From Desulfomonile tiedjei (GTDB taxonomy: Bacteria; Desulfobacterota; Desulfomonilia; Desulfomonilales; Desulfomonilaceae): a stretch of 64,000 nucleotides of DNA. Shown here piece after piece: positions 1 to 64,000 of the stretch. Every line of letters starts with the position of its first letter. Position 1 is the first letter of the stretch. Under the pieces are notes generated by a model. The model ran no database searches and had not been told where the DNA came from. It worked only from the letters and a program-made list of their open reading frames with translations. The stretch covers positions 124,001-188,000 of the forward strand of contig JACRDG010000032.1 of NCBI GenBank assembly GCA_016218715.1, in the 5' to 3' direction. A program made the translations under genes and the position numbers.

Positions 1-465
1 CCTGAACTGAACCCCGACTTTGTGAACATCGTCAGCGCACTGACCAACGCCAGCCCTTATTTTCAGTTGCTTTCCATGGAACTGATCGAATTCGACATCG
101 GCCGGTCTCGGATCGAGATCCCCGTGAATCGCAAGCATCTTCAGCCTTTCGGAAACGTACATGGCGGCGTGTTTTGCAGCATAATCGATGCCGCGGCTTT
201 CTGGGCTTGCTTTGCCGAAGTGGAAGAGGACGTCGGCATGACGTCGGTCGACCTGAAACTGAACTATCTCGCTCCGAGCGCAGGGGGAAAGCTCATCGCG
301 ATCGGACGCCGCATCAAGCTGGGAAAAACCTTGGGCCTGGCGGAGGCTCAGGTCATGGACGAGGACAGCAAGGTCCTGGCTCACGGCACGTCAACGCTCA
401 TGGTGTTGCCTGGCTTGTCGTTCAACCGAGAGGTGGCGCTGCCGCCCAAATTCATTGACTTGTGA
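1..465 (+). CDS. PaaI-type hotdog thioesterase, 5' end outside window
   Basis: Hotdog-fold thioesterase expected to hydrolyse acyl-CoA thioesters in the cytoplasm; the substrate cannot be read from the sequence. The family signature is clear: a G-N-V-H-G-G-V turn followed by the central helix (SIIDAAAFWA), then the strand TSVDLKLNYLAPS. The frame stays open to the left edge, and the residues before the GTG at 22 (PELNPDF) look like a normal family N-terminus. I therefore treat the gene as truncated by the window rather than starting at 22. Most of the expected length is present. A repeat element follows it. Confidence 0.8.
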   Translation, partial: PELNPDFVNIVSALTNASPYFQLLSMELIEFDIGRSRIEIPVNRKHLQPFGNVHGGVFCSIIDAAAFWACFAEVEEDVGMTSVDLKLNYLAPSAGGKLIAIGRRIKLGKTLGLAEAQVMDEDSKVLAHGTSTLMVLPGLSFNREVALPPKFIDL

Positions 466-520
466 CCGGGCGGATTGCGGGCAACCCGGATTCAGCCAGG
501 GGTACTCCGTCGGTGGAGAA

Positions 521-612
521 CAAAATGACCGGCAAGATGCCTGTCCCGCCAATACAGCCAGAGAGGTCCCGGTGATGCACGGAGAACGCGTGCCACGGGA
601 ATACGGCATCGA
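521..612. repeat. dispersed intergenic repeat, copy 1 of the 'CAGCCAGAGAGG' family
   Basis: This stretch shares an ordered series of blocks with 58965-59060: GGCAAGATGCCTGTCCC, then ATACAGCCAGAGAGG, GATGCACGGA, AACGCGT and GGAATACG. Blocks are conserved in order with small changes between them, which indicates a dispersed repeat rather than coding sequence. A shorter fragment of the first block (GACAGGCAAGATGCCT) recurs near 48593. It lies between the thioesterase and the amidohydrolase. Confidence 0.6.
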
Positions 613-659
613 ATTCATGCAAAAGTGTATTTTGTGCACAAGGAAACCGGAGGTTGGCT

Positions 660-1403
660 GTGGATGATCTTGTGCTCGACTCCCACGCTCATTGTGGACT
701 CACGGTACCGTTCCAGGGACTCTGCGCGGAATGGGACACAGGTGAAATAGAAGGTGGGGTCCTCTTTTCGCCGGTCGAAGAGATCTACGACCGCGACGAT
801 CCGCGTTTCACCGATTCGACCGACTACCAGAAGAGCCGCCGCCGAGTGCATAAGTATCTCCTGGACGTTGCGATGAGGGAACACATCTATCCGTTTTTTT
901 TCGTGTGGAACGATTTTGCTTCCATCCCCGAGGGTTTCGCGGGGGTCAAATGGCATAGACACCCCAACGAGCCCGACTATCGCTACGACAGCCCGGAGTG
1001 TGCAAGGTTGCTGGAAGAGATCTGTGCGCGACAGCTTCCGGTCGTCCTGGAAGAGGAGTTTTCGAACACTCTGGCATTCATCATGAGAGTCGCCGAGCGG
1101 ACCACCGTGATCATTCCCCACATGGGTGGACTCAGCGGCGGATACGACCGCCTTAAGAGCATCGGGGTCTTCTCAAGCAAGAGCGTGTGGGTGGATACCG
1201 CCCTGGCAGGGGTCTCCGAAATCAGAGACTTTGCCGAGACGTATGGTACGGAGCGCATCCTGTTCGGATCGGACTATCCCTTCGGCAACCCTCCGCAGGA
1301 GAAAGAGAAGATTCTCGACCTTTTCACGGGGAGCGATCGCTCGGCGATCCTTTCGGGCAATCTGCAACGGCTCCTGAGCGTGACGGCAGAGACCGGCGGA
1401 TAG
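660..1403 (+). CDS. amidohydrolase-family metal-dependent hydrolase
   Basis: TIM-barrel amidohydrolase (amidohydrolase_2/ACMSD-like) of about 247 residues; substrate unknown. The first metal-binding strand reads DSHAH at residues 8-12, the late strand carries VIIPHMGG, and the C-terminal metal aspartate lies in LFGSDYPFG. The strand that usually carries a histidine reads VVLEEEFSN here, so one ligand may be acidic or absent. I chose the GTG at 660 because GGAGG at 649-653 sits six bases upstream; a TTG at 654 lies too close to that site. No enzyme partner is adjacent, since intergenic repeats flank the gene on both sides. Confidence 0.75.
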   Translation: MDDLVLDSHAHCGLTVPFQGLCAEWDTGEIEGGVLFSPVEEIYDRDDPRFTDSTDYQKSRRRVHKYLLDVAMREHIYPFFFVWNDFASIPEGFAGVKWHRHPNEPDYRYDSPECARLLEEICARQLPVVLEEEFSNTLAFIMRVAERTTVIIPHMGGLSGGYDRLKSIGVFSSKSVWVDTALAGVSEIRDFAETYGTERILFGSDYPFGNPPQEKEKILDLFTGSDRSAILSGNLQRLLSVTAETGG

Positions 1404-1410
1404 ACGCCTC

Positions 1411-1503
1411 GATACCGCGTCGCGATCCAAAGAGTAACGATGGGGGGAACCTATTTGAAAAGAGGTTTCCGCCCGGATTATTTCGTTGACTACGAATCGG
1501 TAT
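1411..1503. repeat. short palindromic element with terminal inverted repeats (copy 1)
   Basis: The left end GATACCGCGTCGCGATCC is an imperfect inverse of the right end, which finishes ...CGAATCGGTAT. The core is a hairpin whose arms are GGGGGGAACCT and AGGTTTCCGCCC. Related copies lie at 34922-35006, 45250-45468, 47346-47577 and 61951-62038. It starts eight bases after the amidohydrolase stop codon and could also work as a transcription terminator. The rest of the gap to 1768 holds a 12-base perfect palindrome, GATAGTACTATC (1628-1639), and no gene that I can support. Confidence 0.7.
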
Positions 1504-1768
1504 GCGTGATTCCTGTCCCTCTTCAACTACGGTGCCGAGCAATGAACCGGCGGGTACTCCACCTCTCTTTCACAGTCAATGGGATTCACTCTCGCAAAAG
1601 CTGCTCTTGACGGGACCGCCCGTTATCTGATAGTACTATCAATCCTTGGCTGTGCGGCAGAACGCGGCTTGAGCCGCGGTGGCACGGTCGAGAAGTGCAG
1701 GAAGCCCGCGGAAACTGTAGCCGCGTTTCACGGTTTCACACGCAGATCCCAAAATCGGTTTCCGACGG

Positions 1769-1894
1769 ACGTGACCGTGGTCGGTGATCGGTAGAGGGCG
1801 ACCTGGAGTTACTTACCCCGTCAGGTCTGGAAAGAAGCAGCGGAAGTAATCTCGGGGGTCGGCCTTCAACACCGGTCACCGACCGCGGTCGCGT
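1769..1894 (+). ncRNA. ffs: signal recognition particle RNA (4.5S RNA)
   Basis: The apical domain carries the hallmark GUCAGGUCUGGAAAGAAGCAG (about 1820-1840), with the GGAA-type tetraloop region and the internal loop that binds Ffh. The flanks pair over a long stem: 1770-1792 is complementary to 1871-1893, allowing a few G-U pairs, with further pairing inside (ACTTACC near 1810-1816 with the GGAAGTAAT region near 1841-1849). Together this gives the rod-like small bacterial SRP RNA. It lies just upstream of dnaX, a common arrangement. Ends are estimated from the stem and may be a few bases off. Confidence 0.93.
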
Positions 1895-1919
1895 CCCCTC
1901 TCACGGAAAATCCAGCCGC

Positions 1920-3683
1920 ATGCCGTCCTATCTGGTTCTTGCCCGAAAATACAGACCCACGACCTTCAGTGAAGTGGTCGGCCAGGACCACGTCATCAAG
2001 ACGTTGGTCAATTCTATCTTGTCGGGTCGTGTCGCTCACGCGTTCCTTTTTTGTGGGGTTCGCGGGGTCGGCAAGACGACGGTCGCGCGCATTCTCGCCA
2101 AGTCGCTGAACTGCACCTCACGCGGGGAAGGGGACGCGAACCCCTGTAACCAGTGTACGAACTGTCGGGAAATCGCGGGCGGGACGAGTCTCGACGTCCA
2201 GGAAATCGACGGCGCATCGAACACATCGGTGGAAAACATTAGGGAGATCAACGAAAACATCAAGTATCCTCCTGTCAGTTCCCCGTACAAAATCATCATC
2301 ATTGACGAAGTCCATATGATCTCCATCAACGCGTTTAACGCGTTGTTGAAAACCCTCGAAGAACCTCCACCGCACGCCAAGTTCATGTTTGCCACTACCG
2401 AGTCCCACAAGGTACCCGCGACGATTAATTCCCGCTGCCAGCGGTTCAACTTCCGTACCATAGCTCTGCGGGAGATCGTCGACGGGATGGCTCGCATACT
2501 GGTACAGGAAGGGATCGACGCAGACGACGAGGCGCTGGCTCTCGTTGCGCGTGAGGCCCAGGGCTCGTTCAGGGACGCATTGAGCCTTCTCGACCAGGTG
2601 ATCGCGTTCAGCCCGGGCACCATTACCGCGGCCGACGTGATCGGTATCCTCGGAATCGCAGGGCGGGAATGTTTCAGCCGCCTCATGGCAGCGGTGCTGG
2701 ATCGCGATCCGTCTGGAGCCCTCGCGGTGGTTCACGAGCTTTTTGAAGAGGGTTACGATCCGGAACAGTTTGTGATGGACCTCCTCCATTACGTGCGGAA
2801 CATGGTCGTCGTGAAGACGATTCCGCCAGCCGATCGAGGAACCGGGACGATCGATGCGCTCCCCTCGGAAATCGAGCAGTTGGAACACCTGGCGGGCCGC
2901 ACGTCTCCCGAGCACCTGCAGAACCTCTTCGCGGTGCTCCTGCGCGCGGAACCGGAAGTGAAGCGATCCTCGAACCCGTGGATCGCTCTGGACATGTTGG
3001 CGCTGAAGATGGCCCACGCCCCTGACGTCGTGGATCTCGCCGAGCTGCTCCGGAGAATGGACTCGGGTGGCTCAACCCCAACGAGGATAGCGGCGCGGCC
3101 GCAGGCGCCTTCTCCTCGCGCGTCAGCGCCGGCAGCAAAGCATGCCCCTCGGACGAGCCAGGCCGCGGCAGCTCCGGTCGCTCCAGCGAAAGCGGAACGC
3201 GAAGAAGCCGAAGAGATCCCTGCTGAGAGCTTCACGATCATGGAGGTGACTCCGTTGCCGAGCGAGTCGCCTGACGAGCTGTGGGCCATCCTGAAGGAAC
3301 GTGTCGGTCAGTCGGCCCGGGACGCGGCCCTCCGCTCGGTGATGGATCACGGCAAACTCATCTCCGTAGGGCCTACTGAAGTGGAAATCGGCTTCACCAA
3401 GGCTTTCTACCGGAGCGAATTCGAGAACCGGCTCACATCGAGAAGCGAAGTCAAGCGGGTCTTCGAGGAGATCTTCGGCAAGGCCAAGATCAAAACGCTC
3501 ACCCTGGCCACGGAGACCCCCCTCGATACCGAAAAACCGTACGCTCCGCCCCCGGACGGTCAAACGGACCTGGACAGAGCGCTGCGACACGAGGCCCAGG
3601 ACAATCCCGTGACCAAGGCTGTCCTCGCTGAATTCGAGGACAGCTCCATCGAGTTCATCAAGATCCTGGCCCCAAAGTCTTAG
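1920..3683 (+). CDS. dnaX: DNA polymerase III subunit tau/gamma
   Basis: Clamp-loader ATPase of the replicative polymerase. The N-terminus has the DnaX signature (VLARKYRPTTFSEVVGQ), a Walker A GVRGVGKTT at residues 46-54, four zinc-binding cysteines around residues 65-82, and the Walker B segment IIIDEVHM. Domain III follows, then a Pro/Ala-rich linker around residues 380-430 and a tau-like C-terminal domain to residue 587. I saw no obvious slippery A-run in the linker, so there is no sign of programmed gamma production. The usual downstream partners ybaB and recR are not next to it. The ATG at 1920 lies 26 bases after the SRP RNA end and lacks a strong ribosome site. Confidence 0.97.
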   Translation: MPSYLVLARKYRPTTFSEVVGQDHVIKTLVNSILSGRVAHAFLFCGVRGVGKTTVARILAKSLNCTSRGEGDANPCNQCTNCREIAGGTSLDVQEIDGASNTSVENIREINENIKYPPVSSPYKIIIIDEVHMISINAFNALLKTLEEPPPHAKFMFATTESHKVPATINSRCQRFNFRTIALREIVDGMARILVQEGIDADDEALALVAREAQGSFRDALSLLDQVIAFSPGTITAADVIGILGIAGRECFSRLMAAVLDRDPSGALAVVHELFEEGYDPEQFVMDLLHYVRNMVVVKTIPPADRGTGTIDALPSEIEQLEHLAGRTSPEHLQNLFAVLLRAEPEVKRSSNPWIALDMLALKMAHAPDVVDLAELLRRMDSGGSTPTRIAARPQAPSPRASAPAAKHAPRTSQAAAAPVAPAKAEREEAEEIPAESFTIMEVTPLPSESPDELWAILKERVGQSARDAALRSVMDHGKLISVGPTEVEIGFTKAFYRSEFENRLTSRSEVKRVFEEIFGKAKIKTLTLATETPLDTEKPYAPPPDGQTDLDRALRHEAQDNPVTKAVLAEFEDSSIEFIKILAPKS

Positions 3684-3746
3684 GAGTGGCAGCCGCGCAC
3701 CGCGAGCCTTCTGGTGATTGTTGGCCGTGGAGGCTGCGTCGTTCCC

Positions 3747-3775
3747 TTGACAGACGCCGCTCAAGATTTTAACCT
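3747..3775 (+). promoter_or_regulatory. possible sigma70 promoter before the Cys-rich small gene
   Basis: TTGACA at 3747-3752 is separated by 17 bases from TAACCT at 3770-3775. The -35 box is perfect and the -10 box is weak. It lies 35 bases upstream of the small gene at 3810, so that gene may be transcribed separately from dnaX. Confidence 0.45.
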
Positions 3776-3809
3776 TGAAGAGCGTGGAATTTTTTCATAG
3801 GAGATCTCA

Positions 3810-4136
3810 ATGGCTGGATGTAAAAGTTGTTCAGGCAGATCACCTGACGCGACCTGTAAACCCGTGGGGAAGGCCGAAAAACTTCAGAAGGGGGAGAGGT
3901 CGGACAACCCGCGTTACCCTCACATATTAGTCGGAAAGCAGGCAATGTATTCGGACAATCAAGTCCAGATGATCGTAACGGTGCTCTCGGACAATTGCGA
4001 CGAGGCCTGCGATTGCTTTACCCTGAGGCCTCAGCTTATTCTCAAAGGCCCCAAGAGCGGGGCCGCGGAGAGCGAGACGTTTGAAGTCTCTCAAACCGCT
4101 GGCGAGACGTGCTGGAAGCTTTCCGCCCTCATCTGA
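3810..4136 (+). CDS. small Cys-rich protein of unknown function
   Basis: 108 residues; I do not recognise the family. The N-terminus starts MAGCKSCSGRS with closely spaced cysteines, and a second group CDEACDC lies around residues 83-89 with one more cysteine near the C-terminus. This pattern could bind a metal or cluster, but nothing proves it. No signal peptide or membrane segment is visible, so the protein is probably cytoplasmic. The ATG at 3810 has a good ribosome site (AGGAGA, about six bases upstream). It has its own candidate promoter and stands alone between dnaX and the cytochrome b5-like gene. Confidence 0.7.
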   Translation: MAGCKSCSGRSPDATCKPVGKAEKLQKGERSDNPRYPHILVGKQAMYSDNQVQMIVTVLSDNCDEACDCFTLRPQLILKGPKSGAAESETFEVSQTAGETCWKLSALI

Positions 4137-4423
4137 TCTCGAAGCGAAACAGGCAGGGCCCTGGATGCCCAGCCGGTCGGGCTCAGGAAGCCGATACACC
4201 ACTCGGGAAGAAGCCTGCCGGTCCCGGTTGAGACGGGCAGGCTCTCCGTGTGGAATTCCCGGCTGACATGCGCCCGCTCCCGGTAGGCAGGCACAGAACA
4301 CTATTCTGTCTGGGGCGCACCGGCCCCTATCTTGCCCAAACGATTGCCGAACCACAACACGTACTGCATGTCATGGGGGTCAAGGATAGCTGTAGCCCTC
4401 CATTGATCGAGAGAGAGTCGTCG

Positions 4424-5140
4424 ATGAAGGTTTTTTCACCCGAAGAGCTTGCTCGTCAGGATCGGGCACGGACTTTGGTCGCAGTGAACGGGAACGTGTA
4501 CGACGTCTCTTCCAGCAAGCGATGGGCTGGCGGCAAGCACATGAACCGCCATGACGCAGGGTCTGATTTGACCGACGCGATCAACGCGGCTCCCCATGGA
4601 CCGGAAGTGTTGGAACGATTCGAGGTCGTCGGCACGTACGAGGAGAAGCCGGTAGAGCCTACGGTGGGGATCAAGGGAAAGGTCGAGGCCTGGCTGGACA
4701 CGAATCCGTTCTTTCGCCGGCATCCCCACCCCGCGGTGGTCCATTTCCCGGTGGCCTTGTTACCCGCAGCGCTCTGCTTCGCCGTGGCTGCCCGGGTCAC
4801 CGGTTCGGCCCGTACCGAATGGGCGGCCTTTTGTTGTCTGATCGCAGTCCTGTTGGTGCTCCCTGCGGCCATTGCCACCGGCTACTTCACATGGTGGATG
4901 AACTATGCGAAGGCGGAGAGCCCGACTATTCGGGCGAAGCGTCGGCTTGCGTGGGTGCTGCTGGTCGCCGTGTCCTTGGAGGTTCTCCTGCGGGGCGTAT
5001 TTGTGCGAGATGCGCTGCGTCTGGAAGATCCTTACGTTATCGTTTACCTTGTTGGCCTGATCGTTCTGGCCGCGCTGGGTTCGGTTATCGGCTATCTGGG
5101 AGGAACGCTCACGTTCCCCTATGAGCGGCACCTGTCCTGA
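4424..5140 (+). CDS. cytochrome b5-like domain fused to DUF2231 membrane protein
   Basis: About 238 residues. Residues 1-75 form a short prokaryotic cytochrome b5-like heme/steroid-binding domain: VNGNVYDVSSS is followed by W-x-G-G-K-H and R-H-D-A-G, which carry the two expected ligand histidines. Residues 95-238 hold about four hydrophobic helices and begin with the H-P-x-x-V-H-F-P-V motif of DUF2231. The likely role is a membrane-anchored redox or heme protein; substrate and partners are unknown. I chose the ATG at 4424 because the b5 domain begins there, while the open frame upstream (from 4250) does not resemble the family. The UbiA gene follows 130 bases downstream. Confidence 0.82.
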   Translation: MKVFSPEELARQDRARTLVAVNGNVYDVSSSKRWAGGKHMNRHDAGSDLTDAINAAPHGPEVLERFEVVGTYEEKPVEPTVGIKGKVEAWLDTNPFFRRHPHPAVVHFPVALLPAALCFAVAARVTGSARTEWAAFCCLIAVLLVLPAAIATGYFTWWMNYAKAESPTIRAKRRLAWVLLVAVSLEVLLRGVFVRDALRLEDPYVIVYLVGLIVLAALGSVIGYLGGTLTFPYERHLS

Positions 5141-5270
5141 CGTGGAGGATCGCCGGGAAGATCCCGGCGCCACTGAGGCCCCGTCCCTTCCTTCCGGGAG
5201 GAGCGAGTGGCTGCGGGGTTCGTTTGACAGTGGCGGAGCATGAGAACTTGACGCGGAAGGAGTAACCGCC

Positions 5271-6230
5271 ATGAACCACACGACCAGTGAGACGCTTCAG
5301 CCTGAAGGGTTCGCGCCTGTCGCGAGCTGGAAGCTCTTTCTGGGACTCTCGCGCACTCCCCACGGCGTACTCGACCTCGCGACCCCTTGTATGGCAGCCT
5401 TGCTCTGGCTCGGCCACTTTCCGCCTACTTCCGTCGTGGTGGTGGGCTTGATCACTGCGTTTGCAGGCTATACCGCGGTCTATGCGCTCAACGATCTCGT
5501 CGATTACCGGGTGGACCAGGAACGCCTGTCACTGCGGGAGAGAACGGAAGCCCATTTCGATGTGGACGAATTCATGATGCGACATCCGGTGGCTCAAGGG
5601 GCGCTGCCGTTTGCCAGCGGCCTCACATGGTTTGCCTTCTGGTCGGTGGTTGCGCTTGTAGGTGCCTGGTGGCTCAATCCGTTCTGCGCGCTCCTCTTTG
5701 CTGCGTCCGCGGGGATGGAGGCTATCTATTGCAAGCTCTTGCGGGTCACTCATCTGAAGATCGTCCCGTCGGCAATCGTGAAGGCGAGCGGCGGGCTGGC
5801 CGGCGTCCTTGCCGTCGATCCGAGCCCGTCCCTCGGATTCGTCGCGGTGTTGACCCTCTGGCTTGCTGCCTGGGAGGTTGGAGGCCAGAATATCGCCAAC
5901 GATATTGCTGACCTGGATGACGATTCCCGAGTTGCCGCGAAAACGACCCCGACCGTGAAAGGGATACCGGAATCGGTGTTCAGGCTGCTCTGTGCGGTCG
6001 GAATGTCTGCGTTCGGCGGAGTGGCTATCTACTGGCTGGCAGGCCAAGGGGTTGGGTGGTTGTATCCCATCGGCGCGGCATTGCTGGGATGGAAGTTCCT
6101 GGTAGGTCCTGCCCGCGAGGTCTACAGAAATCCAACGCCGGGCACCGCGGCAAAGCTGTTCAATCAAGCCAGCTACGTACCGGTGACGTTCCTCGCACTC
6201 GTGGTGGTCTCCATCCTGCTCCCCGTCTGA
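5271..6230 (+). CDS. UbiA-family prenyltransferase
   Basis: Integral membrane prenyltransferase of 319 residues with about eight to nine hydrophobic helices. Both Asp-rich motifs that bind Mg-prenyl diphosphate are present: NDLVDYRVD around residues 74-82 and NDIADLDDD around residues 209-217. It should transfer an isoprenoid chain to an aromatic or similar acceptor. The acceptor cannot be named, because no other quinone or heme-A genes are adjacent, only the b5-DUF2231 protein before it and a methyltransferase after it. The ATG at 5271 is preceded by GAAGGAG. Confidence 0.88.
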   Translation: MNHTTSETLQPEGFAPVASWKLFLGLSRTPHGVLDLATPCMAALLWLGHFPPTSVVVVGLITAFAGYTAVYALNDLVDYRVDQERLSLRERTEAHFDVDEFMMRHPVAQGALPFASGLTWFAFWSVVALVGAWWLNPFCALLFAASAGMEAIYCKLLRVTHLKIVPSAIVKASGGLAGVLAVDPSPSLGFVAVLTLWLAAWEVGGQNIANDIADLDDDSRVAAKTTPTVKGIPESVFRLLCAVGMSAFGGVAIYWLAGQGVGWLYPIGAALLGWKFLVGPAREVYRNPTPGTAAKLFNQASYVPVTFLALVVVSILLPV

Positions 6231-6239
6231 CGGAAAGGT

Positions 6240-6335
6240 CCCGCAGGATGTGGTGAGCGAAGCGAACCGCAACTGCCGAGAGAATACCTCGAACGATGCG
6301 GTTCCCGATGGTCACCGCATCCTACACCTGCGTCC
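6240..6335. repeat. intergenic palindromic repeat fragment
   Basis: The block GGTGAGCGAAGCGAACCGCA at 6252-6271 recurs with one or two changes at 59068-59087. Just after it, GATGCGGT and ACCGCATC (6295-6321) form a short hairpin. It lies between the UbiA gene and the methyltransferase, and runs under the first possible start codon of the latter. Confidence 0.5.
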
Positions 6336-6388
6336 AAGAATACGTCACCGTATTTACGCCACAGAGTACTGAGCCTACGAGAGACATT

Positions 6389-7015
6389 GTGACAGCAGAT
6401 TCCGCTGACAGAGACCAGATGCTCATGAACTGGCCCGAACGGGTCTGGATCTACAGCCCCATTCGGCCTCTATTTCAGCGGAGAGAGATCGGAAAATGGC
6501 TCAAGATCGCGAAGCCCGCGAAGCTCGAACGGGTGCTGGAAATCGGATGCGGTCTCGGACGCGGGGCAGCGCTGCTCGCGCGAAAGATGGGCTTCAGAAA
6601 CGTGGTCGCGTTCGATCTGGAAGAGATCCTCATCCGCCGAGCCAGGCGAATCCTGCCGAGCGGCCTTGCAGAGACGGTGACCTTCTTTGTGGGAGACGCT
6701 CAGGACCTCCCGTTCCCCGACGCGGGCTTTGACGCGGTGGTCAATTTCGGGATCATCCACCACGTCCTCGACTGGCGCGGCTGCATCGCGGAAATCAGCC
6801 GAGTGCTCGAACCCGGCGGTTTCTTCTATTTCGAAGAGATCTACCCACCCCTTTACGCGAATTTCCTCCTGAAACGCATGCTCCGCCATCCGACGGAAGA
6901 TCGTTTCTACGGCCCGGATTTTCTGACCGCGCTCCAATCGAACGGATTACAATTGCAGCCGGGAGTCTGCACGGATTCCCGGTTCGGGATCGTCGGCGCT
7001 GCCCGGAAGATCTAG
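6389..7015 (+). CDS. class I SAM-dependent methyltransferase
   Basis: About 208 residues with a clear Rossmann methyltransferase fold. Motif I is VLEIGCGLGRGAALLA, the acidic end of strand 2 lies in VAFDLEE, motif II is DAQDLPFPDAGFDAVV, and post-motif features FGIIHHVLDW and EPGGFFYFEEIYPP follow. The acceptor is unknown; position after a UbiA prenyltransferase makes a prenylated aromatic possible but unproven. The ATG at 6296 falls in a repeat, so I prefer the GTG at 6389 (purine-rich CGAGAGA upstream) or the ATG at 6419. Confidence 0.78.
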   Translation: MTADSADRDQMLMNWPERVWIYSPIRPLFQRREIGKWLKIAKPAKLERVLEIGCGLGRGAALLARKMGFRNVVAFDLEEILIRRARRILPSGLAETVTFFVGDAQDLPFPDAGFDAVVNFGIIHHVLDWRGCIAEISRVLEPGGFFYFEEIYPPLYANFLLKRMLRHPTEDRFYGPDFLTALQSNGLQLQPGVCTDSRFGIVGAARKI

Positions 7016-7103
7016 CAACCCCCGTCTTGGAAAGCAGATTCGTATCTGGCAACAGACATGCCGTCGCTGCTTCTTGACGTCGAGCCAAATGGCAAATAAT
7101 ATA

Positions 7104-7132
7104 TTGACAGATGGCACTAGTCGATCGATAGT
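7104..7132 (+). promoter_or_regulatory. promoter and possible operator of the Xre/RES toxin-antitoxin pair
   Basis: TTGACA (7104-7109), 17 bases, GATAGT (7127-7132). The spacer and -10 overlap the palindrome TCGATCGA (7121-7128), a suitable place for an antitoxin to bind and repress its own operon. The translation start of the antitoxin must therefore lie after about 7139. Confidence 0.6.
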
Positions 7133-7162
7133 ATGTGGAGATCGAAAATGAGAGGTTGCCCC

Positions 7163-7660
7163 ATGTCTGGGACCAGAGGACAGACGACTTCGCACGATCC
7201 AAAATCGGCCGCTCGGAAGAGGGCGCCTTCCGGCACCGGCAGGCGTGCAAGCCGCAGGTACCTCTCCTTGCTCGGCCTCGATGTCAAGGAAACCGCGGAA
7301 CTGCTCCGACAGATTCGACAAGGACTCCCCTACCGTTCGTTGGTCCATTTCATGGCCGCAACCGATCTTCGGAAGGAAGATGCCATCACCTTAGTGCGAA
7401 TCTCTTCCAGGACACTCAGTAGACGGAAAGATCAGGGTCGCCTTATGCCTGAAGAGTCGGATCGGTTGGTCCGAGCAGCACAGATCTTTGCTCAAGCACT
7501 GGATCTGTTCGAAGGCGACGTTGAATCCGCCCGCGAGTGGCTTACCATCTCGCAGCCTGCGCTGGGAGGATCCACCCCCATTGAGTTCGCGGCAACCGAG
7601 GTAGGAGCCCGGGAAGTGGAAGCGCTCATAGGACGCCTCGAGTATGGGGTCCCGTCGTGA
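7163..7660 (+). CDS. antitoxin of Xre/MbcA/ParS type (DUF2384)
   Basis: Antitoxin of a RES-Xre type II module, about 165 residues. After a basic, low-complexity N-terminus there is an Xre-like helical region with DAITLVRISSRTLSRRK, and then the C-terminal toxin-binding (DUF2384) domain with SDRLVRAAQIFAQALDLF and ISQPALGGSTPIEF. It should neutralise the downstream RES toxin and probably represses the shared promoter. The ATG at 7163 has GAGAGG seven bases upstream; an ATG at 7148 is possible, but a start at 7133 would lie inside the -10 box. Its stop overlaps the toxin start. Confidence 0.87.
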   Translation: MSGTRGQTTSHDPKSAARKRAPSGTGRRASRRYLSLLGLDVKETAELLRQIRQGLPYRSLVHFMAATDLRKEDAITLVRISSRTLSRRKDQGRLMPEESDRLVRAAQIFAQALDLFEGDVESAREWLTISQPALGGSTPIEFAATEVGAREVEALIGRLEYGVPS

Positions 7661-8127
7661 TGCTCAGGGCTTGGCGCATCGTCAAGAAGAAGCACGCGGC
7701 ACATGCCTTTGACGGGGAGGGGGCGCGGCTGTATGGGAGCCGCTGGTCAACTCCGGGTAATCGTGTTGTTTTTGTTTCCGAGACCCTTTCGTTGGCGATT
7801 CTGGAAGTCTTGGTCCATCTCCACATGAGCCCAGCATTGCGCCACTATGTTGTCTTCACCGGGGATTTCTCGGAGGAATTGGTCCAAGTTCTGGACAAGA
7901 GCCGGTTGCCGAAGAATTGGCGGCACTTCCCAGCTCCACCGGAGACTCAGGCACTTGGTGACGACTGGATAGAGAGTGCACCTTCACTTCTTCTTCGCGT
8001 ACCCAGTGCGATTGTGCCCGGTGAGCACAATTATCTAATCAACCGGAGCCACCCGCAATTCTCACAGGTATCGATCGCCGGACCCAAGCCGCTCGACATC
8101 GATGGGAGGGTCTTCAGGTACAAATAG
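7660..8127 (+). CDS. RES-domain toxin (NAD+-degrading family)
   Basis: 155-residue RES domain protein. Family features are visible: an N-terminal AWRIVKKKHA, the G-x-G-A-R-L-Y-G-S-R-W segment around residues 20-30 whose Arg and Tyr are conserved, and the late LLRVPSAIVPGEHNYLINRS segment containing the R and S of the name motif. Characterised relatives deplete cellular NAD+. The start codon overlaps the antitoxin stop (TGATG), giving translational coupling; a GTG three bases earlier is an alternative. The length is normal and no damage is seen, so the pair looks intact. Confidence 0.9.
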   Translation: MLRAWRIVKKKHAAHAFDGEGARLYGSRWSTPGNRVVFVSETLSLAILEVLVHLHMSPALRHYVVFTGDFSEELVQVLDKSRLPKNWRHFPAPPETQALGDDWIESAPSLLLRVPSAIVPGEHNYLINRSHPQFSQVSIAGPKPLDIDGRVFRYK

Positions 8128-8219
8128 TAACCGATTGTCATACGCTTTCTCGGTCAAACGGTGAACAGGGTAAACGGACACAGACCTTGACCCACTCAGC
8201 CGCTATTGAGGAGAACATG

Positions 8220-9026
8220 ATGTCAGGAGAGAACAGAGAACGTTACGAACGGGGCCTGGTCGCCCTGAAGGCCTTGGATCCTGAGGGAATCCAGGCCGTA
8301 CTCGACAGCCTTAAAGAGATTGCTCCTGAGATGTCGCGCTTCCTCGTCGAATTCGCTTACGGCGACATCTACACCCGGCCGGGCTTGGACCGCAAATCGA
8401 GGCAGGTTGCCACAGTGGCGGCATTGACTGCGTTGGGACACTCGGCGCCTCAACTCCGCTTTCATATCGGAGCGGCACTGACTGCCGGCCTGACCCCTGA
8501 CGAAATCATCGAAGTCATGTACGTGACCACGGTGTTTGCAGGCTTTCCCAGCGGCCTCAACGGGATTAGTGCTGCGAGAGAGGTGTTCCAGGCAAAGGGC
8601 GTTTCGCCAAGTCTCGGGGGGACTCGTACTGGTGCAAGCGGCACCCGGCGCGATCGGGGCCTGGCGGCATTGAGCCGAACCAGCAAGGACGCCGGTGAGC
8701 GGGTGATCCGAAGCCTTGCAGATATAGCGCCTGACATGGCCTATTTCATCATCGAGTTCTCGTACGGGGATGTAATCTCCAGGAATATCATCAGTCCGCA
8801 GCACAAGGAAATCGCCATGATCGCGGTGTGCGTCGCGAAAGGGACCATGGAACCTCAAATGAAGGTCCATATCCACGCGGCACTGAACGTGGGCTGCACC
8901 CAACAGGAGATCGTCGAGCTGATGATGCATATGGTCATTTATGCGGGTTTCCCTGCGGCGCTCAACGGACTGACCGCTGCCCGGCAGGTGTTTGAGGAGA
9001 TCCACGCAAGAACTGGCGCCGAATGA
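8220..9026 (+). CDS. tandem carboxymuconolactone-decarboxylase-like protein
   Basis: About 268 residues made of two copies of the CMD/AhpD-like helical domain: residues 20-120 (ARLRFHIGAAL-type helix pair) and 150-265 (MKVHIHAALNVGCTQQEI). Each copy ends with the GFP-x-x-L-N-G motif. The C-x-x-C pair of peroxidase-type AhpD proteins is absent in both, so a decarboxylase-like or still unknown activity is more likely than alkylhydroperoxidase. The ATG at 8220 lies six bases after GAGGAG (8208-8213); the adjacent ATG at 8217 is too close. It appears to be a single-gene unit. Confidence 0.83.
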   Translation: MSGENRERYERGLVALKALDPEGIQAVLDSLKEIAPEMSRFLVEFAYGDIYTRPGLDRKSRQVATVAALTALGHSAPQLRFHIGAALTAGLTPDEIIEVMYVTTVFAGFPSGLNGISAAREVFQAKGVSPSLGGTRTGASGTRRDRGLAALSRTSKDAGERVIRSLADIAPDMAYFIIEFSYGDVISRNIISPQHKEIAMIAVCVAKGTMEPQMKVHIHAALNVGCTQQEIVELMMHMVIYAGFPAALNGLTAARQVFEEIHARTGAE

Positions 9027-9043
9027 CTCCAAGTCTCGTGTAA

Positions 9044-9105
9044 GGGCGTAATGTCGGGGTAAACCCTTTCCTCAGAAAGCTTCCAACCTCATTACGTCCT
9101 TGAAA
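9044..9105. terminator. possible stem-loop between convergent genes
   Basis: AAGGGCGTAATG near 9042-9053 pairs, with one G-U, to CATTACGTCCTT near 9091-9102. The stem sits between a plus-strand gene ending at 9026 and a minus-strand gene ending at 9148. No T-run follows, so termination is a guess. Confidence 0.35.
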
Positions 9106-9147
9106 GCGCATTGACAAGACACGGCACGGCGGCGGAGTTTCCGAACC

Positions 9148-9378
9148 TTATCGTTTGAAGAGATTCCTCCGGTCCGCCCAGGGCTCTTTCTGGTGAGGCG
9201 AGCGCCTGCGCCGGGATTTCTTGATCTCGGGAAGGTCCGCAATCAGATCGTCACCTATGGAGTTTATCATCCGTTCAGCCTCTGAGACACAGAGGATGAC
9301 ATTGTCGATGGCCTGAACCTTCTTCTGATAGTGGGTAAGCTCCGCGTCGGATCTGGTTCTAAATCCGTTTGAATGCAT
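9148..9378 (-). CDS. small basic hypothetical protein
   Basis: 76 residues, not recognised. A helical N-terminal half (HYQKKVQAIDNVILCVSEAE, about residues 16-35) is followed by a strongly basic stretch KKSRRRR and a charged tail. There is no signal peptide. I call it real because the ATG at 9378 has a good ribosome site, AGGAGAG, about seven bases upstream on the minus strand, and because it fills the gap before tal-pgi in the same direction. Function unknown. Confidence 0.55.
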   Translation of the reverse strand: MHSNGFRTRSDAELTHYQKKVQAIDNVILCVSEAERMINSIGDDLIADLPEIKKSRRRRSPHQKEPWADRRNLFKR

Positions 9379-9519
9379 CGATTAACTCTCCTGTATGGCC
9401 CTCGCCGCGAGCGACTGCTCCAAGCCGCGCGGTTCCTAATCTATTATAGCCATTGCCAAGACTCCTGTCTTTCTCGATTTGGTCTCCGACACCTGAGGGT
9501 CATAGTTTGGGTGCCCCTG

Positions 9520-12294
9520 CTAAGCAACGACCTCTCTCATGGCGTTCAACAACTTTGCAAGATCCGCCTCCCGTTGGAGATGAATCCGGATGATGCGCCT
9601 CCTTTTGTGCTTCAACGCTTCACCGTCTCCGAGACCCTGGGCCGCCTTGAGGACCCCGAAAGAATAGGGCGCTCCTGGTATGGCGATGTCTTCGGCATCC
9701 TCGCAGGTAATATGGAAGAAGAGTCCCTTATCGGGGCCGCCTTTGTGAAATTGCCCGGTGGAGTGCAAGTACCTGGGGCCGAACCCGACCGTCGTGGCGA
9801 TCCTGAACCTGTCTCTGACCAGGGCGCGTACGGACTGGAGCATTTCCCGGTTTTCCGCGGCCATCCGCATGAAGACGTTGAACGCGGCATAGTCGCCGGG
9901 CCGCGCAGCTTGCAGAAAGGCCGCGATCTTTTCGGCCAGGGCCGGGTCGTCCACGTCGAGCCTGTCCGCGTCGGGGAGGCGATTCTCTTGCTGGTAGGTT
10001 TCGAGGAACCGCTTCGTGATCTGCTTCGATTCGGTGACATTGGGCTCATCAAAAGGGTTTATCTGCAGGATGATGCCGGCCAGCGCCGTGGCCAGTTCCC
10101 ATCGAAACATCTCTCGACCCAGATCGAACGGGGTGTGAAGGCGCAAGGTGATTACCGGATGCCCGGCCTGCTCCAGCACCGAGACTTCCTGATCGTGCGT
10201 TCCGTCGTCGTCCACCCGAAGGTAAACGAACAGACGGTCTGAAGCGTACCTGTCGGGTGTTCCGAGCGGCTCGCTATCGACGGGGAGGATTCCCACTCCG
10301 CTCTTGCCGGTGCTCTCCGCGATGAGCTGTTCCAACCAACAGCCGAAAGCGCCTATAGCAGGCGAAATGATCAAGGTGAGCTTGTCTCGCCCGGCCAGGG
10401 CCGCTTCAGCCGCGCAGGTGCCGAGCCAGAACCCCTGGTTTTCGAGGGTCGGGACTTCGGGCCCCGCGGATTCGACTGCCTGTGCTGCCCGCATGATAAA
10501 CCTGTCGATATCCATGCCGATGAGTGCAGCCGGTACCAGCCCAAAGTACGACAAGGCACTGAAGCGACCCCCGATGTCCGCGGGGTTGAGAAAGGTCTTT
10601 CTAAATTTCCGGTCAGCCGCGAGTTTCCCGAGACTGGTGCCCGGATCGGTTATGACGATGAAATGACTTCCGGCCTGGTTTCCACGTATCTGCTTCATCC
10701 GGTCCCAAAAATACTCGCTGAGGGACGCCACTTCGATGGTTCCACCGGACTTGCTCGCGACGATGAAGAGAGTCCGTTCCAGGTCGAGGCCGCGTTCCAC
10801 TTCCAGGATGGAATCAGGAACCGTGGTGTCGAGGACCTTCAGGTCGAGGTAACCCTCTGCCGCACCGAAGCATGTAATGAAGACGTCGGAGGCCAGGCTG
10901 CTCCCCCCCATTCCCAGCAAGACCGCGGTCTTGAAACCTGAAGACCGGACCTCGTCAGCAAAATTCTTCAGCTTGGTCGTCTCACTGGCCATGGTTTCAA
11001 CAATGGTCAGCCAGCCGAGCCGCTGCGTAATCGCGGCACCGCATTCCGGGTCTTCTGTCCACAGGGAGACGTCCCCATCCCACATGCGCTCGGAAATCCT
11101 TTCCTTATCGCATCGGGTCAGGCTCTCGTCCACCGCCTTCTGGAGGTCTCCCAGTGAGGCGGATCGGTGCCCCCAGCCGCGCAGCAAACGACGCCGCTTC
11201 TTGGCTATCCCGTCCAGAAGGAGGTCGTAGGATTCGGCGAAGGCCTTTACGCCGTCAAAAAGAAGGGTGTCGGTGACCTCTTCCATGTCGATCCCCAGGT
11301 CAGCCAGCGACGGGAATACTTCCCTGGCGCGATCCAAATCCTGCTGAAGCCTGGTCGCGGGTCGGCCGTGGTTACGATACGCGTTGAGCGTTGCCGTGGG
11401 GATGGTATTGACGGTTTCGGGCCCGATCAAGGCCTCGACATAGTAGATGTCCGGGAAATCTGCATCTTTGGTACTGGTGCTGGCCCAGACAATGCGCTGG
11501 GGCCGGGCCCCCTTCGCGCTGAGGTCCGCGAAGCGTTCGCCGTGCACCACTTCTCTGTAGAGCGTGTAAGCTATCTTGGCATTCGCGATGGCCGCTTTCC
11601 CCACGAGGTTGCGCGCGGCCGTCTTCCTTTCCGGATCTGCCATGTCTTTGAGCATTCGGTCGATTGCCGTGTCGAGCCGACTCACGAAGAACGACGCGAC
11701 ACTCGCGACGTGACGCGGGTCACCGTCGTCGGCAATCCATCGTTCCAGCCCTTCGACGTATGCGTCGGCAGCGTCGCGGTACTGCTCCACGGAGAAGATC
11801 AAGGTCACGTTTACGTTGACGCCGTGAGCGATCAGTTCCCTTACCGCATCGATCCCTTGCGGGGTCCCAGGGACCTTGATGAGAAGGTTTCGGCGGTCCA
11901 CCAGGCCGAACAGACGCCGTGCCTGTTCCACGGTCCCCGCGGTGTCGTAGGCAAGATGCGGCGAAACCTCGAGGCTGACGTAACCGTCTTCGCCGGAAGT
12001 TCGCTTATAGACAGGGAGCAAGAGGTCCGCGGCTTCTCTGATGTCCGCCACGGCCAGGGCCTCGTAAATTCCCTCGACGGCCAGGCCGGTATCGACGAGG
12101 AGGTGAATGTCGTGGTCATACACGCGTTCGTTGCTGATAGACCTCTCGAAAATCGTTGGATTGGAAGTGACCCCGGTAATCCCGTCCTCTTCTATCAGCC
12201 TCTGGAGTTCGCCGGACCGGACAAGTTCGCGGCCCAGGTTGTCGTACCAGACAGACTGTCCCAGGGCAGCGATGCCATTCAACGGATTGGCCAT
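9520..12294 (-). CDS. tal-pgi: bifunctional transaldolase / glucose-6-phosphate isomerase
   Basis: 924 residues. Residues 1-370 form a transaldolase: TSNPTIFERSI near the N-terminus, the Schiff-base lysine in LLIKVPGTPQG around residue 139, and the WASTSTKD strand. Residues 380-924 form a phosphoglucose isomerase, with GMGGSSLASDVF and the SKSGGTIEV sugar-phosphate site. The fusion links the non-oxidative pentose phosphate pathway to glycolysis by supplying fructose-6-phosphate for isomerisation. This Tal-Pgi fusion is known in several bacteria. The ATG at 12294 has a strong AGGAGG upstream. Long open frames on the opposite strand are only its shadow. Confidence 0.95.
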   Translation of the reverse strand: MANPLNGIAALGQSVWYDNLGRELVRSGELQRLIEEDGITGVTSNPTIFERSISNERVYDHDIHLLVDTGLAVEGIYEALAVADIREAADLLLPVYKRTSGEDGYVSLEVSPHLAYDTAGTVEQARRLFGLVDRRNLLIKVPGTPQGIDAVRELIAHGVNVNVTLIFSVEQYRDAADAYVEGLERWIADDGDPRHVASVASFFVSRLDTAIDRMLKDMADPERKTAARNLVGKAAIANAKIAYTLYREVVHGERFADLSAKGARPQRIVWASTSTKDADFPDIYYVEALIGPETVNTIPTATLNAYRNHGRPATRLQQDLDRAREVFPSLADLGIDMEEVTDTLLFDGVKAFAESYDLLLDGIAKKRRRLLRGWGHRSASLGDLQKAVDESLTRCDKERISERMWDGDVSLWTEDPECGAAITQRLGWLTIVETMASETTKLKNFADEVRSSGFKTAVLLGMGGSSLASDVFITCFGAAEGYLDLKVLDTTVPDSILEVERGLDLERTLFIVASKSGGTIEVASLSEYFWDRMKQIRGNQAGSHFIVITDPGTSLGKLAADRKFRKTFLNPADIGGRFSALSYFGLVPAALIGMDIDRFIMRAAQAVESAGPEVPTLENQGFWLGTCAAEAALAGRDKLTLIISPAIGAFGCWLEQLIAESTGKSGVGILPVDSEPLGTPDRYASDRLFVYLRVDDDGTHDQEVSVLEQAGHPVITLRLHTPFDLGREMFRWELATALAGIILQINPFDEPNVTESKQITKRFLETYQQENRLPDADRLDVDDPALAEKIAAFLQAARPGDYAAFNVFMRMAAENREMLQSVRALVRDRFRIATTVGFGPRYLHSTGQFHKGGPDKGLFFHITCEDAEDIAIPGAPYSFGVLKAAQGLGDGEALKHKRRRIIRIHLQREADLAKLLNAMREVVA

Positions 12295-12335
12295 CAGAAC
12301 CTCCTGCTATGTGATGGGCACGCGGCCCAAACTGC

Positions 12336-12364
12336 TTGACACAAACCAAGACCAGGACTAACAT
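12336..12364 (+). promoter_or_regulatory. probable sigma70 promoter, plus strand
   Basis: TTGACA at 12336-12341, 17 bases, TAACAT at 12359-12364. It lies back to back with the start of tal-pgi and about 60 bases upstream of the small gene at 12426. Confidence 0.55.
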
Positions 12365-12425
12365 GCACTCTGGGAGATATTACACGAGACGGGGGATATC
12401 TACAACGACGGTGGTGGATGTGAAG

Positions 12426-12605
12426 ATGGACCTTAAACAGTATCTAGAGGTTCAAACCCGAGAAATTGAGCGACATAAGTGGATCGAATCCGAAAAGGCG
12501 GGTAGAGATCTGGGTATGGACGCTGTCATAGACTGGATCGTGAAGTACGCGGATTCCTTCTGCGATCACTTCATCCAGGAGAGGTCTCAGGACTTGACCG
12601 ATTGA
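12426..12605 (+). CDS. small conserved-looking acidic/helical protein
   Basis: 59 residues beginning MDLKQYLEVQTREIERHKW. The stretch W-I-E-S-E-K-A-G-R-D-L-G followed by a second helix AVIDWIVKYA reads like a compact conserved domain; I have an impression of similar short proteins in Desulfobacterota but cannot name a family. There is no signal peptide. A clear promoter at 12336-12364 supports transcription. The open frame extends upstream to that promoter, but those residues cannot all be translated from a transcript starting there, so the internal ATG at 12426 is preferred. Confidence 0.65.
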   Translation: MDLKQYLEVQTREIERHKWIESEKAGRDLGMDAVIDWIVKYADSFCDHFIQERSQDLTD

Positions 12606-12773
12606 CCCGGACGTCCGAGACGTCGCCCATGTCGCGCCTTGCGGCAGCGCACAGGCCGGCTGAACCGAGCCCGGCCAAGGGTCGTGGCCTATCTTCTCCC
12701 AACCTTCCCATCATTCCTTCTGAACCCTGTTTTCCATGACGCTCTTTCTTCCACTCTCCTCAAGTAGACAGCA

Positions 12774-13583
12774 TCATCTCAAAAAGAAGTAGATTAGAGG
12801 GGCAATAGCGATCCTGTACCATGCGTACGGGGCCAAAGACCAGCGCTGAACGAGCGCGATGAAGGTCTTTACCGCTGCAGCGGCCGCAACAAAAGAGACC
12901 ACGAGCCCCACTGCGAAAAAGGTGAAGTCCGAAGACTGCAGAAGCCTCCAATCCGAGTAGAGACTGTAGAGCGTGGCCGCGCACATGATGGGAACCGCCG
13001 CGAGAAACGAGTACTCGGTTGCTGTCTTGCGATCCGCGCCCGAGAACAGTCCTCCGATAATAGTAGCCGCTGCCCGCGACATTCCGGGCCACAGGGACAC
13101 GCACTGGAAAAGCCCCACCAGCAATGCCTGTCCGTAACCGAGGTGGTCCAGATCGCTCACCCGCGGCGCAGGCTTGAACTTCTCAGCCAGCAGGATGCCG
13201 ACACCACCCACTCCCAGAGCCAACGCCACGGTCATGGGACCGAACAGATGATCCTTGATATACCGATGCGCGAGCAGACCGACCACGACAGCCGGCAATG
13301 AGGTGATCGCCAGCAACGCCAGCCCTCTTACTCCGGAAAAGCCTGCGTCGATTCCCCACCGAAAACCCGTGGAGGGAATCAGTGCGAGGAAGCGCCGCCA
13401 GTACAGAACCACCACGGCAAGGATCGCTCCCAACTGAATGAATATCTCGAAACACGCGGCTTTTTCTCCTGAGAAATCCAGCAACGTGCCGGCAACGATC
13501 AGATGACCGGTCGAAGAAACGGGCAAGAATTCCGTTATCCCCTCAACGATTCCGAGGGCAACGGCAACGACGACGTCGCTCAT
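12774..13583 (-). CDS. uppP: undecaprenyl-diphosphatase
   Basis: Membrane phosphatase that recycles undecaprenyl diphosphate to the monophosphate carrier for peptidoglycan and other envelope polymers. It has 269 residues and about eight hydrophobic helices. The two family motifs are present: EGITEFLPVSSTGHLI near residues 14-29, with the catalytic glutamates, and PGMSRAAATIIGG near residue 165. The ATG at 13583 has GGAG seven bases upstream and begins where UppP proteins normally begin (MSDVVVAVALG); the frame open further upstream is unrelated. The FKBP gene lies upstream in the same direction, separated by a terminator. Confidence 0.95.
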   Translation of the reverse strand: MSDVVVAVALGIVEGITEFLPVSSTGHLIVAGTLLDFSGEKAACFEIFIQLGAILAVVVLYWRRFLALIPSTGFRWGIDAGFSGVRGLALLAITSLPAVVVGLLAHRYIKDHLFGPMTVALALGVGGVGILLAEKFKPAPRVSDLDHLGYGQALLVGLFQCVSLWPGMSRAAATIIGGLFSGADRKTATEYSFLAAVPIMCAATLYSLYSDWRLLQSSDFTFFAVGLVVSFVAAAAAVKTFIALVQRWSLAPYAWYRIAIAPLIYFFLR

Positions 13584-13617
13584 GAGACTGCTCCATTGGA
13601 AAGCCCACGAAACAGAC

Positions 13618-13656
13618 GGCGGGAAGAAACCCTCCAACATGGGACTTCTTCCCGCC
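13618..13656 (-). terminator. rho-independent-type terminator after the FKBP gene
   Basis: GGCGGGAAGAA (13618-13628) pairs perfectly with TTCTTCCCGCC (13646-13656). Read on the minus strand, the stem is followed by GTCTGTTTCGT, modestly T-rich. It lies 28 bases after the FKBP stop and upstream of uppP. Confidence 0.65.
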
Positions 13657-13683
13657 GAGGCGTTGCGCGCTCCGCAACCGGGA

Positions 13684-14103
13684 TCACTTCGCGTCGAGCA
13701 ATTCCACGTCGAAAATGAGGGTCGCATTGGGAGGAATGACCCCGCCCGCGCCCCGTGCGCCATAACCCAGATTCGCCGGAATAGTCAGCTTTGCGCGGCT
13801 TCCGACTTTCATTGCGGCAAGGCCTTCGTCCCAGCCTTTGATGACTTGCCCCGCGCCGAGCTGAAAACTGAACGGCTGGCCGCGATCCCGGGAGCTATCG
13901 AACTTCTTGCCATCCGGCAAGGTCCCGGTGTAGTGGACCACCACCGTCTGCCCGGGTTTGGGTTGCGGGCCTTGGCCCTCCTTGATCACGTCTATTTGAA
14001 GTCCTGACGGAGTGGTCACCTGCGCTCCCGCGGCGGTAACCATGACCGCTACAAACGAAACGCTCAACATCAATGCTACCATCAAAACAAGGTGTTTCTC
14101 CAA
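13684..14103 (-). CDS. exported FKBP-type peptidyl-prolyl isomerase
   Basis: 139 residues. A signal peptide covers about residues 1-27 (hydrophobic [18 protein letters not shown]), so the protein acts outside the cytoplasm. The rest is one FKBP domain: [17 protein letters not shown], the conserved [19 protein letters not shown], and the [13 protein letters not shown] loop. It catalyses cis-trans isomerisation of prolyl bonds during folding of exported proteins. The start is a TTG at 14103 with AAGGAG about six bases upstream; no better ATG precedes the signal sequence. The gene has its own terminator. Confidence 0.93.
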
Positions 14104-14319
14104 AGTCTACTCCTTGGGCAGTGGAATCCGACCCAGCTCTTTTAGCAGCCCGACCGGAATCTGTCCAGAGGAAAACCGGCTGAGCGGTCACCCTTCACTT
14201 GACAGGCGCTGCCATTTCGCGCAGAAATGAGCGGTCGCGGCCGGGCGATCAGATCGAATACTCTGGCAGATCGCTCCTAATCCTAGACGGAAGGACGTTC
14301 ATTCCTTGAACCGCACCCG

Positions 14320-14943
14320 ATGAAAGAACCGAACGACCCTTCACAGGCGGCCCTCATCCTGGCATCTTCTTCTCCAAGGAGGAGAGAACTCCTCGGCCTC
14401 CTGGGGATCTCATTTCGCGTGGTCCCATCGTCCATCGACGAGACCCTCGTGGACGGCGAGGCCCCGGAAGCTCACGTGCAGCGGCTGGCCCGGGCCAAGG
14501 CGCACGATGTGGCGCGGCAGGTCCCCGGATTCTGGGTGATCGGTGCGGACACGGTTGTCGTGCTTGGCGACAGGATCCTCGGCAAGCCCCTGGACCGGGA
14601 CGACGCGCGAACCATGCTTTCGCTTCTCGCCGACCAGACCCACCGCGTGTACACGGGATATGCGCTGGCGCACCCTTGCTTCCCGGAAAAGGAGCGCGTC
14701 CGAAGCGTCTGTTCGGAGGTTACCATGCGTCACCTCTCTGCCGAAGAGATCGACGGATACGTCGACTCGGGAGAACCGATGGGCAAAGCCGGGGCCTACG
14801 CGATTCAAGGGATCGGCGCGGCAATCGTCTCCACGGTGGCAGGATCGTATACAAACGTGGTGGGACTTCCGCTGTGCGAGGTGGCCGCAGACTTGCAGGC
14901 GTTAGGGATTTTCGACTTCCTCCGGAGGGATCGACAGCCATGA
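14320..14943 (+). CDS. maf: Maf-family nucleoside triphosphate pyrophosphatase
   Basis: 207 residues. It hydrolyses non-canonical or excess nucleoside triphosphates (dTTP/UTP-type specificity in relatives) to the monophosphate. The signature LASSSPRRRELLGLLGI is at residues 12-28, followed by VIGADTVVVLGDRILGKP with the catalytic Asp, and the late GKAGAYAIQGIGA. It overlaps yggS by four bases (ATGA), which indicates co-translation. Confidence 0.95.
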   Translation: MKEPNDPSQAALILASSSPRRRELLGLLGISFRVVPSSIDETLVDGEAPEAHVQRLARAKAHDVARQVPGFWVIGADTVVVLGDRILGKPLDRDDARTMLSLLADQTHRVYTGYALAHPCFPEKERVRSVCSEVTMRHLSAEEIDGYVDSGEPMGKAGAYAIQGIGAAIVSTVAGSYTNVVGLPLCEVAADLQALGIFDFLRRDRQP

Positions 14944-15626
14944 TCGCAGCGAATCTCGAAGCGATCCGAAAGAGGATCGGGGAAGCTGCAGCCCGAGCAC
15001 ACCGAAAACCTGACGAGGTACACCTGGTCGCGGCTGCAAAAGGGCAGGGCCGACTCAGGATCGAAGAGGCCATCGCAGCGGGAGTGCGGATCATCGGACA
15101 CAACTACGTGCAGGAAGCCTCCCGAGAAATACCATCGACCGCTGCGGAGGCGGCCGAGTTTCACATGATCGGGCATCTCCAGAAGAACAAAGCGGGGAAG
15201 GCAGTGGAACTCTTTCACACGATCCAAACGGTTGATGACTCGGAACTGGCATCCGCTCTCGACCACCGCGCGGAAGCTGTGGGACGGGTTCTGGGCGTCA
15301 TGATCCAAGTCAACCTGGCCGGCGAGGTGCAGAAATCCGGGATCGACCCGGCCGGTGTCGAGGCCTTAGCGTCCGCCATCCGTCACCTGCCGAGCTTGAG
15401 ACTCGTCGGTCTGATGACCATGCCCCCGTTCTTTGACGATCCCGATCGCGCGCGACCGTACTTTGCCCGCCTGCGGGAGCTTCGCGACAAATTGACGTCA
15501 GCCGGCATCCTCACCCCCGAGATGCATGAACTCTCCATGGGTATGACTGGCGACTTCGAGGTTGCCGTGGAGGAAGGTGCCACTCTCGTGAGAATAGGCA
15601 CAGCACTCTTCGGACCCCGAGCCTAA
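14940..15626 (+). CDS. yggS: YggS-family PLP homeostasis protein
   Basis: 228 residues. This is a single-domain TIM-barrel PLP-binding protein that buffers pyridoxal phosphate and has no known enzymatic reaction. The lysine that carries PLP is in LVAAAKGQG around residue 37. The family segments HMIGHLQKNKAGK, LMTMPPF, and ELSMGMTGDFEVAVEEGATLVRIGTALFG are present. The usual VSK before the cofactor lysine is AAK here, and the GENxVQE strand reads GHNYVQE. The start overlaps the maf stop (ATGA at 14940-14943). Confidence 0.93.
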   Translation: MIAANLEAIRKRIGEAAARAHRKPDEVHLVAAAKGQGRLRIEEAIAAGVRIIGHNYVQEASREIPSTAAEAAEFHMIGHLQKNKAGKAVELFHTIQTVDDSELASALDHRAEAVGRVLGVMIQVNLAGEVQKSGIDPAGVEALASAIRHLPSLRLVGLMTMPPFFDDPDRARPYFARLRELRDKLTSAGILTPEMHELSMGMTGDFEVAVEEGATLVRIGTALFGPRA

Positions 15627-15639
15627 CGCAAAACTCCTT

Positions 15640-15843
15640 ACACCATTTCGCGATAAGAAACGGAGTACTCGTGGAGGGCGCTCCGGAGACCTCCCAGGAG
15701 CGCCCTCCACGAGTACTCCTTGTCTATAGCAGTTCTCGAAAGTAATCACGGATTGACTTCGGGGTGCCACTGCTGGCTTGTCCAGCAGTGCTGTCTCATT
15801 CCGAAATTGCTTCTGAGAAAAACTGTAATCGCGCATTGGTATC
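15640..15843. repeat. MITE-like element with two internal hairpins
   Basis: The left end ACACCATTTCGCGATAAG and the inverse of the right end (GATACCAATGCGCGATTAC) match imperfectly. Inside is a perfect 23-base inverted repeat, 15662-15684 with 15697-15719, around a 12-base loop, and a second hairpin CACTGCTGG / CCAGCAGTG at about 15765-15790. The apex sequence of the first hairpin (CTCCGGAGACC) recurs at 49988-50003 in a second, shorter copy. No gene is visible in the 308-base gap that it occupies. Confidence 0.65.
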
Positions 15844-15934
15844 ATCGAACGGTTCGTTCCCGAAACCGCCGCTGGAGCCGCGGGATCAGAGGCCGCTCGC
15901 CTTCTGGAAGCATTATACAGCGCTGGCGGCCTTG

Positions 15935-16996
15935 TTATATGACTTCCCGCACGATCGTATCGTGGATTCTGGGGCGGAAGGACTTGATGCGCTGATCGGA
16001 CTCTCCCATGAATACGCGGTTCGTCAGGAGAACCACGACGAGTTCCCGATCCAGGTCAATCCAAAGGGAGGTTCCAGTGAATCCGGTGTGCCCCACACTC
16101 TCGCGGGAAAGGAAATGCCCGCCTGCAGACCCTTCTTCGGAGGGGGTGTCGAATCCCAGTGCCCGCGTCGATCCCGGCACCAGGTCGGCTCTCCGACAGA
16201 ACGTCCGGGAAACCGAACCCGGCAAGAGGCGGCTTTCCGATCTAAAACCTTTGAGGACTTCTTCGGCCATTACCGCCACCGCCTCAGCGGTGCCGAACGC
16301 GCCGGCATGACCGGAGACGCCATGGAGCACGCGGGTATTCAGGTCGTTGACCAGCCCTGCCGGCTCGCCGGGCCGCGTGAGGGCTATGCCCCGCTTATCG
16401 TCCGGAGGGGTGAAAAGAACATCTCGATCGACACGCAAGGGCTCGAACAGCTCACGGGCTGCAAAGCGCTCCAAAGGCGCCCCTGCTTCCAACTCCGCGA
16501 TCGCGGCGAGGACCATGAAACCCAGGTCTGAATAGAGGCAACCTTCTCCGGGCGTATATGCGAGCTCTTCGCACAGGATCACCTGGCGGACCAGGCGCTG
16601 CAAGGATTTGCCGTCGTGATACAGATAGTACGGCCGCCATGCCGGGAGACCGGAGCTGTGAGCGAGCAGCCATCTCGGAGTGATGCGTGCCTTCGGCCCG
16701 GACAACTCGGGAAACCACTTCGACAGCGGTTCGTCCAGCAGGCCGGGGTTCTGTGAGGCGAGCAACATCCAGCACGGAGTCGTCACCACGACTTTGGTCA
16801 GCGAGGCGAGGTCAAAGAGGGTCTCGGTGGTGACCGGGCCTGTGCCCGGGCCTCCCAGGGTGCCGTACGACCTGAGAAAGAGCCGTTCTCCCCTCCGAGA
16901 GACGAAGAGAGCGGCTGCGGTGAAGAGCCGGTCCTGCCTGGCTCCGACCATCAGGTCATCGACTTGTTCAAAAGTCATGGCGCCGCCGCCCTTCAC
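15935..16996 (-). CDS. beta-lactamase-family serine hydrolase
   Basis: 353 residues of the class C beta-lactamase/PBP4-like (AmpC-fold) family. The catalytic S-x-x-K is SLTK at residues 65-68, the Y-x-N-equivalent is YSDLGF around residue 157, and the third motif is HTGFTG around residue 306. Such proteins are esterases, peptidases or D-amino-acid hydrolases; a true beta-lactamase is not implied. No signal peptide is evident. The GTG at 16996 overlaps the stop of the esterase upstream (GTGA), suggesting coupling; the ATG at 16978 is an alternative start. Confidence 0.85.
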   Translation of the reverse strand: MKGGGAMTFEQVDDLMVGARQDRLFTAAALFVSRRGERLFLRSYGTLGGPGTGPVTTETLFDLASLTKVVVTTPCWMLLASQNPGLLDEPLSKWFPELSGPKARITPRWLLAHSSGLPAWRPYYLYHDGKSLQRLVRQVILCEELAYTPGEGCLYSDLGFMVLAAIAELEAGAPLERFAARELFEPLRVDRDVLFTPPDDKRGIALTRPGEPAGLVNDLNTRVLHGVSGHAGAFGTAEAVAVMAEEVLKGFRSESRLLPGSVSRTFCRRADLVPGSTRALGFDTPSEEGSAGGHFLSRESVGHTGFTGTSLWIDLDRELVVVLLTNRVFMGESDQRIKSFRPRIHDTIVREVI

Positions 16997-18177
16997 CTGC
17001 CGGGGCCGTTGCGTCTCGATGCCAGAGCCTGATCGTGAAATACCAGGAGAGCCAGAGCCCCCGGTCCCTGATTGAAGATGTAGTCATGCGGTCCGGTGAG
17101 CTGCAAGTAGCGATGTCGGATCCCAGCGCCCTGCAGGAGCTTTTGCATCTGCTGGACAGAAGACTGCATGACATCTCCGTCACTGGTGACGAGCTGAATG
17201 GATCGCGTCCTGATGGCATCCGTGTTTCGTTTGAGGAGTTCCCGATAGATGTCCAGATACGGCCCGAACGCTCCTTGCACCGAACCGATGCTCGAGAATA
17301 TCTCGGGATACTTGAACCCGTAGTACATGGAGCGGGCTCCTCCCATGGAAACCCCGTCTACGCCGATCTGGTCCCCCGCGACCCGATAACGCTTCTCCAG
17401 CTCCGGGATCAATTCCTTGATAATGAACGCTTCGTATTCGGGAAACTCCAGCTTTGATTGAGGGGAGAGAACGGGAGAGGAGGGGCAGGCGAGGATCACT
17501 CCTCGGTACGGATGCCGCTTCAGGCGACGGTTAAAATCTGTAAGCTGTTTATCCGTGACCAGCCCTCTGAAGTCGCGTGATTCGAGACGCCCTTGATGGA
17601 GGGCCTGCACTGCCTCATCTGTCCGGTAGTAGTGCATCCAGGCCAGCGCACCGAGCCGCGGGGTCTTCGCACATTCTCCCGCGCCGCCGAACGCGATCAC
17701 CAGAGGGTACGTCCTGTCCGGCTGTTCCCTGTAGTCCGCCGGAAGCATCACCACCACGATCGCATTAGCATAGTTGGCGGAAGGAATGGAGAGGTACTCG
17801 GCGGGGGTCTCGTATCCGGCGATCTTCACTGCCGTTGCCGTCGCTGGTTTCTTCACGCCAGGCCCGGCGGCCGACTCGCTCGGCGGTGGAGGGAGCAGCC
17901 GGAGTTTTTCGGGGTCTGCACCGGGAAGATCGGTCCTTGCTGCCCGCGGCCTTGCAGGCACGTGGCTGCCAACTGCCGCGCGGTCCTGTTGGCGCGAGAC
18001 CGGGGAGACCTGCCGGACCGAAGATGCGGGCGGGTCGTCCCTTCCGGTCCTGGAAACTTCCGAGGCTGACGACGGCCCGTCTCCAGTACTGAGACAACCC
18101 GCGACCAGATAGACGACAGATGCGAAAAGGCTACCCACCACGAGCCGCGCCACCCGGCCTCCAGTTGCGGATCTCAT
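16993..18177 (-). CDS. lipoprotein esterase of the putative-esterase (PF00756-like) family
   Basis: 394 residues. A lipoprotein signal peptide ends in LVAGC (Cys about residue 28), then comes a disordered Pro/Ser/Arg-rich linker to about residue 110, and an alpha/beta-hydrolase domain. The nucleophile elbow is G-V-S-M-G with the serine near residue 277. The catalytic histidine is probably in LTGPHDYIF near the C-terminus. It should be a membrane-anchored carboxylesterase; the substrate is unknown. The ATG at 18177 follows GGAGG by about six bases. It overlaps the serine hydrolase downstream and has a cysteine-bearing paralogue upstream. Confidence 0.83.
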   Translation of the reverse strand: MRSATGGRVARLVVGSLFASVVYLVAGCLSTGDGPSSASEVSRTGRDDPPASSVRQVSPVSRQQDRAAVGSHVPARPRAARTDLPGADPEKLRLLPPPPSESAAGPGVKKPATATAVKIAGYETPAEYLSIPSANYANAIVVVMLPADYREQPDRTYPLVIAFGGAGECAKTPRLGALAWMHYYRTDEAVQALHQGRLESRDFRGLVTDKQLTDFNRRLKRHPYRGVILACPSSPVLSPQSKLEFPEYEAFIIKELIPELEKRYRVAGDQIGVDGVSMGGARSMYYGFKYPEIFSSIGSVQGAFGPYLDIYRELLKRNTDAIRTRSIQLVTSDGDVMQSSVQQMQKLLQGAGIRHRYLQLTGPHDYIFNQGPGALALLVFHDQALASRRNGPGR

Positions 18178-18280
18178 GCGCTGCCTCCAGACATTCAACC
18201 TGTACGTCATCGTGAATCAGGCCCCGGTTCCGCAATCCGACAGCTCTCGCCGCGTTGCAAAGGAGGCTTCTGCCAGATGC

Positions 18281-19567
18281 CTACCACAGACCGGGAAACG
18301 GCCCCACCTTCAAGGGCTGCTCCTGAGCGCTGCCGGTTTCCCGAACGGTTTTCCTGGTGTCATCCGTTGCACTGCCTGAGGCGGCCGGCTCTCGAGGAAT
18401 GTCCCGGTTTATGCCAAGGGCTTGCATGTTTCTCTTGAATTGCCTGGAGAACCAGTAGAGCGCCTGATGTCCATTCGGGTAGCGGTATGCGCAATAGCCG
18501 TGACCACAGCTCTGGAACACATTGACTTCAACGGGAAATCCGGCGGCTTTCATCTCCTGCACCAACTGGTATAGCCTGCCGCCGTTGCTGTACGTGTTGC
18601 AGCCGTCCTTCACGTTCGTGTTGATGTTGTACGCTATGTTGCCCGCCTTGCGAATACGGGAGACATTGCTTCCCCACACTTGGGGGACCATGGGATAGCT
18701 CCCCAGGTCGGTCTGCTGTCCACCGCAGTAGCCGAAAACGTCCGGTCTGCGAGCGGAAATCATGATTGCCTGTGCGGCCCCGGCGCACGCGCCGTCAATC
18801 CCCCTGAACCGCCGATCCGGTAGGGTCCGGTAATGGGTGTCGATGAACGGGATCACCTCATCAATCAAGTACTTCTCGTACTGACCCGTGTTGCCGCCGC
18901 CCGGGTTCCAGAGCGACACCACGATCATTTCGTCGAATGGGTCCTGCTGGAGCCAAGCGTTAAACGCGCGTAGCTCCTGGTCAGTGATGTTATCCTGAAA
19001 GCTTGCTTCCGTGAGTCGCCCGGACTTCAAGTTGTCCAAGGTCAATGGGATCTTGCACCACACCGACCAGTACGTCGCTCCACCCAGCTCGGGTCCGTTG
19101 TCCCAGCCGGATTTCCCGCCGAGCATGTACACCACGCCGTAGCGTCGGTTCACGTTCTGTTCGTAGTCGTCGGGGAGGATCACATGAACCGGGAATGGCC
19201 CCGGCACGTCCTTGCCCCCCTTGGCGCGCGCACTGCGGTACGCGTCCGAGTGAACCCGCACCACATCGATATAGTGCTGCGTGCGAAGAAACTTCGTCCG
19301 AGCCTCAATCTGAGACCAGGGCTCCTCGACAGGCTTCGCGAACGCGGGTAAGGCGGAAATGCCGAGCGACAGCAGCAGCGCGACGACCATCCAGAACGCC
19401 GGCAACATCCGGTCTGCGAGTCCGGCACAGTGATCGTACCAGCGACCTCGTCGAGGCGTCTCTTTCGAACCGAGGCAACCGCACGGTCTCCCCATTGTCC
19501 CACGCACACGATAGAAGTTGTTACTACGGCCGGTCAGCAGGCCATAGTCGGGTAGTGGGCTCATCAT
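18281..19567 (-). CDS. exported esterase-like protein with cysteine in place of the nucleophile serine
   Basis: 428 residues, paralogous to the esterase at 16993-18177: both share the (I/V)TD-x-(E/Q)L-x-(A/D)FN segment and the helix before the elbow. Where the neighbour has DGVSMGGA, this one reads DGACAGAA, placing Cys261 at the nucleophile position. Histidines remain in GHGYCAY and NGHQALYW. The N-terminus is long, with a hydrophobic signal-like segment at about residues 54-76 ending in ALPAFA. The ATG at 19567 is well supported by AGGAGA five bases upstream. Activity may be thiol-based, altered or lost. Confidence 0.78.
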   Translation of the reverse strand: MMSPLPDYGLLTGRSNNFYRVRGTMGRPCGCLGSKETPRRGRWYDHCAGLADRMLPAFWMVVALLLSLGISALPAFAKPVEEPWSQIEARTKFLRTQHYIDVVRVHSDAYRSARAKGGKDVPGPFPVHVILPDDYEQNVNRRYGVVYMLGGKSGWDNGPELGGATYWSVWCKIPLTLDNLKSGRLTEASFQDNITDQELRAFNAWLQQDPFDEMIVVSLWNPGGGNTGQYEKYLIDEVIPFIDTHYRTLPDRRFRGIDGACAGAAQAIMISARRPDVFGYCGGQQTDLGSYPMVPQVWGSNVSRIRKAGNIAYNINTNVKDGCNTYSNGGRLYQLVQEMKAAGFPVEVNVFQSCGHGYCAYRYPNGHQALYWFSRQFKRNMQALGINRDIPREPAASGSATDDTRKTVRETGSAQEQPLKVGPFPGLW

Positions 19568-19661
19568 AATTGTCTCCTGGCACCTGATCGCACATGGTTG
19601 AAACAGCCGTATTCGGGTCTCAAGGGATAGGGGCGTATAAAGAGTAGATTCCGCCAGCCCA

Positions 19662-21614
19662 TCACTGCACCGTTATGAGGCGGACGTGGACCGGGAAGCC
19701 TTGCTGATCCACCTTATCTGAAGTTGCGGGATCCATCAAGACGACGCTGCTCTTCACATTTACCCCTCTCAGGGTGGACCGTACGTAGATCGGATAGGTC
19801 CCGGGCTTGCCTGCCTGTATGGTCACCGTGATGTCGTTCTTGACCCCCTCGCCCCACAGTTCAATCCACCGCTCGGCCATGGGGACTTTCGTACGCACCC
19901 TGTCGGTTGTGACGGAAAGGACCGTGCTGCCGGGAGCGAAAACCTTACCCGGATTGGCCGCCTTGATCCTGAGTCCCGGGTCAGGACAGGAAACGGTAAT
20001 ACCGCCGTAATCGGATTCCGCACCCTGGTTCTCCGCCTCGACCTTTACGGCAAAGGTGCTCCCGGCTTTTACGGTCGTCGGGACTGCGATTGCGGTGATC
20101 TTCGGCGCAGCTTCGCGCGGAAGTCCTATCTCAAAGGCGTCAGCGACCCACCGCTGGCCGTCAATCCGTGCGTCCGCAACGTACTTCCCGGAAGTGAGCG
20201 ACCGAGGGCGCTTGGGGCCGAAATCTCTCGGGTACAGAACGGCCGTGTCCCGGCCGTCCGGCTGAAGGCGCCCCTGAAAATGCGATTCTCCCTCGGGGCC
20301 CTTCATCAGAAGCTCGAGGTCTCTCGGTTGGTCGCCGAAATTGCGGAACCAGAACTTGACCTGCTCTCTTGAGTCATCGGCGAAACGCGGGACCTGTGTG
20401 TTCAGCTCTGGCCTGGCCGCGAAGACCTTCCCCCAGAGGTGGGTAATCACGAGCGATGGAGCTGCTGCCTGCTGTGGAGCCTTCGGTGAGACGGGTGAGA
20501 CCGGCCCGGACTGCTCCCCGCCCTGTAAAGCGCCTCCGCTCCCTGGTACGGGACCTGCCGCAGCAGTGTCGGCAGCCGGCTGGCCCGGCGCAGAAAGGGG
20601 CTGGGCTGACCCGCGAGAAGCCCCTGTGGTGGTGGCGGGATCGGGTTCGCCGGCGGTTTCGGTGGCAGGTTCGAGCTGCGGGAGCTTCGCCTCGATGACG
20701 ATCATCTGCTTCGGTTCGTCCCGGCCCCCGCTGAATTGAGACATGAACCGCCTGAGCCCCTGCCTAGAGTTCATATCGATGCGGTGGACGTTGCTGCGAT
20801 GGGTCGCATGATAGAGCCAAACAGAGCCCTTCGGATCGGGGATCATAAGGACCACGTGGTAGTGTAAGACCTTATAGCCGGGTCGCCTGGAGTCTTTGCT
20901 GATACTCCCGAGATACACGTACCCCGGCCGCATCTGGCCGAGGACATTTTGCCAGGCCGCCTGATCGAGAAGGCTGAAGCCGCGAAGACTCAGGCCGTCA
21001 ATCTGATCAGGGTCATAGTCCCGCCGGTCCGGCAGCACGACGCGTCGCGGTACCGTTTCCGTAAGGTTGCGAATGAGATCCCACCCGAAGTCCCAGTCGC
21101 GGCCGAGCGACGAACCGGGCCCGCTGTCCCCTCGACGATCCCGAGACACCTCCTGCAACGACCAATTCTTGTCGAACAGAAAACGCGAGACCGACACTAC
21201 CAGGCCGCTGCAGTTGAGCCCGGGAGTCTCGAAGAGCACCTCCGGGTGTGCGAAGGTGGTGAAGCGACCCTCCGCGTCGAGAGTCCCATCATCCCGATAC
21301 GCGATCCCCAGGTGGGTGTCGGCAATCCCAACAGGGTCGGTCTTCTCGGCGATTTTGCGCTGCCACAGGTACTCGGGGGCGTAGACCCTATCCGCCATCA
21401 CCGGTGAGGCGGAAAAGAGGCAAGGGCAGGTCAGGGCAGCAAGGAAACCCGCTCCGAGCAGGATTCGGGGGAGCTGCCACAGGTGCCGTGCGCGTCCGAG
21501 CCAGGCTGCAAAAATCGATTCAATTAGCCGAGGCGGTAAGTCTCCCCTGCGAAAGGCGGAAGCCAAGCGTCGAGAAATCTTCCCGAATATGATGTCGTTT
21601 CCTGTAATTTTCAC
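19662..21614 (-). CDS. exported NlpC/P60-like cysteine hydrolase with CARDB-type tail
   Basis: About 650 residues. A hydrophobic export segment lies near residues 50-72, then a papain-like/NlpC-P60-like domain with the nucleophile motif LNCSGLV (Cys about 135) and a histidine in HYHVVLMI around residue 262. A Pro/Ala/Gly-rich linker spans about 335-385. The C-terminal half holds beta-sandwich repeats, one of them CARDB-like (PTTVKAGSTFAVKVEAENQG). A role in cell-wall or surface polymer cleavage is inferred. The GTG at 21614 is favoured because GGAGG lies four bases upstream; a TTG at 21617 is too close to it. Confidence 0.65.
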   Translation of the reverse strand: MKITGNDIIFGKISRRLASAFRRGDLPPRLIESIFAAWLGRARHLWQLPRILLGAGFLAALTCPCLFSASPVMADRVYAPEYLWQRKIAEKTDPVGIADTHLGIAYRDDGTLDAEGRFTTFAHPEVLFETPGLNCSGLVVSVSRFLFDKNWSLQEVSRDRRGDSGPGSSLGRDWDFGWDLIRNLTETVPRRVVLPDRRDYDPDQIDGLSLRGFSLLDQAAWQNVLGQMRPGYVYLGSISKDSRRPGYKVLHYHVVLMIPDPKGSVWLYHATHRSNVHRIDMNSRQGLRRFMSQFSGGRDEPKQMIVIEAKLPQLEPATETAGEPDPATTTGASRGSAQPLSAPGQPAADTAAAGPVPGSGGALQGGEQSGPVSPVSPKAPQQAAAPSLVITHLWGKVFAARPELNTQVPRFADDSREQVKFWFRNFGDQPRDLELLMKGPEGESHFQGRLQPDGRDTAVLYPRDFGPKRPRSLTSGKYVADARIDGQRWVADAFEIGLPREAAPKITAIAVPTTVKAGSTFAVKVEAENQGAESDYGGITVSCPDPGLRIKAANPGKVFAPGSTVLSVTTDRVRTKVPMAERWIELWGEGVKNDITVTIQAGKPGTYPIYVRSTLRGVNVKSSVVLMDPATSDKVDQQGFPVHVRLITVQ

Positions 21615-21645
21615 CAAGCCTCCGGACTATGGGCTTTTTTTGGCT

Positions 21646-21674
21646 ATATTACCAACTCCGGCGCGTCATTGCAA
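21646..21674 (-). promoter_or_regulatory. possible promoter of the NlpC/P60-like gene
   Basis: On the minus strand TTGCAA (21669-21674) is 17 bases from TAATAT (21646-21651), about 30 bases before the start at 21614. The rest of the gap up to 22014 holds no gene that I can support. Confidence 0.45.
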
Positions 21675-22014
21675 GCAATGGCGTCACCGAGTTTGGGCCG
21701 GAAAGCAAGATCGAGGACCACGCGACCCGGCGCGCAACAGTGGTGACACGGCAATTGCGTAAAACGATAACCTGTTGCGTGGTCGAGCGCCAGATCATCT
21801 CCTGTCCCGCGGGGCGAGGAGAACGCCAACTCCTGGACCTACCCTGAACGCGTGCGTACCCGTGGGATCGAGGACTTGGTCGCGGGAGCGCGCCTGAGCG
21901 GACACGGGGGAGGGGCCATGGTCATCGACGCGACAGGATCGAGGGGGAGCATGGACATGGGCCGTCGGGGGGGCTGTGACGCGAGCGCGCATACAAACCA
22001 AGCTGCTGGATTCG

Positions 22015-22047
22015 AAAACAGAAAAGGCCGGGAACATCCCGGCCTTT
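22015..22047 (-). terminator. rho-independent terminator
   Basis: On the minus strand AAAGGCCGGG pairs with CCCGGCCTTT around a five-base loop (22023-22047) and is followed by TTCTGTTTTC. It lies 26 bases after the stop of the small secreted protein gene at 22073. Confidence 0.85.
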
Positions 22048-22072
22048 ATCTATCGATTCTAGGTCCTCTGCG

Positions 22073-22468
22073 TTACCAGCCTCTGGGCGGGATGTACGCG
22101 TTAACCGGGGTGCAGGGCACTGCTGCGAGCACATATGCGGGCTCGCCAAGGCGGACCTGGCAGCACTCTGATCCAGGGCATCCACCGGTGAAGAGCGGGG
22201 ACAGTGCCAGACCGACGGCCCGGAAGGGGACGCTCAGTGCGGCATGAATGACTCCCGGAATCAAGGGCGGCTCGCAGGACGGGGCAACAGGGCCCCTCAA
22301 CGTGCTACCACAACCACCACCGGGTAGGCAGGGGCTGACGCCTGCTTGATACACCGTGTTGGGAATACCCGGAACGGGCCACTTGCTTACGGTGTAACCC
22401 CAGGAGATCCCACAGCTAATTGCCAGCATCGCAAGGATTCCAAGAATTACAGCGGTTTTCTTGACCAT
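22073..22468 (-). CDS. secreted Cys/Pro-rich small protein, paralogue A
   Basis: 131 residues; no family recognised. A signal peptide (MVKKTAVILGILAMLAI) ends near residue 24. The mature part is rich in Pro and Gly and has about nine cysteines, including GGGCGS, PSCEPP and GSECCQ. The segment GVIHAALSVPFRAV matches the GAVHGVMNL region of the neighbour at 22748-23248, and the two signal peptides start nearly identically, so they are diverged duplicates. The ribosome site is AGGAGG. A clear terminator follows. The function may be an envelope or surface component, but that is only a guess. Confidence 0.75.
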   Translation of the reverse strand: MVKKTAVILGILAMLAISCGISWGYTVSKWPVPGIPNTVYQAGVSPCLPGGGCGSTLRGPVAPSCEPPLIPGVIHAALSVPFRAVGLALSPLFTGGCPGSECCQVRLGEPAYVLAAVPCTPVNAYIPPRGW

Positions 22469-22747
22469 ACCCTCATCCTCCTTTCATCTCATCCAAAGAG
22501 CTTCCAGCTTTGATAGCGGAACTTACTTTATAATCTATAATCTTCTGGGACTACTGATGTCTATCTCAAAAACAGCCGGTTGTCAAGCACTTTCTCGTGG
22601 CCACAGGAGGGTCTGGATCAAGGGTCACACCCTAGCCGAACCGTGTGCTCACCGGGAACCGAAGCGAAAGGACCGGATCGTATCTGTGTCGGTCCGGCCT
22701 CTTTCGCAGTTATACGTTCAACCAACTCCTCCGGCCGCGACGCTCTG
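22469..22747 (-). promoter_or_regulatory. leader and possible promoter region of paralogue A
   Basis: TTGACA on the minus strand (22581-22586) is followed 17 bases later by a weak TAGACA, and an AT-rich stretch (22520-22550) lies nearer to the gene. A TTGACA also occurs upstream of paralogue B. No other gene is visible. Confidence 0.35.
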
Positions 22748-23248
22748 TTACCAGAAGCAACCGAACATAACCGGCGGCGGGCTGACCAAGTTCATGACCC
22801 CATGAACGGCACCCGGGATGGGGCCGTAGAAGGGACCAGCAGGACCCTCGGGACCGCCGATTCCGGGGCAGCAACCGTACACACCGTCGAAACCGCCGAA
22901 GAGCATGTCAAACGGGGTTGCAACGGAGGTCAGCAGGAACAGCAGCGAGCCAAGAAGCTGGCACGGTCTTTCCACGGCGCCACAGCCACCCATGGGCATG
23001 CCGGGAGGGGGACACGGGCCTTCGATTTTGGCGGACCATGTCTTGACTATCGTCCGGGAGCCCGGATACTCGGGGCACGGAACGGGAACGAACATCGGCA
23101 AGCAGCCAGCGCCAGTATCGGGGAACGGATTCACCCAGCTTTGGGGAGGCGGTGGGGCACCAAGTGAGATACCTGTAGCGCTGCACACCCCTGCTCCCAG
23201 CGCGAGCATTGCGAGAATACTGAGAACGACCGTAGTTCTCTTGACCAT
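22748..23248 (-). CDS. secreted Cys/Pro/Gly-rich small protein, paralogue B
   Basis: 166 residues, unknown family. The signal peptide (MVKRTTVVLSILAMLALG) is nearly the same as in paralogue A. The mature protein contains about ten cysteines (GAGCLPMF, GPCPPPG, GGCGAVERPC, YGCCPGIGG), a hydrophobic stretch LLGSLLFLLTSV, and ends VMFGCFW. Orientation, ribosome site (AGGAGG) and spacing match paralogue A, which points to tandem duplication followed by strong divergence. Disulphide or metal binding outside the cytoplasm is plausible. Confidence 0.75.
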   Translation of the reverse strand: MVKRTTVVLSILAMLALGAGVCSATGISLGAPPPPQSWVNPFPDTGAGCLPMFVPVPCPEYPGSRTIVKTWSAKIEGPCPPPGMPMGGCGAVERPCQLLGSLLFLLTSVATPFDMLFGGFDGVYGCCPGIGGPEGPAGPFYGPIPGAVHGVMNLVSPPPVMFGCFW

Positions 23249-23697
23249 ACCCTAATCCTCCTTTCATCAATCCCTTTTCCAAGGAAACTTAAAGCCAGAT
23301 TTGGATTGCCTCCAAAAGAACAATATTCTGGACGTGTTTAGGACTTTATTACAGAAATAAACCCCAATGTCAACCCCTTTTTTTTCCCCATGGCACCGGT
23401 GCCGGGGGAATAGAAGGCGCTGCGTTTAGTGGGCCTAAAGTAACGGTCCCCCCAACTGCTTGTCAAGGGAAAAATCGCGGCAGCGGTACCGAACCGGCGC
23501 GGGGCAGCGGTCCCCCCCGGACGGAACACGCTAACCTGTGTTTCGGGACCTGAGACGGGAGGAGGATCCGGGATCGGTCGTCCTTTCCGCAGAAGCGGGC
23601 GTGCGCGCTCGTCTCCAGGACCACGGGGTACCGCGAGGGCGTTGACTCAGCCGCGGATGAGCGGTACAAAGGAAGGGGATTCCATTAAGTCGGCCCC
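23249..23697. other. divergent intergenic region
   Basis: This 449-base gap separates paralogue B from the MoxR gene. On the minus strand TTGACA occurs at 23368-23373, 16 bases from TAATAA (23346-23351), about 100 bases before paralogue B, and again at 23461-23466. A palindrome GGCACCGGTGCC lies near 23393-23404. No gene is supported here. Confidence 0.5.
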
Positions 23698-24642
23698 ATG
23701 GATCTGGAGAAGGATTCAGAAGGACTCTCCCGTATGCTCAGTAAATTCATCAGATCAAAGTGGTTCAGAAAAGAGGAGGAACGACCGTTCATGGCGAATC
23801 ATGCGAGCAACCCCGTTTTCAGCGGCGCGTCCACATACGTCCTTGACGAAGAATTGGCAAAAATCGTCAATATATCAATGGCCCTTGAATTGCCCTTGCT
23901 TCTCAAGGGTGAACCGGGCACCGGAAAGACCATGCTGGCTCACGCGATCGCCGAGAGCCTGACGATGCCCCTCATCGTGCTCAACGTCAAGTCGAGCATG
24001 AAACTGGTGGAGAGCCTCTACCAGTACGACACGCTCACGCGGCTCAATGACAGCAGGTTCGGCGACTCCTCCAGGAACGTGAGCAATATCGAGGATTACA
24101 TCCGGATGGGAAAGATCGGCCAGGCCTTCGTTGCAGAGGCGAAGGTCGTGCTGCTCATCGATGAAATCGACAAAGCCGATACCGATTTTCAGGACGACAT
24201 GCTCGACGTGCTCGATCAGATGCAGTTCGACATTCAGGAAATCGACAAGACGGTTACGGCCGCGCATCGGCCCGTCATCATCATTACGTCCAATGCCAAG
24301 AAAGACCTCTCCGATCCGTTTCTGGGCAGATGCAACTTTCATCATATCGCGTTCCCCGAGCCGGACATGATGCGGGACATCGTCAGGGTCCACTTCCCCG
24401 ATCTCGACAAGGAACTGCTCGAACTGTGCGTCAAGACATTCTATCGCTTGCGGGAATTCCAGGGGATGGAGAAGAAACCTGCCACCCGGGAACTGATCAA
24501 CTGGATCAGGGCACTGATGCGGGATGCCGATTTCAGGCCCAAGGACCTCGTAGCGGGGAAGATCCCGTTCTTGGGGGTGTTGTTCAAGAAGAGTTCCGAT
24601 TACCAGCAGGCGGTCGTGCAGGGCCGTCGTTTCCGTATGTGA
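23698..24642 (+). CDS. MoxR-family AAA ATPase
   Basis: Up to 314 residues. Walker A GEPGTGKT is at residues 71-78 and Walker B VVLLIDEIDK near 150-159; sensor residues lie in IITSNAKKDL, and an arginine finger is probable in FLGRCNFH. MoxR ATPases act as chaperones that mature or activate enzyme complexes together with a VWA-domain protein, and the next gene is exactly that. The ATG at 23698 gives the longest product. The ATG at 23791 (MANHASNPVFSG), with GAGGAGG 11 bases upstream, resembles the usual family start and may be the true one. Confidence 0.9.
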   Translation: MDLEKDSEGLSRMLSKFIRSKWFRKEEERPFMANHASNPVFSGASTYVLDEELAKIVNISMALELPLLLKGEPGTGKTMLAHAIAESLTMPLIVLNVKSSMKLVESLYQYDTLTRLNDSRFGDSSRNVSNIEDYIRMGKIGQAFVAEAKVVLLIDEIDKADTDFQDDMLDVLDQMQFDIQEIDKTVTAAHRPVIIITSNAKKDLSDPFLGRCNFHHIAFPEPDMMRDIVRVHFPDLDKELLELCVKTFYRLREFQGMEKKPATRELINWIRALMRDADFRPKDLVAGKIPFLGVLFKKSSDYQQAVVQGRRFRM

Positions 24643-24662
24643 CGGAAGGCACGGACGCGGAC

Positions 24663-25856
24663 ATGTTTGTAGATTTCTTCTATATTCTTAGGGAATCAGG
24701 AGTACCGGTATCGCCGACATCGTACCTGCGCCTGCTCAAGGCATTGCAGATGGATCTGGTTCAGGGGCTCGACGATTTTTACACCGCGGCGCGGGGCATT
24801 CTGGTCAAGAGCGAACGGTATTTTGACATTTACGACCGGGTGTTTGCGCACTTCTTCCAGGGCGCGGAACTCCCGGATTTCACCGGAATCGATCTCGACG
24901 CAGCGGCCCGGGAACTCCTTCAGGAATGGCTCAAGGATCCAGAGGCGCTTGCTGAGGCGCTCGGGTTGAGTAAAGAAGAGATCAAGAGCATGTCCCCGGA
25001 AGACCTGATCAAGTATTTCCTGGACCGGCTCAAGGAGCAGACGGGGCAACACCACGGCGGAAGCCGCTGGATCGGCACAAGAGGGACTTCCCCGGTCGGC
25101 CATTCGGGACACCATCCGGGTGGCATGAGAGTCGGGGGGAGGTCCATGAACAAGTCTGCCGTGAAGGTAGCCATGGAAAGGCGCTATCGCGATTATTCCC
25201 TCGACGGACCGTTGACGGAGTCCCAGATTAGCGAGGCGCTGAAACGCCTGCGGAGAATGGTGCCGGTAGGACCCAAGGACCGGGTGAACGTCGAGGAAAC
25301 CATCTATGCCACGACCCGGAATGCCGGGGAAATCGAGATCATCTTCGATCGCAGCATGCGGGACAGACTCAAGGTGGTCTTGCTCATCGACAATGGCGGA
25401 TGGTCGATGGATCCATACGTGGACCTGGTCCAAACCCTGTTTTCCTATTCCCGGTCTCAATTCAAGGACCTCAAGACCTTTTACTTTCACAACACGATTT
25501 ACGATTTCGTTTGGGAAGACCCCCCCAGGAGGTTCAAACCGCAGCGCGTAGGTGACTTCGGCGCGTGGGATCCGGAAACGAGGATCATCATCGTGGGGGA
25601 CGCCAGCATGGCACCGTACGAGCTGATGGCCACCGATGGCTCGATACATATCGAAGAACGGAGCGGGCTCCCCAGCATCGATCGCCTGAACTTTCTCGCC
25701 AAGTTTTTCCGGCACGCAGTGTGGCTCAATCCCACCCCACTGCGACTGTGGCCCATGACACGGACCATTGGCGTGGTCAACCAGATCTTTCCCATGTTCG
25801 AACTTACCCTGGACGGCCTGGAGCGTGCAGTCATCCACCTGATGCGGCGAAACTGA
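24663..25856 (+). CDS. VWA-domain protein, CoxE-like partner of MoxR
   Basis: 397 residues. The N-terminal half is helical and starts MFVDFFYILRESGVPVS, typical of the CoxE-like/COG3825 group. A His/Gly-rich linker covers about 125-160. The C-terminal VWA domain begins VVLLIDNGGWSMDPY at residue 239. The canonical MIDAS D-x-S-x-S is altered to D-N-G-G-W-S, keeping Asp243 and Ser248, so metal binding may be changed. The gene starts 20 bases after the MoxR stop and is almost certainly co-transcribed. The target complex is not identifiable from the neighbourhood. Confidence 0.88.
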   Translation: MFVDFFYILRESGVPVSPTSYLRLLKALQMDLVQGLDDFYTAARGILVKSERYFDIYDRVFAHFFQGAELPDFTGIDLDAAARELLQEWLKDPEALAEALGLSKEEIKSMSPEDLIKYFLDRLKEQTGQHHGGSRWIGTRGTSPVGHSGHHPGGMRVGGRSMNKSAVKVAMERRYRDYSLDGPLTESQISEALKRLRRMVPVGPKDRVNVEETIYATTRNAGEIEIIFDRSMRDRLKVVLLIDNGGWSMDPYVDLVQTLFSYSRSQFKDLKTFYFHNTIYDFVWEDPPRRFKPQRVGDFGAWDPETRIIIVGDASMAPYELMATDGSIHIEERSGLPSIDRLNFLAKFFRHAVWLNPTPLRLWPMTRTIGVVNQIFPMFELTLDGLERAVIHLMRRN

Positions 25857-26016
25857 ACGAACTTCCACCGCATTCCTGCCGTCCCGTATGCATGCAGGCA
25901 GGGAGGCGCGGCCCTTGATCTTGCGTCACCTTTGGTATAGTTAGGCCAACACTGCCTGCAGGAACGGGAAACCTGGTTTCCCGGGCATTCCGAGGCGCGC
26001 TCAGAAGGTCGAGCAG

Positions 26017-28167
26017 TTGGCACTGAATCCCAAGAAGGTCTGGACGGTCCTGAAGCGAACCGTGCAGGTGCTGCTTGTTGGTCTGGCAGCGTATGCATTG
26101 GTGCTCGCGGGGGTCGTTCTCTGGACCTTCGAGGCGAAGCTCAAGCGATGGCCAATCTATCTCTATTCCGCCCCCTTGACCATCGTCGTCGGCGATCAAA
26201 TCTCGCAGACAGGGCTCTTCGATCGATTGAAGCGGCTGGGCTACGCGGGGAGTTCGGATCCCGTTCCCGAGCCGGGGTATTGGAATCGCTCCCTGGGGGA
26301 GATCGCGGTCTTTCTCAAGCCGGTCCCGTTCCGGGCGGAAGGTACTGTGACCGGTCCTATAAGTTTCGGCCTCGATTTTGACCGAATCCGTTCCATTCGT
26401 CTCCTGCGGTCCCTTCAGGAGGTTGAACGGATTGCCATCGAGTCTGAACTTATCCAGATCATTCCGGCGGAAGGGGACGAGCCGGAGATGTGTTGCCCTG
26501 CGCAGCTCGACAAAATCCCGCAACTCCTTGTGGACGCGATTGTCCTTACCGAGGATGGGCGCTTTTTTTCCCATAGCGGCATCGATGTCTATTCCATCGT
26601 GCGCGCCTTCCGGATGAATTTGAAGGCGGGAAGGTACGTGGAGGGGGGGAGCACCATCTCCCAGCAATTGATCAGGATGAGCGTCCTCAGCGCGGAGAAA
26701 ACGCTTGCCCGCAAGGTCAATGAGGTAGTCATGGCGCTCCTGACCGAAGTTTTGTACAACAAGCGAACCATTCTGGAAGCGTACCTCAACCGCGTCTATC
26801 TGGGGCACGCGGGACCGTTCCCCGTCCGCGGTGTGGCGGAGGCCGCGAGGCATTTTTTCGGTAAGGATCTGGCTGAACTGAACGCTGCCGAATGCGCGCT
26901 CATCGCGGCCACCATCAAGGCGCCCAATGTCATCAATCCCCAGCGGAATTCCGAGCGGGCAAGGGGAAGGCGCAACATGGTCCTGGGCTTGTTGTTCAAG
27001 GAAGGCAAGATCTCTCGGGAATCGTACGACGAGGCGGTCAGCGCTCCTGTTCGCATGAGCAGAAACACTCCTGTGCCGGTCAGGGCGCCCGCGTTCGTGG
27101 AACTGGTGAAGGACTCCCTTCCGGCGGATATTCCTGGGAAGGATCTCAACGCGCTCCAGCAACACGTGCTGACCTCCCTCGATCCGTTGCTTCAACACGA
27201 CGGAGAAATGGCCCTGCGGGCATTTGGGAAAGCCGGGACACAGGCTTATCTCATCCTTGCGGACCCGCGATCCGGCGAGATCGGAGGATTAATCACCCCT
27301 TCGGGAGCTTCGCGATGGTCAGGAGACGGGGGGGACCTCGTGAGCCTGCTCCCGTTCGTCACCGTTCCCGCGCTGGTCCCGGAAAAACAGCAGCCACCGC
27401 CGTACACGTTGAATTCCCAGTTAATCGTCAAAGGGAGCCCTGACAAAACCATAACCCTGCGGCACGCCTTTGCCGGAGAGAAGGCCCTCCTGGCCGAGAG
27501 AATCCTCGGCTCCATCGGACCGGAACGGATGGCCGCCGCGCTGAGAGAATTCGGCTTCCCTGCCGAATGGAACAAAGATCGCGGAATAACCCTTAAGCCG
27601 GTGACGCCGATGGCGATGGCCCACAGTTACTGTGTCCTGGCCACCCTCGGCAACGCGGGGACTCTCAGGCCGGGAGTACGAGTCGGCGGGATGGCGACCG
27701 CGCAATCCCAGGATGGACCCAAGGCCATTTCTGTGAGTCCAGCCGGAATGTTCATGGTGAATCATTTGATGAAGGGGATCGGCCCAGCCTCGCTTCGAAC
27801 CGATCCCACGGATCGCAGCTCGATGCAACCTTCGGTGTTCACTGCCCATGATTCATCGGGCATCTGGAGCGTCGCGTATCGGGACGATGCCGTGCTCCTC
27901 CTCCGACTGCAGGGGACGAGCTTCAACGACCGCAAGGTTGAACGTACGCTCCGGCGCCTTCTCTCCGGGGTGGCTCACGCGTCCGAAACCGCACCGCGGT
28001 CGCCCGATGGACTGGTGTTTCGAAAAATATGTGCGGATTCCGGATTTCTCGGCACTTCCATCTGTCCGAGGGTAATACGGGAACCTTTTTTCAAAGGGAC
28101 CCAGCCGTCCGAGTGGTGCCCGCTCCGCCACGATCCCGGCCCGGCCGGCCGCGCGGCGGGAAAATGA
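26017..28167 (+). CDS. PBP1B-like peptidoglycan glycosyltransferase with degenerate transpeptidase domain
   Basis: 716 residues. One N-terminal transmembrane helix lies at about 15-37; a UB2H-like region follows at about 48-110 (YSAPLTIVVGDQ ... LKRLGY). A GT51 glycosyltransferase domain then carries EDGRFFSHSG (catalytic Glu179), GGSTISQQL, RKVNE and EAYLNRVYLG. The C-terminal part (about 400-690) aligns in layout with a penicillin-binding transpeptidase, but I find no S-x-x-K, no clear S-x-N and no K-T-G; the last reads FTAHDSSGIW. It probably polymerises glycan strands without cross-linking them. The start is a TTG with AAGG upstream; no ATG precedes the membrane helix. Confidence 0.85.
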   Translation: MALNPKKVWTVLKRTVQVLLVGLAAYALVLAGVVLWTFEAKLKRWPIYLYSAPLTIVVGDQISQTGLFDRLKRLGYAGSSDPVPEPGYWNRSLGEIAVFLKPVPFRAEGTVTGPISFGLDFDRIRSIRLLRSLQEVERIAIESELIQIIPAEGDEPEMCCPAQLDKIPQLLVDAIVLTEDGRFFSHSGIDVYSIVRAFRMNLKAGRYVEGGSTISQQLIRMSVLSAEKTLARKVNEVVMALLTEVLYNKRTILEAYLNRVYLGHAGPFPVRGVAEAARHFFGKDLAELNAAECALIAATIKAPNVINPQRNSERARGRRNMVLGLLFKEGKISRESYDEAVSAPVRMSRNTPVPVRAPAFVELVKDSLPADIPGKDLNALQQHVLTSLDPLLQHDGEMALRAFGKAGTQAYLILADPRSGEIGGLITPSGASRWSGDGGDLVSLLPFVTVPALVPEKQQPPPYTLNSQLIVKGSPDKTITLRHAFAGEKALLAERILGSIGPERMAAALREFGFPAEWNKDRGITLKPVTPMAMAHSYCVLATLGNAGTLRPGVRVGGMATAQSQDGPKAISVSPAGMFMVNHLMKGIGPASLRTDPTDRSSMQPSVFTAHDSSGIWSVAYRDDAVLLLRLQGTSFNDRKVERTLRRLLSGVAHASETAPRSPDGLVFRKICADSGFLGTSICPRVIREPFFKGTQPSEWCPLRHDPGPAGRAAGK

Positions 28168-28395
28168 CCACGGGCAACCTGACACGGATCTGCTTTCGAC
28201 GAAGTTACTCTTTGGATGGCGATTTGATGTGAGTGGAACTCCCTTTGCTGCCCAAACGAGAGAGGTGCTATAGTGGTGCCCTGAAAACGTTGGGAGAGGT
28301 ATATCGACGGCTGTCGATCGTGCCGAAGCTTACCGGTCGGCCGTCGGCGCTCCACTATCCTGCAACTCCCCAAGCAAGACACAAGGAGGCCCGGT

Positions 28396-29037
28396 ATGGA
28401 TGAATTTGTACGAGCGCATCAGAAGATCGTTTTTGACACTACGATAGAATCATTAAAGAAACACGGGTTCGACGCGCGGTTCTGCGCGTCACGGGAAGAA
28501 GCGGTCAGCGCCATTATGGAACTTGCGGCTGATTGCGGGAGCGTGGGAATAGCAGGGACCCATACCGTACGGGCTCTGGGAATCATTCCCAAGTTGACCG
28601 AAGCGGGAAAGGTCGTTCACGACCATTGGGCCTTGAAGATCGGAACCCCCGAAGAACTCGAATGCCGCAAGACGCAGATGACGGCCGATCTGTTTCTTGC
28701 ATCGGTCAACGCCCTGACCATGACCGGTGAGATTGTGAACCGGGACGGATGCGGGAATCGGACCAACTCCATGACCTTCGGTCCCGGAAAAGTTGTGCTG
28801 GTGGCGGGCAGGAACAAGATCGTTCCCGACCTCGACGGGGCAATCGGGAGAATCGAGGAGGTCGCGGCGCCGACCAGGGCAATGAGTCTGAACAGGAAAA
28901 CCCCATGCGTCTCCACCGGGTACTGTATGGACTGCGATTCACCCGAGCGGATCTGTCGGGTCACCAGCATCATCCACCGCCAGCCCATGTTCACCAAGAT
29001 CACGGTTCTTATCCTGGACGAAGAGCTGGGTTACTAG
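28396..29037 (+). CDS. LUD-domain protein (LutC/YkgG-like)
   Basis: 213 residues of a stand-alone LUD domain. Visible features are the glycine-rich GSVGIAGTHTVRALGI segment, the ADLFLASVNALTMTGEIVN core, VLVAGRNKIV, and a C-terminal cysteine group C-V-S-T-G-Y-C-M-D-C followed by ERICRV. Related proteins belong to lactate-oxidation complexes, but the lutA and lutB partners are absent here, and the Cys-tailed stand-alone type has no firmly assigned role. The start has an excellent AAGGAGG. The GHMP kinase begins one base after the stop, so the two are one operon. Confidence 0.85.
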   Translation: MDEFVRAHQKIVFDTTIESLKKHGFDARFCASREEAVSAIMELAADCGSVGIAGTHTVRALGIIPKLTEAGKVVHDHWALKIGTPEELECRKTQMTADLFLASVNALTMTGEIVNRDGCGNRTNSMTFGPGKVVLVAGRNKIVPDLDGAIGRIEEVAAPTRAMSLNRKTPCVSTGYCMDCDSPERICRVTSIIHRQPMFTKITVLILDEELGY

Positions 29038-29038
29038 C

Positions 29039-30046
29039 ATGGAAATCACCGTCACCGCGCCCAACAGGGTCGATCTGGCCGGAGGCACGACCGACATCTA
29101 TCCGCTCTACCTGTTCATGGACGGCGGGTGCACGGTGAACGCTGCCGTGACGATTCACAGCCGGGTTACGATCCGAACCCATGAGGGTTCACGCATCAGG
29201 ATCGTGTCGGAGGACCTCGGAGCGTCCGTCGCAGCGCCCGCGCCCGCGGGGTTGCCGGTTGACGGGCCCCTGGGATTGCTGGGAAGAGCGGTCCGGGCCG
29301 TCCCCCCGCCTGGCGGCATGGAGATGGTGGTGCAGAACAGTGCGCCGGCCGGATCGGGGCTCGGCGCTTCCAGCGCGCTCCTGGCGGCCGCTCTGGCGGG
29401 TCTCTTACACGTGCGCGGAGAGGAGCAGAGCCGTCGGGAGGTTGTGGATCTCGCCGCGAACATCGAGACTGCGGCTATTGCGGTTCCGGCAGGCAAGCAG
29501 GATCACATTGCCGCCGTGTACGGCGGCGTGTCACGCATCGACTTTGGGTATCGGGATTTTCACCGGCAAGATATAGGGTCGGAGCCGCAGGATCGTCTCG
29601 AACAGATGGTCGTCCTCTCTTATACCGGCGAGGGGCGATTTTCAGGGATGAACAATTGGGAGATCACCCGGGCCATTATCGATGGAAACGGGGAAGTCAA
29701 AGAAAAACTGATGGAAATCAGGGAAGTAGCACGGGAACTGGGATCCGCCTTGCTGGAGGGAGGGTGGAATCGCATCCCGGAGCTGGTCAACCGAGAGTGG
29801 CAGATACGGCGCACGCTGGCCCCGGGGGTGAGTACCCCGCGAATTGAGGGGATGATGTCCGCCGCATCCGCTGCCGGCGCGCTGGCGAGCAAGGTCTGTG
29901 GCGCCGGTGGTGGCGGCTGTATGATTACCTTCGCGGATCCTCCGGACAGGGCCGCGGTGGAAAAGGCAATAGAAGGGGCCGGAGGAACGGTCTTGCCTTA
30001 CCGCGTGGATCGGCAAGGGCTGGCGCTCCGTCAAACCGCCGAGTGA
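29039..30046 (+). CDS. GHMP-family small-molecule kinase
   Basis: 335 residues. The N-terminal strand APNRVDLAGGTTD is the galactokinase/heptose-kinase-like substrate region. The ATP loop PAGSGLGASSAL is near residues 100-112, and the C-terminal GHMP motif KVCGAGGGGCM is near 285-295. It phosphorylates a small sugar or alcohol; the COG2605-like group includes heptose-7-phosphate and L-fucose kinases, and the substrate here is not determined. Tight coupling to the LUD protein upstream is unusual and suggests that both act on the same metabolite route. Confidence 0.85.
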   Translation: MEITVTAPNRVDLAGGTTDIYPLYLFMDGGCTVNAAVTIHSRVTIRTHEGSRIRIVSEDLGASVAAPAPAGLPVDGPLGLLGRAVRAVPPPGGMEMVVQNSAPAGSGLGASSALLAAALAGLLHVRGEEQSRREVVDLAANIETAAIAVPAGKQDHIAAVYGGVSRIDFGYRDFHRQDIGSEPQDRLEQMVVLSYTGEGRFSGMNNWEITRAIIDGNGEVKEKLMEIREVARELGSALLEGGWNRIPELVNREWQIRRTLAPGVSTPRIEGMMSAASAAGALASKVCGAGGGGCMITFADPPDRAAVEKAIEGAGGTVLPYRVDRQGLALRQTAE

Positions 30047-30229
30047 TCCGGGACCTCGTCGGCCATTACCAAGGGGGTTCACCCGGTCGAGCCCGAAACC
30101 CTGCCAATACTCGACCGTTGTTGCGACACGGTGAGATAAATCGTTATCCGTTCGCTGTTCGTTGTTGCAGCGAGCCGCAATCCGTGCTAGTCGCGTTTCA
30201 CTGCTGCACTTTTCCATGGAGGTTGGATC

Positions 30230-30475
30230 ATGAGAAGCAATCCGTTGAAAAGACTAACCGTTCTCCTTTTGGCGCTCGTGTTCTGTCTCGTTTGTGGACT
30301 CTCTTTCGCCGCGGAAAAACAATGGGTCGTCATCAAGGACAGCAAGGGAAAATGTTCGGTGCGGTCTACCACGAAAGGCAAGACTGAAAAGACCATTGAA
30401 GGTCCCTTTGCCACCAAAGAGGAGGCCCAAAAAGCAAAAGCCGTTGCGTGCCCCAAACCCGAAAAGAAGAAGTGA
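30230..30475 (+). CDS. small secreted basic protein
   Basis: 81 residues. A signal peptide (about 1-28, ending LSFA-A) is followed by a compact Lys-rich domain: KQWVVIKDSKGKCSVR, then KTIEGPFATKEEAQKAKA, and a C-terminal CPKPEKKK. The GPF-x-T-K-E-E-A segment resembles small stress- or surface-type domains with a beta-beta-alpha layout, but I cannot name a family. The ribosome site is GGAGG. It stands alone after the GHMP kinase gene. Confidence 0.75.
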   Translation: MRSNPLKRLTVLLLALVFCLVCGLSFAAEKQWVVIKDSKGKCSVRSTTKGKTEKTIEGPFATKEEAQKAKAVACPKPEKKK

Positions 30476-30491
30476 GGAGAGACCAAATTTC

Positions 30492-30680
30492 GTGAAGAGT
30501 GACGGGTGAGTCTCGAGAGACGAGGGGGAGAGAGGAACCCTCTTCACAGATGCGCTCCCTCTTAACTGCAGTTACCGTTCTTCACGGGCAGGGCAAGCCC
30601 TGCCCCTACCGGGCTCAGGCGCGCTCCAAACGCGCGCGGGTCCGGTAAGGGCGCTGCTTGCTGCGCCCGTCCTGTCTCCT
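30492..30680. repeat. cluster of GC-rich inverted repeats
   Basis: GTGAAGAG and CTCTTCAC (about 30492-30546) form a long-range stem after the small secreted protein gene. GGGCAGGGCAAGCCCTGCCC at 30586-30605 is a near-perfect palindrome, and a similar GGGCGCTGCTTGCTGCGCCC follows at about 30648-30667. The first palindrome recurs as GGCAGGGCCGGCCCTGCC at 47610-47627 and as GCAGGGCACGCCCTGC at 49863-49878. No gene is present between 30476 and 30737. Confidence 0.55.
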
Positions 30681-30737
30681 TTTGAAGGGGGACAGGGTGC
30701 GGATTCATGAACTTCACCGTCTGATTGCCAAGGCGGG

Positions 30738-32873
30738 TCAAAGGTACCCGAGGTCCATCAGTCTCTTCTTGACGATTTCCTCTTCTTCCGCGGTGAATCC
30801 GGAAGCGGGTTCCGGATGCGCGCTCGCCGGTGCTGCAGCGGGCAAGTGAGGGCTCGCTCCCTCTGCTGTTGACCCGCAGAGGTGACCATCCAGGTCGATA
30901 ATCTTCCCGGTCAGATCCTCCGGGGGGCGTAAGCCGAATTCATGGAGTATCGTGGGGGTAATGTCCAGACAGGACGCGTCGCTCACCTGCGTACCTTTCC
31001 GCCTCCCTTGCCTGAGGTCGGAGAGCCGAGCCGCGATGAATATCCCGTCGGGATCGTGGTTCGCGTCATCCGGCCCGGTATCGTTCCCGGCCCGGTAGAG
31101 GTCTCCGTGGCCTATCGTGCCAATGGAACGGCGCGAGAGATTGTCGAAATAGAGGATCAGGTCAGGAGCGACGTGGTTGCAGGTGCGATAGATCTCCTCC
31201 GGCTTCAGGACCTTGTTGGCCATCGGGACGCCGCGTTCGTCAGGTATTTGCCTCAGCTTCTCAGCCAGGTCATTGCGAAAGGACTCGTACTCGTAAGGTT
31301 CGATGGTCCCCTGAGGCTCTCTCCCTTTCACGTTAAGAAAAATCCTGGCGTAATAACCGCCTTCACTCCATACCCGGGTCCGAGACCAGTCGACCATGTC
31401 GGACTTGAGCGGAGTCTCCTCGTCCGGCTGCGCGTGTAAGACGAGCAGGCCGTTGCGAATCAACCATTCGTTGATGCAAATGCCGCCGGCCATGGTCTTC
31501 GCGCCGTGGTCGGAGACCACCAGGACGGTCGTGTCGTCATCGAGGAGGGCCAGGAGCGATCCGATGCATGAATCCAGATATCGGTACGCGTCGCGGATTG
31601 CATGCTCGAACCGGTTGCCCGGCTCGTACAGGCGATGATCGGGATTCGCGTACCTCCAGAACGCATGGTGAAGCCGGTCGGGGGCTATCTCCACCATCAT
31701 GAAGAAATCCCAGGGCCGGTGAATTACCAGATCCCGAGCCAGCCGGAAACGCCGTTCGATCATCGTGTAAATATCTTGCAGGAGCTGCCCCCGCTCGCGG
31801 TTTCGGAATCCCGTCACGTCCGGAATGTAATCGCCCTCGGCCAGGAGAGGGATCTCGTCACGCACGCTTTCCGGATAAACCCACCCTGGGGAACCGTCCG
31901 GGAAGGGAAACCCCGCGACCGTAATTCCCTGGTGAGGCCGTGGCGGGTACGTCTGCGGCAGAGCCACGACGATCGAGGACCCGCCCGCCTCTTCCACGTA
32001 GTCCCAGCAGCGGGGAGCCTGGACGTGCGAAGCGTTGAACGTAGTCATTTCCCGATAATCGTAACCGAGTCGATTGCGAAAACCGTACATACCCAGCTCG
32101 CCGGGATCTCTCCCCGTAGTAATGGAGGCCCAGGCAGGGACAGTGATCGGCGGATCGGTCGATCGCAAGGGACCCCACAGCCCGTGATCCATCAAGGCCC
32201 TGAGGTTGACAAGATCTTCGCCTGCCGAACCGAAAACCAGGGAGGGAGGGACGCCGTCGAGTCCAATGACGGCAACCCTGCGTTTGGCTCCCGAGGCCAC
32301 GGCATGCCGCAGCGCGCCAGCGTCGCTGATAGACGCGAAACCCGTGTCGAGGAACGAAACAATCATGTCGAGCGATTCCTCAATGGTTTGCACTCCCGTC
32401 GGCACCTCCAGTTCCGACGAACCGGGCCGCTCGAACGGCGCGGAAATACCCGTGAACGCGGGGACTTCCCCGCTCCGGGCCCGGGCGTACAGTCCTTTGA
32501 AATCGCGCTGTTCACAGACCTCGATGGGGCAGTCGAGGAAGATCTCGACAAATCGGTCCGACTCGAAAAGCCCCCGAACCGCGCGTCGCAGGCTATCGAG
32601 TGGCGTAATAAACGCGGCAACCACCGTGATCCCCGTGTCGGTGAGGATCTTTGCCACTTCCCCCGCACGGCGGATGTTCTCGGCTCGCTCCAGGGGAGAG
32701 AATCCCAGGTCGCGGTTCAATCCCGCGCGCAGCGAATCACCGTCCAGCAGAACAACCGATTTGCCTCTGGCCTCGAGAACCTCTTTCAGTTTCGAACTGA
32801 GCGTGGACTTTCCGGAACCGGAGAGGCCGGTAAACCAGATCGTCCCTGCGTGTTGCTGTTTCATCCGTTTCAC
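30738..32873 (-). CDS. adenylylsulfate kinase fused to an alkaline-phosphatase-superfamily phosphohydrolase
   Basis: 711 residues, two complete domains. Residues 1-185 are a CysC-type APS kinase: Walker A GLSGSGKST at about 16-24, LLDGDSLRAGLNRDLGFS, the lid region GLYARARSGEVPAFTGI. It should make PAPS from APS and ATP. Residues 205-650 are a COG3379-like nucleotide pyrophosphatase/phosphodiesterase of the AlkP superfamily, with VIGLDGVPPS (first metal Asp), the nucleophile threonine in PPITVPAWAS, APDRLHHAFW, and VVSDHGAKTM. The start could be the GTG at 32873 or the ATG at 32864. No sulfotransferase or ATP sulfurylase is adjacent. Confidence 0.88.
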   Translation of the reverse strand: MKRMKQQHAGTIWFTGLSGSGKSTLSSKLKEVLEARGKSVVLLDGDSLRAGLNRDLGFSPLERAENIRRAGEVAKILTDTGITVVAAFITPLDSLRRAVRGLFESDRFVEIFLDCPIEVCEQRDFKGLYARARSGEVPAFTGISAPFERPGSSELEVPTGVQTIEESLDMIVSFLDTGFASISDAGALRHAVASGAKRRVAVIGLDGVPPSLVFGSAGEDLVNLRALMDHGLWGPLRSTDPPITVPAWASITTGRDPGELGMYGFRNRLGYDYREMTTFNASHVQAPRCWDYVEEAGGSSIVVALPQTYPPRPHQGITVAGFPFPDGSPGWVYPESVRDEIPLLAEGDYIPDVTGFRNRERGQLLQDIYTMIERRFRLARDLVIHRPWDFFMMVEIAPDRLHHAFWRYANPDHRLYEPGNRFEHAIRDAYRYLDSCIGSLLALLDDDTTVLVVSDHGAKTMAGGICINEWLIRNGLLVLHAQPDEETPLKSDMVDWSRTRVWSEGGYYARIFLNVKGREPQGTIEPYEYESFRNDLAEKLRQIPDERGVPMANKVLKPEEIYRTCNHVAPDLILYFDNLSRRSIGTIGHGDLYRAGNDTGPDDANHDPDGIFIAARLSDLRQGRRKGTQVSDASCLDITPTILHEFGLRPPEDLTGKIIDLDGHLCGSTAEGASPHLPAAAPASAHPEPASGFTAEEEEIVKKRLMDLGYL

Positions 32874-33013
32874 CCGTTATGCCGAAATGCGCCGCGACCA
32901 CTATAGCACACGATCCGGTCAGGTGCATTTGCAGGGGCCGTGTCACTCCTGACTCCAATGCAGCACGAAAGGGTCTTGCGCTTTGGGCGTCCAGCAACTA
33001 TAAGGTTACTCAC

Positions 33014-33091
33014 CGGGGTGTAGCGCAGCCTGGTTAGCGCGCGTGCCTTGGGAGCACGAGGCCGCCGGTTCAAATCCGGCCACCCCGACCA
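33014..33091 (+). tRNA. tRNA-Pro (anticodon TGG)
   Basis: Complete cloverleaf. The acceptor CGGGGTG pairs with CACCCCG, the D arm is GCGC...GCGC, the anticodon stem CGTGC/GCACG closes the loop CTTGGGA with anticodon TGG, and the T arm is GCCGG-TTCAAAT-CCGGC. ACCA is encoded at 33088-33091, so the CCA end is genomic. Confidence 0.97.
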
Positions 33092-33266
33092 CGGATTCCC
33101 TCGAACCCCCAATGTCTGCAGCCTGCTGCCGAATTCAGCGCGTTCTCTCGCCCTCCATGTGGCCTCCTGTACCGGACGTCATAGAGAATCCGACTAGCGC
33201 AGCGGCATTGGGCGGTTTAGTTCTACAAACTAGGCATTGTTCTGATAAGAGTTTCTTGGTCGACTC

Positions 33267-33314
33267 ATGCTGAAGCGCAGTGAGAATAAGACTATTCTCA
33301 GTGCGCTTCAGCAT
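33267..33314. repeat. 22-bp inverted repeat upstream of the nucleotidase gene
   Basis: ATGCTGAAGCGCAGTGAGAA (start of the left arm, 33267-33288) pairs with 33293-33314 with one mismatch and a four-base loop. It begins 176 bases after tRNA-Pro and ends 51 bases before the UshA-like gene. No T-run follows, so it may be a regulatory RNA structure, a protein-binding site or a repeat remnant. Confidence 0.6.
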
Positions 33315-33365
33315 AACACCCACGACGTCTGCGGAGCCGACATTACCGTATAAGGAACACTTGCA

Positions 33366-34919
33366 ATGAGCCGATGGAAGATCGAACCGGCCGCTAGATC
33401 GGTACGGTTGAGCCTTTTGGTCTGTTTTCTGTCGCTTTGGTTTGCGTCTGGCAGCGGCATTGCTGCGGAGTCGCTCAAGCTCACGATTTTGCACATGAAC
33501 GACCCGCACGCCCATTACGTGCCGTACAAGGACAAAGAGGCAACGGGCCTCATCGGAGGGTTTGCCAAGGCCAGGACCGTGATGTCAGGGATCGAAGCGG
33601 CCAACCGAGCGGACGGCCGAGAGACACTGAAATTCCTTTCCGGCGACCTGCTCATGGGGACCCCCTATTCAACCATGTTCAAAGGCCGGCTCGGCTTGGA
33701 GCTGCTGGAAAAGATGCAGTTCACGGCCATGACGGTGGGCAATCATGAGTTTGACTACGGCGCGGACCACCTGCTCCGGGTTCTCAAGCCTCTGGCCAAG
33801 GTTCCGCTTCTTTCCGCAAACATCCGGTCAGCCTCGGGTGAAGAGTTGTTCCAGAGGTCGGTGGAAATGCGATTTCCCGGTTCCAGCACCAGAGTGCTCA
33901 TTTTCGGGCTCACCACCGCCGAGACTCCCCAGACCACGCATCCCGGGAACGTCAACGGAATCGCGTTCCAGGACTCGATTCAAACCGCGCGGGAACTCCT
34001 CACGGATGCCAAACAAGAGGACCTGGTAATTGCGGTTACCCATCTCGGTCTGTACGAGGACAAGAGACTCGCCGCGGCGTGCCCGCTCATCGACGTCATC
34101 GTCGGCGGGCATTCCCATACCGAATTGAAGGACCCGATCGAAGTCGGTGGGACGATCGTTTGCCAGGCCGGAGCATACGCCAAGTTCGTCGGCCGTCTGG
34201 ACCTGGACGTCACCGACGGCAAGGTAGCCGGGTACCAGGGCCGCCTGATCCGTCTGGACCCTGACGTTCCGGAAGACTCGGAGATCGCCTCCCTGATCGC
34301 GGACCATACCGCGTTGCTCGACAATGAATTCAAACAGGTCATCGGCAGCACAGAAGTGTTCCTCGACGGGAACTGCAGAGTGGCCAACCCGGGAACCAAT
34401 ACGAACCTCGGTCTGCTCATTACTTCCACAATGGCGGCAGGCCAGCAAGCGGACGTCGCTGTCCTCAACGGTGGGTCTGTACGAGCGAGCATTCCCGCAG
34501 GGAACATCACCCCAGCCGATGTGTATACCGCGCTCCCGTTCGGGGGTTCGATGGTGAAACTCGGACTGACCGGTGAGGATCTCCTGAGTGCATTGGAACG
34601 GGGCGCCAACCTGCCGAACGGCAGCGGTGGCAGATTGCAGACGTACGGGGTTTCCTACACTGCGGAGAATGGCAGGGTTACCGCGGACTATGTCAGAGGC
34701 GAACCGTTCGACCCGAAGAAGACCTATGTGGTGATCACCAACGACTTCCTCGCGGCAGGCGGAGACGGTTACTCGATGTTTCGGGACAAAGCGCGGGTCC
34801 TCGACCAGTCTGCCGTGCCGGTCAGCGATCTCATGATCGGCTACCTCAAGGACGTCAAGGTGATCACCAAAGAATTGCTCGAGAACATCCAAAAAAAGAC
34901 CACCCCGGTTAAGAACTGA
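33366..34919 (+). CDS. exported 5'-nucleotidase / 2',3'-cyclic phosphodiesterase (UshA-like)
   Basis: 517 residues. A signal peptide covers about residues 1-34 (ending GIAA). The N-terminal metallophosphatase domain shows ILHMNDPHAH, SGDLLMGTPYS, MTVGNHEFDYG, and VIVGGHSHTEL, which hold the two metal sites. The C-terminal substrate-binding domain carries NGGSVRASIPAGNIT and the nucleotide-stacking ITNDFLAAGGDGY. It should dephosphorylate nucleotides in the periplasm. The gene is preceded by a long hairpin and followed directly by a palindromic element that may terminate it. Confidence 0.93.
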   Translation: MSRWKIEPAARSVRLSLLVCFLSLWFASGSGIAAESLKLTILHMNDPHAHYVPYKDKEATGLIGGFAKARTVMSGIEAANRADGRETLKFLSGDLLMGTPYSTMFKGRLGLELLEKMQFTAMTVGNHEFDYGADHLLRVLKPLAKVPLLSANIRSASGEELFQRSVEMRFPGSSTRVLIFGLTTAETPQTTHPGNVNGIAFQDSIQTARELLTDAKQEDLVIAVTHLGLYEDKRLAAACPLIDVIVGGHSHTELKDPIEVGGTIVCQAGAYAKFVGRLDLDVTDGKVAGYQGRLIRLDPDVPEDSEIASLIADHTALLDNEFKQVIGSTEVFLDGNCRVANPGTNTNLGLLITSTMAAGQQADVAVLNGGSVRASIPAGNITPADVYTALPFGGSMVKLGLTGEDLLSALERGANLPNGSGGRLQTYGVSYTAENGRVTADYVRGEPFDPKKTYVVITNDFLAAGGDGYSMFRDKARVLDQSAVPVSDLMIGYLKDVKVITKELLENIQKKTTPVKN

Positions 34920-34921
34920 TT

Positions 34922-35006
34922 CCAAGCCGATTTCGAAGAGGTATACTGGGGGGAACTTGTTTACACAAAGAAGTTCCCCCCGATTACTCTTCCGAAAGCG
35001 TCTTGG
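34922..35006. repeat. short palindromic element with terminal inverted repeats (copy 2)
   Basis: The outer arms CCAAGCCGATTTCGAAGAG and the inverse of the right end (CCAAGACGCTTTCGGAAGAG) match well. The core hairpin GGGGGGAACTT / AAGTTCCCCCC is perfect. It fills the gap between convergent genes (nucleotidase stop at 34919, rarA stop at 35021) and could terminate both. Confidence 0.75.
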
Positions 35007-35020
35007 GATGAGGTTTGGCG

Positions 35021-36334
35021 TTACTGCTCGTCTTCGTCCGTGAGGCCCATTCGTTCTCGGACGGTTTGTTCGAAGCCCCTGTCCGAGGGATGATAGAAGC
35101 GCTTTCCTTTGAGTTCCGACGGGAGATGCTGCTGATCGACCTTCGCATCAGGGAAGTCGTGTGCATACTGGTAGCCTTTCCCGTACCCGATCTTCTTCAT
35201 GAAATGAGTCGGTGCATTTCTCAGGTGAAGGGGCACGGGAAGATGGCCCGAACGGGCGATCTCTTCCTTGATGCTTATGTACGCAGTCTCCAGGGCATTG
35301 GATTTGGGGGCGGTGGCGAGGAAGACCACTGCCTGGGCCAAAGCCAGCCCAGCCTCGGGGAGCCCGACGTACCGGCAAGCCTGAAAGGCTGCCACGGCCT
35401 GTTCGAGTGCGCGCGGAGACGCCAACCCGACGTCTTCACTGGCAAACCGAATCAAGCGTCGTGCGATGTACAGGGGATCTTCGCCGGCTTCGATCATACG
35501 CCCCATCCAGTAGAGGCCCGCGTCGGGATCGCTGTCGCGCAATGATTTGTGCAGAGCGCTGATCAGGTTGTAATGTTCTTCGCCCGACTTGTCGTAGAGC
35601 AAATTCCGTTTCTGCACGGTCTCCCGGATCAGGTCCTGTGAGATGACGCCTTCGTGATGCCGATGCGCCTCAACCGCCACCACCTCCAAGATATTCAGGG
35701 CCGCTCTGGCATCGCCGCCGGACAGGGCGACGATGAGTTCCGCGGAATCCGGCTCGAACTGTACCGACAGGGCTCCCACACCTCGTTCGGAATCTTTGAC
35801 GGCACGCAGGAGAATCTCGTGCACTGCTTCGAACGGCAGTGGTTCCAGGATGAACACCCTGAGCCGCGACAGAAGGGCCGCGTTGACCTCGAAGCTCGGG
35901 TTTTCGGTTGTCGCACCGATGAGCACAATGGTGCCGTTCTCCACATGAGGGAGGAGGTAGTCCTGTTGTGACTTGTTGAAGCGGTGAATCTCGTCGAGGA
36001 ACAGGATCGTGCGGGTCCGCGAGTATTTGAGATCTTCCCGAGCCTGATGCGCCAACTCCCTGATCTCCTTCACCCCCGCGGTCACGGCCGAGTAGTGCAC
36101 GAAACGGGCCTTGCACTTGCGCGCGACGATCTGAGCGAGCGTGGTCTTCCCGGTCCCCGGCGGACCCCAGAAGAGCATCGAAAAGAGACGGTCTTCTTCG
36201 ATGGCTCGACGCAGAATCTTTCCAGGTCCCACGAGGTTTTCCTGGCCCAGGAATTCGTCGAGATCTCGCGGGCGCATTCGGTCGGCCAGCGGACGATCCG
36301 AATCGGTGAGTATGGCGCTGTCGAAGAGGTCCAT
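35021..36334 (-). CDS. rarA: replication-associated recombination protein A
   Basis: 437 residues; AAA+ ATPase of the RarA/MgsA/WRNIP1 family acting at stalled replication forks. The N-terminus PLADRMRPRDLDEFLGQ is typical. Walker A GPPGTGKTT is near residues 57-65, Walker B ILFLDEIHRFNK, sensor 1 IGATTENPSFEVN, and the C-terminal tetramerisation region includes YAHDFPDAKVDQQHLP. Length is normal. The ATG at 36334 gives the expected family start. Confidence 0.95.
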   Translation of the reverse strand: MDLFDSAILTDSDRPLADRMRPRDLDEFLGQENLVGPGKILRRAIEEDRLFSMLFWGPPGTGKTTLAQIVARKCKARFVHYSAVTAGVKEIRELAHQAREDLKYSRTRTILFLDEIHRFNKSQQDYLLPHVENGTIVLIGATTENPSFEVNAALLSRLRVFILEPLPFEAVHEILLRAVKDSERGVGALSVQFEPDSAELIVALSGGDARAALNILEVVAVEAHRHHEGVISQDLIRETVQKRNLLYDKSGEEHYNLISALHKSLRDSDPDAGLYWMGRMIEAGEDPLYIARRLIRFASEDVGLASPRALEQAVAAFQACRYVGLPEAGLALAQAVVFLATAPKSNALETAYISIKEEIARSGHLPVPLHLRNAPTHFMKKIGYGKGYQYAHDFPDAKVDQQHLPSELKGKRFYHPSDRGFEQTVRERMGLTDEDEQ

Positions 36335-36518
36335 GGTTGCAAGTGTTCTCCGTCACCGTGAGGGTTTCCAAAAGCCCTCTTTGCAAGGTACTCCTGTCTC
36401 GTCCCTCACGCAAGCGTATTTACCTTGTTCTTAAAGGGATTACGCCATTTTCTGGATTTTCGGGCCGATTCGTGTTACTCACTCTGATAATACTCAGCGA
36501 AAAACGGTCGAGGCTTGA

Positions 36519-37352
36519 ATGAGGCGCATCGGATTGCTCCTGAAGCGCTCCGAAGAGAAAGCGGTACTGTTGGGCGCGAAGATGTGCCACTTTCTGAAGG
36601 AGAGCGGGAAGGAGGTTCTTCTCGAGGAATCCTGCAAAGAGCTGGCTGTCGCGTGGAGCGCGAACGTAACGGAAACCCTCCCCGACGAAGTCGATCTCCT
36701 GGTCGTTCTTGGAGGCGACGGGACGATCCTGCGGGCCGCTGCCCTGCTCAACGCCAAACCGACGCCGGTACTGGGGATCAACCTGGGACGTGTAGGCTTC
36801 ATGGCCGAGGTGTCCCCCGATGAAGCCATTTCAGAACTCAAGTCAGCCATGGCGGGGACCGCACTCCTCGTCAAGAGAATGCTGCTGCAGATCACGCTGC
36901 CTGACGGGAAAACCGCTAGAGTGCTCAATGAGCTGGTCATTCATTGGGGCGGGATCGCGCGGTTGATCGACCTGGGCATACGACCGGGCAACTCGCGGGA
37001 GATCGAGTTGCGGGCCGACGGCCTCATCGTCTCTACCCCGGTCGGGTCCAGCGCCTATTCTTTTGCTGCCAGCGGCCCGCTGATCCATCCGGATGTGGAA
37101 GGGATACTCCTGACCCCCATCTGCCCGTACGCCGGACTGAAGCGCCCTCTCTTGATCCCGGCTCACCTGGAGACCGAAATCGTCCTGAAACGAGGCGAGG
37201 ATCTCACACTCACCCTCGACGGACATACCACGGTCGATCTGCAGCAGAATCAGTCCATCCGAGTGGTTCGTTCGCAACTGCCCTTCGTCATGGTGAAGAC
37301 CAAGGCTCGGGATTATTTTGACGTGCTCAAAGAAAAGCTGGGCTTACTCTAA
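36519..37352 (+). CDS. nadK: NAD kinase
   Basis: 277 residues. It phosphorylates NAD+ to NADP+. The signature LVVLGGDGTILRAA is at residues 64-77, followed by VLGINLGRVGFMAEV, and the substrate segment LIVSTPVGSSAYSFAASGPLIHP. The start MRRIGLLLKRSEEKA has the normal family layout. It lies upstream of recN in the same orientation, a frequent bacterial order. Confidence 0.96.
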   Translation: MRRIGLLLKRSEEKAVLLGAKMCHFLKESGKEVLLEESCKELAVAWSANVTETLPDEVDLLVVLGGDGTILRAAALLNAKPTPVLGINLGRVGFMAEVSPDEAISELKSAMAGTALLVKRMLLQITLPDGKTARVLNELVIHWGGIARLIDLGIRPGNSREIELRADGLIVSTPVGSSAYSFAASGPLIHPDVEGILLTPICPYAGLKRPLLIPAHLETEIVLKRGEDLTLTLDGHTTVDLQQNQSIRVVRSQLPFVMVKTKARDYFDVLKEKLGLL

Positions 37353-37404
37353 TCCGACATGTCTGGTTGCCGGCAGGGATAAACCTGTCTGGCACAGAAG
37401 AAGG

Positions 37405-37450
37405 AGAGCTCCGATGGTGGCCTTTTTTCGATCGAACCGCACGGAGCTCT
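37405..37450. repeat. inverted repeat between nadK and recN
   Basis: AGAGCTCCG (37405-37413) and CGGAGCTCT (37442-37450) are perfect inverse arms. No T-run follows on the plus strand, so I do not call it a terminator. It lies 53 bases after the nadK stop. Confidence 0.4.
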
Positions 37451-37535
37451 TGAAAAATTAGCTTCAGGGCCATATGTACTGATCGCTGAAGCCGGACCTC
37501 GGAGGCGCGCTCCCGCGAGTATCGTGTTGGCCAGA

Positions 37536-39215
37536 ATGCTCAGGTATCTCAAAATCTCCAACGTAGCCATTATCGACCAGGTCGAGGTGGAATTCGCCAA
37601 GGGATTCAACGTCCTGACCGGCGAAACCGGGGCCGGGAAGTCGATTCTCATCGGCGCGCTGGACCTGCTCCTGGGCTCGAAGGCTTCGGGCGATCTTATT
37701 CGAACCGGAGAAGACGAGGCATCGGTGGAAGGGCTCTTCGAGATCCCCACGGACATGGCCCTCCCGGAAGGCCTCGATGCCGAAGCCGCGGCAACCGGTG
37801 AACTGCTCCTCTCGCGGAGATTGACCCGTTCCGGAAGGTCCCGGTGCTCGGTCAACGGGAATTTGGCCACGCTGACCATGCTCCAGGCCCTGGGACGCCA
37901 ACTGGTCAACATATTCGGCCAGCACGAACATCGGGTCCTGTTGGACCCGGAGGAACACGTGGAGATCCTCGATCGCTTCGGCGGTTTGCTGAAGTCACGG
38001 CAAGCGGCCGCAGACACTTTTGGAGCCTGGACGAAAGCCACGAGAGATCTGGCCCAGGCCGAGCGCCGCCAGGAGGAGATCAAGCGGCAGGTTCAAGAGA
38101 ACGCGGCAGCCGCGGAGGAACTGACTCAAGCCGCGCTGAGAGACGGTGAGGAGCAAGAAATCCTCGAGGAGAGAGAGGTCCTCAAGAAGGCTTCCCAGAT
38201 CCGCGAGAAGGCGTACGAGGCGTACGAGAACCTCTACTCACGCTCCGGGAGCCTGCTGGAACGGTTGTCCGAGGTCAAGAAAGGAATGGATTATTTGGCT
38301 TCGGCCAACCCCAAACTCGAAAGTCTCCGCGAGAACTTCCAGGAAGCGGTGTACCGACTGGAAGACGTGGCCATGGAACTGAGAGGCCTATCCGAGAAGT
38401 CACGCTCAGATCCGGGCCGGTTGGAGCAAATTGAAGAGAGGCTCGCTCTCATTAGACGTCTCAAGAAGAAATACGGCGCAGACGTTCCCGGCCTCATCCA
38501 GTACCTGGAAACGCTCGGCCGCGAGGCAGGAGACGTGCTGGAAGCCCGAACCCTCGTGAAGAATCTCAGGGCTGCTGTCGAAAGCACCCGCAAGGATTAC
38601 CTGGCGGCTGCGCACCGGCTCTCCTCGGAGAGACGAGACACCGCGGCGAAACTCGAATCATCGATGTCCGAGGAACTGAGGGAACTGGCAATGCCCGAAG
38701 CCCTGTTTCGGGTCCATATGCACGAGATCGACGAGCAAAAAGGCTCCACTCTAGGTTTGGAAAAGGTGGAATTCTTTCTGGCATCCAACCCCGGCGAGGC
38801 GCCGCGGCCGCTGGCGCGAATCGCTTCCGGCGGGGAACTCTCCCGGATCATGTTGTCTCTCAAGGCGCTCCAGCTCGATGCGCGCGGGGCGGGCACCATG
38901 ATTTTCGACGAAGTCGACGCGGGTATCGGCGGGCACACGGCTTTCTCGGTGGGGACGCGGCTGGCGAGAGTGGCGGAGCGCCAGCAGGTGCTTTGCGTAA
39001 CGCATTTGCATCAGATAGCGGCGCTCGCGGACCACCACCTCTCGGTGAGCAAATCGGTGAGCAGAGGGCGGACCCGTATCAGGGTGGAACCGCTCGATCG
39101 CGACCAGCGGGTGGATGAGCTGGCGCGTATGCTGGGCGCGTCTCCTTCTTCGGAGTCGGTGAAAGAGCACGTGAGAAGGCTCATGGAGGGGAGAGTCGTG
39201 GAGGGATCGGGATGA
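37536..39215 (+). CDS. recN: DNA repair protein RecN
   Basis: About 559 residues; SMC-like ATPase for double-strand break repair. Walker A LTGETGAGKS is at about residues 27-36. Long coiled-coil segments occupy about 150-380. The C-terminal ATPase half carries the signature RIASGGELSRIMLSLK and Walker B MIFDEVDAGIGG. I chose the ATG at 37536 (MLRYLKISNVAIID), the typical RecN N-terminus; a GTG at 37524 is also in frame. Its end overlaps argA by four bases. Confidence 0.94.
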   Translation: MLRYLKISNVAIIDQVEVEFAKGFNVLTGETGAGKSILIGALDLLLGSKASGDLIRTGEDEASVEGLFEIPTDMALPEGLDAEAAATGELLLSRRLTRSGRSRCSVNGNLATLTMLQALGRQLVNIFGQHEHRVLLDPEEHVEILDRFGGLLKSRQAAADTFGAWTKATRDLAQAERRQEEIKRQVQENAAAAEELTQAALRDGEEQEILEEREVLKKASQIREKAYEAYENLYSRSGSLLERLSEVKKGMDYLASANPKLESLRENFQEAVYRLEDVAMELRGLSEKSRSDPGRLEQIEERLALIRRLKKKYGADVPGLIQYLETLGREAGDVLEARTLVKNLRAAVESTRKDYLAAAHRLSSERRDTAAKLESSMSEELRELAMPEALFRVHMHEIDEQKGSTLGLEKVEFFLASNPGEAPRPLARIASGGELSRIMLSLKALQLDARGAGTMIFDEVDAGIGGHTAFSVGTRLARVAERQQVLCVTHLHQIAALADHHLSVSKSVSRGRTRIRVEPLDRDQRVDELARMLGASPSSESVKEHVRRLMEGRVVEGSG

Positions 39216-39667
39216 TTCGAAAAGCGACACTGCGGGATGTCAGAGCGATCCATCGATTGATCTCGGAACAGGCCAAGGACGGCCATATTCTCCTGCGCGC
39301 GTTGACCGAGCTGTATGCCCAAGTGAGAGACTTCACCGTCCATTGCGTCGATGGATCGGACGAGATCGTCGGGTGCGGCGCGCTCCACTTTGTCTGGGAA
39401 GATCTCGCGGAGGTTCGATCCCTCGCGGTGACAACGAATTATCAGCATAAAGGGATAGGGGCCGAGTTGATAGAGGCTCTCCTGGAAGAAGCGCGGCAGA
39501 TGGAGGTCAAACAGGTGTTCGTACTAGCCAACAGGACAAGCCTGTTCGAGCGATGCGGCTTCGCGGTCATGGAGAAAAATCTTCTTCCGCACAAGATATG
39601 GGCCGACTGCCTCCGATGCACCAAGTTTCCTGACTGCGACGAAATAGCGCTTGCGAGGACTCCCTGA
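39212..39667 (+). CDS. argA: ArgA-type amino-acid N-acetyltransferase
   Basis: 151 residues; a short GNAT protein of the stand-alone N-acetylglutamate synthase type. The core VWEDLAEVRSLAV leads into the acetyl-CoA loop NYQHKGIGAELI, and the C-terminus has LPHKIWADCLRCTKFPDCDE, with three cysteines typical of this subgroup. It probably makes N-acetylglutamate for arginine synthesis, although no arg genes are nearby. The start overlaps the recN stop (ATGA). Confidence 0.88.
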   Translation: MIRKATLRDVRAIHRLISEQAKDGHILLRALTELYAQVRDFTVHCVDGSDEIVGCGALHFVWEDLAEVRSLAVTTNYQHKGIGAELIEALLEEARQMEVKQVFVLANRTSLFERCGFAVMEKNLLPHKIWADCLRCTKFPDCDEIALARTP

Positions 39668-40284
39668 TGAGCGACGGCACATTCACTGAAGCTTCCACGG
39701 CCGCGGGCGGGGAGCCGCGTCGGTTCGCCCGGCCGCCGGCAAGTGCCGCGGCCGAAACCTCGCCCGACGCTCTGGCGACGGGCAGCACAAAGAGCTTCCG
39801 GACGAGAGTCCGGAGTCTCGCGACGTGGGCAACAATCCTGGTGGGGTTCTCCTTTCTGGTCGGCTGCGGAGCGCTTAACCTGGGAAAGTTTAAGGGACTC
39901 GAAGTCTCGGGACGAGACGAGAGTTACTTTTTGCTGAAAGAGGTTTTCCTCACGGGCGGTTCCGCAGCCCTCCCGCGGGACAGCTTCGATCACAAGATGC
40001 ATGAGACCGTAAATCTGATCTTCAAACCAAGGAGCGAGAAGAACACGTACGTGGCCAAGACCGTCTGGGAAGACCCGAACCATCAGGAGTTTCGCACTAT
40101 CAGGGCCACCTACGACAAACAACAGGAAGGAAAGGAAGGGATAGATCGCGGCCAGAAACAAGCGACCACGCGCGTCCATACTGTCGAGACCGCAGAACTG
40201 TTCCAGCACAAACCGGGCATCTGGAAGGTGAGCGTCTACCTCGACGACGTCCTGGCGCGGCGGCTGACGTTTACGGTCCGCTGA
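39667..40284 (+). CDS. predicted lipoprotein of unknown function
   Basis: 205 residues; not recognised. A polar, Ala/Ser-rich N-terminal stretch of about 55 residues precedes a hydrophobic segment TILVGFSFLVGCGAL, whose L-V-G-C looks like a lipobox (Cys about residue 67). The long pre-sequence is odd for a lipoprotein, and a later start is possible. The remainder is a predicted beta-rich domain ending in KPGIWKVSVYLDD. It overlaps argA by one base and runs 49 bases into the convergent MFS gene. Confidence 0.65.
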   Translation: MSDGTFTEASTAAGGEPRRFARPPASAAAETSPDALATGSTKSFRTRVRSLATWATILVGFSFLVGCGALNLGKFKGLEVSGRDESYFLLKEVFLTGGSAALPRDSFDHKMHETVNLIFKPRSEKNTYVAKTVWEDPNHQEFRTIRATYDKQQEGKEGIDRGQKQATTRVHTVETAELFQHKPGIWKVSVYLDDVLARRLTFTVR

Positions 40285-41465
40285 CGAGAGGCAACCAGCC
40301 CCCAACTGGATTCGCTCTCTGCGCTTCGAGACACACCGACGTAGGCGTGGAGCGCTGCGGCTGCGAACATGAGGATCCCTGCCGCAAGGAACATCAACGG
40401 CAGCCCCTCGGTCTTTGCTAGGAAACCCCACGCAAGAACCGACACATTGATTCCCACCCCGAAAGATCCGGTGAACAGCGCGACCACCACGGCCCGGTTC
40501 TGATCGTTGGAACGGTCCACCATCCGCGCCATCATGGCTGGATAGGAAAGGCCTTGAACCAATCCGAACAAGGCGCCGAGGAACATCGTCTGAGTCAGAG
40601 AACTAATCCCCGACGTGGCTGCCAGCATGACCCCGAACCCCAGGAGACACGCAAAGATCAGTCGGTCCCGATTGAGGGAATCTGCGAGGGTTCCCAGCAG
40701 AAACCTGACGAGAATGAGCGTGAGGCCGTAGCACACGAAGAAGATCCCTGCACGTAGCCCCAGGTCGCGGGCCAGCAAAGGAAAGAAGGTCGTCATCGCG
40801 GCGAAACCCGATCCGAATATCACCGCGGTAGTCATCATCCCCAGATGCCCGTCACGCGCCGCGGTGGGGAAGAAACCCATCATGGTAGTCGTTCCCGCGT
40901 TCTTTCGTTCCGGCTCGCGCACGAGCAGGGCCATCAGGAAACCGATAAGCCCGAAACCCATCATCAGCACGAAATATGCGTCGCGCCCCCAGGTCAGCAG
41001 ACACGTCTCCCCAATATACGGCCCGACTGAAACCGCCAGCGATCCCGAGACGCCGAACAGGCCTATCCCTTGAGCGCGCTTGTCGGACGGTACCAGATCG
41101 ACCACCGACGTGGCACAGGCATTGAAACACATGGCGAAAGCCAGCCCCTGCAGCAATCTGACGCAAATCATCAGGGGTGAGTAGTGATCGAAGAGCATGT
41201 AGCCGCCGTTGGTCAGGCCCATGAGGAGTATGCCGCTCACCATGAAGAACTTGCGACCCCAGCGGTCGATGAGGGGCGCCACAAACGGGAGCGATCCCAG
41301 CGACGTGATGCCGAGGGACCCCATAACCATGCCCACGTCGGCCTTGTCCCCGCCCATTTCCACGATGACTACGGGGAGAAAGCTCCATGTCGCGACAATC
41401 AGGAACAAACAGAAATTGACGGCCGCGACGAGCAGAAAGTGTGCGTTCAGAAAGATTGACGACAT
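40236..41465 (-). CDS. major facilitator superfamily transporter
   Basis: 409 residues with about twelve hydrophobic helices. The loop between helices 2 and 3 carries DRWGRKFFMVSG, the MFS signature, and the second half has the related DSLNRDRLIFA. It is an inner-membrane secondary transporter; the substrate is not predictable, with an efflux-type permease most likely. The last 16 codons overlap the convergent lipoprotein gene. A small lipoprotein lies just upstream in the same direction. Confidence 0.88.
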   Translation of the reverse strand: MSSIFLNAHFLLVAAVNFCLFLIVATWSFLPVVIVEMGGDKADVGMVMGSLGITSLGSLPFVAPLIDRWGRKFFMVSGILLMGLTNGGYMLFDHYSPLMICVRLLQGLAFAMCFNACATSVVDLVPSDKRAQGIGLFGVSGSLAVSVGPYIGETCLLTWGRDAYFVLMMGFGLIGFLMALLVREPERKNAGTTTMMGFFPTAARDGHLGMMTTAVIFGSGFAAMTTFFPLLARDLGLRAGIFFVCYGLTLILVRFLLGTLADSLNRDRLIFACLLGFGVMLAATSGISSLTQTMFLGALFGLVQGLSYPAMMARMVDRSNDQNRAVVVALFTGSFGVGINVSVLAWGFLAKTEGLPLMFLAAGILMFAAAALHAYVGVSRSAESESSWGLVASRQRTVNVSRRARTSSR

Positions 41466-41478
41466 ACTCGATCGATTC

Positions 41479-41841
41479 TCAATAGAAAGACCTCGGCTGA
41501 CTTGCTTCAGGCCTTTCTTGAGCCGGTTCCCATTTACCGCCTCGGTTAATGAAACGGCGTCGGTGTCGGTCCTGGGTCTCCACTGGACCGCCTGACGGCG
41601 AAGTCACCACCGGCGGAGCCGGTTCCGTGGTCCCCTGCTGGCCGGCGGTCGCGGGACCGGGCCCAATGGGTGTAGGTTGCTGCACGGGTGTTTCCGGCTT
41701 AGTCGGGCCCTCGGAAACGTCTTCTTCCTGTATCTTCGGCTGTGACAACGGTTCCTTCCGTTCCGGCAGGAGGGTCGAGCATCCCCAGCAGCAAGCAAGC
41801 ACGAGCACCCAGAGTGTCGAACGCATGAGTTTTCGACTCAT
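41479..41841 (-). CDS. small proline-rich lipoprotein
   Basis: 120 residues. The signal peptide ends in a lipobox, VLACCWGC, near residue 21. The mature part is disordered and rich in Pro, Glu, Gln and Thr, ending with a basic patch RHRRRFINRGGKW. The ATG at 41841 is preceded by GGGAAG and places the positive SRKLMR stretch right before the hydrophobic core; a start at 41865 is less convincing. No function can be assigned. It is 13 bases upstream of the MFS gene. Confidence 0.65.
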   Translation of the reverse strand: MSRKLMRSTLWVLVLACCWGCSTLLPERKEPLSQPKIQEEDVSEGPTKPETPVQQPTPIGPGPATAGQQGTTEPAPPVVTSPSGGPVETQDRHRRRFINRGGKWEPAQERPEASQPRSFY

Positions 41842-42015
41842 CGAAGCTTCCCTTTCGCGAAGCATATTATTCGGGTGCTGGACAGCTCGTCAACCTCCAA
41901 GCGGCATTGGCTCACACGAGCCGGGATCAGAGCCGGTGACCGACCACCGGGACAATGGCCATCCCCCGGGATCACGATGGGTGATGGATGCCGGACCGGG
42001 GAAACGCTCAATCCG

Positions 42016-42657
42016 TCAGTGGTTGTGCGCATTGGATGCGCGTCCCGGCTCCGTCGAAAAGACCTGAGTCGCGTACCCAAGGTCGTTGCGGCACGGCATG
42101 ACCCCGACTCCGAGGAACCGGAACTTCGGATTCAGCATGTTCTTTTTGTGGCGGGGGCTCTTCAACCACCCCGAGACCACCTCCTGGGCCCAAACCTTCG
42201 GTTTCTTGGTCAGCGTGCGGTACGCAATGTTCTCCCCGCCGTTTCGCACACCTATTGAAGCCAATCTTTCGGGGAACCGCTGCCGCCCTTTCGGGAAAAC
42301 CTCCGACTCGTGTTCCAGCGTCTTCGTCTGGCACATGTCTTTGCTGTGCCGGACGGCCAGGCCATGGAGCGCTACACTGTGCTGGAGAGGCTTCAGACTC
42401 TCCCGACGTCGCTCTATATTTGTTAGACGCAGGATCTCCTCCTCCATCATATGCACCTCGGTCCGGGTGACCGAAGTCTCGGGTTCGCGATCCGCCTTGG
42501 CCGAGTTCTTCTCAGCTCCGTAGCTGGGATCCATACAGCCCAGAAAAACCAGAGCCGCGAAGGCCAGCAGTCTCACGGGCATCGACTGCCAACCACTGTG
42601 GCCGTAGAACCAACGATAAGTGCCGTGTCCCAGGATTTCCGCCATTACCCCTCTCAT
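42016..42657 (-). CDS. CAP/SCP-domain exported protein
   Basis: About 213 residues. A hydrophobic export segment (VRLLAFAALVFLGC) precedes an SCP/CAP domain. Family features are HMMEEEILRLTNIERRR, HSKDMCQTKTLEHES, NGGENIAYR, VSGWLKSPRHKKNML and the terminal GVGVMPCRNDLGYATQVF, with the two histidines and glutamate of the CAP cavity. Its function outside the cell is unknown. The start is uncertain: 42657 has AGGAG very close, and an ATG at 42582 would put the signal peptide at the N-terminus. Confidence 0.82.
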   Translation of the reverse strand: MRGVMAEILGHGTYRWFYGHSGWQSMPVRLLAFAALVFLGCMDPSYGAEKNSAKADREPETSVTRTEVHMMEEEILRLTNIERRRESLKPLQHSVALHGLAVRHSKDMCQTKTLEHESEVFPKGRQRFPERLASIGVRNGGENIAYRTLTKKPKVWAQEVVSGWLKSPRHKKNMLNPKFRFLGVGVMPCRNDLGYATQVFSTEPGRASNAHNH

Positions 42658-42764
42658 GGCTCCTCTCGTGGAGAACTCGCCGGGAAAATTCCCGTTGCCA
42701 TGCGGTCCAGGGGGTTCTATACTGGAAAAGCTGGAAAACATCTATCCGCAAAGACCGGCAATGA

Positions 42765-43850
42765 ATGAATAGACCCGCCGACTACCCAATTAGTTCCCAT
42801 GAGAAACGCGTCGGTCGATTTGTCCAAGGTTTGACCGCCTTGCTCGTCCTTTGCGCACTCTGCTGTGACATGCCCGCGGAGGCCAAGAACCCGGCCAGGA
42901 TTTCAGTACTCATCGTGACCGGAATGCCCGGGGGAACGTACTACCACGTAGGGCTCGGAATGGCCTCCCTCTGGACCACCAAACTGCAAGACGAAGAGAT
43001 ACGCGTTTCAGCCGCGGCTTCGGAAGGTTCTCGCGAGAATATCCAGGCGATCCGGATCGCGGACGCGGACCTGATTCTCGCGGAAGATTTCTTATGTTCC
43101 ATGGCGTACCACGGCACAGGCCTGTACAAAGGCCGGCCTGTCCCTGAATTGAGGAGCGTGACGACCCTCTGGCCCGATACGGTTCATCTCCTGATCCGGG
43201 CCGACAAAAAGCATACGGGGAATATCGAGGACCTTCATGGGCTGGTGCTGGCCACAGGCCTGCCCGATAGCGGGAATCGATTGACCGCAGAGATGCTGGT
43301 GCGGATCTTGAAACCCGGGAAGCGAAAAGTGCGCCTCCGTTATATGACGAACATGGCCGGCGTCGAGGCGCTCAGGAAAGGGGCAGTTCAAGCGCTCGAC
43401 CTGACGGGAGGGCCGCCGGTTCCGCTGGTTACCACGCTGCTCAACGAGGGTAATCCTGCGCTGGCGTTTCTGGAAATTACTGACGCGCAGCTCGAAGCAC
43501 TCAAGGCGGGCGGCGGACCGTTCTTCTTCCGGCAGGAGATCGCGGCCCGAACGTATCCGAGTCAGGACAAACCGATCCATACCATCGGCCAGCCGTGCAT
43601 TCTTGCGGTCACCGATACGCTCGACCCGGAAGTGGTCTACGCCCTGACCAAGAGTCTGTACGAGAATCTCGATTACCTGGCGAGAGTTCACCCGGCCTGC
43701 CGCAGCATGTCGCTCGACCACGCGCTGGAGAGGTTAACCGTCCCGCTGCATCCCGGTGCGATCCGTTACTTTCAGGAGCAGGACATCGAGATCCCGGAGC
43801 ACCTGATTCCACCGGACAAGTCCGAGGGACGGAAGGCACCCGCGGAATGA
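42765..43850 (+). CDS. TAXI-family TRAP transporter solute-binding protein
   Basis: 361 residues. A signal peptide ends near residue 41. The mature protein opens with the TAXI hallmark VTGMPGGTYYHVGLGMA and continues with VSAAASEGSRENIQAI and LDLTGGPPVPLV. It should deliver an organic acid or similar solute to a TRAP permease in the membrane. No dctQM-type fused permease gene is adjacent, so the partner lies elsewhere or the protein has a sensing role. The next plus-strand gene is thiolase, 212 bases away. Confidence 0.83.
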   Translation: MNRPADYPISSHEKRVGRFVQGLTALLVLCALCCDMPAEAKNPARISVLIVTGMPGGTYYHVGLGMASLWTTKLQDEEIRVSAAASEGSRENIQAIRIADADLILAEDFLCSMAYHGTGLYKGRPVPELRSVTTLWPDTVHLLIRADKKHTGNIEDLHGLVLATGLPDSGNRLTAEMLVRILKPGKRKVRLRYMTNMAGVEALRKGAVQALDLTGGPPVPLVTTLLNEGNPALAFLEITDAQLEALKAGGGPFFFRQEIAARTYPSQDKPIHTIGQPCILAVTDTLDPEVVYALTKSLYENLDYLARVHPACRSMSLDHALERLTVPLHPGAIRYFQEQDIEIPEHLIPPDKSEGRKAPAE

Positions 43851-44062
43851 AGTACGAAATGAGGAAATAGCCAACAGCGGGTCTGACCCGCAGACAGGAC
43901 AATCAGTGTAGCCGTTCGCCGGGACGAACCCAGTCCCCTGAGATCACGGTGGGTGAGGTTTGGACGGGGAGATGGTCTCCCCCTCCATCCTGACCGGGCG
44001 CAGAGCCGCCTCAAGCCCGGTGAACGATTACCATTCAGCCAATCGACCGAGGAGGTTTTTTT

Positions 44063-45247
44063 ATGAAGGAAGTGGTCATTGTAGACGCAGTACGCACCCC
44101 CGTCGGGTCTTTCGGCGGCGGCCTGGCCGGAGTACCCGCAGTGGAGCTTGGCACGATCGTGGTCAAGGAGTTGCTCAAACGGACCGGAGTTGATCCGGCC
44201 CAAGTCGATGAGCTGATCTTCGGCTGCGTGCTACAGGGAGGACAGGGTCAAAACGTTGCCCGACAGGTCCTTATTCGATCCGGTATTCCGCAGGAAGTAC
44301 CGGCCATGACAATTAACAAAGTGTGCGCCTCAGGACTGAGGTCGGTCTCTCTTGCCGCGCAGGTCATCAAGGCCGGCGACGCGGACGTTGTCGTAGCAGG
44401 GGGAACCGAAAACATGTCTCTGGCGCCGTACGCGATCAGCAAGGCCCGCTGGGGAGTCAGAATGAACAACGACACCCTCGTGGACTTGATGATCCATGAC
44501 GGACTGTGGGAAATCTTCAACAACTATCACATGGGTAACACCGCGGAAAACGTGGCCGAACAGTGGGGCGTCACCCGAGAAGATCAGGATGAGATGGGAC
44601 TGATCAGCCAGGAGCGGGCGGCGAATGCTATCGCGGAGGGGCGCTTCAAAGACGAGATCGTCCCGGTGATGGTGCCGCAGCGCAAGGGAGACCCCAAGGT
44701 GTTCGACACGGACGAACACCCGCGGGCTGGCACGACCAAAGAAGGGCTGACCAAGCTGAGATCTGCCTTCAAAAAGGACGGGACGGTCACCGCGGGGAAC
44801 GCGTCCGGCATCAACGACGGCGCGGTCGCGATCCTCGTCATGTCCGCGGACAAGGCGAAAGAACTCGGGCTCAAGCCCATGGCGAAGATCGTCTCCTACG
44901 CGGCCGCTGGGGTGGACCCCAAGATCATGGGAGTCGGGCCGATACCGGCGACGAAGAAGGCCTTGGCCAAAGCGGGGCTGAAGATCGAGGACATCGACCT
45001 CGTGGAAGCCAACGAGGCCTTCGCTGCACAGTGCGTGGCCGTGAAAAAGGATCTCGGACTGGATATGGCCAAAACGAACGTCAACGGCGGCGCGATCGCT
45101 CTGGGACACCCCATCGGGGCCTCGGGGGCCAGGATACTCACCACGCTCCTCTACGAAATGCGCAAGAGAGACAACGTGAAACGAGGCCTCGCGACCCTCT
45201 GCGTCGGAGGCGGCATGGGCGCTGCCATGATCGTGGAAAAGATCTGA
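44063..45247 (+). CDS. acetyl-CoA acetyltransferase (thiolase)
   Basis: 394 residues; full-length degradative or biosynthetic thiolase. The acyl-accepting cysteine lies in [10 protein letters not shown] near residue 89, the catalytic histidine in [11 protein letters not shown], and the second cysteine in [10 protein letters not shown]. It condenses or cleaves acetoacetyl-CoA or longer 3-ketoacyl-CoA. The start has a very strong AGGAGG. A palindromic element begins two bases after the stop. No other beta-oxidation genes are adjacent. Confidence 0.93.
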
Positions 45248-45249
45248 CA

Positions 45250-45468
45250 GCAAGCTGCTTTCAAAGAAGTAATCTGGGGAGAACCTTTTTGAAAAAAGGT
45301 TTCTCCCCAGACCCCTCTCCAAAAACTTCTAATTTCCTTGGCTTTCGGCGCTCCTCAGCGAGGAGCGTCGAACGCCAGGAGCAATAGAGCTTCTTGAAGG
45401 GGCTTGAGGAGAACCTCTTTGTGCAAAGAAGCTCCCCCCAAGCTGACTCGTTTGCAATCGGACCGGTC
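45250..45468. repeat. palindromic element with terminal inverted repeats (copy 3, long form)
   Basis: It has two core hairpins: GGGGAGAACCTTTTT with its inverse at about 45276-45311, and GAGAACCTCTTTGTGCAAAG with an inverse arm at about 45411-45439. The outer ends CAAGCTGCTTTCAAAGAAG and (inverse) GGTCCGATTGCAAACGAG match loosely. It sits between thiolase and lipB and probably terminates thiolase transcription. Confidence 0.65.
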
Positions 45469-45496
45469 TAAGATGCGCTGAGATTGCGCGACGAAC

Positions 45497-46171
45497 ATGC
45501 TCCTCGTAGAACTGGAGAACATCGCTTATCCCGAGTGCCTCGAGTTGCAGCGCTCCCTGGCGAGGAAGAGGATCGCGGGCCGCTGTCCCGACATTCTGCT
45601 GCTCGTGGCCCATCCGCCGACCGTGACGCTTGGAGTCAGAGGCCGAACGAGCGATCTCCTGGTCCCGGAAGAAACACTCCGGTCTTTGGGAGTGGCTCTG
45701 TATAGGTCCGATCGCGGAGGTGAGGCAACTTACCACGGTCCCGGGCAACTGGTGTGCTATCCGGTGGTGGATTTGAGAGGATTGGGGCTTTCCGCTCGTG
45801 CTTACGTTCATGCGCTGGAAGAAACGATCCTGAAGACCCTCGGAGAGTTTGGCATAGACGGCTTCCGTCAGAAAGGGAAGCCCGGCGTCTGGATTGCGGA
45901 GTTGGAGAAGATCGCGTCCATCGGCGTCAGAATCGACCGTCGGGTCGCGTATCATGGCTTCAGTCTGAACGTGAGCCTGGAGCATGATCCATCCCGGTTC
46001 GTCATCTCCTGCGGCATGCCTCAGACGCGCCACGTGAGCATGAATGCGCTTGCCACAGTCCCGGTGGCCATGGAAACCGTGAAGCCCCCTCTGTTGCAGT
46101 GCTTTCGAGAGGTCTTCGGGGTAACCCTGGAACCATGCTCGGCCGACGGAGCTTTGGGAGACCGCGGATAA
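45497..46171 (+). CDS. lipB: octanoyl-[ACP]:protein N-octanoyltransferase
   Basis: 224 residues. It moves octanoyl groups from acyl carrier protein to lipoyl domains, the first step of lipoate synthesis. The signature RGGEATYHGPGQLVCYP is at about residues 73-89, the catalytic lysine is in EKIASIGVRI and the catalytic cysteine in FVISCGMPQ. lipA is not in the window. The FtsX-like permease gene begins 12 bases after the stop. Confidence 0.95.
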   Translation: MLLVELENIAYPECLELQRSLARKRIAGRCPDILLLVAHPPTVTLGVRGRTSDLLVPEETLRSLGVALYRSDRGGEATYHGPGQLVCYPVVDLRGLGLSARAYVHALEETILKTLGEFGIDGFRQKGKPGVWIAELEKIASIGVRIDRRVAYHGFSLNVSLEHDPSRFVISCGMPQTRHVSMNALATVPVAMETVKPPLLQCFREVFGVTLEPCSADGALGDRG

Positions 46172-46183
46172 CAGTTCACCATC

Positions 46184-47350
46184 ATGGCTATACCGCTCGG
46201 TTATTGCTGGGGAAATCTCTGGACGAGGAAATTGACCACCGTTCTCACCGCTGGGGGCATGGCGTTGGTCACCTTTGTTTTCGCCGCGGTGCTCATGCTC
46301 GCGGAAGGACTGGAAAAGACCCTCGTCGATACCGGCTCGCCGGATAATGCCATTGTCCTGAGAGGCTCGGCCGAGACCGAGGTGTCGAGTATCGTGAGCA
46401 GAGACTCGGCGGCAATCATAGAAGTTCAGCCCGAAGTCGTCCTCGACTCCGCCAGCCAACCGGTCGCTGCCAAAGAGTGCCTCGTGCTGGTCACCTTGCC
46501 CAAGAGAGGGACCGACAAACCGACCAATGTCGTGGTTCGCGGGATAGGTCCCCGATCTCTGGAATTGAGGCGCCAGGTAAGTCTCGTGGCGGGACGTGAA
46601 CCGCGGCCTGGCTCGAGAGACGTCATCGCGGGAAAGAGCATCGCTGAGCGTATAAAGTCTGCAGGTCTCGGCGGAAAAGTGCATTTTGCACTGGCCGATT
46701 GGGACGTGGTGGGAGTCCTGGACGGTAAAGGGACCGCGTTTGACTCTGAGGTGTGGGCTGACGCGGATCAGCTCATGTCCGCGTTCCGGCGCAATGACTA
46801 CTCGGTGGTCATTCTGAAGGTGCCCGGCCGCGACGGCTTCAGCAGGCTCAGGCAACGTCTCGAAAGCGACCCGCGCCTCAGTGCGCAAGTCAAACGAGAG
46901 ATGGATTTCTATAAAGAACAATCGGATGTGATGGCCAAGTTCATTCGCATCCTTGGGCTCGCGATGACCGCATTCTTCAGTATCGGCGCGATCCTCGGCG
47001 CGATGGTCACCATGTACACTGCGGTGGCGAATCGAACCCGCGAAATTGGGACCCTGCGCGCCCTCGGCTTCAAGAGACGGGACATTCTGGGGGCTTTTGT
47101 CATGGAGTCGCTGCTCCTCGGCACGGTGGGGGGCGCGGCAGGAGTGGGTGCGGCTTCTCTGCTCCAGTTCCTGACCATCTCCACGATCAACTGGGAGACC
47201 TTTTCCGAGTTGGCCTTCGGCTTCGCCCTTACCCCGTCGATCGCGTTGTACTCAGTCGGATTCTCTGCGGGAATGGGTTTCATTGGCGGAGCGCTCCCCG
47301 CCTGGCGCGCGGCCCGACTGGCCATCGTCGATGCCCTCAGAGCAGCCTGA
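46184..47350 (+). CDS. FtsX/MacB-like ABC transporter permease
   Basis: 388 residues. One N-terminal helix (about 18-40), a large extracytoplasmic MacB-PCD-like domain, then three C-terminal helices with the FtsX signature region NRTREIGTLRALGFKRRDIL. Such permeases couple ATP hydrolysis in the cytoplasm to events in the envelope, but no ATP-binding subunit is adjacent and only this one permease is present. The last two bases of the stop region coincide with the terminal repeat of a palindromic element (CCTGATACC). Confidence 0.82.
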   Translation: MAIPLGYCWGNLWTRKLTTVLTAGGMALVTFVFAAVLMLAEGLEKTLVDTGSPDNAIVLRGSAETEVSSIVSRDSAAIIEVQPEVVLDSASQPVAAKECLVLVTLPKRGTDKPTNVVVRGIGPRSLELRRQVSLVAGREPRPGSRDVIAGKSIAERIKSAGLGGKVHFALADWDVVGVLDGKGTAFDSEVWADADQLMSAFRRNDYSVVILKVPGRDGFSRLRQRLESDPRLSAQVKREMDFYKEQSDVMAKFIRILGLAMTAFFSIGAILGAMVTMYTAVANRTREIGTLRALGFKRRDILGAFVMESLLLGTVGGAAGVGAASLLQFLTISTINWETFSELAFGFALTPSIALYSVGFSAGMGFIGGALPAWRAARLAIVDALRAA

Positions 47351-47577
47351 TACCGAGTCGGCATCCAAAGAGTTACTTCGGGGGGAACTTCTCTGTGTAG
47401 AGAGGTTCCCCCGAACCTCTCTCAAGAAACTCTATCACCCTGGGATGACAGGCTTTCTTCGTCGAGGAAGACCGGAAATCCCGGGCAGGTAGAAGTCTCT
47501 GGTGAGGGGTCTGAGGAGAAACCCTTTTCCAAAGACGCCCCCTTCAGTCACCTCTTTGAAAGCGAATCGGTATCAGG
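47346..47577. repeat. palindromic element with terminal inverted repeats (copy 4, long form)
   Basis: Left end CCTGATACCGAGTCGGCATC and the inverse of the right end (CCTGATACCGATTCGCTTTC) agree closely, and both continue into CAAAGAG. Inside is the hairpin GGGGGGAACTTCTCT / AGAGAGGTTCCCCC and a weaker second hairpin. The left end includes the TGA stop of the permease gene. The remaining gap to 47783 holds the 18-base palindrome at 47610-47627 and no supported gene. Confidence 0.75.
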
Positions 47578-47783
47578 CCGCAGGAGCGCTCATGTAGAGG
47601 ATCGGTAGGGGCAGGGCCGGCCCTGCCTCTGAGGACGGTACGTGTGCGCGAGTGACGTCATTTCATAGGGCGCAGTCTCGCGTCAGCCCGGGACGCCCCT
47701 GCCGTGAACCAGAAGTGGTTCCTCGACCACGATCTTTCGGTGCAGAGGCTGAATCGGAAAAGACAAGGCTCTTGCGAGCACCT

Positions 47784-48314
47784 CTACTCGGACGGTGAAC
47801 CACCCGTGCGTTCTCGGCGGGTCCTGTGTGAGCTCGCGCCTGGTTGTGACATCTTTCGCCTGGCCTCGGAAATCCACCATCGGACAATCGATTTCCACTT
47901 GGTGTCGGACACCAGCGGCAGAGCCCTGAGGTACAGATCGATAGCCTTGGTGTGTTCCCCCCTGGCATCGTACAATTTGGCCAGGTACTCCAGGGCAAGG
48001 TAGTAATCCGGACGCAACTGGAGCGTCTTTTCGTAGTCCGCGACGGCCTCGGTCATCCGATTCGCGATCTCCAGGGTCACGGCACGCTGAAAGTACGCCT
48101 CCGCGTGCTGGGGATTCAGTTGGATCGCTTTGCTGTACAGAGTGATAGCCTCGTCCCAATCCCGGGACATCGAGGCCAGATACCCTTCCCGGAAGAAGTC
48201 GTCAGCGCTGAGCTCGGATCCGTGACTAAAGGGAACGAGAGCTGTGACCAGGAAAACGAGGGCAATTAAGACAGGAATTCGGTTGTTCAAGCGGGGTCTC
48301 CAATCTCCCTTCAT
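47784..48314 (-). CDS. exported TPR-repeat protein
   Basis: About 176 residues. A signal peptide or anchor (IPVLIALVFLVTALVPF) is followed by three TPR units, for example DDFFREGYLASMSRDWDEAI, AIQLNPQHAEAYFQRAV and LQLRPDYYLALEYLAKLYD, and a basic, Ser/Arg-rich tail. It is a likely scaffold for protein contacts in the envelope. Start uncertain: the ATG at 48314 is the first that fits, while a TTG at 48290 has GGAG eight bases upstream. Confidence 0.75.
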   Translation of the reverse strand: MKGDWRPRLNNRIPVLIALVFLVTALVPFSHGSELSADDFFREGYLASMSRDWDEAITLYSKAIQLNPQHAEAYFQRAVTLEIANRMTEAVADYEKTLQLRPDYYLALEYLAKLYDARGEHTKAIDLYLRALPLVSDTKWKSIVRWWISEARRKMSQPGASSHRTRRERTGGSPSE

Positions 48315-48676
48315 CAGTGGCCCGGCAAGGGAACCCGGACCAGACGGAAACGCTCGCCACGAGCGGAGAAAATGCAATTCCTTCGTGCTGGAACCACAAA
48401 GCACCGGGACCTACCGGCGTGGGCGCGCGGGCAGTCCTTCGGATCTATTCATTCTAGCCAATGTTTGCCGAGAAAAGAAGCTGAAAATGTTCCGACCGCC
48501 ATCCACGCACTCGGTGCCTCTTCGCGCAAGGGTTGTCGCTCATCTCAGGCAATTCGTGGGACGGGCGTCTCGACCGTCTATCAGGTGATGACAGGCAAGA
48601 TGCCTCTGCTGCCAACGCCATTTCACCAAAACAGCCTCAATCATCGGATCTCTCGCCTGGTGGCTCGCGAGGGGCG
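48315..48676. other. intergenic region without a supported gene
   Basis: Short open frames here have no ribosome site or domain. A fragment near 48593-48608 (GACAGGCAAGATGCCT) matches the first block of the repeat at 521-612. Confidence 0.4.
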
Positions 48677-49477
48677 TCACTGCTGGTGTTTCCCGACCGA
48701 CGCGGGCGCTAACCACTCAGCATGTCCCGGACTCGCCCCGTCCTCACCATGCGAAGATCTTGCGACGGGACCGGTAGCCCTCGAAGCCGCGCCGCTGGAC
48801 GCGGTCTCCACGCGGACCGGTCGGATAGACGCCTCATTGAAGCCCAACCGGTCGAAATCGATGCCGAGGTTTATCCGAAATGTCTGGTCTGGTCTGTCTT
48901 TGCTGGCCACCTTCAGCACGATCGTACCATTTACCACCTCGGCCGACTCGACCGTCAGGCCCCCCGCAGCAACCGTGGAAACGGCACGCTGAAGCCTCTG
49001 GTGAGGAGCTTTCGCAAGCGCGTTTCGGGCTGAAGGCCTCACAGCCGCGGGTTTAGGAGTTGACGCAACGCGTGTCGGAGTCCAAGGCTTCAAGAAGACC
49101 AACAGACAGTTGCCGAGCCGCTGGATTTTATGCTCCGGGACTGCCGCTCCCCTGAAATCGAGGGTGAGCCTCGCGCCGGATCTTCCCTTTGAAACCTCTA
49201 CGCCCAGGCCTGCTCCGGGACCGTGGCCGCTTTTCGCCTCCACATCGCCGGGACCGATGCCCGGTATATCGATAACGAGCCTGGACGGCGGGTCCAAGGT
49301 GAACGTTCCCTGTTCGCTCATCGGGCCGTCGCACGAGACGACGACGCGCCGCAAATCAGGACTCACCTTCACATCGGTAATGTTGCCCGCGCCGAACGCC
49401 GCACCATTTGCCAGGATTCCTGCCAGGACCATTGTAAGTGCGCCTACGATCGCAGGAGTTTTACTTGAACGTATCAT
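48677..49477 (-). CDS. exported AMIN-domain protein
   Basis: 266 residues. A signal peptide ends near residue 29. An AMIN domain spans about 30-130 (ITDVKVSPDLRRVVVSCDG, PSRLVIDIPGIGPG, LTLDFRGAAVPEHKIQRLG, LLVFLKPW), the type that localises amidases and secretins to peptidoglycan or septum. The rest is an Ala/Pro/Arg linker and a second beta-rich segment, with no amidase or secretin domain. The ATG at 49477 has GGAGG five bases upstream and a strong promoter is seen at 49585-49614. Confidence 0.83.
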   Translation of the reverse strand: MIRSSKTPAIVGALTMVLAGILANGAAFGAGNITDVKVSPDLRRVVVSCDGPMSEQGTFTLDPPSRLVIDIPGIGPGDVEAKSGHGPGAGLGVEVSKGRSGARLTLDFRGAAVPEHKIQRLGNCLLVFLKPWTPTRVASTPKPAAVRPSARNALAKAPHQRLQRAVSTVAAGGLTVESAEVVNGTIVLKVASKDRPDQTFRINLGIDFDRLGFNEASIRPVRVETASSGAASRATGPVARSSHGEDGASPGHAEWLAPASVGKHQQ

Positions 49478-49584
49478 GAGGACCTCCGGGCCTATAATGC
49501 GGCCCTAACCCGATGAACGGCCGGAAGCGAAGGCACAATCAGTTCAGGATTGGGCGTTTCCGTAGGGTACACCGCTGGGTTGCG

Positions 49585-49614
49585 ATCATAGCACAGATGA
49601 CGTTAGTGAGTCAA
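49585..49614 (-). promoter_or_regulatory. promoter of the AMIN gene
   Basis: On the minus strand TTGACT (49609-49614) is 18 bases from TATGAT (49585-49590), five of six matches in each box. It lies about 110 bases upstream of the AMIN start and within an AT-rich patch (49600-49670). Confidence 0.65.
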
Positions 49615-49890
49615 TGAATGATAGATAATTAAACAGGTTATCATAAAAACATAAAGTAAACAGGCGCCGAAGCTCTCCCGAAGTGCGGCATTTGTCCGGA
49701 GCACTGATATGGCGAGCAGTTGGGAAAAATCCTGTCTTCTGGTCTTTCGCCGTAGGCCCCTGGCGATCGTGGTCTGGGTGCCACTGCTGCTGCCCGGTAG
49801 AGGCGCCGCTTGCTGTGCCCGAGAAACCACGTGGCCCACAACTGCGCTCACCTAGTCCAATAGCAGGGCACGCCCTGCCTCTACAGATGT

Positions 49891-50049
49891 CATACCAATG
49901 TGCAGTTCAATTTGTAACATCCGAGGACTCTGCTCTGGGCTTTTCCTGGGAGGTCTCCTCCGCTACGAACGGCACAGCCTGACTGCGCTCCGGAGACCCC
50001 CCAGGAGCGCCCTTCAGCAATATTGCTTATTGAATCGCACATTGGTATC
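49891..50049. repeat. MITE-like element, second family
   Basis: ATACCAATGTGCAGTTCAA at the left and the inverse of the right end (ATACCAATGTGCGATTCAA) match at 17 of 19 positions. Inside is GCGCTCC / GGAGCGC (49986-50010) with an apex like that in the element at 15640-15843. The surrounding gap (49478-50296) holds this element, the palindrome at 49863-49878 and the AMIN promoter, with no supported gene. Confidence 0.65.
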
Positions 50050-50296
50050 ACCCACCGTTTGCAGGCGAATCGTTCGCCCTGCCTTTGGCACGTCACCGAA
50101 GCGAGGGCGAACCCGGAGGGATTTCCTGGCACAGGCGGTCACAAATTTCGGTGACTGCTATATATTACGTAGTATGCTGGTCGCGGCTCGGCTGTGTCCC
50201 GCCTGCCTTCGCCGACAATAGCGATGACACTCGGCCCATTAGGCTCGGACGGCTTGAGTCACCAGCCTCGAACAGTACCGGAAGGCACGGTCCCCC

Positions 50297-51487
50297 ATGG
50301 TGTTTGCCGGAAAGACCCGCAAAATTTGCATCGCTACCCCCGAATATCCGCCGGATCAATGGGGGGGGCTGGCCAGGACCGTGTTTCGGGTCGCTCGTCA
50401 TGCCCGGGACCTGGGACTGGATGTCCATGTGGCCCATCTGACAGTGGGAACGGACCCCTTCGTGCTGCTGGACGAGAACCGGGAGAGCCGCATGGATGAC
50501 GGGATACACGTTCACCGACTCGCCGTAGCCAGAGAAGAGATCCCGCTGAATCAGCGCGACCTGTGGGAATGTCCCCACAATCTCACGCTCCTGATGATGT
50601 ACCAGTCGCTGGAGAAGCTCTATCGCAGCGAGCGGTTCGATCTGCTCCACTCGTTCTTCCTGTACCCGGTGGGGTATGTGACCGGCTTACTCGCGAGGCG
50701 CATGCGCGTGCCGTCCGTTCTGACGGTGGTGGGAAACGACGTCAAGAAATACATTTTCAGTCCCGAAAAGGCCGCGGTGTGCAGGAGCGGCCTGGAAAAT
50801 GCCGACCGGATCGTTGCGCTGAGCCGGGACCTCGGAGAAATGGCCGATGCCTTGACGCCTATAGCCGACAAATGCAGAATCATTTACAATTCTGTTGATA
50901 CCCCCGAAGAGCGATGGGTCCCCCGTGCGCGCGGAAACGGTCCGTTCCGTATCGGGTGCGCGGGGATCTTCAAGTATGCGAAAGGCCTGCCGTACTTGTT
51001 TAAGGCGGTGGCCGAGCTGAATCGGGTCCACAAGGTGGTGGTTCAACTGGTCGGGCATGTGCGCCCCTCGGAGCGCAAGGCCTACGAAGAAGCTCTGGTG
51101 AAGACCGGAATCGGGCAGGTGGTCCAGCTCCTGGAACCTCTGCAGCATCCGGACGTGCCGAAATGGCTGCGGAGTCTGGATGCCTTTGTCCTCCCCTCGG
51201 TCTCGGAAGGTTGCCCGAATATTCTTATGGAAGCGCTTGCAAGCGGAGTTCCGTCAGTGGCCACGCGAACCGGGGCCAACGAAGAGCTGATCGAGGATCA
51301 TGTTTCGGGCCTTCTCGTCCCGTGGGGTGATTCGGCATCGCTCGCGGCGGCCTTGGCGGAACTCGTCGAGAATCCCGGGCTCGGCGAGTCTCTGGGCACC
51401 GAGGGCAGGGGAAAGATGGCGGATTTCTCTGTCAGGAGAGAACGCCAGGCGTGGGAAACCCTGTACAGAGAGTTGGTGGATTCTTAG
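50297..51487 (+). CDS. GT4-family glycosyltransferase
   Basis: 396 residues, GT-B fold. The N-terminal glycine-rich donor-side loop is EYPPDQWGGLARTV, and the C-terminal nucleotide-sugar site has GCAGIFKYAKGL and the E-x7-E motif in SEGCPNILMEALASGVP. It transfers a sugar from a nucleotide donor to an unknown acceptor, probably in envelope polysaccharide or glycolipid synthesis. The start has no strong ribosome site; the GTG at 50300 is an alternative. The methyltransferase gene follows without a gap. Confidence 0.9.
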   Translation: MVFAGKTRKICIATPEYPPDQWGGLARTVFRVARHARDLGLDVHVAHLTVGTDPFVLLDENRESRMDDGIHVHRLAVAREEIPLNQRDLWECPHNLTLLMMYQSLEKLYRSERFDLLHSFFLYPVGYVTGLLARRMRVPSVLTVVGNDVKKYIFSPEKAAVCRSGLENADRIVALSRDLGEMADALTPIADKCRIIYNSVDTPEERWVPRARGNGPFRIGCAGIFKYAKGLPYLFKAVAELNRVHKVVVQLVGHVRPSERKAYEEALVKTGIGQVVQLLEPLQHPDVPKWLRSLDAFVLPSVSEGCPNILMEALASGVPSVATRTGANEELIEDHVSGLLVPWGDSASLAAALAELVENPGLGESLGTEGRGKMADFSVRRERQAWETLYRELVDS

Positions 51488-52384
51488 ATGGGCGTTCTGC
51501 GGAAATCTTATCCGGAGGATCACTGGCTGAAGTCGCACGATCCGGAGGCCGTGCTTCAGGCGTACCTGGACCAGCAGGACAAAGCCTACAGCAGAGTCAA
51601 GAACGCGTTCATCCGCGAACTGCTGGGTGACCTGAAAGGGAAAGTGGTCCTGGATTACGGCTGCGGCGCCGGCATGTTCACCGTCCATGCGGCGCTTCGC
51701 GGGGCGCGGCGCGTCCTTTGCGTAGATGCGGAGGAGACCGCCCTTGCCGCCGCGAAATACTTTGCCGCGAAGGAAGGGGTGCAAAACGCGTGTGAGTTCA
51801 TCAAGAGCGACCGGTTCCCGCCGCTTCGAGTCAGTGGGAGCGTTGATGTCATCCTGATGAAAGATGTCATCGAGCACGTGCCCGACGATCAGGCGCTGCT
51901 CGATGCCGCATCCCGCGCGCTCGTTCCGGCCGGGAGACTCGTGCTGAGCACGCAGAATTCCCTGTCGTTGAATTACCTGCTCGAAGGTTCCTATCATCGG
52001 CTTCTGAAAGGGGACAAGGAATGGATCGGCTGGGATCCGACCCACCTGAGGTTTTACACCCCCATGAGCCTCACGAGGAAGCTGGTCTCGGTCGGTTTAC
52101 GGAGTCGGAAGTGGAGGTCCGTCTACCTGATTCCGTACAAACTCCCCGCGCCGCGGTGGCTCGGAAAGCCTTTTCTGAGGATCGACGCGCTGAGCTGGTT
52201 CGACCGGCGGTTGGGCGCGATCTTTCCGTACAACAGGCTCGGCTGGAACATTGTCGTGCGCGCGGACGCGTCCCCGCTGGTTTCGCAGCGAGTGACGCGC
52301 CGGTCGCCGGTAGCTGCCGTATTCCCCGCGGAGCCTGCCCTGATCTCGCGCGGATCACTCCGGAGCGAGGGGGAGATCTCGTGA
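51488..52384 (+). CDS. class I SAM-dependent methyltransferase
   Basis: 298 residues. Motif I VVLDYGCGAGMFTVHAA, acidic strand 2 VLCVDAEETAL, and VDVILMKDVIEHVPDD with the post-motif LVPAGRLVLSTQN, as in UbiG/Coq3-like methyltransferases. Position directly after a glycosyltransferase (start codon one base after its stop) suggests modification of the same glycan or lipid-linked product. The C-terminus is basic and overlaps the convergent phosphatase gene by 30 bases. Confidence 0.88.
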   Translation: MGVLRKSYPEDHWLKSHDPEAVLQAYLDQQDKAYSRVKNAFIRELLGDLKGKVVLDYGCGAGMFTVHAALRGARRVLCVDAEETALAAAKYFAAKEGVQNACEFIKSDRFPPLRVSGSVDVILMKDVIEHVPDDQALLDAASRALVPAGRLVLSTQNSLSLNYLLEGSYHRLLKGDKEWIGWDPTHLRFYTPMSLTRKLVSVGLRSRKWRSVYLIPYKLPAPRWLGKPFLRIDALSWFDRRLGAIFPYNRLGWNIVVRADASPLVSQRVTRRSPVAAVFPAEPALISRGSLRSEGEIS

Positions 52385-52975
52385 GTCCCCTCGGGTCAAT
52401 GACCGTGTGAGAACACGGTTGTCCCCCTCGAGAATGAAGAGAGTGTCGTGAGGGCAGAGGAGCCGCACGGCATACCCGGGCTCTAATCCTACCCAAAGCC
52501 TGAGAAAGACGCGGTTGACCCCCGCGTGACCCACGATGAAGATCGTCCCTGTCTCGGGGAGTTCCTCGATTCTCTTGATAAACGCTCCGACGCGAGCCTC
52601 CGCGTCTCGATAGCTTTCCCCCCCCGGTGGTCTCTCATCCCATGAAGCTCGCAGAGGTCCCGGTTCGGGTTTGACGACCACGCGCAACAAACCTTCCCAA
52701 GATCCGAATGAAAGCTCTGCCATAGCCTCTGTCGGGGTGATCGGTAGGCCGAGGCTTTGTGTATAGATTTTCGCGCTGGCCAGGGCTCGACCGAGCGGGC
52801 TGGAATACACCGCGGCGATCGCCTCTCCGTCGAGGAGCCGTCCCACCTGCCCGGCAACAGCAAGGCCTTCCGGGGTCAGCGGTGAGTCGAATTGCCCCAT
52901 GATGCGGGAGTCACGATTGAAAAAAGTCTCGCCATGCCTTGCGAGAATGATCCTATTCGATCGAAGAGGGTTCAT
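52355..52975 (-). CDS. histidine phosphatase superfamily protein
   Basis: 206 residues. The phospho-accepting histidine is in ILARHGETFFN at about residues 11-21; the second conserved histidine is in FIVGHAGVNRVFLR. The middle shows SPLGRALASAKI and the ELSFGSWEG motif, like phosphoglycerate-mutase-type and alpha-ribazole phosphatases (CobC-like). The substrate is not certain. The ATG at 52975 has AGGAG six to seven bases upstream. Confidence 0.88.
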   Translation of the reverse strand: MNPLRSNRIILARHGETFFNRDSRIMGQFDSPLTPEGLAVAGQVGRLLDGEAIAAVYSSPLGRALASAKIYTQSLGLPITPTEAMAELSFGSWEGLLRVVVKPEPGPLRASWDERPPGGESYRDAEARVGAFIKRIEELPETGTIFIVGHAGVNRVFLRLWVGLEPGYAVRLLCPHDTLFILEGDNRVLTRSLTRGDSRDLPLAPE

Positions 52976-53213
52976 GGTGAACTCCTGTCAGCCGTCTTAT
53001 CTGGTAGCGGTTGGCAGCGGTTATAGCAGCCCGAACGCAGAAAGACCAGATTGAACGCTCCCTCCCACGCCGTATCCATTCTCGAATGCGTGGAGCGCGG
53101 GCTTGGTATTGGGAATCAAGATTTTCCCCGCTTGCGACGGACCCGAAAAAGATATACGATCTCAGTAGCTGGCGCGTTCCGATGCCGTCGTCTGGATGAA
53201 CCGGGGGGACAGA

Positions 53214-55814
53214 ATGGATGACGAAAACAAGACTCGTGAGCAACTCATCCGCGAGATTCAAGAGTTGCGAGACCGCCTTTCGGCCGCAAGATCCACGGGC
53301 GAAGAGCCTGCGGTTTCTGCTTCTGCGCCCAACCATTTCGGGTTTGCCGAATCCCCGACCCCGGAACCTGCCGACAACGGCACCCCCTCCCTCAAACCTT
53401 TTCCTTCTGGCGACACATTCACGGAAAGCATTGACCTGAGTTCGCTCTTTTCCAAGGACCTCACGGCATCGGGCAGCTTCGACGTAAGGAGCGAGATATG
53501 GGCCACTACTTTCGGAAAGGTAATGCGAGCGCTCCCCATTCCCGCGTTGCTCGTTGATGAGGCGTCGACCATCTCTGTGGCGAACGAAGCCTGGGGTAGA
53601 GTCAATCGGGATTACCGCGGCATCTTTGGCTCCACGTTCGCGAGTCTTTTTTCCTCGCCAGCGGCCGGACCGAAGGCCGAAGCGGTGCTGGATATGGTCT
53701 TTGCCGACAGAAAGCCTCGGGTCGCGGAGGCCAGGCTCAGCGTCGGAGATAACGGCATGTGGGGACGCTTGACGTTCAGATCCATTCGCATCTTCAACGA
53801 ACGGTTCGTACTGGTCCTGGTTGAGGATCTGACTCGTGAGAAGACCCAGTTGCTGGTCAATCGGAAGCAACGAGACGTACTTCAGCGCGAAATTGCGGAA
53901 CGCAAAGCTGCGGAAAAAGCCCTGCGAGAGAGCGAACAATTCCTCTCCAACATCTTTACGAGCATACAGGATGGTATTACCGTCCAGGACACCGAACTGA
54001 ACATTGTGCGGGCCAATCCCTCGGTGGAGCGACGGTTTGCCCACGCCATGCCGGTGGTCGGAAAGAAATGCTACGAGGCGTTCCATGGAAGGAGCCTCCC
54101 TTGCGAGACATGTCCCACTCAACGGGCCATCAAGACCGGGCAGCCCGCACACCAGGTGGTCAGCGACGAGAGCCCCGGCCGCGACGGGTTATGCTGGGCC
54201 GAGCTTCATGCTTTTCCGATGTTCGATCCGGCGACAGGTAAGCTCACGGGGGTTATCGAATACGCTGTTGACATCACCGAGCGCAAGCGCGCGGAAGACG
54301 AATTGAAAGCCCTTGAAAAGAGGAGTCGCCTACTTATCGAGGAATCCCCCATCGGAATTGCTATTCTGCAGCAGGGCAAAGTCGTCTACGTAAACCCGGC
54401 AGTCATGAGGATCTTCGGTCTCGAGAGTGCTGAAGCCTACATCGGTACTCCGGTGGAACAGTTCGTCATCCCCGCGGAAAGGGAGACGGTCCGGGAACGA
54501 TACGCGGACCGAATGGCCGGCAAACCGGTTTCCCTCTACTACGAGGCAACCGGCCTCAAACCGAACGGAGAGAACATTGACATAGCTGTGTGGCCGAGGC
54601 TGACCGCGTACCAGGGAGAGCCGGCCATCCTTGTCTTTACCGCGGACATCACCGAGTCCAAGGCGATGCGCGGGCAGCTTCTTCACGCGCAGAAGATGGA
54701 AGCTATAGGAACGCTGGCCGCAGGTATCGCTCACGAGTTCAATAATCTGCTCACCGTAGCCTCGGGGTACACCGAGCTTCTCATGGCCGGGAAAAGGGAA
54801 GGGGATCGGGATTATGCGGACCTGCAGAAGATAGCCGCATCATGCACGAGAGGGGCCGAACTCGTGACCAAGCTCCGCCTCCTCGCCAGAAAAGCAGAGT
54901 ACGCGTTTCGCACTCTGGATCTGAACCGCGAGCTTAATGAAACAGTGGAGCTACTGTCTCCCAGGCTCCCGGCGAATGTTGCGATAGACCTCCGCCTGGA
55001 TGCTTCACTCCGGCAAATCAGAGCTGATTCGAGCCAGGTGGCGCAGCTTGTGGTGAACCTGATGATGAATGCAGTCGATGCGATGTCCGAGGGAGGACAA
55101 CTGACCATTGAAACCAAGAACTGCACGCTCGATGAAGAATATTGCCGAGCGCACCTCGGAGCGAAGGCCGGTGATTACGTCCAGCTCACGGTTACCGATA
55201 CCGGACATGGGATGGATGATGAAACGGCTTCCCGCGTCTTCGAGCCGTTCTTCACGACCCGGGGTCTGGCCAACAGGTCCGGCCTGGGGCTTGCCATGGT
55301 CCACGGGATCGTTGAGCAGCATGGCGGCCACATCGCGTGCGAGAGCAAGGTCGGCAGCGGAACGACGTTCAGAATCTACCTCCCGGCAACGTCAGAGCCG
55401 GAACGAATCGAACGTGTCAGGGAAAAGGTAGCGATCCAGGGGGGAACCGAGACGGTCCTGGTCGTGGAGGACGAAGAACTGGTGAGGAACCTCTTGACCG
55501 AGATGCTCAGGAGGGTTGGATATGGAGTGCTCGCTGCTACCAACGGGCGGGAGGCCCTCACTGTCTACGACGAGGAACGCGGGCGGATTTCCCTCGTGGT
55601 TCTGGACCTGATTATGCCCCAGATGGGGGGCAGGGAGTGCCTCGGTCACCTCTTGCAGAGAAACCCGCAGCTCAAGGTCATTATCGCCACCGGGTATTCC
55701 GACGAAGCGAACCGGGATCAGCTCATCGAGGCCGGCGCAAGGGGATTCGTCAGCAAGCCCCTTGAGATGGCTCAATTCCTCCGGACCGTGCGAGAGGCCT
55801 TGGATAGGGACTGA
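53214..55814 (+). CDS. PAS-containing hybrid sensor histidine kinase
   Basis: 866 residues, no clear transmembrane helix, so probably cytoplasmic. A short coiled coil at the N-terminus is followed by a PAS-like region (about 100-210), a second coil, PAS domains at about 240-360 and 370-490 (the first with cysteines CYEAF and CETCPT), HisKA with His507 in GIAHEFNNLL, a HATPase domain (NLMMNAVDAM, DTGHGMDD, GLGLAMVHGI), and a receiver domain with Asp798 in VVLDLIMPQMGG. The ATG at 53214 has GGGGGG five bases upstream. No output regulator is adjacent. Confidence 0.93.
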   Translation: MDDENKTREQLIREIQELRDRLSAARSTGEEPAVSASAPNHFGFAESPTPEPADNGTPSLKPFPSGDTFTESIDLSSLFSKDLTASGSFDVRSEIWATTFGKVMRALPIPALLVDEASTISVANEAWGRVNRDYRGIFGSTFASLFSSPAAGPKAEAVLDMVFADRKPRVAEARLSVGDNGMWGRLTFRSIRIFNERFVLVLVEDLTREKTQLLVNRKQRDVLQREIAERKAAEKALRESEQFLSNIFTSIQDGITVQDTELNIVRANPSVERRFAHAMPVVGKKCYEAFHGRSLPCETCPTQRAIKTGQPAHQVVSDESPGRDGLCWAELHAFPMFDPATGKLTGVIEYAVDITERKRAEDELKALEKRSRLLIEESPIGIAILQQGKVVYVNPAVMRIFGLESAEAYIGTPVEQFVIPAERETVRERYADRMAGKPVSLYYEATGLKPNGENIDIAVWPRLTAYQGEPAILVFTADITESKAMRGQLLHAQKMEAIGTLAAGIAHEFNNLLTVASGYTELLMAGKREGDRDYADLQKIAASCTRGAELVTKLRLLARKAEYAFRTLDLNRELNETVELLSPRLPANVAIDLRLDASLRQIRADSSQVAQLVVNLMMNAVDAMSEGGQLTIETKNCTLDEEYCRAHLGAKAGDYVQLTVTDTGHGMDDETASRVFEPFFTTRGLANRSGLGLAMVHGIVEQHGGHIACESKVGSGTTFRIYLPATSEPERIERVREKVAIQGGTETVLVVEDEELVRNLLTEMLRRVGYGVLAATNGREALTVYDEERGRISLVVLDLIMPQMGGRECLGHLLQRNPQLKVIIATGYSDEANRDQLIEAGARGFVSKPLEMAQFLRTVREALDRD

Positions 55815-56161
55815 GGGGTTGTCCCCGAACCAGTGTTGCTTGATACCGATTGCCGGTAGTGGCACCCCGATCTACGAGCCTGTGATGGGGAGGTCGAATA
55901 CGCCACCGTATTTGTGCAGGTGCGCACTTGGTTGTCACTGAGGCTCGGACAAGTACAGGTTAACCAAAGAAAATAGACCTGTCCCCATCCGCTCCAGCGC
56001 TGCAGCCGCTTGTCGCAATCATGTCCGAAAACGTCTTGCCTCATTAGTGAAATGTGATCAACATAGGGTTACAGTCGTGGATCGTGTGAATCGTTGTTCA
56101 AAACACCGATAGGGTAAAATTTGGCAGGGATTTCGGCATCCATGCGCCGGAGGTGATAGAC
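55815..56161. other. intergenic region with repeat end and weak promoter
   Basis: TTGATACCGATTGCCGG at about 55839-55855 resembles the terminal sequence of the palindromic elements, and TAGTGGCACCCC next to it is the inverse of a motif at 15757-15770. TTGTTC (56094-56099) and TAAAAT (56115-56120), 15 bases apart, could be a weak promoter for the repair operon. No gene is supported. Confidence 0.4.
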
Positions 56162-57613
56162 ATGAGCCTCGATACGCGGATTTGCGAGAGGGCGCGGTTG
56201 GCGCGGGATCCTCGGTTCGACGGCCTGTTTTTCGTAGGTGTTTTGAGCACCGGTATTTATTGCCGCCCCATATGCCCTGCGCGTTCGCCGAAGCAGGAGA
56301 ACATTGTCTACTTCGCTTCGGCGGCTGCAGCGGCTGAAGCCGGGTTACGCCCTTGTCTGCGATGCCGGCCCGAGGCGGCGCCGGGCAGTCCGGCGTGGAA
56401 CGGTACATCCGCCACGGTTTCCCGGGCCATGATGCTGATCCGTCAGGGGGCGTTGAATGAAGGGAGCCTGGACGACCTGGCATCGAGGCTTGGTGTGGGC
56501 AGTCGCCACTTGCGGAGATTGTTTCAAACCCATATCGGCGCTTCGCCCAAAAGTCTCGCAACAACCCAGAAAATCCTGTTTGCAAAGAGGCTGCTGAGCG
56601 AAACAGCGCTGCCCGTCACCCAGATTGCGTTCGCATCGGGTTTTGGCAGCATCCGGCGGTTCAATGCCGCGTTTACCAGGATCTATGGCGCAACCCCATC
56701 GGCGCTTCGCAGGAGGAGCAAGAGCAACAAGACCTCCGGGAACGCACTGTTCCAATGCACGTTGACCTTGTCCTACCGCCCGCCATTTCACTGGCAGAGC
56801 ATGCTGGGGTTCTTCGAGGTACGGGCCATACCGGGCGTGGAGTTCGTTGAACGCGGTGTCTATCGTCGTACGATACGGATTAACGAGACCACCGGTGTGA
56901 TTTCCGTGGCCCACCAACCACGGAATAACGCGTTGATTCTGACAGTGGCCTTATCGGACAGCCGCGACCTCATGCACATTGTTGAGAGGGTTCGACGCAT
57001 GTTCGACCTGGATGCCAATATGACGGCCATTCATGATGCCTTGGCCGGAGATAGCGTCCTGGAAAGGCTGGTGCGCAAACAGCCCGGCCTCAGGCTTCCC
57101 GGCGCGTGGGATCCGTTTGAGACTGCCGTCCGGGCGGTGGTGGGCCAGCAGGTTTCCGTCAAAGGAGCCCGTACCGTTATCGGACGGATCGCCGCAAAGG
57201 CTGGGCCGCTGTTTGAATCCGCGGACGATCCGGAACTCACGCGCTTCTTCCCAACCGCGCGTGAGTTGAACGCTTGTGACCTGGGAATGGTCGGCATGCC
57301 CGAATCGCGCGCTCGGACGGTCCGAGCGCTAGCGGAGGAAGTGGATCGAGAAAGGTTTTCCTTTGTGGTGAAAGGGTCGCTTTCGAATTTCATTGAACGA
57401 TTGACTCGGATTCCCGGTATCGGGGACTGGACGGCCCAGTACATCGCCATGCGGGCAATGGGTGAACCCGACGCATTTCCAGCCGCGGATTTGGGCATTA
57501 TCAAGGCGCTGCAGCACGGCGATAAGCGGCTTACCCCGAAACAAATCCGGCAAAGAGCCGAACAGTGGCGCCCATGGCGTGCTTACGCGGCCATGTTCCT
57601 CTGGCACGGCTGA
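56162..57613 (+). CDS. Ada N-terminal/AraC regulator fused to AlkA 3-methyladenine DNA glycosylase
   Basis: 483 residues. Residues 1-75 are the Ada zinc domain with cysteines 34, 38, 65 and 68; Cys34 matches the methyl acceptor for phosphotriester repair. An AraC-type helix-turn-helix pair covers about 80-185. An AlkA N-terminal domain (about 195-305) and the HhH-GPD glycosylase follow, with IPGIGDWTAQYIAMRA and the catalytic Asp in FPAADLGII. It senses and excises alkylation damage. The ATG at 56162 follows GGAGGTGAT by a normal distance. The ogt gene is 13 bases downstream. Confidence 0.94.
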   Translation: MSLDTRICERARLARDPRFDGLFFVGVLSTGIYCRPICPARSPKQENIVYFASAAAAAEAGLRPCLRCRPEAAPGSPAWNGTSATVSRAMMLIRQGALNEGSLDDLASRLGVGSRHLRRLFQTHIGASPKSLATTQKILFAKRLLSETALPVTQIAFASGFGSIRRFNAAFTRIYGATPSALRRRSKSNKTSGNALFQCTLTLSYRPPFHWQSMLGFFEVRAIPGVEFVERGVYRRTIRINETTGVISVAHQPRNNALILTVALSDSRDLMHIVERVRRMFDLDANMTAIHDALAGDSVLERLVRKQPGLRLPGAWDPFETAVRAVVGQQVSVKGARTVIGRIAAKAGPLFESADDPELTRFFPTARELNACDLGMVGMPESRARTVRALAEEVDRERFSFVVKGSLSNFIERLTRIPGIGDWTAQYIAMRAMGEPDAFPAADLGIIKALQHGDKRLTPKQIRQRAEQWRPWRAYAAMFLWHG

Positions 57614-57626
57614 ACGGGAGAACGTT

Positions 57627-58103
57627 ATGTTCTACGACCATTTTGATACAGGCTTGATTGGAACCCTGACCCTTGTGGGAGACGAACAAGGGCTGCGGCA
57701 CATCGTTTTTTCAAAGAAAGAAAACTCCACCGTGGTCCAGGACGATTGGCAGAAGCAGCCTGAGTTCTTTGCACCGATCGAAGCCCAACTGCAGGCTTAT
57801 TTCAAGGGGGAACTCAAACGGTTCGGTCTTGAACTGGCGCTTGCGGGAACTCCTTTTCAGCTCAAAGTATGGGAGGCATTGCTCACCATCCCCTACGGAG
57901 AACTGGTCAGCTATAAAACCATCGCCGAGGCTATCGGCAACCCAAAAGCCTGCAGGGCTGTAGGCGCAGCCATCGGAAAGAACCCCATCCCTATCATTGT
58001 GCCGTGCCATCGGTGCGTCGGCAGCGACGGCTCGCTGACCGGATTCGGTGGCGGTCTGGACACCAAAAAGCGCCTCATTGACCTTGAGCGGTCCAGGCGT
58101 TGA
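57627..58103 (+). CDS. ogt: methylated-DNA-[protein]-cysteine S-methyltransferase
   Basis: 158 residues. It removes methyl groups from O6-methylguanine by suicidal transfer to the cysteine in IIVPCHRCVGSDG. The helix-turn-helix region YGELVSYKTIAEAIGNPKACRAVG is intact, with the GFGGGLDTKKRLIDLE tail. The ATG at 57627 has GGGAG six bases upstream; the frame is open further into the Ada-AlkA gene but not translated there. It completes an alkylation-repair operon with the upstream fusion. Confidence 0.95.
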   Translation: MFYDHFDTGLIGTLTLVGDEQGLRHIVFSKKENSTVVQDDWQKQPEFFAPIEAQLQAYFKGELKRFGLELALAGTPFQLKVWEALLTIPYGELVSYKTIAEAIGNPKACRAVGAAIGKNPIPIIVPCHRCVGSDGSLTGFGGGLDTKKRLIDLERSRR

Positions 58104-58172
58104 CTCATCGCGGACAAGGCTTTTGAGGGGTCACCCTTGCCGCGATTGCGTGCGCTTACCCGCCGTCAGTGA

Positions 58173-58886
58173 ATGAACGACCTCAGAGCCGGAGTAAGAG
58201 AAAAAACAGTGGAGTGGCCGCCGAAAATCCAGGTTGCAGGGGTTTCGTCACTGGAGGAAGCGCTATTCTGCCACAGCGTCGGCGTGGACGCGGTCGGCTT
58301 GACCATCGAGCTGCCGAGCGGAATACACGACGGGCTGACCACCGAGCGTGCGGTCTCCATCGTCGGGCAACTCCCGCAAGATCTACTCGTGGTCCTGATT
58401 ACGTACCTCGACACGGCCGAGGCAGCGGCACGGCTGGCCCGCGGGATCACCGCGGACGCGGTCCAGTTCCACGGCGGGATATCGGAACAGGAACTCCGTC
58501 TCTTCCGGACCCTTTGCCCGGTGGTCAAAATCATCGGCCGGGTCACGGTTTCCGGCGAGGCCGCGATCCCTGACGCGCAACGATTCACGCGACCTCTCTG
58601 GGATGCGTTGATCCTTGATTCTCTCGACCCGGGGACCGGGCGCGTCGGAGCGACGGGGCGTATCCACGACTGGTCCATCAGCAGCCGTATCGTGAAGGCT
58701 GCCCGCGTGCCGGTTATTCTCGCAGGAGGGCTCAACCCGGATAATGTGGCGGCCGCGATACGTTCAGTCCGGCCGCACGGGGTAGATGCGCACACCGGCC
58801 TGGAAGAACCGGACGGCACCAGAAGCTTTGATAAGATACGCGCGTTTGCCCAGGCTGCCCTTGCTGCGTTCGAGGAACGTGACTAA
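58173..58886 (+). CDS. phosphoribosylanthranilate isomerase-like protein without the catalytic cysteine
   Basis: 237 residues with the TrpF barrel. The late strands read ILDSLDPGTGRVGATG, DWSIS and PVILAGGLNPDNVAAAIRSV, then GVDAHTGLEE in place of the usual GVDVSSGVE. The first strand, normally K-x-C-G-I, reads KIQVAGVSS, so the general-base cysteine is missing, whereas the aspartate in ALILDS is kept. No other trp genes are near. The protein may carry a different isomerase reaction or a non-catalytic role. The start has no strong ribosome site. Confidence 0.75.
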   Translation: MNDLRAGVREKTVEWPPKIQVAGVSSLEEALFCHSVGVDAVGLTIELPSGIHDGLTTERAVSIVGQLPQDLLVVLITYLDTAEAAARLARGITADAVQFHGGISEQELRLFRTLCPVVKIIGRVTVSGEAAIPDAQRFTRPLWDALILDSLDPGTGRVGATGRIHDWSISSRIVKAARVPVILAGGLNPDNVAAAIRSVRPHGVDAHTGLEEPDGTRSFDKIRAFAQAALAAFEERD

Positions 58887-58964
58887 TTACTCGTTTTCAT
58901 AAATACGGTCTCGCTTGGAGGCTCTGCCCTCGGCTGTTCAGTGGGGCCGGCATCTTGCCGGTCC

Positions 58965-59140
58965 ATTAAGCCGTGACAGGCAAGAGGCCTGTCCCACCAA
59001 ATACAGCCAGAGAGGCCGCGAGGATGCACGGAAAACGCGTTCTCCGGAAATACGCTATCGCAGGGTGTGGTGAGCGAATCGAACCGCACCGTTCGAGGGC
59101 ATGGCTGCCGAGCAATGACCGAATGGCGGGTTCTACCCTA
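58965..59140. repeat. dispersed intergenic repeat, copy 2 (compound)
   Basis: It matches 521-612 over the blocks GGCAAG-GGCCTGTCCC, ATACAGCCAGAGAGG and GATGCACGGA, and continues with GGTGAGCGAATCGAACCGCA, shared with 6252-6271, and GCCGAGCAATGACCG, similar to 1542-1556. It precedes the GH57 gene and runs in the same frame as that gene without being coding. Confidence 0.6.
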
Positions 59141-59233
59141 TCCGCTTCCGGCTTGACCCATATCGATCCCGCGAATATCATCAAGACCGGATTCAGAAAA
59201 ACCTGCTTGAAACCCGAAACCACGTGTGTCGAT

Positions 59234-61672
59234 ATGAAGACGACGCGACCCCATTCCACGGCCGATTTCAAACGCTCCATCTGTATTCATGGCCACTTCT
59301 ACCAGCCACCTCGCGAAAACCCGTGGCTGGAAGAACTGGAAATCGAAGAGTCCGCCCACCCGTACCATGACTGGAACGAACGAATTGCAGCGGAATGCTA
59401 TACGACGAATGCTCAGGCCCGCCTTTTGGACCGCAGGGGCAGGCTGAGACGTATTATCAACAATTACGAATACATAAGCTTCGATTTCGGGCCGACCCTG
59501 CTCTCCTGGCTGCAGAGGCACTGCCCCGAAACGTACCAGGCCATTCTTGACGCGGATAAGGTCAGTCAGAAGACTCGTTCGGGACACGGGAACGCATTGG
59601 CTCATGCCTACAGCCACATGATCATGCCGTTGGCTTCCCGCCGTGACAAGATCACCCAGGTCGTCTGGGGAATCGAGGACTTTGCGAAGCGCTTCAACCG
59701 CGACCCTGAAGGGATATGGCTCCCGGAGACCGCAGTGGACGGCGAAACGCTCGCGGTTCTGGCTGATCACGGGATTCGCTTTACCATTCTGGCTCCGCAG
59801 CAGGCCCGGAGGTTCCGGGCCTCCCATCGAGACCCGTGGACTGAGTTGAACCCCGGGTCCATCGATCCGTCGCGCCCGTACGTATGCCCGCTCCCTCGCG
59901 GCCGTTCCATTGTGCTGTTCTTCTACGATGCCCCGATTTCACATTCCATAGCGTTCGAGCGACTGCTGGACAACGGAGCGGCCTTACGGGATCGTCTCCT
60001 CGACGGGTTCGCTCACGAAAGATCGTGGCCGCAACTGGTGCACATCGCTACGGACGGCGAATCGTACGGGCACCATCACCGGTTCGGGGAGATGGCTCTT
60101 GCGTACGCGCTGGAGCAATTGTGGGAAGATGCCACGATCCGCTTGACCAATTACGGAGAATACCTCGAGAATTCCCCTCCGGTGGCTGAAGCGGACTTCG
60201 TCGAAAACTCCTCGTGGAGCTGCGCTCACGGCATAGGGCGCTGGAACGACGACTGCGGCTGCTCGCTGTCGCAGAGGCCCGACTGGAACCAGCAGTGGCG
60301 CAAGCCGCTCAGGCAAGCCATGGATCTCCTGCGCGATCGCGTGGACAAGATCTTTGTGAAACAGGGCCGATCGTTGCTCAAAGATCCATGGGCCGCGCGT
60401 GATGCGTACATCGGCCTGGTCCTGGATCACCGGACCACCATGCATGAGTTTCTCGCGGTCCACGGGAAGCAAGGACTCCTGAAAGGGGAGCACGAGGCAG
60501 TCCTGCAGCTTCTTGAAATGCAGCGGCATCGCATGCTGATGTACACGAGCTGCGGGTGGTTCTTCGACGACATAAGCGGTATCGAGACCGCGCAGAATCT
60601 CTCGTACGCTGCCCGAGTGCTGCAACTCGCATACCCTTTCGACTCGGAACTTTCCGCGGCCTTTCTCAAGGTGCTCTCGCGCGCTCGGAGCAATATGAGG
60701 CCGCACCTCACCGGGGACGAACTGTTCCGACAGAAGATCGCTCCTCAGGTCGTGGATCTTCCCCGGGTGGCCGCGCACGAGGTCATATCGTCCGCGTTTG
60801 AAGATGTGCCCGCAAGGGGGAGGATCTATTGTTACGACGTCAAGATCTGGGACACGGTTCGAGAGGAATCGGGGGAACGAACGCTGCTGATGGGCCGGAT
60901 TTGGGTCAGAAGCCAGGTGACGGGTGAGGCCCGAAAGCTCGCTTTTGTCGTCGTTCATCTCGGCGGGGTGGATCTGCGGTGCTCGCTCGCCGCATTTACC
61001 ACGGAGGCGAAGTTCAAGTCGGCCGTTCGAGACATCCTCGCCACGTTCCAGAGCCAGTCATCCACGGAACTGGTCAGGAGGCTCGACCACTATTTTCCTG
61101 GAAAGTATTTTTCGCTTGGCGACCTTTTCGTGGACCAACGCCGGAAAATCGTCCGGTTACTCACCACGAGGATGTTCGAAGAACAGGCGCGGCTGCTGGA
61201 AAGCTTTTACAAACGAAACAGGGACGTGGCGAAAATGGTGATCGAGCACGATGCCATTCTCCCCGATACGTTCCTCGCGGCAGCCAGGTTCGTGCTCACC
61301 CGGAACTTCCTTATGGAGCTGGAGAAGCTCTCTCGGGGCGAGTTCCCCGACAGGCTGGCGAATGTCCTGGATGAAGAGCGCATATGGAAGATCGAGCCGG
61401 ACCTCTCCTCGGTGCAAAGGCTGATGGGTGCGCGCATCCTGGAGCTACTCCGCTGGCTCGCACACCATATGGAGGACGAAGCCGTCCCCCGCCAGATCGT
61501 GGATCTCCTCGACGTTGCTTCAAATCTGGACATGCCGCTCGACCTGGCAGATGCCCAGATCCTCTTCTTCCGGATCGTGCGGTCCGGCGAAGGGAGAGGG
61601 CCCGATAAGCTCTCCCCGTTGCTCGTCGAACTGGCAAACCGACTTGCCGTCCGAGTCGATGACCAAAAATAG
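59234..61672 (+). CDS. glycoside hydrolase family 57 / DUF3536 protein
   Basis: 812 residues. The N-terminal GH57-like barrel begins ICIHGHFYQPPRENPWLE (the conserved His-Gly-His-x-Tyr-Gln-Pro), has GIWLPETAVDGETLAVLADH around residue 165 with the candidate nucleophile glutamate, and ATDGESYGHHHRFGEMAL around residue 270. DUF3536 forms the C-terminal half. It is probably an alpha-glucan-acting enzyme in the cytoplasm; the exact reaction is unknown. The ATG at 59234 is chosen because the upstream part of the open frame is repeat sequence. Confidence 0.88.
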   Translation: MKTTRPHSTADFKRSICIHGHFYQPPRENPWLEELEIEESAHPYHDWNERIAAECYTTNAQARLLDRRGRLRRIINNYEYISFDFGPTLLSWLQRHCPETYQAILDADKVSQKTRSGHGNALAHAYSHMIMPLASRRDKITQVVWGIEDFAKRFNRDPEGIWLPETAVDGETLAVLADHGIRFTILAPQQARRFRASHRDPWTELNPGSIDPSRPYVCPLPRGRSIVLFFYDAPISHSIAFERLLDNGAALRDRLLDGFAHERSWPQLVHIATDGESYGHHHRFGEMALAYALEQLWEDATIRLTNYGEYLENSPPVAEADFVENSSWSCAHGIGRWNDDCGCSLSQRPDWNQQWRKPLRQAMDLLRDRVDKIFVKQGRSLLKDPWAARDAYIGLVLDHRTTMHEFLAVHGKQGLLKGEHEAVLQLLEMQRHRMLMYTSCGWFFDDISGIETAQNLSYAARVLQLAYPFDSELSAAFLKVLSRARSNMRPHLTGDELFRQKIAPQVVDLPRVAAHEVISSAFEDVPARGRIYCYDVKIWDTVREESGERTLLMGRIWVRSQVTGEARKLAFVVVHLGGVDLRCSLAAFTTEAKFKSAVRDILATFQSQSSTELVRRLDHYFPGKYFSLGDLFVDQRRKIVRLLTTRMFEEQARLLESFYKRNRDVAKMVIEHDAILPDTFLAAARFVLTRNFLMELEKLSRGEFPDRLANVLDEERIWKIEPDLSSVQRLMGARILELLRWLAHHMEDEAVPRQIVDLLDVASNLDMPLDLADAQILFFRIVRSGEGRGPDKLSPLLVELANRLAVRVDDQK

Positions 61673-61856
61673 GCCCGCCAAGCATCTTGCGCGGAGTCGA
61701 GGGGCAGTGGAGGCTCTGAAAGAGCTTTATTTTCCCCGCGTTTTGTGTGAAAATTCCAGACGAACCGGGAGTCTCCCCGCGGGATAACCGCAGAGAGAGG
61801 GCTCCCGCTGAATTGCTCTCTGGCCGTACTTGCAAGAACGGCTGGTGGAGCCGGCC

Positions 61857-61942
61857 GCGAGAGTGGCGGAATTTGGCAGACGCACCGGACTTAGGATCCG
61901 GCGGGGCAACCCATGGGGGTTCGAGTCCCCCCTCTCGCACCA
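61857..61942 (+). tRNA. tRNA-Leu (anticodon TAG)
   Basis: Class II tRNA with a variable arm. The acceptor GCGAGAG pairs with CTCTCGC, the anticodon stem CCGGA/TCCGG closes CTTAGGA with anticodon TAG, and a variable arm follows (GGGGCAACCC). The T arm contains GTTCGAGTC, and the CCA end is genomic (61940-61942). Confidence 0.97.
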
Positions 61943-61950
61943 TAGATATT

Positions 61951-62038
61951 GATTCGGTTGCAAAGAAATAACCTGGAGGGAACCTCTTTACACAAAGAAG
62001 TTCCCCCCAAGATTATTCTTTGAAGGCGACTTGGTACC
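61951..62038. repeat. short palindromic element with terminal inverted repeats (copy 5)
   Basis: Outer ends GATTCGGTTGCAAAGAAATA and the inverse of the right end (GGTACCAAGTCGCCTTCAAA) are related, and the core is the hairpin GGAGGGAACCTCTTT / AAAGAAGTTCCCCCC. It begins eight bases after the tRNA-Leu gene and could end that transcript. Confidence 0.7.
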
Positions 62039-62074
62039 AGGGCCATGCGCCGCGGCCGGCGGAAGGGTCACCCA

Positions 62075-62425
62075 ATGAAGCCAATTGGTGCTGTTTTGCT
62101 CGTGCTGTCGATATGTTTGCTGTCGGGAGTGAGCTGGGCACAATACTACTACTACAACGGATATGTGTACCAGTATCCTCCCGCTTACAACTCCGCCCCA
62201 CCGCCCAATCCCCAGGTTCCTAACGCCCAGATCCAGCGGCCTCAGCAGCCACGAGCAGGTGCAAAGGGCACTTGGGCAGGCCTGCGCCCATTCTTCCGGT
62301 CCAAATCAGTTCCTGAGACGATACGGCATTGGGACCGCAACAACCGGGTCGACGACTTTCTGGAACTCCAACGGGGGACGCTCGGACGAGAAACCGATCT
62401 CGAATACATGCTGAGAACATTCTGA
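62075..62425 (+). CDS. small secreted Tyr/Pro-rich protein
   Basis: 116 residues. A signal peptide ends at about residue 23 (SGVSWA). A Tyr- and Pro-rich segment (QYYYYNGYVYQYPP) leads into a Pro/Gln linker and a C-terminal basic-acidic domain ending RETDLEYMLRTF. I do not recognise it. The ATG at 62075 has GGAAGGG seven bases upstream; an ATG at 62045 would displace the signal peptide. It is convergent with the EI24-type gene. Confidence 0.7.
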   Translation: MKPIGAVLLVLSICLLSGVSWAQYYYYNGYVYQYPPAYNSAPPPNPQVPNAQIQRPQQPRAGAKGTWAGLRPFFRSKSVPETIRHWDRNNRVDDFLELQRGTLGRETDLEYMLRTF

Positions 62426-62454
62426 GAGGATGAAGCTTCCTGTGCCTGGGGGCT

Positions 62455-63225
62455 TCAGGATCTGTCTCTGGGGCACAGATCCAGGAAGAGGAGCGTTGCA
62501 CCGACCACGGCGACCGGGATGAAGAGCAGGTTGACCACCGGTATCGATGCCATGACAACGCTGCCGAGCCCAAAGCCGAAGACCGCACGCAGCCGCGACC
62601 GGAGAAAGCCCTTCTTCTCTTCCCACGAGAATCGGCGGCGATCCATCGGGTATCCGAGGTACTCGTAGGAAAACATGTAGGCGGAAAGTAAAGCCCCACC
62701 GACCGTATAAATCAAGTGACCGAGGCCCGGAATCAGGAGCAGCGGGAGTCCTCCCACCATCAGCGCCAGATAGATCCCCAGGATTTTCAGCGAATGGTGG
62801 AGAGACCGCAGTGAGTCCTTCAGGAGCAGGATCACCGAAAAAGGCTCTTCATCTCCGATCCCGGTGGCCAATTGCTCGGTTCTCTGGGAGATCAGGTCGT
62901 TGAAAGGTGCAGCCAGGGCAGAAGCAATGCGGGTAAAGAGGAAGACGACGACCAGCGTCACCACCACCGCGACCAAGACGACTACTGCGTAGTAGACGAC
63001 TTGCCCGTACCATGCGGAGGTGTCGACGAACCGGGAGATGTTCCCGGAGAGCTTGTACAAGAGGACGTACGTCCCGCCCACGAGAACCGTGCTGATAGCT
63101 GTCGGTGCCGCTGCATACTTCCACAGGCTCCGATGGGTCCACAAAAATCGCGCGCCCCGGACTACGTAGAGCAGAGACGAGAGAAGCGAAATCGCAGGCA
63201 CTACTGTCCTGTGCTGCAGTTCCAT
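62455..63225 (-). CDS. EI24/CysZ-family membrane protein
   Basis: 256 residues with four to six hydrophobic segments (YVVRGARFLWTHRSLWKYAA, VVYYAVVVLVAVVVTLVVVF, ILGIYLALMVGGLPLLLIPG, GLGSVVMASIPVVNLLFIPV). The layout matches the EI24/CysZ (DUF540) family; CysZ transports sulfate in enterobacteria, but here no sulfur genes are adjacent and transport of sulfate is not proven. The ATG at 63225 has GGAGG five bases upstream. Confidence 0.83.
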   Translation of the reverse strand: MELQHRTVVPAISLLSSLLYVVRGARFLWTHRSLWKYAAAPTAISTVLVGGTYVLLYKLSGNISRFVDTSAWYGQVVYYAVVVLVAVVVTLVVVFLFTRIASALAAPFNDLISQRTEQLATGIGDEEPFSVILLLKDSLRSLHHSLKILGIYLALMVGGLPLLLIPGLGHLIYTVGGALLSAYMFSYEYLGYPMDRRRFSWEEKKGFLRSRLRAVFGFGLGSVVMASIPVVNLLFIPVAVVGATLLFLDLCPRDRS

Positions 63226-63300
63226 CAACTCCTCCCAAAATCGGCGAGCCTCCAACCGAACGTTATTCTTGGCAATTGCTATTCATGCACCAAACCGGCA

Positions 63301-63528
63301 TCACGTTCGCGATTTGATCGCAGAAGCTACTTCGCCTTCATTGGGAAACCGACCACGCTCCTTCTTGGAAAAGAGGAGCTTCCCACGATATTCGACCTCG
63401 AACACCCCGCCGCTGGCCGGGATCAGTTCCACGTCTATGCCGAATTCCCTATTCAACTCATCAGCCAAACTGGCAGCTCTCGGCTTGTAGTTTCAAACCG
63501 AGCAGTAGGTGATCCTGCAGTCCTTCAT
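63301..63528 (-). CDS. SelW/Rdx-family selenoprotein, UGA decoded as selenocysteine
   Basis: 75 residues when the in-frame TGA at 63493-63495 (minus strand) is read as selenocysteine (U, residue 12). It reads MKDCRITYCSVUNYKPRAA, the C-x-x-U redox motif of SelW, and continues with LIPASGGVFEVEYRGKLLFS and GRFPNEGEVASAI, the family's thioredoxin-like body. A candidate bacterial SECIS hairpin (GCC-AGUUU-GGC) starts about 18 bases after the UGA. A clear promoter lies upstream. The start is the ATG at 63528 (GGAGG 11 bases upstream) or 63546. No sel genes are in the window. Confidence 0.9.
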
Positions 63529-63576
63529 CCTTCCAGTGACCTCCATCGCGAGATTCCGAGCGGAACATGCGGGCAG

Positions 63577-63605
63577 ATTATAGTCGGTCATCACGAGGGT
63601 TGCAA
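63577..63605 (-). promoter_or_regulatory. promoter of the SelW-like selenoprotein gene
   Basis: On the minus strand TTGCAA (63600-63605) lies 17 bases from a perfect TATAAT (63577-63582). It gives a leader of about 40 bases before the ATG at 63528. Confidence 0.7.
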
Positions 63606-63687
63606 GGCGAGGGAAGAAACGAGGTGACCAACCAAAAAGGGCAACTATTTTACTAAACAGAAAAGAAAATCTCAAGTAAAAAAGAGC

Positions 63688-63716
63688 TTGACAATCAAAC
63701 TACGCGGATATATGGT
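63688..63716 (+). promoter_or_regulatory. promoter of the dcw cluster beginning with rsmH
   Basis: Perfect TTGACA (63688-63693), 17 bases, TATGGT (63711-63716), then about 200 bases of leader before rsmH. There is no mraZ between them and no supported gene in 63717-63906. Confidence 0.55.
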
Positions 63717-63915
63717 TCTTTTAGAAGAGTAAGAACCAGTGCTATCCGGGCCCGACTGGCGCCGGCAGGTGCAATCATCTGATTCGCTTGCCGGTAAGAC
63801 GCAAGAATTGGACGACTCCGCTCGATTTCCAGTGCACTGCCTACGGTCGTATCCAAAAGGAATGCACCCCAACTTCTCCGGCGTACTGCGGGATGCAAAT
63901 CAGGACAGGAGGCAC

Positions 63916-64000
63916 ATGGTGCATGTCCCGGTGCTCTTACACGAAATGCTTGATGCCATCAGGCCTCGCTCCGGCGGGGTGTACCTCGACGGAACACTGG
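63916..64000 (+). CDS. rsmH: 16S rRNA (cytosine-1402-N4) methyltransferase, start only
   Basis: The first 28 codons read MVHVPVLLHEMLDAIRPRSG and continue into VYLDGTL, the RsmH/MraW N-terminus just before the SAM-binding loop, cut by the window edge. The product methylates C1402 of 16S rRNA and the gene usually opens the dcw (division and cell wall) cluster. The ATG at 63916 or the GTG at 63919 is the start; AGGAGG at 63907-63912 favours the GTG. Confidence 0.9.
   Translation, partial: MVHVPVLLHEMLDAIRPRSGGVYLDGTL

Follow-up and report, generated by a model that had tools for sequence, protein, structure and literature searches.

Enzymes of sulfate activation that are fused to one another are already known. 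The PAPS synthases PAPSS1/2 and CysNC are fusions of ATP sulfurylase (Sat) and an APS kinase of the CysC family, and in stramenopiles and haptophytes Sat is fused to an inorganic pyrophosphatase, which is proposed there to pull the reaction (PMC2275785). A cluster of separate genes is also in print: in Pyrococcus yayanosii and Thermococcus onnurineus it comprises copG, ATP sulfurylase, a DHH pApase, a type I phosphodiesterase and APS kinase (PMC8268124). The protein analysed here resembles the PAPS synthases in that an APS kinase of the same CysC family is fused to a likely enzyme of sulfate activation, but here an AlkP-superfamily hydrolase takes the place of ATP sulfurylase. It shares with the stramenopile and haptophyte proteins the attachment of a hydrolase to sulfate activation; that system, however, is eukaryotic and places an inorganic pyrophosphatase on Sat, whereas here we find an NPP-fold enzyme (PMC2275785). 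As in the archaeal cluster, a gene described as type I phosphodiesterase/nucleotide pyrophosphatase occurs with ATP sulfurylase and APS kinase, and at two Planctomycetota-titled loci a small CopG-type gene precedes it (L077, RHH_1 by Pfam; L061, by likeness only); by contrast, the archaeal genes are separate, the phosphodiesterase function given there is the authors' speculation, and the likeness is one of gene description (PMC8268124). Our literature search returned this unfused archaeal cluster and no paper on a CysC-phosphodiesterase fusion; within the literature searched, the fusions of CysC and of Sat to the phosphodiesterase, their spread in bacteria and the C-terminal tail treated below were not found in print.

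The window, a 64,000-nucleotide stretch of Desulfomonile tiedjei DNA, encodes this protein in one frame (Table 1); the plus strand of 30738-32873 is not open. A preliminary description had recognized a complete CysC and a complete phosphodiesterase (PDE) in one 711-residue protein, and both halves are indeed full length against their profiles: APS_kinase PF01583 matches residues 11-157 (profile positions 4-151 of 152, E 8.7e-55; 185.4 bits against a cut-off of 21.1), and Phosphodiest PF01663, the type I phosphodiesterase/nucleotide pyrophosphatase profile, matches residues 200-600 (positions 1-340 of 342, E 9.4e-44; 150.8 bits against 23). The NCBIfam model apsK TIGR00455 (203.5 bits, cut-off 138.7) names the N-terminal half adenylyl-sulfate kinase, the nearest solved sequences are plant and animal APS kinases, and the expected motifs are present: Walker A GLSGSGKST (16-24), DGDSLR (44-49), ERAENIRR and the lid KGLYARARSGEVPAFTGI. 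Family membership and these conserved motifs make formation of PAPS from APS by the CysC half likely, as had been proposed. Some CysC-like kinases act on substrates other than APS.

Table 1. Features of the fused gene and its surroundings, in window coordinates.
Feature	Coordinates	Strand	Remarks
CysC::PDE fusion ORF	30738..32873	minus	711 aa, GTG start, stop codon 30738-30740
APS kinase (CysC) domain	32340..32873	minus	residues 1-178; Pfam, NCBIfam, nearest solved sequences, motifs
Linker	32289..32339	minus	residues 179-195; low model confidence, pLDDT <50 at 185-194
PDE domain (AlkP-superfamily, NPP-fold hydrolase)	30894..32288	minus	residues 196-660; Pfam, fold, invariant residues
C-terminal tail EEEEIVKKRLMDLGYL	30741..30788	minus	residues 696-711; predicted helix 695-707
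GHMP-type kinase	29039-30046		convergent with fused gene; best NCBIfam relatives fucokinase, heptose-7-phosphate kinase
tRNA-Pro	33014-33091		just past fused-gene start
UshA-like 5'-nucleotidase	33366-34919		divergent from fused gene; Pfam, NCBIfam

The whole protein was modelled by AlphaFold2 with a mean pLDDT of 90.8 and a pTM of 0.73, the PDE half with a mean pLDDT of 88.9. The PDE model is closest to Xac NPP 2gsn (Z 30.1, rmsd 3.1, 344 residues aligned), with human ENPPs ranking just behind; across 2gsn and ENPP4/5/1 the fold matches have Z 28-30 over ~340-360 residues. Its active-site set, D206, T244, D399, H403, D455, H456 and H606, is one that we match by motif to the metal and nucleophile residues of NPPs, T244 being the putative nucleophile by analogy, and this two-metal site with its threonine is invariant in 36/36 rows of a cross-phylum PDE alignment containing ~80 invariant columns. 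Despite the common fold and the D/T/D/H/D/H/H set, the PDE differs from the NPP family in being 14-18% identical, linked to PAPS synthesis and, because it is fused behind a kinase, apparently cytosolic. The match to Sulfatase PF00884 (21.8 bits) falls under the cut-off of 25, and a Pfam scan of the fused protein gave no CysQ, DHH or PHP assignment.

The fusion is real and conserved. Among 60 genomes around that of the window, both domains lie in a single open frame in 14 of the 17 others of the same family, at 51-63% identity, which brings the one-frame fusion to 15 of 18 genomes with the window's own; we call this family Desulfomonilaceae-like, after the Desulfomonile and Desulfomonilaceae MAGs among its named relatives. 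In two of the exceptions (G002, G009) a contig end interrupts the locus, and in the third (G010) PDE and CysC are encoded by two different genes. The recurrence of the same frame refutes an artefact of assembly or sequencing that joined two genes, which had been named as a way in which the fusion might prove false. Loss of an active site in homologues, the other such concern, was not seen among the catalytic residues inspected: all seven PDE residues are retained in 15/15 aligned fused proteins, as are the kinase motifs (Walker A, DGD, RAENIRR and the KGLY...FTG lid) when single substitutions are allowed, those found being N-to-C after GL in L006 and KNLY in L010.

How the PDE occurs elsewhere was followed in 84,980 species, each represented by a single genome, where the whole-protein query yielded 80 loci that were kept. 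Outside the family a stand-alone gene of ~460 aa usually encodes the PDE, often beside cysC or sat, at loci titled Planctomycetes, Chloroflexi, Verrucomicrobia, Poribacteria, Acidobacteria, Hydrogenedentota and Nitrospiraceae; three more such separate genes lie in what we take, from their names, to be Firmicutes isolates. Because the whole-protein query contains CysC and is thus biased, a PDE-only query was run on 301 genomes from the phylum to which G077 belongs, G077 being the genome of the Chloroflexi-titled L066. It found the PDE in 26 of these genomes, at 29 loci, with cysC within ~1.5 kb at 16, sat at 15 and either at 18. Gene orders include sat-PDE-cysC, PDE-cysC-sat and PDE-sat-cysC, and an unfused sat-PDE-cysC run is found in the window's own phylum (L173/G054). 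Pfam further identified two Sat::PDE fusions (L073, 863 aa; L138, 860 aa) and a PDE::CysC fusion of 728 aa (L145). Of 113 PDE loci, among them duplicates, fused family loci and loci truncated at a contig end, 62 lie within 3 kb of cysC and/or sat and 51 lack both at that distance, gene calls in the neighbouring stretches being our own ORF picking. On a quick PDE tree of 112 rows, built without bootstraps, linkage to sat or cysC is scattered and requires at least 24 changes, and so is not one inherited block. The linkage at 18/29 loci, taken with the Sat::PDE and PDE::CysC fusions, suggests that the PDE very probably belongs to sulfate activation.

Gene content gives an indication of where the PAPS goes. 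Within the Desulfomonilaceae-like family, ATP sulfurylase is present in 17/18 genomes and a PF13469 sulfotransferase in 16/18, while PAPS reductase is found in 0/18, the window's included, by a search that recovers the reductase from 11 of 14 known control genomes. Since PAPS reductase is missing throughout and sulfotransferases are nearly general, PAPS is probably spent on sulfation in this family; cysteine assimilation is an unlikely role there, and the earlier proposal of a PAPS-dependent modification fits this content. Among 34 other PDE genomes hand-picked from the 80 kept loci, PF13469 occurs in 23, PF00685 in 22 and PAPS reductase in 20, and at least one of PF13469, PF00685 and PF03567 in 28 (PF03567 was searched in 15 of the 34, among them all those without the other two). 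Outside the family, PAPS likely serves sulfation or assimilation. One family genome additionally encodes a sat/cysC fusion, after which comes a bona fide CysQ (L119, G001:C31).

The surroundings of the fused gene agree with the initial observation that genes for ATP sulfurylase, sulfotransferase and cysteine assimilation are missing nearby: as far as tested, the genome's sole Sat and sole sulfotransferase are on contig C4 and the window is on C108. The suggestion that sulfotransferases might adjoin homologues held for one relative, L118, in which a sulfotransferase lies ~4 kb from the fused gene and stands in a row beside it with a glycosyltransferase, a split transketolase and an epimerase; elsewhere it largely failed, since among 90 stretches searched with a small profile only L102 and a marginal match in L035 joined L118 in having one within ~10 kb of the PDE. 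A close relative of the window's GHMP kinase occurs within ~5 kb of the fused gene at 7 of the 11 family loci among the 80 kept. We do not count this kinase as part of the system, as the GHMP kinases after the PDE in L034 and L062 are only 27-29% identical to it. Neighbour clustering found no counterpart of the UshA-like 5'-nucleotidase in three or more loci. Elsewhere in the same genome, a PDE paralogue (L114:5038-7661, G000:C67; 36% identical) directly adjoins a PHP-domain gene.

The preliminary description had tied the fusion to remodelling of a glycan or lipid head group, for example; this does not sit well with a PDE linked and fused to the PAPS-synthesis enzymes themselves across many phyla, which makes a by-product or nucleotide of sulfate activation the more likely substrate. 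The explanation we favour, with distinctly less than even confidence in the whole, is that the fused protein would be two-thirds of a three-enzyme set of ATP sulfurylase, NPP-fold AlkP hydrolase and APS kinase. The N-terminal half would convert APS to PAPS, and the C-terminal half would clear a phosphorylated by-product, by which the very unfavourable activation of sulfate would be driven forward. That by-product would most likely be pyrophosphate (PPi) released by ATP sulfurylase, and sulfotransferases, not cysteine synthesis, would consume the PAPS in the Desulfomonilaceae-like family. PPi as the substrate, a reading drawn only from the linkage to Sat, is possible though short of probable. 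It is consistent with the Sat::PDE fusions and with six loci titled Hydrogenedentota or Nitrospiraceae (L049, L051, L055, L071, L088, L089) where sat adjoins the PDE with no intact cysC close. At three of these a CysC-like remnant lies beside the pair (L051:3721-4113, L088:6708-7097, L089:11307-11783), short and lacking Walker A with its tail kept; the remnant identity is our own reading, Pfam having given no match for the two of the three that were searched. The persistence of sat-PDE without an intact kinase points to the Sat step, and it speaks against the main rival, in which the PDE would be a PAP nucleotidase that converts PAP, an inhibitory by-product of sulfotransferases, to AMP and phosphate and stands in for CysQ. 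Some PDE genomes moreover have a separate PAP phosphatase: six of the 34 have a CysQ over the cut-off, these being anammox-group genomes, and in L050 a PHP-domain gene (Pfam) directly follows PDE-cysC, just as one adjoins the paralogue L114 in the window's genome. The PHP family includes a PAP phosphatase. The P. yayanosii cluster has its own DHH pApase, and its authors speculate that the type I phosphodiesterase degrades PPi (PMC8268124); the Sat-pyrophosphatase fusion of stramenopiles and haptophytes would be a precedent (PMC2275785).

Several observations count against PPi. Within the family it is CysC, not Sat, that carries the PDE, and the sole Sat of the window's genome is on another contig and probably serves the sulfate respiration of Desulfomonile, so that a PPi sink on CysC is not an obvious design. 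NPP-type sites usually act on diesters and nucleotides, not on PPi, and ~80 invariant columns are a lot for so small a substrate. CysQ over the cut-off is missing from 28/34 PDE genomes, which would suit a PAP nucleotidase, and the two Inositol_P proteins found in the window's genome reach only 78.5 and 105.9 bits, far short of the 228.8 that the CysQ cut-off demands; the CysC fusion and the sulfotransferases likewise place the PDE at the PAP(S) end of the pathway, and the closest solved folds are nucleotide-binding NPPs. Absence of CysQ is nonetheless a poor proof of this role, being common: only two of 14 named control genomes pass the cut-off and 12 have none over it. We regard PAP as an unlikely substrate, if a serious contender. 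The 51 of 113 loci with neither sat nor cysC within 3 kb, which also count against PPi, would be accommodated if the PDE worked in glycan or nucleotide-sugar chemistry, as a hydrolase or mutase acting on sugar phosphates or nucleotide sugars, and were linked to PAPS synthesis through a common product, sulfated polysaccharide. Glycosyltransferases (family F2, 16 loci) and genes for GDP-mannose dehydratase, DegT, Wzz, a flippase and sulfatases recur near the PDE, but F2 and similar families are broad and loosely clustered, and the fusions are to CysC, in both orders, and to Sat, with none to a glycan gene among the frames inspected; we consider this rather unlikely.

The NPP fold, the full two-metal site and fusion to the makers of APS and PAPS would also allow the PDE to hydrolyse APS or PAPS as a safety valve on the pool. 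Such an activity would be futile by itself and would oppose its own fusion partner, and the Pfam scan of the fused protein found no regulatory domain, which leaves this reading improbable. The boldest reading, and a very improbable one, is that the PDE is a PAPS-dependent sulfuryl transferase whose threonine would accept the sulfuryl group of the PAPS supplied by the fused kinase and hand it on to a glycan or lipid intermediate, with the LGYL tail as a docking signal that would bring together kinase, transferase and related enzymes, a scheme that we rate just as low. Classical sulfotransferases are rarely near the cassette, and no match to PF13469, PF00685, PF03567 or PF01507 occurs in G074, G077 and G091, all three of which have a linked cassette; these genomes, however, may be incomplete or use other families, and recognized sulfotransferases occur in 28/34 PDE genomes and PF13469 in 16/18 of the family. 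To our knowledge, no AlkP-fold PAPS sulfotransferase has been described. Should the PDE be a third enzyme of sulfate activation, many genes annotated as 'alkaline phosphatase family' or 'type I phosphodiesterase' would gain a pathway, and an AlkP-superfamily enzyme, not a pyrophosphatase or CysQ, would drive the use of PAPS; sulfated glycans would then be a product open to testing in groups such as sulfate reducers and anammox bacteria, and a direct in vitro assay is made easy by the variety of fusion architectures.

A C-terminal pattern, EEExxVxxRLxxLGYL, recurs among fused proteins, APS kinases linked to a PDE and some neighbouring proteins. Scored as [RKQ]LxxLGY[LVIM] at the C-terminus, with frames running off a contig end (7 loci) left out, the tail is present on 13/14 complete fused frames and on 22/37 separate CysC proteins encoded no more than 3 kb from a PDE, as compared to 1/13 unlinked CysC proteins, the one genome concerned having a PDE elsewhere. 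It is carried by 14 of 112 distinct complete PDE frames, 13 of which are fusions. Further bearers of the tail are the CysC-like remnants, PDE paralogues, sulfatase-like proteins encoded two genes away from the PDE and small proteins encoded before it, one being a ribbon-helix-helix protein. In the form EE..[IV]..RL..LGY[LIV] it was found in the window and in L044, L046, L050, L051, L057, L061, L066, L077, L145, L174-L177 and L179, common to unrelated families around the PDE that include sulfatase-like and PDE-like AlkP proteins. When the 22-aa tail was compared to solved proteins, the sole match was to an APS kinase, at its normal C-terminal helix (E 0.45), and a literature search with tail strings found no paper. 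Judged by its sequence, the tail resembles a duplicate of the C-terminal helix that CysC normally has, and we take it as a putative docking or assembly signal. At L174-L177, from genomes in the same phylum as G077, gene order is constant, a sulfatase-like gene with the tail, an lgt-like gene (a reading from its start) and the PDE, with or without sat/cysC.

Follow-up and report, generated by a model that had tools for sequence, protein, structure and literature searches.

The minus strand of the window, as the whole 64-kb stretch of DNA analysed is termed here, contains a selW-like gene of 75 codons interrupted by an in-frame UGA, together with a promoter-like sequence, a hairpin following the UGA and a gene for a CysZ/EI24-like membrane protein, while rsmH lies on the plus strand (Table 1). 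Translation of the frame gives MKDCRITYCSV-U-NYKPRAASLADELNREFG...IKSRT before the stop; with the UGA read through, the product sequence in full is MKDCRITYCSV-U-NYKPRAASLADELNREFGIDVELIPASGGVFEVEYRGKLLFSKKERGRFPNEGEVASAIKSRT. This is the single in-frame UGA between the ATG and the terminal TGA. When the region was re-translated, the frame, the C-x-x-U motif and the coordinates reported in a first-pass annotation of this DNA were reproduced exactly, and the TATAAT promoter that it mentioned corresponds to a promoter-like match, TTGCAA-17-TATAAT. A GGAGG sequence, resembling a ribosome-binding site, is found approximately 11 nt upstream of the ATG. According to the standard code, the region yields only a 60-residue ORF (63675-63493) that ends at the in-frame UGA, in agreement with the earlier claim that standard annotation misses the gene. 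The selW-like gene is a clean case of a missed selenoprotein, with annotation by the standard code truncating or losing it.

Table 1. Positions of the selW-like gene, its signals and the neighboring genes in the window.
Feature	Position	Strand	Remarks
selW-like gene	63528-63301	minus	75 codons (U = codon 12) and stop TGA
Start ATG of the selW-like gene	63528-63526	minus	
In-frame UGA, read as selenocysteine	63495-63493	minus	U of C-x-x-U; UGA at the same site in homologs
Stop TGA of the selW-like gene	63303-63301	minus	
Sigma-70-like promoter, TTGCAA-17-TATAAT	63605-63577	minus	10 of 12 consensus matches; consensus match only
Predicted bacterial SECIS hairpin, CUGCCAGUUUGGCUG	63476-63462	minus	22 nt 3' of the UGA; G of the loop at 63470; conserved across homologs
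CysZ/EI24-like membrane protein gene	62455-63225	minus	PF07264, E 3.7e-39; possible operon partner
rsmH (MVHVPVLLHEML...)	63739-64000	plus	Named by reading the sequence; divergent from selW

Profile searches, performed with the protein in which Cys was substituted for U, revealed matches to the Pfam Rdx family (PF10262; 74.9 bits, E 6e-21; curated cut-off 22.6 bits) and to the NCBIfam SelTWH family (NF041051; 102.7 bits, E 9.4e-30; curated cut-off 88 bits). Positions 3-73 of the Rdx profile align with P0001 residues 16-83, flanking U23 (P0001 numbering) on either side, and the CRITYC segment that precedes the UGA belongs to the conserved domain. A C-x-x-C/U redox motif is present near the N-terminus as YCSVU and is aligned in 88 loci. 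When the Cys-for-U protein was used as query, relatives in the PDB included selenoprotein W (2npb) and several bacterial Rdx proteins, and the nearest named relatives of the protein, 57-66% identical, come from Desulfomonilaceae/Desulfomonile assemblies, placing the organism most likely within or close to that family. The assignment to SelW had earlier been said to fail should homology be lacking beyond the UGA; as judged by both the profiles and the homologs, homology runs through and past this codon. The gene is thus predicted to encode a small SelW/Rdx redox protein, with a full Rdx domain once the UGA is read through. No further Rdx gene was found in the genome.

The first-pass annotation had also proposed that the organism possesses the whole Sec-decoding set, and had named the absence of selB or selC as what would speak against the gene. 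Both are present. Genes for SelB (384 bits) and SelA (590 bits) were found on one contig, selD (370 bits) at G000:C85:75991-76908, and selC, encoding tRNA-Sec, with a score of 71 bits and the anticodon TCA. Since the draft assembly, although listed as 99.99% complete, is also listed with 3.71% contamination, the nativeness of this machinery was checked. The GC and tetranucleotide profiles of the contig stretches carrying the Sec genes match those of the window to about the degree seen between different parts of the window. SelA is 61-73% identical to the SelA of other genomes in the same family, selA being present in 18/18 genomes of the family and tRNA-Sec scoring above the cut-off in 16 of the 18. 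Given these identities, this distribution and the matching composition, the Sec machinery is native to the genome. Further tRNA-Sec-like matches in the relatives were rejected, as these proved to be tRNA-Cys, tRNA-Trp and tRNA-Leu. The selD of this genome is a selenoprotein gene as well, with an in-frame TGA in the active-site motif KTAGUASK. A codon-usage scan of the 64-kb window for other genes with an in-frame UGA gave no convincing candidate, although the scan missed SelW itself and is, as such, insensitive.

Conservation of the UGA was considered in homologs of increasing distance. Within the family, homologs were detected in 15 of 18 genomes, including all eight of the most complete, each 55-69% identical and always with one TGA at the same place. 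In a sample of the phylum, the gene was found in 41 of 297 genomes, with TGA in 38 of the 41 and Cys at the UGA site in the three matches without a stop (TYCTQC, EFCGVC); because the query used to find the homologs resembled the Sec form, the proportion of Sec to Cys forms does not represent a census. UGA occupies the same site in homologs from Poribacteria, Acidobacteria, Myxococcales, Actinomarina and others, and was seen at the aligned site in all 88 of the extracted loci, the present locus included, with C-x-x-U in every homolog extracted. A UGA retained among homologs, with Cys taking its place in others, is the pattern by which bacterial selenoproteins are recognized. In the comparison with the closest relative compared, differences downstream of the UGA fall at codon positions 1, 2 and 3 in 16, 10 and 32 cases, respectively, corresponding to a dN of 0.26 versus a dS of 1.26, the latter being near saturation. 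The coding part that follows the UGA is thus under purifying selection.

These observations bear on the possibility that the gene is a selW pseudogene or the outcome of an assembly error, with the TGA being a nonsense mutation or a sequencing mistake at what was formerly a Cys codon. That the genome is a draft assembly and that the window's copy of the hairpin contains a mismatch, as described below, could be cited in support of such an origin. However, UGA is found at exactly the same codon in all family homologs and, across phyla, in independent assemblies, and the part downstream of it is maintained by purifying selection. A pseudogene or a sequencing error can therefore be excluded, with the likelihood of either being vanishingly small.

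The possible SECIS hairpin noted earlier was next considered in an ungapped alignment of the homologs anchored at the UGA. In this alignment, nt 20-25 pair with nt 29-34 around a 3-nt loop; its first nucleotide is G in 73 of the 74 distinct sequences, most loops reading GUC or GUU. This register was the best of 106 tested, with 94% of cells paired as compared to a mean of 38% over all registers. Because conservation of the amino acid sequence could yield part of such a signal, pairs joining third codon position with third codon position, scored across 53 sequences sharing less than 90% similarity, served as the real test. Standard pairing was seen at pair 21-33 in 47 of the 53 sequences (expected, 29.5) and at pair 24-30 in all 53 (expected, 40.8); none of 5,000 permutations reached either value, although these covariation figures are indicative, as the permutation test ignores relatedness. 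The two are the strongest among all third-third pairs tested in the stretch. In this manner, the predicted hairpin is seen to be kept across the 53 non-redundant homologs by way of compensatory third-position changes, as expected of a bacterial SECIS, such that the homolog set supplies a SECIS well supported by covariation.

In the published model of the bacterial SECIS, the hairpin lies 16-37 nt after the UGA, its loop spans 3-9 nt and has G as the first or second nucleotide, and its free energy is -7.5 kcal/mol or lower (PMC13188914). The hairpin of the window agrees with this model in terms of spacing (22 nt) and loop (GUU, with the loop G). Pair 21-33 is, however, a U-U mismatch in the present copy, leaving a 4-bp conserved core of about -4.1 kcal/mol, as compared to the -7.5 kcal/mol of the model. 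The 42-nt region of this copy folds at -9.5 kcal/mol, but as a different structure, and for the isolated 45 nt, the predicted ensemble favors another fold, with the hairpin not being the minimum-energy fold. As judged by these folding models, the weak point of the case is the window's own hairpin. The earlier proposal of a SECIS thus holds in terms of an element conserved in the family, yet one that is predicted to fold weakly in the present copy. The conserved form could be favored by SelB binding or by the ribosome.

Insertion of Sec competes with termination. Together with the weak appearance of the SECIS in the window's copy, this leaves room for the UGA serving mostly as a real stop, with the product being largely truncated or with a shorter protein beginning after the UGA. 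Such a reading is, nonetheless, very improbable, if slightly less so than a pseudogene, given that CRITYC, upstream of the UGA, is part of the conserved domain, that all of the extracted homologs have C-x-x-U at the active site and that the genome decodes Sec. Based on the sequence comparisons presented here, the selW-like gene is almost certainly functional, with UGA at codon 12 being translated as selenocysteine. By the known bacterial mechanism, SelB would recognize the short stem-loop just after the UGA and bring Sec-tRNA-Sec to the ribosome. The product would be a thioredoxin-like protein of the Rdx type, 75 residues long and equipped with a C-x-x-U redox pair; by analogy with its family, it most likely acts as a small selenol/thiol oxidoreductase.

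That SelW is a known family, as stated in the first-pass annotation, is borne out by the literature. Bacterial SelW-like selenoproteins containing CxxU, including those of Deltaproteobacteria, have been known since 2005-2006 (PMC1088965, PMC1794560, PMC2398784). Both the Sargasso Sea survey (PMC1088965) and the GOS survey (PMC2398784) found SelW-like proteins to be the most abundant selenoprotein family. Such proteins are listed for Deltaproteobacteria, Geobacter and Desulfotalea among them (PMC1794560), and Thermodesulfobacteriota are known to be selenoprotein-rich (PMC13188914). The present gene shares with the bacterial SelW-like selenoproteins (PF10262/TIGR02174/NF041051) a small Rdx domain, C-x-x-U, a Sec encoded by UGA, a SECIS right after the UGA and a host with selA, selB, selC and selD. 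It differs in that its hairpin is weaker than in relatives and in being followed by a CysZ-like gene; nothing essential differs. With eukaryotic selenoprotein W (PDB 2npb), it shares the Rdx sequence family and the redox motif, whereas the eukaryotic SECIS lies in the 3' untranslated region rather than inside the coding region, as here. A search of a limited literature collection for Desulfomonile together with selenoprotein found nothing. As SelW-like selenoproteins have long been known in Deltaproteobacteria and other bacteria, the selW-like gene is one more ordinary representative of a well-known gene type, and knowledge of SelW or of Sec decoding is unchanged by it.

Examination of the neighboring region revealed that the CysZ/EI24-like gene begins 75 nt downstream of selW and is similarly oriented, suggesting that the two may be co-transcribed. 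In five further genera of the family, such a gene likewise lies 3' of selW in the same orientation, with 82-289 nt between the matches, whereas none was detected after selW within the flank examined in genera g2, g200 and g206. It is conceivable, albeit rather unlikely, that SelW and the CysZ/EI24-like protein are conserved in this Desulfobacterota family as a functional pair, for instance with SelW serving a membrane transporter of sulfur or selenium oxyanions as its selenol redox partner. On the other side of selW lies a cell-division cluster that is transcribed away from selW; as named from reading the sequence, it opens with rsmH, followed by genes for a penicillin-binding protein and for a MurE-like product.
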